This document shows, piece by piece, positions 1 to 20,548 of a DNA stretch of 20,548 nt. Origin of the DNA: Synergistaceae bacterium UBA1037 (GTDB taxonomy: Bacteria > Synergistota > Synergistia > Synergistales > Synergistaceae); the NCBI GenBank assembly GCA_002316795.1, contig DCEE01000020.1, positions 114,769 to 135,316 on the forward strand, written 5' to 3'. The notes under the pieces are model-generated. The model did not search any database. It saw nothing but the letters and a program-made list of their open reading frames with translations, and was not told the DNA's origin. The position numbers and the translations under genes are program-made. How positions within the stretch are numbered: the first letter of the stretch is position 1; each line of letters begins with the position of its first letter.

Positions 1-894
1 GGATCGGCATACATAAACGACATCAACATCGGTACCCAGGTTAACAAGGTAATGGTGCAGTCGGACTGGAACTTCAGAAACAGCATAGGCAACGTGGGAA
101 GCATACACGTGAACAGCACCGCGGGCGAACCGGTCCCACTCCAAAGCCTGGTGTCGGTCAAGAACACAGTTGCGCCCCGTTCCATATCAAGGTACAACCT
201 CTATCCGAGTGCAGCCGTGACAGTGGTGATGAAACAGGGATTTTCTACAGGCCAGGGAATAATCAAGCTCAGGGAACTGGCCAAAGACCTCCCGGCAGGC
301 TACGGATACGAATGGTCGGGAATGACTTATCAGGAACAGAAGGCCAAGGGGCAGATAGCCATCATCATCACGATCGCGATGATCTTTGCATATCTTTTCC
401 TTGTAGCGCAGTATGAGAGCTGGACTGTTCCCGTACCGGTAATACTTTCACTGCCTGTCGCGGTCCTGGGGGCGCTTGCCGGAGTCTATGTCATGGGACT
501 CTCTGTCTCCATATACGTACAGCTCGGCATACTGCTTCTCATAGGACTGGCGGGAAAGAATGCGATACTTATCGTTGAGTTCGCAAAGGAGCAGCGTGAG
601 GATAAGGGCCTTTCGATAATCGATGCCGCGGCTGAGGCAGCGCGTGAACGTTTGCGCGCGGTCCTTATGACAGCCTTCACCTGCGTCGTCGGGGTCCTTC
701 CCATGCTTTTTGCAAGCGGAGCAGGCGCGGGCAGCAGAAAGGCAGTAGGTACCACGATATGCTACGGGATGACTACAGCGACTGTGCTGGGAATATTCCT
801 TATACCCGCCCTTTATGTGATCTTTCAGACTCTGAGGGAAAACATAAAAGGCCGCATAAAGTCCGTATGGGGCAAGGAACAGGGGAGTCTATGA
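1..894 (+). CDS. RND (HAE1/AcrB-like) multidrug efflux permease, C-terminal part, 5' truncated by window
   Basis: The frame is open from base 1, so only the last 297 residues of a protein usually near 1,040 residues are visible; the true start lies upstream. The visible part begins in the second periplasmic porter/docking region, with GSAYIND near the edge and then a stretch resembling AcrB ('[17 protein letters not shown]'). About five hydrophobic segments follow. The motif [16 protein letters not shown] matches AcrB's [16 protein letters not shown] closely, as do the later [18 protein letters not shown] and [15 protein letters not shown] stretches. This is the inner-membrane, proton-driven pump of a tripartite efflux complex. 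The stop is followed at once by the outer-membrane channel gene, so a membrane-fusion protein probably lies upstream, outside the window. The substrate cannot be told from sequence. The family call is very secure. Confidence 0.96.
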
Positions 895-896
895 CA

Positions 897-2363
897 ATGA
901 AAAAGATAACAATCGCGATAATAATGGCGATCCTTCTTATTTCAGGAACGGCTTCGGCACAGAACACCCGGGATACGGCCGACCAGGATCTTGCTCATGG
1001 CAAATGGATAGAGATGGCTCAAAGGTATCCGGTCCCCGCGGTCTCCCAGGACCAGATGGTCAGGCCTGACCCCAAAATGCTGTCTGAGTGGTGGGAGTCA
1101 TTCAACGATGAACTGCTGACGCAGCTGGTCGAGTGGGCGATGCAGAGCAACAGGGACCTGGCCTCGGCACGCGAAAAGGTAACTGAGGCAAGGGCCGCGC
1201 TTGGAATAAACAAAGCCGCGCTCCTTCCATGGCTCGACAATACTGATTACTGGTACAACACAAGGACTCCAGTGGAAACAGGCGGTGCGGGAAAAGGGAT
1301 CGGCATCTACCGCCTGGGTATCGACGCCTCATGGGAGATAGACATTTTCGGGGGTAAAAGGGAGAGCATAAAGGCCGGAGCTGCTTCCCTGGAAGCTCAG
1401 TATGCCTCGCTTCACTCAGCCTGGGTGTCGTTGTCTGCCGAGGTGGCGCTCAACTACCTTACTCTGTGTACTCTTCAGGAAAGGCTGCAGATAGCCGAGA
1501 GTAACCTTGTCCTCCAGGAAGAGACGCTGGAAATGCTTCAATCCAGGGTAGACGCAGGACTCAGTGACCATCTTGCACTCAACCAGTCGAAATATACTCT
1601 TGAGCAGACCAGGGCTGAAATACCACCTATAAAGAAGAGCATCGAGGAAACAAAAAACAACCTGGCCGTGCTTACCGGAAGAGTACCGGGAAGCCTTGGC
1701 GAAATGCTTGACAAGGCAAGGCCTATCCCTAAATCCGACCCGGTGATGATGATAGGGATACCGGTAAACAGCATCCGCCAGAGGCCAGACATATTTGCTG
1801 CGGAGCGTCAGCTTGCTGCCCAGATCGCGCGTAAAAAATCTGCGAAAGCGGATCTGTGGCCTAAGTTCTACCTTCTGGGATCCATCGGGACTGAGGCGCT
1901 CGACACAGGCAGCCTTTTTGAGGGTCCCAACAAGGCATATTCATTCGGCCCGAAGATAACGTGGCCGATATTCCACGGAGGGGCCATCCGTAACAATATC
2001 AAAGTTCAGACGGCAAGGCAGGAGCAGTACCTGGCGGCGTACGAGCAGACGGTCCTCAATGCGGTCGCGGAGGTAAGGAATGCCCTGACAGCCGAAATGG
2101 AGGAGAGAAAAAGGAACGAGGCCCTGAGGAAGGGAATAGATGCCGCGCAGACAGCGCTTGAGGTCGCAAACGATAAATACAGAAACGGTCTCACGGATTT
2201 CAACAATGTCATCAATGCCCAAAGGTCTCTTCTGATATTGTCGGAGGCCCGTGCCATCAGCGACGGGCAGATAACATCAAATACCGTCAGGCTGTTCAAA
2301 GCCCTTGGAGGGGGATGGGCACCTCTGAGCGAAGAGTACGAGTCGGCACAGGCAAAAAAATAG
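897..2363 (+). CDS. NodT/OprM-family outer-membrane efflux channel (TolC superfamily)
   Basis: Encodes 488 residues, the normal length for OprM/NodT channels. ATG at 897 is preferred because AGGGGAG (881-887) sits 9 nt upstream. An ATG at 891, overlapping the pump's stop as ATGA, adds only two residues and is 3 nt from that site. Residues 1-21 form a signal peptide ending GTASA-Q. Family hallmarks are WWESFND early in the mature protein, SWEIDIFGGKR, RQRPDI after the first repeat, WPIFHGG and the terminal ALGGGW. Two structural repeats of long amphipathic helices are evident. It should form the trimeric outer-membrane duct for the RND pump just upstream. Unlike OprM, there is no lipobox cysteine at the signal cleavage site, so it is probably not lipidated. 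Confidence 0.94.
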   Translation: MKKITIAIIMAILLISGTASAQNTRDTADQDLAHGKWIEMAQRYPVPAVSQDQMVRPDPKMLSEWWESFNDELLTQLVEWAMQSNRDLASAREKVTEARAALGINKAALLPWLDNTDYWYNTRTPVETGGAGKGIGIYRLGIDASWEIDIFGGKRESIKAGAASLEAQYASLHSAWVSLSAEVALNYLTLCTLQERLQIAESNLVLQEETLEMLQSRVDAGLSDHLALNQSKYTLEQTRAEIPPIKKSIEETKNNLAVLTGRVPGSLGEMLDKARPIPKSDPVMMIGIPVNSIRQRPDIFAAERQLAAQIARKKSAKADLWPKFYLLGSIGTEALDTGSLFEGPNKAYSFGPKITWPIFHGGAIRNNIKVQTARQEQYLAAYEQTVLNAVAEVRNALTAEMEERKRNEALRKGIDAAQTALEVANDKYRNGLTDFNNVINAQRSLLILSEARAISDGQITSNTVRLFKALGGGWAPLSEEYESAQAKK

Positions 2364-2388
2364 GGCCGTCATTTCAGGGATTTTTTCA

Positions 2389-2421
2389 GCGAGCTCCGTC
2401 AGTGTCAATGACGGGGCTCGC
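2389..2421 (+). terminator. Hairpin after the efflux operon, probable terminator
   Basis: GCGAGCTCCGTCA (2389-2401) pairs with TGACGGGGCTCGC (2409-2421) over 13 positions with one T-G wobble, leaving a 7-nt loop. It begins 25 nt after the channel gene's stop. The downstream tail is only moderately T-rich (TGTTATAATTGTT), so it is a weaker intrinsic terminator than those at 9381 and 13045. The tail also overlaps a promoter-like sequence. Confidence 0.55.
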
Positions 2422-2423
2422 GC

Positions 2424-2432
2424 TGTTATAAT
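2424..2432 (+). promoter_or_regulatory. Extended -10 promoter for the epimerase gene
   Basis: TGTTATAAT is a perfect extended -10 (TGn + TATAAT) starting 3 nt after the hairpin. No good -35 is present at 16-18 bp, as expected for extended -10 promoters. Transcription would start near 2439 and give a leader of about 37 nt to the ATG at 2476. Confidence 0.5.
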
Positions 2433-2475
2433 TGTTACGTTCCAGGATAAGTATCTTTTCAGAGGGGGCAATTAC

Positions 2476-3432
2476 ATGAAACCGGCGAGATCTGCTTTGA
2501 TAACGGGCGGAGCGGGATTTATCGGCTCCCACATGGCTGACGAACTGATCGCGGACGGATGGGAAGTCGCAGTGCTTGACAACCTGGAGACGGGAAAGCG
2601 AGAGAACCTGGAACATCTCCGGGGTGACCCCCGGCTGACCTTTGTGGAGGGGGACGTTTCTGACAAAGATATACTGAAAGGTCTTCTTGAGGGCAGAGAT
2701 GCCGTTTTCCATTTCGCGGCCATGGTCTCGGTCCCGCTGTCGGTCGAAATGCCCGAAAAGTGTCACCGCAACAACATAACGGCATTCAGTGACCTTATCA
2801 TTGCAATGAAGGATATGGATATTCCCCTGATCTATGCAAGCTCCGCAGCAGTTTACGGGAACAGGGACGAAGGGCTCAGGCACGAAGACGAGATCCCTCT
2901 CCCGATGTCGCCCTACGGAGCGAGCAAAGCGATAAACGAAATACAGGCGGCATGTGCAGCAAAGGTGTGGGGTTTGGATCCCGTCGGCTTCAGGTTTTTT
3001 AATGTTTACGGACCCAGACAGGACCCCTTTGGACCCTATGCATCCGTCATTCCCAGGTTCTGCCATGCGCTTTCGACCGGGAGAAGACCGGTGATTTTCG
3101 GTGACGGGAATCAGACCAGGGATTTCGTGTATGTGAGGGACCTGACCTCGATTTTGCTAAAGATGTGTGAAAAGGCACACATGAACAGGGGCAGAGTCTT
3201 CAATCTGGCCACAGGAACGAGCATGTCAGTTAATGAACTTCTGATACTTATATCAGGTATCATGGGGTCCTTCGTAACGGAAGAGAGGCTTCCGGAGAGG
3301 GCCGGCGACATAAAAATGAGCAGCGCCGACATAACCCTTCTGACAGAAGCGATCGGCAGGCCTGCTTTTACCGATATCGGTCCAGCGCTTTCAGTGACGG
3401 CGCAATGGTACAGGGATAACTACAGAAACTGA
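2476..3432 (+). CDS. NAD-dependent epimerase/dehydratase (extended SDR, UDP-glucose 4-epimerase-like)
   Basis: Encodes 318 residues, typical of GalE-like extended short-chain dehydrogenases. The ATG has a strong site, AGAGGGGG, 7 nt upstream. The N-terminal NAD-binding Rossmann motif is GGAGFIGS (residues 11-18), with VLDN and GD following the next strands. The active site shows ASSAAVYG (121-128) and YxxxK as Y147/K151. Further family signatures are FRFFNVYGPRQDP and GDGNQTRDFVYVRD, which line the nucleotide-sugar pocket. It should interconvert or dehydrate an NDP-sugar for surface polysaccharide or LPS, but the exact sugar is not decidable. It stands alone between the efflux operon and a convergent gene 4 bp away. 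It is close to UDP-glucose or UDP-N-acetylglucosamine 4-epimerases; a gene symbol would be a guess. Confidence 0.92.
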   Translation: MKPARSALITGGAGFIGSHMADELIADGWEVAVLDNLETGKRENLEHLRGDPRLTFVEGDVSDKDILKGLLEGRDAVFHFAAMVSVPLSVEMPEKCHRNNITAFSDLIIAMKDMDIPLIYASSAAVYGNRDEGLRHEDEIPLPMSPYGASKAINEIQAACAAKVWGLDPVGFRFFNVYGPRQDPFGPYASVIPRFCHALSTGRRPVIFGDGNQTRDFVYVRDLTSILLKMCEKAHMNRGRVFNLATGTSMSVNELLILISGIMGSFVTEERLPERAGDIKMSSADITLLTEAIGRPAFTDIGPALSVTAQWYRDNYRN

Positions 3433-3436
3433 AGCC

Positions 3437-4198
3437 TTATCCCAGCATCCTGAATACCAGTATCCCTATCCACTCCTTGATGCCCATGCAGGAGAGGCAG
3501 AAGTGGTGTGCGTCCGGGAAAAGATCGGGAAGGCCGCGGAATCCGGGGTAAGTTTCCAGTCCTCCGGAGAGAGGAAAGAGATCTTTCCCCTTCAAGACTG
3601 AATGTGCCCTCAGCATTGAACGGGGGATATGGAACGCGTTGGTGACGATGACTACATCCTGCAAGTCGCTGTCGGAAAGGATTTTTGCCGCATAGGCCAT
3701 GTTTTCTCCGGTAGTCCTTGAAGAAGTTTCAGTCACAGTCTTCCCCTTCCAGCCCATCTTTAAAGCACACTCTTCCATTATCTCCGCCTCGGTCCTCCGG
3801 TTGAAGCCATATACGTTCCCGCCGGAGAAGATAAGGACATCCTTATTAGGGTCTGCAGCGGTCACAGCAGTATATATCCTCTCCAGGGAGTAGACTCCGG
3901 GCATGCTCTCCCGCCCCTCCCTGTCGTAGTTTGAACCGCCCGCAAGCACAAGGAAGGCGGTCGGTCTTTCGGTAAGAGGAAGAGAATTTTCGTATTTCCT
4001 CTCCAGCCTTCCGGTTATTGCGTATGAGCCTACAGAGGTGCTCATGAACCAGATCAAAAGTGAAAACAGAAGCATTGATCCGGAGAGTTTTTTTTTGCTT
4101 TTTGTCCTGAGGAGCAGGCAGGAAAAGAGGGCCGTTATTATGACCAGCAGTCCCGGGGGCACTATTAGTGATCCAAGAAGCTTGTATGCATAGAACAT
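3437..4198 (-). CDS. ElyC/SanA/YdcF-family (DUF218) membrane protein
   Basis: Encodes 253 residues, close to E. coli ElyC. Two hydrophobic N-terminal segments (about 8-29 and 39-58) are separated by a basic RTKSKKK loop. They lead into a DUF218 domain beginning AFLVLAGGSNY. Family motifs are FSGGNVYG, TETSSRTTGEN (conserved E, S, T and N) and VTNAFHIPRSMLRA. The family acts at the cell envelope; ElyC in E. coli affects peptidoglycan and lipid-carrier metabolism at low temperature. The catalytic role is unsettled. The ATG is preceded on the minus strand by GGAGGGCGAG. The gene converges on the epimerase with a 4-bp gap, leaving no room for a terminator between them. The DUF218 call is secure; ElyC is only the nearest functional comparison. 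Confidence 0.88.
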   Translation of the reverse strand: MFYAYKLLGSLIVPPGLLVIITALFSCLLLRTKSKKKLSGSMLLFSLLIWFMSTSVGSYAITGRLERKYENSLPLTERPTAFLVLAGGSNYDREGRESMPGVYSLERIYTAVTAADPNKDVLIFSGGNVYGFNRRTEAEIMEECALKMGWKGKTVTETSSRTTGENMAYAAKILSDSDLQDVVIVTNAFHIPRSMLRAHSVLKGKDLFPLSGGLETYPGFRGLPDLFPDAHHFCLSCMGIKEWIGILVFRMLG

Positions 4199-4247
4199 TA
4201 TCTCGCCCTCCGCATTTCATCTGAGAGTATCAATACACCAAGGCTGC

Positions 4248-4276
4248 ATTAACAGGATGTCCTGCTATTTAAGCAA
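4248..4276 (-). promoter_or_regulatory. Candidate promoter of the DUF218 gene, with a palindrome in its spacer
   Basis: Read on the minus strand, TTGCTT (4271-4276) and GTTAAT (4248-4253) are separated by 17 bp, each matching 4 of 6 consensus bases. The interrupted palindrome CAGGA-TG-TCCTG (4253-4264) lies between them, where a repressor or activator could sit. Transcription would start near 4241. The match is modest. Confidence 0.3.
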
Positions 4277-4302
4277 GAGAACGCTGGACATGCAGCTGAT
4301 TT

Positions 4303-4318
4303 TAGTTAACAATAACTA
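4303..4318. repeat. Small inverted repeat upstream of the UPF0182 gene
   Basis: TAGTTA and TAACTA form 6-bp arms around ACAA, about 35 bp before the UPF0182 start codon. The arms are AT-rich and short, so this could be an operator half-site pair or chance. No convincing -35/-10 pair for the downstream gene was found in 4199-4352. Confidence 0.25.
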
Positions 4319-4352
4319 GATACGATTGTACATTAGCTGGGAGCTGGTGACC

Positions 4353-7223
4353 ATGGACCTCAAAAAAATTTTTGAAAGCATGTATGGCCATACTCGTCAG
4401 GAATGGACAGACGGCTCAGGGGACAATGAGAACGGATGGGATGATGCCAGGCCTAAGATACCGAACATCAGGATGCCAAAAATCTCTAGGCTATGGCTTG
4501 GCCTGGGCGGTCTGTTCCTCCTCTTCACAGTGATCCTGCCCGGACTGGCAATTTTTTTGACCGACCTCTATTGGTTTGAATCCTACGGATTTGAGGCAGT
4601 CTTCTGGAGGAGGTTCACGGCCAGGTGGGAACTCTTTTTTATTGCTCTTGTACCGGCATTTCTTATCTATTGGTACAACTGGCGTTCGGCATGGAAAAAC
4701 GGACTGAGGCTTATCAGCGACGGATCAGAGGAAGTTGTCGGGCTTCGCGCCTCTAAATGGGCCATAATAGCGGCTGCTGCACTTTTTGCTGTCGTCAATG
4801 CGCTGAACGCGATGGAGTCGTGGGGCACTTTCCTCAAATTTATCGATCCCACACCATTCGGCGAAACAGATCCGCTGTTTGGCAAGGATATTGGTTTTTA
4901 TGTTTTCACACTCCCATTCATAAATTATCTCCAGTCATGGCTTCAGGGAGTACTGACCGTTGCTCTGATCGGCACCTTCGCATCATATTTTATGACGAGG
5001 TCCCTTTCGCTTGACGGAGCAAAATTGACCGCCACTCTGAGGGCAAGGCTCCATATGTCCCTTCTCGGATCGCTCCTGTTGATCGTGTGGGGAGCCGGAT
5101 ACTGGCTTGCAAGGTATGAGATACTTTTTTCTCCGACAGGAGTGGTTTTTGGAGCGGGCTATACAGACGTAAAGATCCTCCTGCCGTCCTACAGTATCCT
5201 GGCAGCTGCCGCTGCAGCGGCGGCTGCTCTCCTGCTTATGAATTTTTACAGGCCAATGTGGAAGATGTCGGCTGTGCTGATCGGGATCCTGCTGCTGCTG
5301 GGTTGGGTCGCCAGATCGTTTGTACCTGGCCTTGTCCAGCAGTACAGGGTAAAGCCTAACGAATACGAACTTGAAAAACCATTCCTTGGTTACCATCTTG
5401 ACTATACCAGGAGGGCTTTCGGACTGAACAGCGTGAGGACGATCCCACTGACGCCGGAAAATGAGGTCACTCCTGAAGAACTGCAGGCCGACCAGGAGAC
5501 CGTGAGGAATATCAGGCTGTGGGATTACTCTCCGCTCCTGAGGACATACAAGCAGCTCCAGGCCATAAGGACGTATTATGACTTTGATGATGTCTACATA
5601 GACAGGTACAAGCTGAACGGAGGGAACAGGCAGGTAATGCTGTCCGTAAGGGAGCTTGACCTGTCCAAACTGCAGAACCAGACATGGGTGAACATGCACC
5701 TTGAATTTACCCACGGATACGGGGTAGTGATGAATCCCGTCAACGAAGTCTCTCCCGGAGGGCTCCCGCACTTTTTCATGAAGGACCTGCCTCCCAGATC
5801 GACCGTTGACATAAAACTTGACAGGCCGCAGATCTATTATGGATCCATGAAGGACTTTTATGTCCTGGTAAATACAGATGTCAAAGAGTTTGACTATCCG
5901 ATGGGCGACTCCAACGTAAGAAGTACCTACGAAGGAGATGGAGGCGTGGAGATCGGTTCTTTCTGGAGAAGGCTGCTTTTTACGCTTAGGTTCAGGGATA
6001 CCGAGATACTTTTCACAGGCGCGCTCAGGCCCGAGAGCAGGGTGCTTTACTACCGGAATGTCAGGGAGGCGCTGGGTGAAGTTGCTCCATTCCTCCTTTT
6101 TGACGGAGACACTTATCCAGTCATATTCAACGGCCGCATAATCTGGGTCCAGGACGCTTTTACATGGACCCACAGGTATCCTTATTCGAAGCCTGTAATG
6201 ACAGCTGACCCGACGCTGAGACATTTCAACGGGGTCAATTACATAAGGAACAGCGTCAAAGCGACAGTCGACGCCTATGACGGGAAAATGTCATTCTACA
6301 TAGTCGATGAAAAAGATCCAGTAGCGCGGACCTGGCAGAAAATATTCCCTCATATTTTCAAACCTGCTGGCGCGATGTCCGAAGAGCTTTGGAAGCACAT
6401 GAGGTATCCGGAAGACTTTTTCGAGGTCCAGACGGATGTTTACAGAACATACCACATGACTGATACCAACACATACTACAACAGGGAAGACGTGTGGGAG
6501 GTCACTCCAGTCGGACGCGAGAGAAGGATCCAGCCAAACTATGTAACGATGAAGCTTTGGGGCGAAAAGGACCCTGAATTTGCTGTCATTGTCCCGTACA
6601 TGCCCCTGGGAAGGGACAATCTGATAGGCTGGATGGCCGGAAGGTGCGACCCCGACAATTACGGAGAGCTTCTGGTATATGAGTTCCCCAAACAAAAACT
6701 GATCTACGGTCCGGCTCAGATAGAGGCCCTGATAAACCAGCACCCTGAGATATCTTCACAGCTTTCGCTATGGAGCCAGAGAGGGTCGGATGTTATTATC
6801 GGTGATCTGCTTGTAATACCCATAGGAAAATCACTGCTCTATGTACAGCCGCTCTATCTTAAAGCCGAGAACGGCGAACTTCCCGAACTTAAGAGGGTGA
6901 TCGTCTCAACAGGGGGAAGGGTGGAGTGGAGCGAGACTTTTGCGGGAGCACTGCAAAAACTGATGGGAAAGAACGTCTTTGAAAAGGGTGGTCCGGCCGT
7001 TTACGGCGGAGCTCCGGCACCTAAGCGCGAAGAAGCGGAAAAAGAGCTGCCCTCTGTAAAGAAAATCAGCGAAAATGATATCGCCTCCCTTGCAAAATTA
7101 GCGCAGGAATTATACGATTCGGCCCAGGAAGCGCAGCGGCAGGGCGACTGGGCGCTTTACGGGGAGAAGATAAAAGAACTTGGGAATGTGATCTCAGAAC
7201 TGGAAGAGAGGTCAAAAAAGTAA
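4353..7223 (+). CDS. UPF0182 family large membrane protein (COG1615)
   Basis: Encodes 956 residues from the ATG at 4353, which has GGGAG 9 nt upstream; an in-frame TTG at 4326 would add nine residues but has no good site. The soluble N-terminus is followed by about seven membrane segments, the first near residues 47-69 (LGLGGLFLLFTVILPGLAIF). The sixth is a striking poly-alanine helix. Next comes a domain of about 600 residues, presumably extracytoplasmic. Conserved family stretches include NEYELEKPFLGYHLDYTRRA, IRLWDYSPLL, TYYDFDDVYIDRY and the HGYG.V.NPVNEV region. The last 70 residues are charged and helical. UPF0182 has no established function. The gene leads a coupled operon: its TAA overlaps the next ATG by one base. 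Confidence 0.95.
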   Translation: MDLKKIFESMYGHTRQEWTDGSGDNENGWDDARPKIPNIRMPKISRLWLGLGGLFLLFTVILPGLAIFLTDLYWFESYGFEAVFWRRFTARWELFFIALVPAFLIYWYNWRSAWKNGLRLISDGSEEVVGLRASKWAIIAAAALFAVVNALNAMESWGTFLKFIDPTPFGETDPLFGKDIGFYVFTLPFINYLQSWLQGVLTVALIGTFASYFMTRSLSLDGAKLTATLRARLHMSLLGSLLLIVWGAGYWLARYEILFSPTGVVFGAGYTDVKILLPSYSILAAAAAAAAALLLMNFYRPMWKMSAVLIGILLLLGWVARSFVPGLVQQYRVKPNEYELEKPFLGYHLDYTRRAFGLNSVRTIPLTPENEVTPEELQADQETVRNIRLWDYSPLLRTYKQLQAIRTYYDFDDVYIDRYKLNGGNRQVMLSVRELDLSKLQNQTWVNMHLEFTHGYGVVMNPVNEVSPGGLPHFFMKDLPPRSTVDIKLDRPQIYYGSMKDFYVLVNTDVKEFDYPMGDSNVRSTYEGDGGVEIGSFWRRLLFTLRFRDTEILFTGALRPESRVLYYRNVREALGEVAPFLLFDGDTYPVIFNGRIIWVQDAFTWTHRYPYSKPVMTADPTLRHFNGVNYIRNSVKATVDAYDGKMSFYIVDEKDPVARTWQKIFPHIFKPAGAMSEELWKHMRYPEDFFEVQTDVYRTYHMTDTNTYYNREDVWEVTPVGRERRIQPNYVTMKLWGEKDPEFAVIVPYMPLGRDNLIGWMAGRCDPDNYGELLVYEFPKQKLIYGPAQIEALINQHPEISSQLSLWSQRGSDVIIGDLLVIPIGKSLLYVQPLYLKAENGELPELKRVIVSTGGRVEWSETFAGALQKLMGKNVFEKGGPAVYGGAPAPKREEAEKELPSVKKISENDIASLAKLAQELYDSAQEAQRQGDWALYGEKIKELGNVISELEERSKK

Positions 7224-7702
7224 TGTTCACAATACTTTTCGGAGCTTTGGCGGTCATCGTATTAGTCCTGATGTGCTTTGGGATCTATATTTTTGCTGCA
7301 TATGTCTTTTCCAGGCTCGGGGAGAAGTTCAGGATCGGCTCTTTCCTGCAGTTCCTGATCCCCTTTTATAACGTGATGCTCCTTTGCGACTGCGCAAGGA
7401 TCTCACGCTGGTTCACGGTGGCTATCATCGCACCGGGGATAGTTACGGCTGCCATGAACTTCGTAAGCTTCTACCTTTTTTCCGAGGTCTTCAGTTCAGG
7501 TGCCGCACTGGTAGCCTTTGCAGCCAATGTATATCTCTGGGGAAAAATAGCCGAGAGGCTTGGTAAAAATTTCTGGCTCTGGGGGATACTGACTCCTGTC
7601 CTTCTGGGACTTCCGGTCCTGATCCTGGCCTTTGACGGATCGATGCCGTCGAGGAACGGAGGATATTCAGGCAAAGGAGAGAAAAGATACATAGATGTCT
7701 AA
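7223..7702 (+). CDS. Small polytopic membrane protein, DUF5684-like
   Basis: Encodes 159 residues with four likely membrane segments (about 5-29, 63-87, 91-108 and 117-137) and a short polar tail. The pattern (aromatic first helix, K-x-R loop, IPFYN at 46-50, a small -RW- loop, then WGKIAERLGKNFWLWGILTPVLLGLP) resembles DUF5684-type proteins, which carry IPixN and 'iAkkFGK' motifs. The match is by eye only. The start ATG overlaps the UPF0182 stop as TAATG and has GAGAGG about 12 nt upstream inside that gene, implying translational coupling. The function is unknown; coupling suggests it works with UPF0182 in the inner membrane. The asparagine and proline in the first loop fit the family, but identification is moderate. 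Confidence 0.82.
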   Translation: MFTILFGALAVIVLVLMCFGIYIFAAYVFSRLGEKFRIGSFLQFLIPFYNVMLLCDCARISRWFTVAIIAPGIVTAAMNFVSFYLFSEVFSSGAALVAFAANVYLWGKIAERLGKNFWLWGILTPVLLGLPVLILAFDGSMPSRNGGYSGKGEKRYIDV

Positions 7703-8528
7703 GATCCATGCTGAACATCCTTATATTTTCGCAACAGAAGATACGCATAAAAAAGCCGGCAAAAGATGTTTAAAACATAAAATTGCATGGGATATCTTTT
7801 TCGCACTCCTCTTACTGCTCCTTACGGGGAGAGAGGCTTTGTGGGCTTCTGCGGCAGAGGAAACCATTTCCGAGGATATTGTGGCCAACATTGCATCCGC
7901 GGATGCAGAAACATCTCAGCCGCAGAGTGAAGAGTACTCTGCAAACTCTCTCATGCCTGAAATATTCGAAGTATCCCTGAACATGATCTATCCGCATGAA
8001 GGCGTCAAGAAGGATCAGCTGAGAAATTCCCTGAAGGAGCTCCTTGCGGCAGGAAGTGAAAAAGAGGCTGCAATAAAGATCGGTGCGGTAATGGGCAGTG
8101 AACGCAAAAAATCGACAGCCTACCTTGGCTTTTACTGCAGAGTGGCCCTACCCTATGTCAACGGAGGACTGGACGAGAGGGCACGTTTTCTTAGCTGGTT
8201 TTTGAACGGGTACGGAGGATCCGGAGTCGTTATCCTTTCTGAAGAAGGCATCGAAAAGATTATGGCGACCGGCAGAAAAAGGGGTGAATTCTGGCGTTTC
8301 GTTGAAGAGGGAAATGTACCTTCTGACAAGCTTGACAGGATCTACGGATCATCGGATGCATTTTATATCCCATTCACTGCCGGAGAGGTGTTTATATTGG
8401 ACATAATAGGTTCTGACAACGGAAAAGCCGCTTTGTGGAAGGTGCTGCCCGGAGGGATAAACAAAAAGACCTGGAGTGCCGGTACCTGGGAGAGAGAGAT
8501 AACGGTCAGAGGCGACAAGCTTTATTGA
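7695..8528 (+). CDS. Unrecognised exported or membrane-anchored protein
   Basis: Encodes 277 residues; I do not recognise the family. The ATG lies inside the previous gene (8-nt overlap), with AAGGAGA 14 nt upstream, rather far for a ribosome site. No other in-frame ATG, GTG or TTG precedes the hydrophobic segment, so this start is the simplest choice. The first 28 residues are basic and unusually long for a signal peptide. A hydrophobic run follows (about 33-50, ending LWASA-AEE), so it is either a signal peptide or an anchor. An acidic, Ser/Glu-rich linker (about 54-85) leads to a folded region rich in aromatic and charged residues, ending in W-x-AGTWEREITVRGDKLY, perhaps a beta-rich domain. 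It is coupled to the UPF0182 operon. Confidence 0.75.
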   Translation: MSKIHAEHPYIFATEDTHKKAGKRCLKHKIAWDIFFALLLLLLTGREALWASAAEETISEDIVANIASADAETSQPQSEEYSANSLMPEIFEVSLNMIYPHEGVKKDQLRNSLKELLAAGSEKEAAIKIGAVMGSERKKSTAYLGFYCRVALPYVNGGLDERARFLSWFLNGYGGSGVVILSEEGIEKIMATGRKRGEFWRFVEEGNVPSDKLDRIYGSSDAFYIPFTAGEVFILDIIGSDNGKAALWKVLPGGINKKTWSAGTWEREITVRGDKLY

Positions 8529-8553
8529 GACCGGTTGAATAGAGTAAAATATT

Positions 8554-8559
8554 TATAAT
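8554..8559 (+). promoter_or_regulatory. Possible -10 element between the two exported-protein genes
   Basis: A perfect TATAAT lies 27 nt before the ATG at 8587. The nearest -35-like sequence (TTGAAT, 8535-8540) is only 13 bp away and TTGAGA (8525-8530) is 23 bp away, so spacing is poor. It may be an internal promoter for the last gene of this cluster. Confidence 0.3.
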
Positions 8560-8586
8560 CATATTTTTTTGAGGGGTGTTGTGAAG

Positions 8587-9330
8587 ATGAGAGTAAAATG
8601 GACAGCAGCATTGATCCTGGTTTTGGCGTTTACCCTATATTCAGTGCCCGTCTTTGCAGCATCCGACTGGGACACTTTTGTGGCGGAAATGGAGAAGAAG
8701 GAGAAGATCAAAGACACAGGGGCAGCAATAGTTGCCGACATGCTTGATATCGCACCCGGGGGCACCGAGACCGAATTGTGGCAAAAACTGTGGAACGGGG
8801 AACCGCGCTGGAGAGCCGCTGCAGCTGTGGCGCTGATCAGCAGGATGTTTCCTGACGGCGATCCATCAAGGTGGCAGGAGGTGTCAGGCTTTGCCCCCCG
8901 GCAGAGCGTACAGCCGAGACAGCTTATCGCCATGGATGCGTTTTTCGTCGCTGTCGATTCCCTCAGCCGGATACCCGACGGGATATGGGGATCAGCCTAT
9001 CTGCTTGACCTTTTCGGCAAGTCCGGCATGGGTAAGGTGATGTTCATTGAAGAGATACCAGAGGGCATGGACAGGGTACTGAGCGAAGTCGTCTCCTCCA
9101 CGGGCCTTCCTGGCGACTGGAGCATAAAGAGGACACGAGGCAAACTTCCGGTACTGCCTCTCTACAGGGGCTACATAACGAGGAGTTCAGCCGATTCCAG
9201 AAACATGCAGTATCTTGATGGGTACGGCTCGATCGCGTCAAATGGCAAATATGCGTGGGACAGGGACAGAGGATATGTTTACCAGATCATCGAAGACAAC
9301 GGTTTCAGGGATGTCTGGATAGTACCGTGA
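8587..9330 (+). CDS. Unrecognised secreted protein
   Basis: Encodes 247 residues from the ATG at 8587. GAGGGG (8571-8576) is 10 nt upstream; a GTG at 8581 would add two residues and is only 4 nt from that site. Residues 1-24 are a clear signal peptide (MRVKWTAALILVLAFTLYS..VFA-ASDWD), so the protein is periplasmic or beyond. The mature part has a helical, charged first half with 'RWRAAAAVALISRMFP' and a 'RQLIAMDAFFVAVDSL' helix. Its C-terminal half is rich in Gly, Tyr and Arg and ends DNGFRDVWIVP. There are no cysteines and no recognisable catalytic motif. I could not align it convincingly with the exported protein just upstream. It lies 58 nt after that gene and before a strong terminator, so it likely closes the UPF0182 transcription unit. 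Confidence 0.78.
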   Translation: MRVKWTAALILVLAFTLYSVPVFAASDWDTFVAEMEKKEKIKDTGAAIVADMLDIAPGGTETELWQKLWNGEPRWRAAAAVALISRMFPDGDPSRWQEVSGFAPRQSVQPRQLIAMDAFFVAVDSLSRIPDGIWGSAYLLDLFGKSGMGKVMFIEEIPEGMDRVLSEVVSSTGLPGDWSIKRTRGKLPVLPLYRGYITRSSADSRNMQYLDGYGSIASNGKYAWDRDRGYVYQIIEDNGFRDVWIVP

Positions 9331-9380
9331 TGTGAACTGTCTTTGCCGAGACCGCCGGCTGTAAAAGTTTTAAAAATGTC

Positions 9381-9428
9381 AGAGAGAAAGGTGCCGGCAG
9401 TTCTTTTCCTTTCTCTCTTTTCATATTT
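9381..9428 (+). terminator. Intrinsic terminator closing the UPF0182 cluster
   Basis: AGAGAGAAAGG (9381-9391) pairs perfectly with CCTTTCTCTCT (9408-9418) around a 16-nt loop, followed by the T-rich tail TTTTCATATTTTC. It stands 50 nt after the preceding stop codon and shows the classic form. Confidence 0.8.
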
Positions 9429-9447
9429 TCATCCATTTTTAAAATTG

Positions 9448-9476
9448 TTGTAATAGAAGCTTTAACAGTATATCAT
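9448..9476 (+). promoter_or_regulatory. Promoter of the tandem dikinase-like genes
   Basis: TTGTAA (9448-9453, 4 of 6 matches) and TATCAT (9471-9476, 5 of 6) are separated by exactly 17 bp. Transcription would begin near 9483 and leave a 70-nt AT-rich leader before ATG 9554. Its position just after the preceding terminator supports it. Confidence 0.5.
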
Positions 9477-9553
9477 CTTAACAGACAGAGCTGCATAAAA
9501 CGAATTTTTTTGCAGTAAAAAGTTAGTTTTTGTCGTTTAGCGGGGGTGGAAGT

Positions 9554-11290
9554 ATGGAATATGGAGAGTATTATAAAAGTTTTGACCCTGAACCCTACTA
9601 CAGGGAACGCGGCTGGCTGATAGGCAGCGGAAGGGTAGGGGGAAAGGCAAAAGGGCTCAGTTTTGCCTATGAGATACTTAAATCGAACGGAATGCTCGAC
9701 GAAGTATGTTTGCCAAGATGCACCTTCGTTATTACTACATCCGTCTTTGAGGAGTTCATGGAAGAAAACAGGCTTTGGGACAGGCTGCTGGATCTCAGGG
9801 AACACAGCGATGCGCCGAAGCTGCACAGGATCTGCCAGGATGCCCATCTGCCCGAAAGCCTGGATATGGATCTGGAGATGATCCTGGATACAATAGATAC
9901 TCCGATGTCTGTCCGTTCATCATCGATATTGGAAGACGATGTCAATCTTTCTTTTGCAGGCAAATATGCAACAAAATTCGTCTCCAACAGCGGTGACAGA
10001 GCTTCAAGGAGAAGAGGCCTTGAGGCTGCGATCAAGGAGGTGTACGCGTCGACCTACAACCCGGCTGCCAGGGAGTACAAAAGGAAGCACAACATACTTT
10101 GGGGAGGCGAGCGGATGGGGGTCCTCATCCAGCCCATAGCGGGGAAGATGAGGGATAGTAAATATTATCCGGAGCTTGCAGGGACTGCCTTCTCGCAGGT
10201 CTTCAGAAGGCCTTCGCCAAGGATCAGGAAGGAAGACGGAGTGGCAAGGATATGCTTCGGCCTCGGCACAAGAACGGTCGACAGGAGCTTTGCCAGGACC
10301 TTCTACCTCACAAACCCGAACCTGAGACCCGAAGGCAACAGGCCTGCCGAGATAGTATCCCACTCTCAGGAACAGTTCGACTACGTTGACATAGAACACA
10401 ACGCCTTCATGACGGCTTATGCCGGGAACTATATCAGGATGATCATGCAGGAACACAAGATGGCCCAGTCATACCTTCAGTGGTATGACGGCAATATGTT
10501 CCATTGGCTTCTGGCGGACACCAGAGACATGGTTGCTCCCAGGGCTGTATTTACATTCGCGGAGCTTCCGCAGAAATGTCCTCAGCTGTTCAAAAGGATT
10601 AAAAAGCTGCTTCGGCTTTTTGAGGAGGAACTGCGGCTGCCATCCGACATGGAGTTTACATATGAGAGCGCAGGAGACGAATTTACGCTTGTTCAGCTCA
10701 GGCCGCTGTCAGTTTATGATGACAAGGGCAAGGTCGTCATACCTGAAGTCAGCCCCGAAAATACGATACTAAGGGGGAACCGGATGGTCGCAAACGGCAG
10801 GCTTGAGAACATAAAGCACATAGTGTATGTGGACCCTGAGCTTTATGGCAGGACACCGGACTTTTATGATGTGGCAAGGGCAATAGGAGAAATTAACGCA
10901 AAATTGGACGGGGAGAGATACCTTCTTGTGGGACCGGGGCGATGGGGAAGCTCAAATCCCGTTCTCGGAGTGCCTGTACAGTACAGTGAGCTTTCGAATT
11001 CAGGATGTCTTGTCGAACTTGGCATACCCAGCAAAGGCATGGCTCCGGAACTTTCGTACGGGACGCACTTTTTCCTCGATCTGGATGGAGACAACATACT
11101 CTACCTTCCCGTATTTGACGGAGAGAAAGGCAACGTCTACAACAAGGGATGGTTTGAGAGCAGAGAATGGACATCAGCCCACCATCCCGCCGTGAGGCAT
11201 TACCGCGGGACATTCGATGTCCTGCTTGACGGTGACAGTGAGGTTGGGGTAGTGATAGACAAGGGCGATACGGAGGTGAAGGGCAAGTGA
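9554..11290 (+). CDS. PEP synthase/pyruvate phosphate dikinase N-domain protein with novel C-terminus (paralogue A)
   Basis: Encodes 578 residues. ATG 9554 follows GGGGGTGGA; an in-frame TTG at 9530 is less likely. Residues 1-385 match the ATP-binding domain (PPDK_N, ATP-grasp-like) of PEP synthase and pyruvate phosphate dikinase. The glycine-rich GGKAKGL (29-35) corresponds to GGKGASL, and VRSSSILED with SFAGKY (120-138) to VRSSA..ED..SFAGQ. AGTAFSQVF (209-217) matches SGVMFT, and DMEFTYE..VQLRPL (365-384) carries the acidic and QxR metal/ATP residues. The mobile phosphohistidine domain and PEP/pyruvate barrel are absent. Residues from about 400 form a different domain with GPGRWGSSNP (460-469), VELGIP and ELSYGTHFF. 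It presumably activates an unknown acceptor with ATP. It is coupled to its paralogue by a GTGA overlap. Confidence 0.88.
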   Translation: MEYGEYYKSFDPEPYYRERGWLIGSGRVGGKAKGLSFAYEILKSNGMLDEVCLPRCTFVITTSVFEEFMEENRLWDRLLDLREHSDAPKLHRICQDAHLPESLDMDLEMILDTIDTPMSVRSSSILEDDVNLSFAGKYATKFVSNSGDRASRRRGLEAAIKEVYASTYNPAAREYKRKHNILWGGERMGVLIQPIAGKMRDSKYYPELAGTAFSQVFRRPSPRIRKEDGVARICFGLGTRTVDRSFARTFYLTNPNLRPEGNRPAEIVSHSQEQFDYVDIEHNAFMTAYAGNYIRMIMQEHKMAQSYLQWYDGNMFHWLLADTRDMVAPRAVFTFAELPQKCPQLFKRIKKLLRLFEEELRLPSDMEFTYESAGDEFTLVQLRPLSVYDDKGKVVIPEVSPENTILRGNRMVANGRLENIKHIVYVDPELYGRTPDFYDVARAIGEINAKLDGERYLLVGPGRWGSSNPVLGVPVQYSELSNSGCLVELGIPSKGMAPELSYGTHFFLDLDGDNILYLPVFDGEKGNVYNKGWFESREWTSAHHPAVRHYRGTFDVLLDGDSEVGVVIDKGDTEVKGK

Positions 11291-13035
11291 CCGATCTGGA
11301 AAGGACCAGGGAAGAGTATTTCGCATGGGACCCGCACAACGATCCGGAATTTGCGCCAATGATATTCGGCAAAGGGACGATTGGAGGAAAGGGCCGTTCC
11401 CTTCTTTTTGCGCTGAGAAAACTTCGTGATTCAGGTGATCCGCAGCTATCCAACAGCAAGGTCCCGGAGTCGATATACTTCGGGATAGACATTTTTCACC
11501 GTTTCCTTGAGTCAGTGCCGTCTCTGGACCTTCTGATATCGCAGAATGACCCGGAGAGGCTGGAAGAAGTTTTCCTCCGGACTCCGCTGCCGGCGACAGT
11601 GACTGAAGCAGTAAGGAATTTTCTCTCAGAGATGCACGACCCGGTTGTTATAAGGAGCAGCAGCAGGCTTGAGGATTCAGCCAAACATTCGTTTGCCGGA
11701 AAGTACCTGACGACATTCATGAGCAATGATTCACCGTCTCTGGAAGAGAGGGTGCTAATAGTTGAAAGGGAGATCAGGAAGATATATTCAAGGATATACT
11801 TCCCTGAAGCGACGAGCTACAGGAAAAAACACGGACTTGGCGATGACGACATGGGGATAATCGTTATCAGGATGTCCGGAAGATGGCACGGAAGGTACTA
11901 TTACCCCACCATAGCCGGAGTAGGCTATTCTCAGAATTTCCGACGATGGAACAAAAGGGTGAAACAAAAGGACGGTGTTCTCAGGCTTGTCTTTGGACTG
12001 GGGACCATGAGTACGAAGAGAGGTTATGCAAGGACGATATCCCTGACGAATGCGTATCTGAGGCCGGACGGACAGAGTCCGGAAAAGATCGCTATCCATT
12101 CCCAGGAAAGATTCCATGTGATCGACAGGGAAAGACCCAATGAACTGACGACGCTCGACATCAAAAAAGAATGGCGTCAGCTGATAGAATATCATCCCGA
12201 CTTTGACGCCTATGCGCAGATATATTGCTATGATCCCGACGGGGGATGCCTCTCTTCTCTGATGAAATCCACTCAGAGGATCGATCTGGGATCAAAGGTT
12301 TGCCTGACCTTTGACAACTTCCCGAAAAAATACCCAAACTTTTTTGAAAGGATGAAAAAGACGCTCCCTCTGCTGGAGTCTTCGATGGGGCTGCCGGCAG
12401 ACATCGAGTTTGCATATGAACCTCTCGATGACAGTTTTTGCTTGATACAGTCGCGTCCGTGCTGGTGTCAGACATGCGAGGAGGAAGGGATCCCCGACCT
12501 TGGCGGAAAGAGGGTAATTCTGAAGGCTGACAGGATGGTCACGCCCGGAGTGCTCCACAACATACCCTGCCTCGTATATATCGACCACTTGCAATACTAT
12601 TCAAATCCTGATTTTTTCAAGGTCGCGCGGGGGATCGGCGAAATAAATGAACAGATGAAAGGACAGAAGTTCATCTTTGTCTCGCCCGGCAGGGTAGGGT
12701 CGAGCAACCCCGAACTTGGAGTACCGGTAAAGTACAACGAGCTTACAAACTGCTGCTGCATAGTCGAACTTGGCATACCCAGGCTCGGATTTATGCCTGA
12801 ACTCTCTTACGGGACCCACTTCTTCTCAGATCTTGCAGTGGACAGTGTCCTCTACATGCCCGTCTTTGAGGGAGAATCAAACAATCTCATAGATCAGGAG
12901 TGGTTCACCGAAAACGAGTGGGAAGAGGGTCCACATCCGGCAATAAGGATATACAGGGGGAACTTTTCAGCCTACATGGACGGAGAGAGCAACCAGGGAG
13001 TAATAATCGACAACGGAACATCTGCAGAAGGGTAA
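11287..13035 (+). CDS. PEP synthase/pyruvate phosphate dikinase N-domain protein with novel C-terminus (paralogue B, Cys-rich)
   Basis: Encodes 582 residues from a GTG start overlapping the previous stop by 4 nt; GGAGGTGA (11272-11279) 7 nt upstream makes this start secure. It is colinear with paralogue A. GGKGRSL lies at 33-39, VIRSSSRLED and SFAGKY at 121-140, AGVGYSQNF at 210-218, and DIEFAYE..LIQSRP at 372-391. The ATP-binding residues therefore appear intact. No phosphohistidine or barrel domain is present. The C-terminal domain repeats SPGRVGSSNP (466-475), VELGIP and PELSYGTHFF. Distinctive features are CWCQTC (392-397) just after the ATP domain and CCC (489-491), where A has only a single cysteine (485). 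The pair probably acts as one heteromeric enzyme or as two related ones; the substrate is unknown. Confidence 0.88.
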   Translation: MTDLERTREEYFAWDPHNDPEFAPMIFGKGTIGGKGRSLLFALRKLRDSGDPQLSNSKVPESIYFGIDIFHRFLESVPSLDLLISQNDPERLEEVFLRTPLPATVTEAVRNFLSEMHDPVVIRSSSRLEDSAKHSFAGKYLTTFMSNDSPSLEERVLIVEREIRKIYSRIYFPEATSYRKKHGLGDDDMGIIVIRMSGRWHGRYYYPTIAGVGYSQNFRRWNKRVKQKDGVLRLVFGLGTMSTKRGYARTISLTNAYLRPDGQSPEKIAIHSQERFHVIDRERPNELTTLDIKKEWRQLIEYHPDFDAYAQIYCYDPDGGCLSSLMKSTQRIDLGSKVCLTFDNFPKKYPNFFERMKKTLPLLESSMGLPADIEFAYEPLDDSFCLIQSRPCWCQTCEEEGIPDLGGKRVILKADRMVTPGVLHNIPCLVYIDHLQYYSNPDFFKVARGIGEINEQMKGQKFIFVSPGRVGSSNPELGVPVKYNELTNCCCIVELGIPRLGFMPELSYGTHFFSDLAVDSVLYMPVFEGESNNLIDQEWFTENEWEEGPHPAIRIYRGNFSAYMDGESNQGVIIDNGTSAEG

Positions 13036-13044
13036 AATAAATAT

Positions 13045-13074
13045 AAAAAAGGGGCAGCCCGGAAAGGCCGCCCC
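13045..13074 (-). terminator. Intrinsic terminator of the acidic repeat-protein operon
   Basis: On the minus strand GGGGCGGCC pairs with GGCTGCCCC (one mismatch, 6-nt loop; 13051-13074) and runs straight into TTTTTT followed by an AT-rich tail (13045-13050 onward). It lies 22 nt past the stop of the gene ending at 13096. On the plus strand the hairpin lacks a T-run, so it would stop the dikinase-like transcript only weakly. Confidence 0.8.
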
Positions 13075-13095
13075 TACTGCAAGTATCTCTGTCTA

Positions 13096-14010
13096 TCAGT
13101 CAAGAAGCTTTTCCACTATTGCACCGGTCTCGCCCAGCGCCACGGCGTCTATCTCCTCGGGGTCGCATCTCTGCTGCTCCATTTCACGGATCTTAGCCTT
13201 GGCCTCTTCCACTTCTTTCAGAACTCCGGCACCGTCGTATCCTTCCAGCAGGAGCTTGATGTCCTTCTCATCCGTCAGCCTGTCGGTCAGATAGCCGAAG
13301 AGGAATGCCGGCGCGCTGAGTGCGGCGAGCCTGTTGTCGGAGGAACACCACGGCTCTGCCACATAGGTGGCGTAATTTATGGTATCTTCCATCTCTTCGT
13401 CGATATCGTCGTCAGACTCGGGGAACTCCCATATGTTCAGGACGAAGAAGGGAACATTCGGATCAAGCGAGATAGCGTAGTTCACTGCATCGCGGATATC
13501 GGCAGGGTCTGCTTCAGTCTCAATAAGCGCGATAGCGCGGGCATGCTCCCCGACGACGGATTCAAGGGGATCGCTCTCAAGCGTTTCGAAAATCTCCCTG
13601 TACATCTGGAGATCCAGCAGGCAGCGGTAAAGAAGTGTCCTGCTCGGATAGAATCCCTCATCATCAAAGTTTGCGAACTCTCTTGCGATCTCCAGAGCCT
13701 CCTCGGTCTTTTGCTCTGCGAGCAGCGAGTATCCCAGGTTCATCATAATGGTGCAGTATGCCTGCGCATCTCTGTCTTCTTCGAGGTCGGGAGGGGTCTC
13801 TTTTTCGGATATTATCATCCTGATGCCGGAAAGTGCCTCCCTGAGCATGTCAAGATTTTCGATACAGTCGTCATAAGTCATAGTTTCCCAGACTGCCAGT
13901 TTCCCGTAAGGGCTGTCAGGGTCTTTTTCAAGTATCTCCCTGCCGATCTCACTGATTTCTTCATCGGTATCTGCCGCGTCAAGCCTTTCAAGAAGCTCTT
14001 CGATATTCAT
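13096..14010 (-). CDS. Acidic TPR-like helical repeat protein
   Basis: Encodes 304 residues, very acidic and rich in Glu, Asp and Leu, with no signal peptide or membrane segment, so cytoplasmic. The ATG has AAGGAG 8-9 nt upstream. The N-terminal part (LEKDPDSPYGKLAVWE) and segments such as AQAYCTIMMNLGYSLLAEQKTEEALEIAREF show the paired amphipathic helices of tetratricopeptide repeats (a small residue at helix contacts, then E-ALEIA). Similar 'P.yGKLALWE' starts occur in bacterial TPR proteins labelled ST7-like, but I only recall this loosely. It would act as a protein-binding scaffold; no partner is evident. It is the second gene of a two-gene unit, 14 nt downstream of the small exported protein, and ends at a strong terminator. 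Confidence 0.83.
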   Translation of the reverse strand: MNIEELLERLDAADTDEEISEIGREILEKDPDSPYGKLAVWETMTYDDCIENLDMLREALSGIRMIISEKETPPDLEEDRDAQAYCTIMMNLGYSLLAEQKTEEALEIAREFANFDDEGFYPSRTLLYRCLLDLQMYREIFETLESDPLESVVGEHARAIALIETEADPADIRDAVNYAISLDPNVPFFVLNIWEFPESDDDIDEEMEDTINYATYVAEPWCSSDNRLAALSAPAFLFGYLTDRLTDEKDIKLLLEGYDGAGVLKEVEEAKAKIREMEQQRCDPEEIDAVALGETGAIVEKLLD

Positions 14011-14024
14011 TCTCTTTTCTCCTT

Positions 14025-14597
14025 TTATTTATTGTAATGATCCGCTATATCCTTGATATTACCATGCATAAGCATGCCGCCAGGCTGGAGTTTCAGCATG
14101 CACCTGTAGCCTTTTACCAAACTGCTTCTCTGAGCTCCGTCAAGCATATTGCCGTATACACCCATTGACTTTAAGGCACTGTCCGCTTCAGTCTCAGATA
14201 TCCCGCTGTCCAGAGAGTAGATCATCTGCCTGCAAATGTTTACAAAACGGTTGTTTTCGTAGGACCCGGGTACGGGCACAGATCTTTTTTCGTCTTCGTG
14301 AGGATCCGTAAAAGAGAGCAGAGCTACGCTCATAAGTTCCTTACCCTCTTCTGAGCCTGTCAGGACCATAATCAGCTTTCCGCCGCACTCAAGGACTTTT
14401 TTTGTTCCTTCCGAATCCTGGATGCCGGAGGCTATGGCAGCGCTGGAAATCCCGTTTTTCACCCTGATACATGAATATCCCAGTCTCTTCAAAAAAAGAT
14501 CGGGGCTGATCCCCATTCCTTCTGAACAGTCGGCTTGCTGTGAAAAGATGAGCAGGAAGAGCAGGACTGTGAAGAGCGAAATTTTTCTCAGAACCAA
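14025..14597 (-). CDS. Small exported protein of unknown function
   Basis: Encodes 190 residues; the family is not recognised. The frame starts with TTG at 14597, and GGAG lies only 3 nt before it, unusually close. An in-frame CTG two codons later would have a normal 9-nt gap, so the exact start is uncertain. Residues 1-24 are a signal peptide (basic MVLRK, then a Leu/Phe-rich core). The sequence around C24 (QADC) is not a proper lipobox. The mature protein carries several cysteines (C43, C71 and two near the C-terminus), which could form disulfides in the periplasm. It is mixed alpha/beta in appearance. It is the first gene of the unit with the acidic repeat protein and is divergent from the GH18 gene. 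Confidence 0.7.
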   Translation of the reverse strand: MVLRKISLFTVLLFLLIFSQQADCSEGMGISPDLFLKRLGYSCIRVKNGISSAAIASGIQDSEGTKKVLECGGKLIMVLTGSEEGKELMSVALLSFTDPHEDEKRSVPVPGSYENNRFVNICRQMIYSLDSGISETEADSALKSMGVYGNMLDGAQRSSLVKGYRCMLKLQPGGMLMHGNIKDIADHYNK

Positions 14598-14614
14598 ACA
14601 CTCCGGTCGTTAAG

Positions 14615-14634
14615 GATTTTATCCATGCATTATA
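14615..14634 (-). promoter_or_regulatory. -10 element plus shared GCATGGAT motif upstream of the small exported protein
   Basis: The minus strand reads TATAAT (14629-14634) directly followed by GCATGGATAAAATC (14615-14628). No good -35 is seen at normal spacing. Transcription would start near 14622, inside the motif. The same 14-mer, with one difference, follows the TATAAT before the LemA gene. Confidence 0.45.
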
Positions 14635-14654
14635 TAGCAATTTTGCCGAATCTC

Positions 14655-14683
14655 TTACCGGTAAATGAGGTTAAGATTATACT
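14655..14683 (+). promoter_or_regulatory. Promoter of the GH18 gene
   Basis: TTACCG (14655-14660, 3 of 6) and TATACT (14678-14683, 5 of 6) have a 17-bp spacer. They place the transcript start about 20 nt before the TTG start codon, so the leader is just long enough to hold the ribosome site. Confidence 0.42.
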
Positions 14684-14709
14684 AGAAATGTTGAAGGGGG
14701 TCATATGAA

Positions 14710-16155
14710 TTGATAAAGATAAAGTTTGTGCACCGCGTGGTCTTTCTCTCATTCCTGTTTTTAGCTCTTTTGTTTAATTCAATGGCAAGCGCTGATGAAA
14801 ATGACAGGTATCTCGACATAATTTTTTCTTACGGACCCTCAAGGGACCTGCTGGGGACAGCCATTGTCCGCGGAAAGGATATATGGGTGCCCGCAGATCT
14901 CCTGGGTACGCTGGGGCTGCCCTTAACGAAAGGTCCGAATGGAAAGGGCTTTCTTATTGAAGTCAGGGAACCTGCCAAAGTTTTTGGCATTAAGGAACTT
15001 GAGAGGCTGTCAGGAAGATCCATTTCTTTATATTTCCCCTCGATGGACAATGAGGGTACCTCTTATTTCAACGTAACAGGATTGGAACAACTGACAGGGA
15101 TAGCTGCAGATGAGAGAAACGCTGGTCTCGAACTCAAAAGGATCACTCTCAATACCCCTTTGAACATAAGAAAGCCTGATAATGCCTTCCTGAAAAATAA
15201 ACAGATCACCCTTGCGTGGGCACACATCACAAGGGATAATCCCGATCTCGGAGCGGAAGAACGCATTGATGGGCTTGATGTGATCTCGCCGACATGGTTT
15301 AACCTTACCGACGGCAGCGGAAATATGGCAAACAGAGCCTCCGCAGCCTATGTTGAGGCTGCGCGCGAAAAGGGATACCGCATATGGCCCCTTGTTTCAA
15401 ACGGCTTCAGCAAAGAGAACACGTCAAGGTTTTTCAACGACACTGCTGCCGTGAATATCTTTATTGCACGAATTCTATGTTATTCGAAGCTCTATGGTTT
15501 CGACGGCATAAACATAGATTTTGAAAATGTTGATGCTGCCGACAGGGACAAATATGTGCGTTTCATCTCGCTGCTCAGCGGTTATCTCAAAGGGGAGGGT
15601 CTTGTAAGCTCTGTAGACGTCCACGTACCCGGAAACAGCAATCTGTCAAGGAGCCACGACAGGGGGGCACTTTCAAAACACGTTGATTACGTTATGCTCA
15701 TGGCCTATGACGAACATTGGAGGACCTCTCCGAGGGCGGGTTCTGTCGCTTCGATGCCGTGGGTCGAACGTGCGGTGCAAAAAACAATAGAGGAGGGCGT
15801 GCCTCCTGCAAAGCTGATATTAGGCGTTCCTTTTTACATGAGGAAATGGGAGGAATCTCCGACGGGTCAGGGCAAGGTAAAAGTCAAAGGTTCCACCCTT
15901 ACTATGGCCGAGTCAGATTCTATTATTTACGAAAGAGGACTCTCCCCGGTATGGCTCAGTGACAAGGGGCAGTATTTCTATTCGTATCTTTCAGAGGGAA
16001 AGACCTATAAGGTATGGGTAGAAAACAGGGATTCCATAAAAACCAAGCTCTCGATCCTTGATAAGTACCGCCTTGCCGGGGTCGCGGGGTGGAGGAAGGG
16101 ACACGAGACTCCTGATGTCTGGGATACGATAAGAACTTTAGTAAAGAACAGGTAA
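14710..16155 (+). CDS. Exported glycoside hydrolase family 18 protein (YaaH/SleL-like), with N-terminal stalk-like domain
   Basis: Encodes 481 residues from a TTG at 14710; AAGGGGG ends 9 nt upstream. A closer ATG (14705) opens only a two-codon frame, ATG AAT TGA. Residues 1-28 are a signal peptide ending SMASA. Residues 33-150 have the short strand-turn pattern of copper-amine-oxidase-type stalk domains (IVRGKDIWVPADLLGTLG and similar). From about 165 comes a GH18 barrel. DGINIDFE (265-272) supplies the catalytic D270 and E272, and MAYDEHW (331-337) and LGVPFYMRKW (371-380) line the cleft. The end (YRLAGVAGWRKGHETPDVW) is typical of YaaH/SleL enzymes that cleave peptidoglycan or related GlcNAc polymers. 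LysM repeats are absent. It probably remodels the cell wall in the periplasm. Confidence 0.9.
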   Translation: MIKIKFVHRVVFLSFLFLALLFNSMASADENDRYLDIIFSYGPSRDLLGTAIVRGKDIWVPADLLGTLGLPLTKGPNGKGFLIEVREPAKVFGIKELERLSGRSISLYFPSMDNEGTSYFNVTGLEQLTGIAADERNAGLELKRITLNTPLNIRKPDNAFLKNKQITLAWAHITRDNPDLGAEERIDGLDVISPTWFNLTDGSGNMANRASAAYVEAAREKGYRIWPLVSNGFSKENTSRFFNDTAAVNIFIARILCYSKLYGFDGINIDFENVDAADRDKYVRFISLLSGYLKGEGLVSSVDVHVPGNSNLSRSHDRGALSKHVDYVMLMAYDEHWRTSPRAGSVASMPWVERAVQKTIEEGVPPAKLILGVPFYMRKWEESPTGQGKVKVKGSTLTMAESDSIIYERGLSPVWLSDKGQYFYSYLSEGKTYKVWVENRDSIKTKLSILDKYRLAGVAGWRKGHETPDVWDTIRTLVKNR

Positions 16156-16184
16156 GAAGTTTGTCCCGGCAGGTCAATGAGAAA

Positions 16185-16218
16185 GGGCTGTGTGAGATCT
16201 TACGATTTCACGCAGCCC
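16185..16218 (+). terminator. Terminator between convergent GH18 and DUF2207 genes
   Basis: GGGCTGTGTGA (16185-16195) pairs with TCACGCAGCCC (16208-16218) over 11 positions with one T-G wobble and a 12-nt loop, followed by CTTGATTTATC. On the minus strand the tail is TTTCTCATT, so it can serve both genes. Confidence 0.65.
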
Positions 16219-16287
16219 CTTGATTTATCAAAAAGCTGATGATTATTTTGCTGTAAGAAAGATCGACCAATGACTCAGGACTAAAAA

Positions 16288-18201
16288 TTACCAGCCCTTT
16301 GCTCCTCCGCCGCCTCCGCCGCCTCCCGCAAAACCGCCGCCTCCCATACCTGAAGATGTCCCGGGGGCAGACTGCGGAGCCATGCTTTGCCCCAGGCTGC
16401 TGCCTAGGCTTGACGAGAAATTATTCAGGCCCGAACCATTCAGGAATAGATATGGCGAAGGTCCTGAATACCATTCGGGCTTATAACTGGCTTTTGTCAA
16501 AACACTTTCGAACCTGTTGCCCCAGGTTTTTGCAACATCGAGTGCGAGTGCGTAAGGAAGAAGCTTTTCAAAGAGCTCCGGAGTCTCTTCCGGAGGGTTG
16601 AACATTTCAAGCCTCTCTTTTTCTGCTGTGTCCATGTATAGCTTGAGACCTTCTGCCTCGCTCAAAATATTGCTGCCCTTTTGAGTCCTTGAGACCATAA
16701 GAGGCCTCATAACAGCAATGATCGCTGCCGAAGCTACGAAAAAGACAAATGTGAATGGGGAGAGGCCCTCTCCCCCAAGCGCTATTGCTCCTACAAGACC
16801 CACAGCAAGCGCAGGGAAAGCTCTTCCAAGGAACTGCCTTATATTCTGTCCGCCGGTATTTGCAGCTTTGCTCAGCCTCATTCCCAGCCCAATGATAAGA
16901 AGTCCGCAAACCCCGGCCAGCATGGTGTTCAATGGATATTCCCCGCTGAATGGGTAGCTTGCTGCTATTCCAAGCCCATACAAAGCAAGGCCGGGCAACA
17001 TCTTATCTGTGTTTCTTGTAAAAATTGCAGAGTTTGTGTTTCTGAGATTTCTTGCAAGACTTCTCATTGCTCCGGAAATTATGTCGCCGTTATCCTGAAC
17101 TAAAGATACGCTGTCTATGCTTCCGGGGAAAAGCTGCATCATTAGAGCCTCTTCTTCAGGCTGAAGTTTTTCCGGTTCGGTCTCTTTCTCATGCAACACA
17201 AAGTGGCCCTTGCCCTTTCCAAAGAAAGTTTCTCTTCCTTCAACTTCGACGATTTTAATTGCTCCCTTAACAGCCAGCCCTATTATTGCAGCAGTGAAGC
17301 CTGTCTGATCGAGCCGCATGTCCCTTACGTACCTCAGGAATGCGGGAGATGCACCATCCGGTGCGTAGAAAAGCGGGATCACTGTCTTTTTATCCGGGTC
17401 TTTGCCCCACTTTTTCCAGGCAAACCAGAACCAACCGGAGATCAAAGCAAATGTCGCTGCTGCTATACCTCCCTGAGCCTTTTGATTGTCCCTGGCAGGA
17501 GGGGGCGGTGGAGTTACCAGATCTTTCGGCCATGTGTAGACTACGGTGAAAACTTCTCCCGGCTGAAGCGGCCCGACTGTGAAAACGCTTCCGGAATCCT
17601 GTCTCGCCCTGCTGTTGTCTCCCTTTGTACCATACCGGCCCACATACCACTCTATCGTGTTGAATCCTTCTCCGAAATTTTTTCCTGGAAGCGCGACCCT
17701 GCATGATGCTTCAAGAACCGGGAAAGAAAAATCTTTTCCCGTTACATTCCAGTAGAGTTCGTCGTGGTCCTCAAAAAATCCTATGTGCCTTTCGATCCGG
17801 TATTTTATCAGAAATGTATGGAGTCCCCTGGGTATGATCTTATTTGGATCTCCGATCTTAACATCAACGTTTACCCCTGCTCTCACAGAACTCCATGGGA
17901 TGTTTTGACCGTCAAGCTTTATATCTGTTATCTCTAGTTTGAGTTCTGTTGAATTGCCTTTTCCGTCCCTGTATTCCACAGGGAGCGAACGGATTATGCC
18001 CCTGTTGATCTCGATATTCTCAACGTTGACAAGAATTTCTTCAGTAACTTCTACAGAGCTGTTCTCATTTATTATTATGTCAGCGTTGAACCTGTTGAAG
18101 GTTTCTCTTGCTTCGGTCACTTTAACTCCTGACAATATAACGAAAACAGCCGCGCACAGCAGTGCCGTAATTTTAATAAGACAGTCTCTGGTGTTCCTCA
18201 T
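16288..18201 (-). CDS. DUF2207 domain membrane protein, glycine-rich C-terminus
   Basis: Encodes 637 residues. The start has GAGGGAGGG just upstream. Residues 1-31 are a signal peptide. The DUF2207 domain (about 33-228) carries the hallmark DELYWNVTG (147-155) and a TFLIKYRIERHIGFF segment just before it. A TPPPPPARD linker precedes a membrane segment (about 245-263, ISGWFWFAWKKWG). Next is a cytoplasmic region with PLFYAPDGASPAFLRY, then two or three helices near 405-500, and a C-terminal Gly-rich tail (FAGGGGGGGGAKGW). This domain order is normal for the family. The function is unknown, but DUF2207 genes are habitually next to lemA, as here (33-nt gap), which suggests a membrane complex. 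The glycine-rich end resembles that of TPM-domain LemA partners. Confidence 0.92.
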   Translation of the reverse strand: MRNTRDCLIKITALLCAAVFVILSGVKVTEARETFNRFNADIIINENSSVEVTEEILVNVENIEINRGIIRSLPVEYRDGKGNSTELKLEITDIKLDGQNIPWSSVRAGVNVDVKIGDPNKIIPRGLHTFLIKYRIERHIGFFEDHDELYWNVTGKDFSFPVLEASCRVALPGKNFGEGFNTIEWYVGRYGTKGDNSRARQDSGSVFTVGPLQPGEVFTVVYTWPKDLVTPPPPPARDNQKAQGGIAAATFALISGWFWFAWKKWGKDPDKKTVIPLFYAPDGASPAFLRYVRDMRLDQTGFTAAIIGLAVKGAIKIVEVEGRETFFGKGKGHFVLHEKETEPEKLQPEEEALMMQLFPGSIDSVSLVQDNGDIISGAMRSLARNLRNTNSAIFTRNTDKMLPGLALYGLGIAASYPFSGEYPLNTMLAGVCGLLIIGLGMRLSKAANTGGQNIRQFLGRAFPALAVGLVGAIALGGEGLSPFTFVFFVASAAIIAVMRPLMVSRTQKGSNILSEAEGLKLYMDTAEKERLEMFNPPEETPELFEKLLPYALALDVAKTWGNRFESVLTKASYKPEWYSGPSPYLFLNGSGLNNFSSSLGSSLGQSMAPQSAPGTSSGMGGGGFAGGGGGGGGAKGW

Positions 18202-18234
18202 ATTTTCCCTCCCTCAAGTATCACAAAATCCTGT

Positions 18235-18783
18235 TTAAAATGAAACCTTCGGGTTTTCTCTCGCCTCTTCCTCCGCCTCGAAGAACGGAGCTTCTTTAAA
18301 ACCAAACTGTCTCGCGATCAAAACAGCAGGAAAACGCTGGATGGCGGTATTAAGGTTTCTTGCAGTTCCGTTGTAGTAACGTCTGGACATCTGTATCTCA
18401 TTTTCGATAGTTCCAAGCTGTTGTTGAAGGTCAAGAAAATTGGTATTAGCCTTCAGTTCCGGGTAGTTTTCTGCAACAGCGAAGAGAGATCTCAGCGTCC
18501 CTGTCAGTGCGTTTTCAGCCTTGAGCCTTGCTTCCGGATCGTTTCCCGCCTGCATTACAGCGGCACGCGCGTTGGTTACTCCCTGAAGAGTTTCCTTTTC
18601 GTGAGAAGCATATCCCTTGACTGTCTCAACGAGATTAGGAATAAGGTCGGAACGTCTTTTCAATTGTACGTCTATGCCGCTCCACCCTTCCTGCATAAGG
18701 TTTCGAAGCTTGACGAGGCCGTTGTACGTGGTCATAAGCCATAAACCTAAAACTGCAGCTGCCGCCAGTAGAAACATCATCAT
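18235..18783 (-). CDS. lemA: LemA family membrane protein
   Basis: Encodes 182 residues, normal for LemA. Translation starts at one of three consecutive ATG codons; the first has GGAGGGGG 7 nt upstream. One N-terminal membrane helix (about 3-19) precedes the LemA signature, EGWSGIDVQLKRRSDLIPNL (32-51). Helical coiled-coil segments follow, including HEKETLQGVTNARAAV, the ENYPELKAN element and ISRRYYN-like SRRYYNGTARNLN. The extracytoplasmic helical domain ends in a charged tail, FEAEEEARENPKVSF. LemA proteins are widespread, their function is unproven, and they typically pair with DUF2207 or TPM proteins. Here the gene is first in a two-gene unit with the DUF2207 gene and divergent from a small membrane-protein pair. 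Confidence 0.95.
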   Translation of the reverse strand: MMMFLLAAAAVLGLWLMTTYNGLVKLRNLMQEGWSGIDVQLKRRSDLIPNLVETVKGYASHEKETLQGVTNARAAVMQAGNDPEARLKAENALTGTLRSLFAVAENYPELKANTNFLDLQQQLGTIENEIQMSRRYYNGTARNLNTAIQRFPAVLIARQFGFKEAPFFEAEEEARENPKVSF

Positions 18784-18802
18784 TGTTAATCCCCCTCCTG
18801 TA

Positions 18803-18824
18803 GATTTGATCCATGCAAATTATA
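18803..18824 (-). promoter_or_regulatory. -10 element plus shared GCATGGAT motif upstream of lemA
   Basis: The minus strand reads TATAAT (18819-18824), TT, then GCATGGATCAAATC (18803-18816), and 9 nt later the ribosome site. A good -35 at 16-18 bp is not seen. The motif repeats the one at 14615-14628 with 13 of 14 identical bases. Confidence 0.45.
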
Positions 18825-18844
18825 CCTTTTTTATAGCAGCCCTG

Positions 18845-18853
18845 TGGTATTAT
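18845..18853 (+). promoter_or_regulatory. Possible extended -10 for the small membrane-protein pair
   Basis: TGGTATTAT fits TGn plus a -10 with one mismatch and lies 38 nt before ATG 18892, in the divergent region with lemA. No convincing -35 is visible, so confidence is limited. Confidence 0.3.
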
Positions 18854-18891
18854 TTACCAGTATTCCGTATATTTCTCAAAGGGTGGATGTT

Positions 18892-19119
18892 ATGACACTT
18901 CGTACGGCCAGGTTGATCAACAGCATCTCAAAGGTATTCACAGCGGCAGCGGCCGCCGCACTTATCATCTTTTTTATCGCTTATCTGAAGGGAAGCATCG
19001 AGTTCAAGTATATCTCACTACCGATGATGGCTTCGTTAATTGGTGTTACATGGTGGGGAACGTCAAAAGCGGCGATCATGGCTTTTGAGAAAGAGGGCAA
19101 TGAAGAAGGAGAACGATAA
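18892..19119 (+). CDS. Small membrane protein of unknown function
   Basis: Encodes 75 residues. ATG 18892 follows AAAGGGTGG (about 6 nt gap); an upstream in-frame extension exists but lacks a ribosome site. Two hydrophobic helices are likely: an alanine-rich one (about 15-34, VFTAAAAAALIIFFIAYL) and ISLPMMASLIGVTWWG (about 42-57). A charged tail (AFEKEGNEEGER) follows. The short length, membrane character and coupling to the next gene through TAATG suggest the two form one unit. I do not recognise the family. Confidence 0.72.
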   Translation: MTLRTARLINSISKVFTAAAAAALIIFFIAYLKGSIEFKYISLPMMASLIGVTWWGTSKAAIMAFEKEGNEEGER

Positions 19120-19403
19120 TGCTTATAAGGCTTGAAGATCCTGCCGGACAGCTAAGGACAACAAAAGTAGGATTCAGCTGGACGGTTTTCTTTTTCGGGT
19201 TCTGTGTGCCGATATTCAGGGGCGACGCGAAGTGGGCCGTTATAATGTTTGCTGCAAGCGTGCTGACTTTGTGGCTGGCAAATCTGATATTCTGCTTCAC
19301 ATATAACGGGACATACATAAGGGATCTCCTCAGCAAAGGCTACCGCCCTGCCGATGAAGAGTCCCGGAGCATTCTGGTCGCTAAGGGATTTATTTCAGGC
19401 TGA
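19119..19403 (+). CDS. Small DUF2628-like membrane protein
   Basis: Encodes 94 residues; the start overlaps the previous stop by one base and has AAGGAG 6 nt upstream. The N-terminal KVGFSWTVFFFGFCVPIFRGDAKW (16-39) is a characteristic membrane-entry motif of a small family that I associate with DUF2628-type proteins. A second hydrophobic helix (about 40-62) is followed by YNGTYIRDLLSKGYRPADEE (62-81), another conserved family element, and a short end. Two membrane helices are likely, with both tails probably cytoplasmic. The function is unknown. The match is from memory of the motif; the gene itself is certain from its coding pattern and coupling. Confidence 0.82.
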   Translation: MLIRLEDPAGQLRTTKVGFSWTVFFFGFCVPIFRGDAKWAVIMFAASVLTLWLANLIFCFTYNGTYIRDLLSKGYRPADEESRSILVAKGFISG

Positions 19404-19426
19404 TACTGTCAGAGGCGGGAGCTTCC

Positions 19427-20548
19427 TCAACGTATGGCGATCTCTGCAAGTGCGTTTACTGCACGGCAGATGTCATCGGCAGTATTGAAATGACCCGGGG
19501 AGATCCTGAGCGCTCCTTCCGGAAAGGTACCTAAAGTTCTGTGTGCAAGAGGTGCACAGTGAAGGCCCGGCCTTGTCTCTATGCCGTATATGTCTGAAAG
19601 GTCGCGCGCTATCCTGGCGTTGTCCATTTCCTTCAAATTGACGGAATATACAGGGAGCCTTGGGTCATCAGACGAGGGCCCGATTATTTTGAGGCCGTTG
19701 ATGCCCTTCAGTCCCTCTTCAAGCATTTTCCCAAGATGTTCCTCATTTTTTCGGATATTGTCCATTCCCTCTTTTTCGATCCATTCAAGAGCGGCCAGCA
19801 AACCTGCAATGCCCGGGACGTTTGGCGTCCCTGCCTCAAATCTGTCAGGCATCTGTGAAGGCTGGTACTCTTCGTGAGAGAGGCTGCCAGTCCCGCCTTC
19901 GATAAGGGGCGAACATCTCTTTGCAAATTCAGGATCCCAGACTATACCTCCTGTGCCCTGGGGGCCGAAAAGCCCCTTGTGTCCGGTGAAGCATACAGCC
20001 GCTGCCCCGAGCTCCTTGGCGCTTATCTTGACAATTCCGCCTGTCTGGGCACAATCTAGTACGAGTGGAACACCTGATCCCCTGCATACTTCGGCAATGT
20101 CCGCGATGTTCTGGAGGGACCCGCTTACGTTGCTGCAGTGGTTGATTATTGCAATATCCGCTCCCTGGGAGAAAGCTTTCTTCAGGGTCGCTGGGTCGAG
20201 ATATCCCTTCATACTGCACTGGATGATCTCGAGCCCTGTTCCATCTCTTTCCGCTCTCCGCAAAGGCCTCAGTACCGAATTGTGCTCCATTGAGGAAGTG
20301 ACAGCTTTCATGCCGGGTCTGATGAAACCCTTTATGATGATGTTCATCGATTCTGTTACGTTTGATGTGAGGGTAACGAACCTGGGGTCACACTTTTCAT
20401 ACCCGCCAAAGAGTTCGGCAAGCTTTTGCCTGCAGGTAAAAATATAGTCCAGGCTCTGCATGTCCCTCATGGAGGCCGAGCCTCTTGCTACATTTGCGCC
20501 GCGGTTTACAATGAAATCATAGATAGCATCGGGCACAGACTGAGGTTT
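19427..20548 (-). CDS. Cysteine desulfurase family PLP enzyme (class V aminotransferase), N-terminus outside window
   Basis: The frame runs off the window end: 373 residues are visible and the first ten or so are missing, judging by the usual length near 380. The visible beginning KPQSVPDAIYDF corresponds to the early 'KP..V..A' segment of the family. Downstream come TSNVTESMNIIIKGF, SMEHNSVLRPL (cofactor-contacting His), LDCAQTGG (PLP-binding Asp) and CFTGHKGLFGPQGTGG with the Schiff-base Lys. GLHCAPLAHRTLGT carries the catalytic Cys. This fits the cysteine desulfurase family protein group (class V EF2568-like), distinct from IscS and SufS. It should release sulfur or selenium from cysteine or selenocysteine. 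Neighbours outside the window would tell which. It converges on the small membrane-protein pair with a 23-nt gap. Confidence 0.93.
   Translation of the reverse strand, partial: KPQSVPDAIYDFIVNRGANVARGSASMRDMQSLDYIFTCRQKLAELFGGYEKCDPRFVTLTSNVTESMNIIIKGFIRPGMKAVTSSMEHNSVLRPLRRAERDGTGLEIIQCSMKGYLDPATLKKAFSQGADIAIINHCSNVSGSLQNIADIAEVCRGSGVPLVLDCAQTGGIVKISAKELGAAAVCFTGHKGLFGPQGTGGIVWDPEFAKRCSPLIEGGTGSLSHEEYQPSQMPDRFEAGTPNVPGIAGLLAALEWIEKEGMDNIRKNEEHLGKMLEEGLKGINGLKIIGPSSDDPRLPVYSVNLKEMDNARIARDLSDIYGIETRPGLHCAPLAHRTLGTFPEGALRISPGHFNTADDICRAVNALAEIAIR

Follow-up and report, generated by a model that had tools for sequence, protein, structure and literature searches.

The locus raises the question of what two adjacent dikinase-like genes do when their products end in a common C-terminal domain that no named Pfam or NCBIfam model covers. 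The genes, A and B, lie in a 20,548-nucleotide stretch of DNA from Synergistaceae bacterium UBA1037, referred to here as the window. Their features, in window coordinates, are:

9542-9549, forward strand: Shine-Dalgarno-like GGGGGTGG upstream of the ATG at 9554, read in the sequence
9554..11290, forward strand: gene A, from its ATG; PPDK_N ATP-grasp plus swivel-like C-terminal domain, 578 aa
9632..10747, forward strand: ATP-grasp/PPDK_N domain of A, residues 35-406 (PF01326 match)
10694..11287, forward strand: swivel-like C-terminal domain of A, residues 389-586 (R471, E496, S509 and H513 invariant; domain-alone model)
11066..11068, forward strand: codon of A His513, the proposed phosphocarrier (His conservation; helix start in the model)
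11272-11279, forward strand: Shine-Dalgarno sequence GGAGGTGA preceding the GTG at 11287, read in the sequence
11287..11290, forward strand: four-base GTGA start/stop overlap of A and B, read in the sequence
11287..13035, forward strand: gene B, paralog of A, 582 aa; its GTG start overlaps the TGA of A
11377..12462, forward strand: ATP-grasp/PPDK_N domain of B, residues 31-392 (PF01326 match)
12448..13032, forward strand: swivel-like C-terminal domain of B (A/B comparison, alignment)
12817..12819, forward strand: codon of B His511, equivalent of A His513 (A/B comparison)

The initial annotation had described two colinear copies joined by a GTGA overlap, and both ORFs and the overlap were found as proposed. 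The mechanically called ORF of gene A opens further upstream, at TTG 9530 (586 aa); A residues are numbered from this codon, and subtracting 8 gives the numbering from the ATG. Together, the overlap and the Shine-Dalgarno sequence before it support translational coupling of A and B. The two proteins are 40% identical over 580 columns, and this identity runs through the C-terminal domain, in agreement with the earlier view that this domain is common to both. All the motifs listed for the pair (GGK, RSSS, LED, FAGKY, QxRP, PGRxGSSNP and GTHFF) are present.

The assignment of both proteins to the ATP-grasp dikinase type was likewise borne out, with PF01326 (PPDK_N) scores of 122.8 bits for A and 104.6 bits for B, far over the Pfam cut-off of 27; no other Pfam family matched either protein at E <= 0.1. 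Eight of eight aligned ATP-site residues in A (K39, R129, E135, D136, D373, E375, Q389 and R391) are identical to K27, R127, E133, D134, D318, E320, Q334 and R336 of PEP synthase (PpsA), which we take to be catalytic. A relative from P. distasonis has Glu at the position of A D373, so this residue is not invariant across the family. With the PPDK_N cut-off passed and the ATP-site residues kept, A and B are placed by sequence in the PPDK/PEP-synthase dikinase superfamily. NCBIfam matches of A and B were all far under cut-off, mostly to PEP synthase, prodigiosin-ligase and rifampin phosphotransferase (RPH) models and none to a PPDK model; the RPH equivalog, with a cut-off of 999, scored only 25 and 24.1 bits. 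Significant rows in the PDB sequence search were PEP synthase-type entries (RPH and HpeI included) that matched the ATP-grasp part, and a search with the single sequence returned nothing below E 0.29.

At the sequence level, the C-terminal domain matched nothing described. PF00391 (PEP-utilizers) gave no match in A or B at E <= 0.1, the classical phosphohistidine pattern G[GS]x[TS][SC]HxA occurred in 0/243 family proteins examined, and profile-profile comparison with the phosphohistidine domain (hhalign, local and global) gave no match (0.2%). Among the comparisons of predicted structure, Foldseek with the C-terminal domain of A alone returned nothing at E <= 0.001, its top rows being a chitinase domain and a glycosylase with poor TM-scores. 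In the AF2 model of whole A (pLDDT 91.7, pTM 0.90), the swivelling phosphohistidine domain of several top PDB entries was superposed in one rigid-body match with the ATP-grasp domain. In the structure search with the C-terminal domain by itself (model pLDDT 88.3; VIA), the top five matches were phosphohistidine swivel domains, RPH and PPDK included; several proteins of other kinds followed at a distance of about one Z unit or less. No known acceptor domain was among the fold-search matches listed for this region. The predicted fold resembles that of a swivelling phosphohistidine domain, of which this may be a strongly diverged form.

His513 is the first residue of a helix (513-520) in the model of A and would correspond, residue by residue, to the known catalytic His. 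It is present in 69/69 aligned C-terminal domains. Among the 234 proteins of 520-700 aa (A and B included, the chimeras P0046 and P0194 removed), both PGRxG and the His are kept in every one, the latter as GTHFF or GSHFF in 233 and as GTHFY in P0242. This conservation is far beyond chance. The pattern scan itself looked for PGRxGS and GTHFF peptides, which partly builds the conservation of these letters into alignment A4; E496 and the proteins found by phmmer are free of this bias. The initial annotation had held that the phosphohistidine segment is missing, and this stands for the sequence motif; that the segment is simply missing was not supported, as the predicted fold superposes on swivel domains with an invariant His at a helix start. 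For the same reason, its claim that the acceptor chemistry must differ found no support. It had also named beforehand a C-terminal match to a known phosphohistidine domain as the result that would speak against it; predicted structure provided such a match and the sequence profile did not.

Comparison with described enzymes placed the pair close to, and apart from, each of them. PpsA (pyruvate, water dikinase) shares the ATP-grasp domain with the mapped residues and has a swivel-like domain in the equivalent place (2ols), but A and B have neither a sequence-recognisable TxxGGxxxHAA segment nor a PEP barrel, and their His sits in an S-x-GTHFF context. PPDK likewise has both domains in common with them by predicted structure (1dik, 1kbl), but not the barrel: PF01326 is the sole Pfam family in A and B, and in the AF2 model nothing follows the C-terminal domain. 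Taken alone, the C-terminal domain of A matched the RPH swivel domain best by structure. However, the RPH swivel is described as lying in the C-terminal region, whereas in A and B this domain directly follows the ATP-grasp domain, and they have no drug-binding domain. Further relatives are the Bacteroidota receiver-linked PPDK-type proteins (~985 aa, 'PEP/pyruvate-binding domain-containing protein'), which have the same C-terminal domain and align with nearly the whole of A (30% identity, 572 columns). They differ in an extra N-terminal part of ~400 residues, with a receiver match just below the Pfam cut-off, and in being encoded by a single gene rather than a tandem pair.

Relatives of A and B occur across bacteria and archaea. 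Most of those outside Synergistota are extended at the N-terminus by a part that resembles a receiver in one clade and that the Synergistota A and B proteins lack. Among the 54 Synergistota genomes with listed A-type and B-type rows, the two genes were <=300 bp apart in 28, further apart on the same contig in 6 and on separate contigs in 20; the tandem is neither obligatory nor confined to the window. Fusions to nucleotidyltransferase or other enzymes (P0046, P0194) were taken as chimeric contigs. Three unverified faecal records labelled 'Bacteriophage sp.' had a match, which spanned 80% or more of A in two of them and was limited to the ATP-grasp part in the third; all three were taken as bacterial DNA, and viral contigs scanned with the Bacteroidota relative yielded none confirmed. 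PADLOC gave 0 matches at E <= 0.01 for A, B and two relatives, and an anti-phage role was set aside. No Rfam element reached the gathering threshold in the window.

The commonest genomic neighbour of the family was glutamate dehydrogenase (GDH), followed by glutamate-synthase-type genes; neighbour ORFs were called mechanically. A GDH neighbourhood was present at 19/61 non-Synergistota loci, which were chosen by pattern scan and are not an unbiased sample. The count rests on these loci because in the phylum of the Bellilinea genome G185 the family was present at E <= 1e-60 in only 5 of 61 sampled genomes (G185 included), too few for a GDH count. Left out of the 61 loci were L069 (a near-duplicate of L068), L029 (no open ORF with both motifs) and L019 (groups with Synergistota, no GDH match); the titles of L019 and L029 read Symbiobacterium and Bacillota. 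In the two species examined, GdhA genes flank the Bacteroidota receiver-linked relative on both sides. In Synergistota, with one A row per genome, the neighbourhood occurred in 8/55 genomes. A-GDH distances were computed in 23 of the 55 (one contig), the genes were on separate contigs in 31, and in the 24th same-contig genome (G017) the distance was 541 kb. In the genome carrying A and B, GDH is located elsewhere, with no GDH neighbourhood.

Since GDH is the commonest neighbour and glutamate-synthase-type genes the next, we infer a phosphocarrier role toward GDH. The reading we prefer, and to which we give slightly under an even chance, is that A and B are ATP-charged phosphocarriers acting on, or signalling to, GDH and glutamate/ammonium metabolism. 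As two-domain members of the dikinase superfamily, they would bind ATP in the ATP-grasp domain and place a phosphoryl group on the His (A His513, B His511) of the diverged swivelling domain. This group would then be handed to a separate partner, because the small-molecule acceptor domain of PEP synthase, PPDK and RPH is absent, and A/B-type phosphocarriers would thereby modify GDH or signal to glutamate/ammonium metabolism. The extra N-terminal part of non-Synergistota relatives could sense the signal, whilst the Synergistota A and B may work as a sister pair; the scheme would extend to the pair in the window. A bolder version, which we regard as speculative and rather doubtful, is an ancient phosphorelay across bacteria and archaea that controls GDH, in which the dikinase-charged swivel His would give up its phosphate not to a metabolite but to GDH itself, or to a partner bound to GDH, with the duplicated kinases serving two GDH paralogs or forming one heteromer, as the initial annotation suggested for the pair.

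A different destination for the phosphoryl group is conceivable. A and B might phosphorylate a metabolite as a split small-molecule dikinase like HpeHI, CreHI or PpsAB, the metabolite being bound by a domain of a further protein or by the swivel domain itself. A two-component dikinase with a stand-alone ATP-grasp subunit is described for HpeHI, and dikinase function is spread over two genes in all three, in PMC12167813; HpeI (9goj) was also among the structural matches of A. In these described systems, however, an ATP-grasp-only protein is paired with an HpeH-type partner holding the swivel and substrate domains, whereas A and B are paralogs with both domains on each. Moreover, their own genome (90% complete) has only two PF00391 proteins, of 891 aa (also with PPDK_N) and 585 aa, and no acceptor-binding family recurs in the neighbour lists shown, whilst GDH and glutamate synthase do. 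We consider such a split enzyme unlikely.

The association with GDH would also suit nucleotide-sensing regulators without turnover, in which A and B, with ATP or AMP bound, regulate GDH through direct contact and use the C-terminal domain for docking only. The receiver-like N-terminal parts of some relatives point the same way, as does PMC4395418, where Asp-lacking receiver domains are reported to be highly associated with PPDK effector domains. However, a binding-only protein would not be expected to retain the mapped ATP-site residues and the His throughout, as this family does, and we hold this reading quite unlikely. A C-terminal domain of unrelated swivelling-type fold, with its invariant His serving another reaction, is what the initial annotation supposed and appears improbable: the lack of a profile match and of a Foldseek match, and the non-phosphohistidine proteins close behind the top rows, are in its favour, but the domain occupies the swivel position of PEP synthase and PPDK behind the ATP-grasp, superposes as one rigid body on several entries, and alone retrieves phosphohistidine domains in the top five places. 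Least credible by far is an ordinary PEP synthase or pyruvate phosphate dikinase, as the PPDK_N match and source names such as 'pyruvate, phosphate dikinase' would have it, given that the barrel and the classical phosphohistidine motif are both absent and the 891-aa PPDK_N and PF00391 protein is separately encoded.

Organisms that ferment amino acids, among them Synergistota and gut Bacteroidota, rely on GDH, the meeting point of carbon and nitrogen metabolism. The literature searched, mostly outside subscription journals, yielded no paper addressing what this family does or how it is linked with GDH, and at the family level the suggestion of an undescribed enzyme system finds support. If the phosphocarrier reading is true, the dikinase superfamily would gain a two-domain form without its own acceptor domain, and many proteins annotated only as PEP/pyruvate-binding or pyruvate, phosphate dikinase would gain a role. 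Because the family combines an intact ATP site and an invariant His with GDH adjacency in many phyla, the control of GDH in these organisms becomes directly testable, and the frequent placement of relatives beside GDH suggests that nitrogen metabolism may be controlled in a way not described so far.

The tandem of dikinase-type genes A and B reported in the initial annotation stands as observed, in a genome of 1.75 Mb (64 contigs, 90% complete) that its nearest named relatives place in Synergistota. The surroundings of the pair in the window are as follows.

Features at the A/B locus
4326-9330, + strand: closely spaced genes directly 5' of A, a possible operon
first gene within 4326-9330, + strand: UPF0182 protein, 965 aa (Pfam)
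after the UPF0182 gene, within 4326-9330, + strand: 159-aa protein, sub-threshold DUF5684 match
9554-11290, + strand: gene A, ATG start preceded by a good ribosome site
11287-13035, + strand: gene B, GTG start with a strong Shine-Dalgarno of its own within the end of A
13050-13075, - strand: terminator-like hairpin (11 pairs, 8 G-C), 3' of the minus-strand gene 13096-14010
14710-16155, + strand: glycosyl hydrolase family 18 protein, 481 aa (Pfam)
16288-18201, - strand: DUF2207 protein, 637 aa (Pfam)

A and B overlap by four bases (GTGA), which suggests that their translation is coupled. The 277-aa and 253-aa proteins also encoded within 4326-9330 (+) had no Pfam match at E <= 0.1. The stem of the hairpin lies just 3' of B as well, and the hairpin scan found no more such sites than in shuffled sequence.

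A and B each carried a single PPDK_N (ATP-grasp) domain, with no second Pfam family at E <= 0.1 and all NCBIfam matches far under cut-off. In alignment, K39, R129, E135, D136, D373, E375, Q389 and R391 of A (numbered from TTG 9530; minus 8 for the ATG start) correspond to K27, R127, E133, D134, D318, E320, Q334 and R336 of Escherichia coli PEP synthase (PpsA), ATP-site residues that we take to be catalytic from work on PEP synthase and pyruvate phosphate dikinase (PPDK). Seven of the eight were invariant over 29 diverse full-length members, the exception being Asp373, which is Glu in Parabacteroides distasonis. In the swivel-like C-terminal domain, P469, G470, R471, G473, S474, G480, E496, S509, G511, H513, F514 and F515 were invariant over the same 29, and R471, E496, S509 and H513 also over 69 C-terminal domains. 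The initial annotation had held the phosphohistidine part to be missing, which is probably wrong. From the predicted fold and from its position and invariance, His513 (in GTHFF) is a candidate for phosphorylation.

At least 110 of 185 Synergistota genomes had a match at E <= 1e-5; in 8 of the 110 the best match (merely 7e-9 to 5e-12) is probably an ordinary dikinase, and with these set aside 102 remain. Where both types were among the matches listed (54 Synergistota genomes, types assigned by score), A and B lay within 300 bp in 28; in 6 they shared a contig at a greater distance, and in 20 they were on separate contigs. A pattern scan of genome contigs returned at least 597 stretches (583 confirmed, 80 kept), the matches listed including Chloroflexota, Planctomycetota, Acidobacteriota, Verrucomicrobiota, Armatimonadota, Bacillota, Thermodesulfobacteriota, Myxococcota and archaea. 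The family is patchy: of 61 genomes sampled from a single phylum other than Synergistota, 5 had it. Bacteroidota members were added by tblastn of a plasmid collection; the Bacteroidota protein (984 aa) shared 30% identity with A across 572 columns, C-terminal domain covered, and its N terminus resembled a receiver domain (28.2 bits against a cut-off of 30.2). Three of ten relatives scanned had a receiver match, one of them above cut-off. Two unverified faecal 'Bacteriophage sp.' scaffolds with Bacteroidota-type family genes, MT835811.1 (L147) and MT835667.1 (L146), are probably bacterial DNA.

A tree of 128 rows, built by a quick method, with long branches flagged and a root that serves display only, resolved three groups: eight proteins of the receiver type, about 1000 aa long; 58 proteins from Chloroflexota and many others, with lengths of about 740-1170 aa; and 62 short Synergistota proteins, in which A and B were sister groups (support: B 100; A 87, with one sequence titled Symbiobacterium inside; A+B 99). 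Tandems were found in Myxococcota too (L090 + L091, both first-group), and at loci L053 and L062, each with one first-group and one second-group kinase gene, so pairing of family genes probably arose more than once. Members from an archaeon (L062:3886-7014) and an Acidobacterium (L068:3574-7071) were extended at the C terminus by a segment whose match, of nucleotidyltransferase type, was weak. Apparent fusions to a nucleotidyltransferase or a serine hydroxymethyltransferase-like protein (P0046, P0194) look like chimeras and were rejected.

The family was repeatedly found beside glutamate dehydrogenase (GDH). Outside Synergistota, co-directional neighbours (n = 57) included GDH (ELFV_dehydrog) 9 times, a glutamate-synthase region 5 times and NrpR domains 3 times; among immediate neighbours on either strand (n = 113), GDH occurred 15 times and the glutamate-synthase type 7 times, against 3 for the next families, the other Pfam families of this list serving as control. 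By tblastn, GDH was present at 26/102 loci. For the non-Synergistota scan loci (459 kb of flank in total), GDH occurred at 19/61, within 600 bp in 15. If a genome of 3-4 Mb is assumed to carry one or two GDH genes (compare 87 GDH matches in 55 Synergistota genomes), about 0.3 GDH-holding loci would be expected, which makes the excess approximately sixtyfold; the loci are phylogenetically non-independent. Of 17 GDH-holding loci of the second group, 12 had their nearest GDH upstream and in the same orientation, the two genes being as little as 10 bp apart or slightly overlapping (L038, L045, L078). At L050, a GltD-like gene lay directly upstream with a one-base overlap (mechanical ORF calls). 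P. distasonis and Phocaeicola massiliensis had an adjoining upstream GdhA gene and a second no more than 5 kb downstream, each on the strand opposite to the family gene; the flank of the family gene in the Prevotella record held no GDH. GDH genes of two different types flank the L053 and L062 tandems, and the two types of kinase may each belong with one type of GDH.

Within Synergistota (n = 55 genomes), a convergent GDH lay within 300 bp of A in 8. In another 4 genomes GDH was no farther than about 10 kb away and in 1 it was 18 kb away, while A and GDH were on different contigs in 31. Counts from the two sets of Synergistota loci are not additive, because some genomes were seen twice (e.g. 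L018/L149). Several genomes had two GDH paralogs beside A/B, and at L148 the order was A, GDH, B, GDH, with a GDH opposite each of the two kinase genes. The genome of the window itself had its GDH on another contig. In many Synergistota that do not belong to the genus of the window, the gene immediately 5' of A encodes an aminoacyl-tRNA synthetase of class II (D/K/N type), about 434 aa long (L018, L017, L141, L136, L026, L139, L134, L016 and L148-L153; L149 and L152 seem to be the L018 and L026 genomes again).

In the proposed mechanism, the ATP-grasp domain, whose ATP-site residues are observed, would bind ATP; His513 would then be phosphorylated and pass the phosphoryl group to a partner standing in for the missing third, acceptor-binding domain. 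From its neighbourhood, GDH could be this partner or a regulated target, and the receiver-like N terminus of the first group would feed in a signal. In rifampin phosphotransferase, the His of the swivel domain is phosphorylated at the ATP-grasp domain and then moves >40 Å to the acceptor domain (PMC4844700). Receivers without the Asp are reported to be highly associated with PPDK effector domains (PMC4395418). HpeHI, a two-component dikinase, has the enzyme domains spread over two proteins (PMC12167813), but the split differs.

Our literature search found no description of the function of the family or its GDH link. The earlier proposal of an undescribed system is strengthened at the level of the family, for which the GDH neighbourhood in many phyla is the strongest new fact and provides a concrete, testable function.
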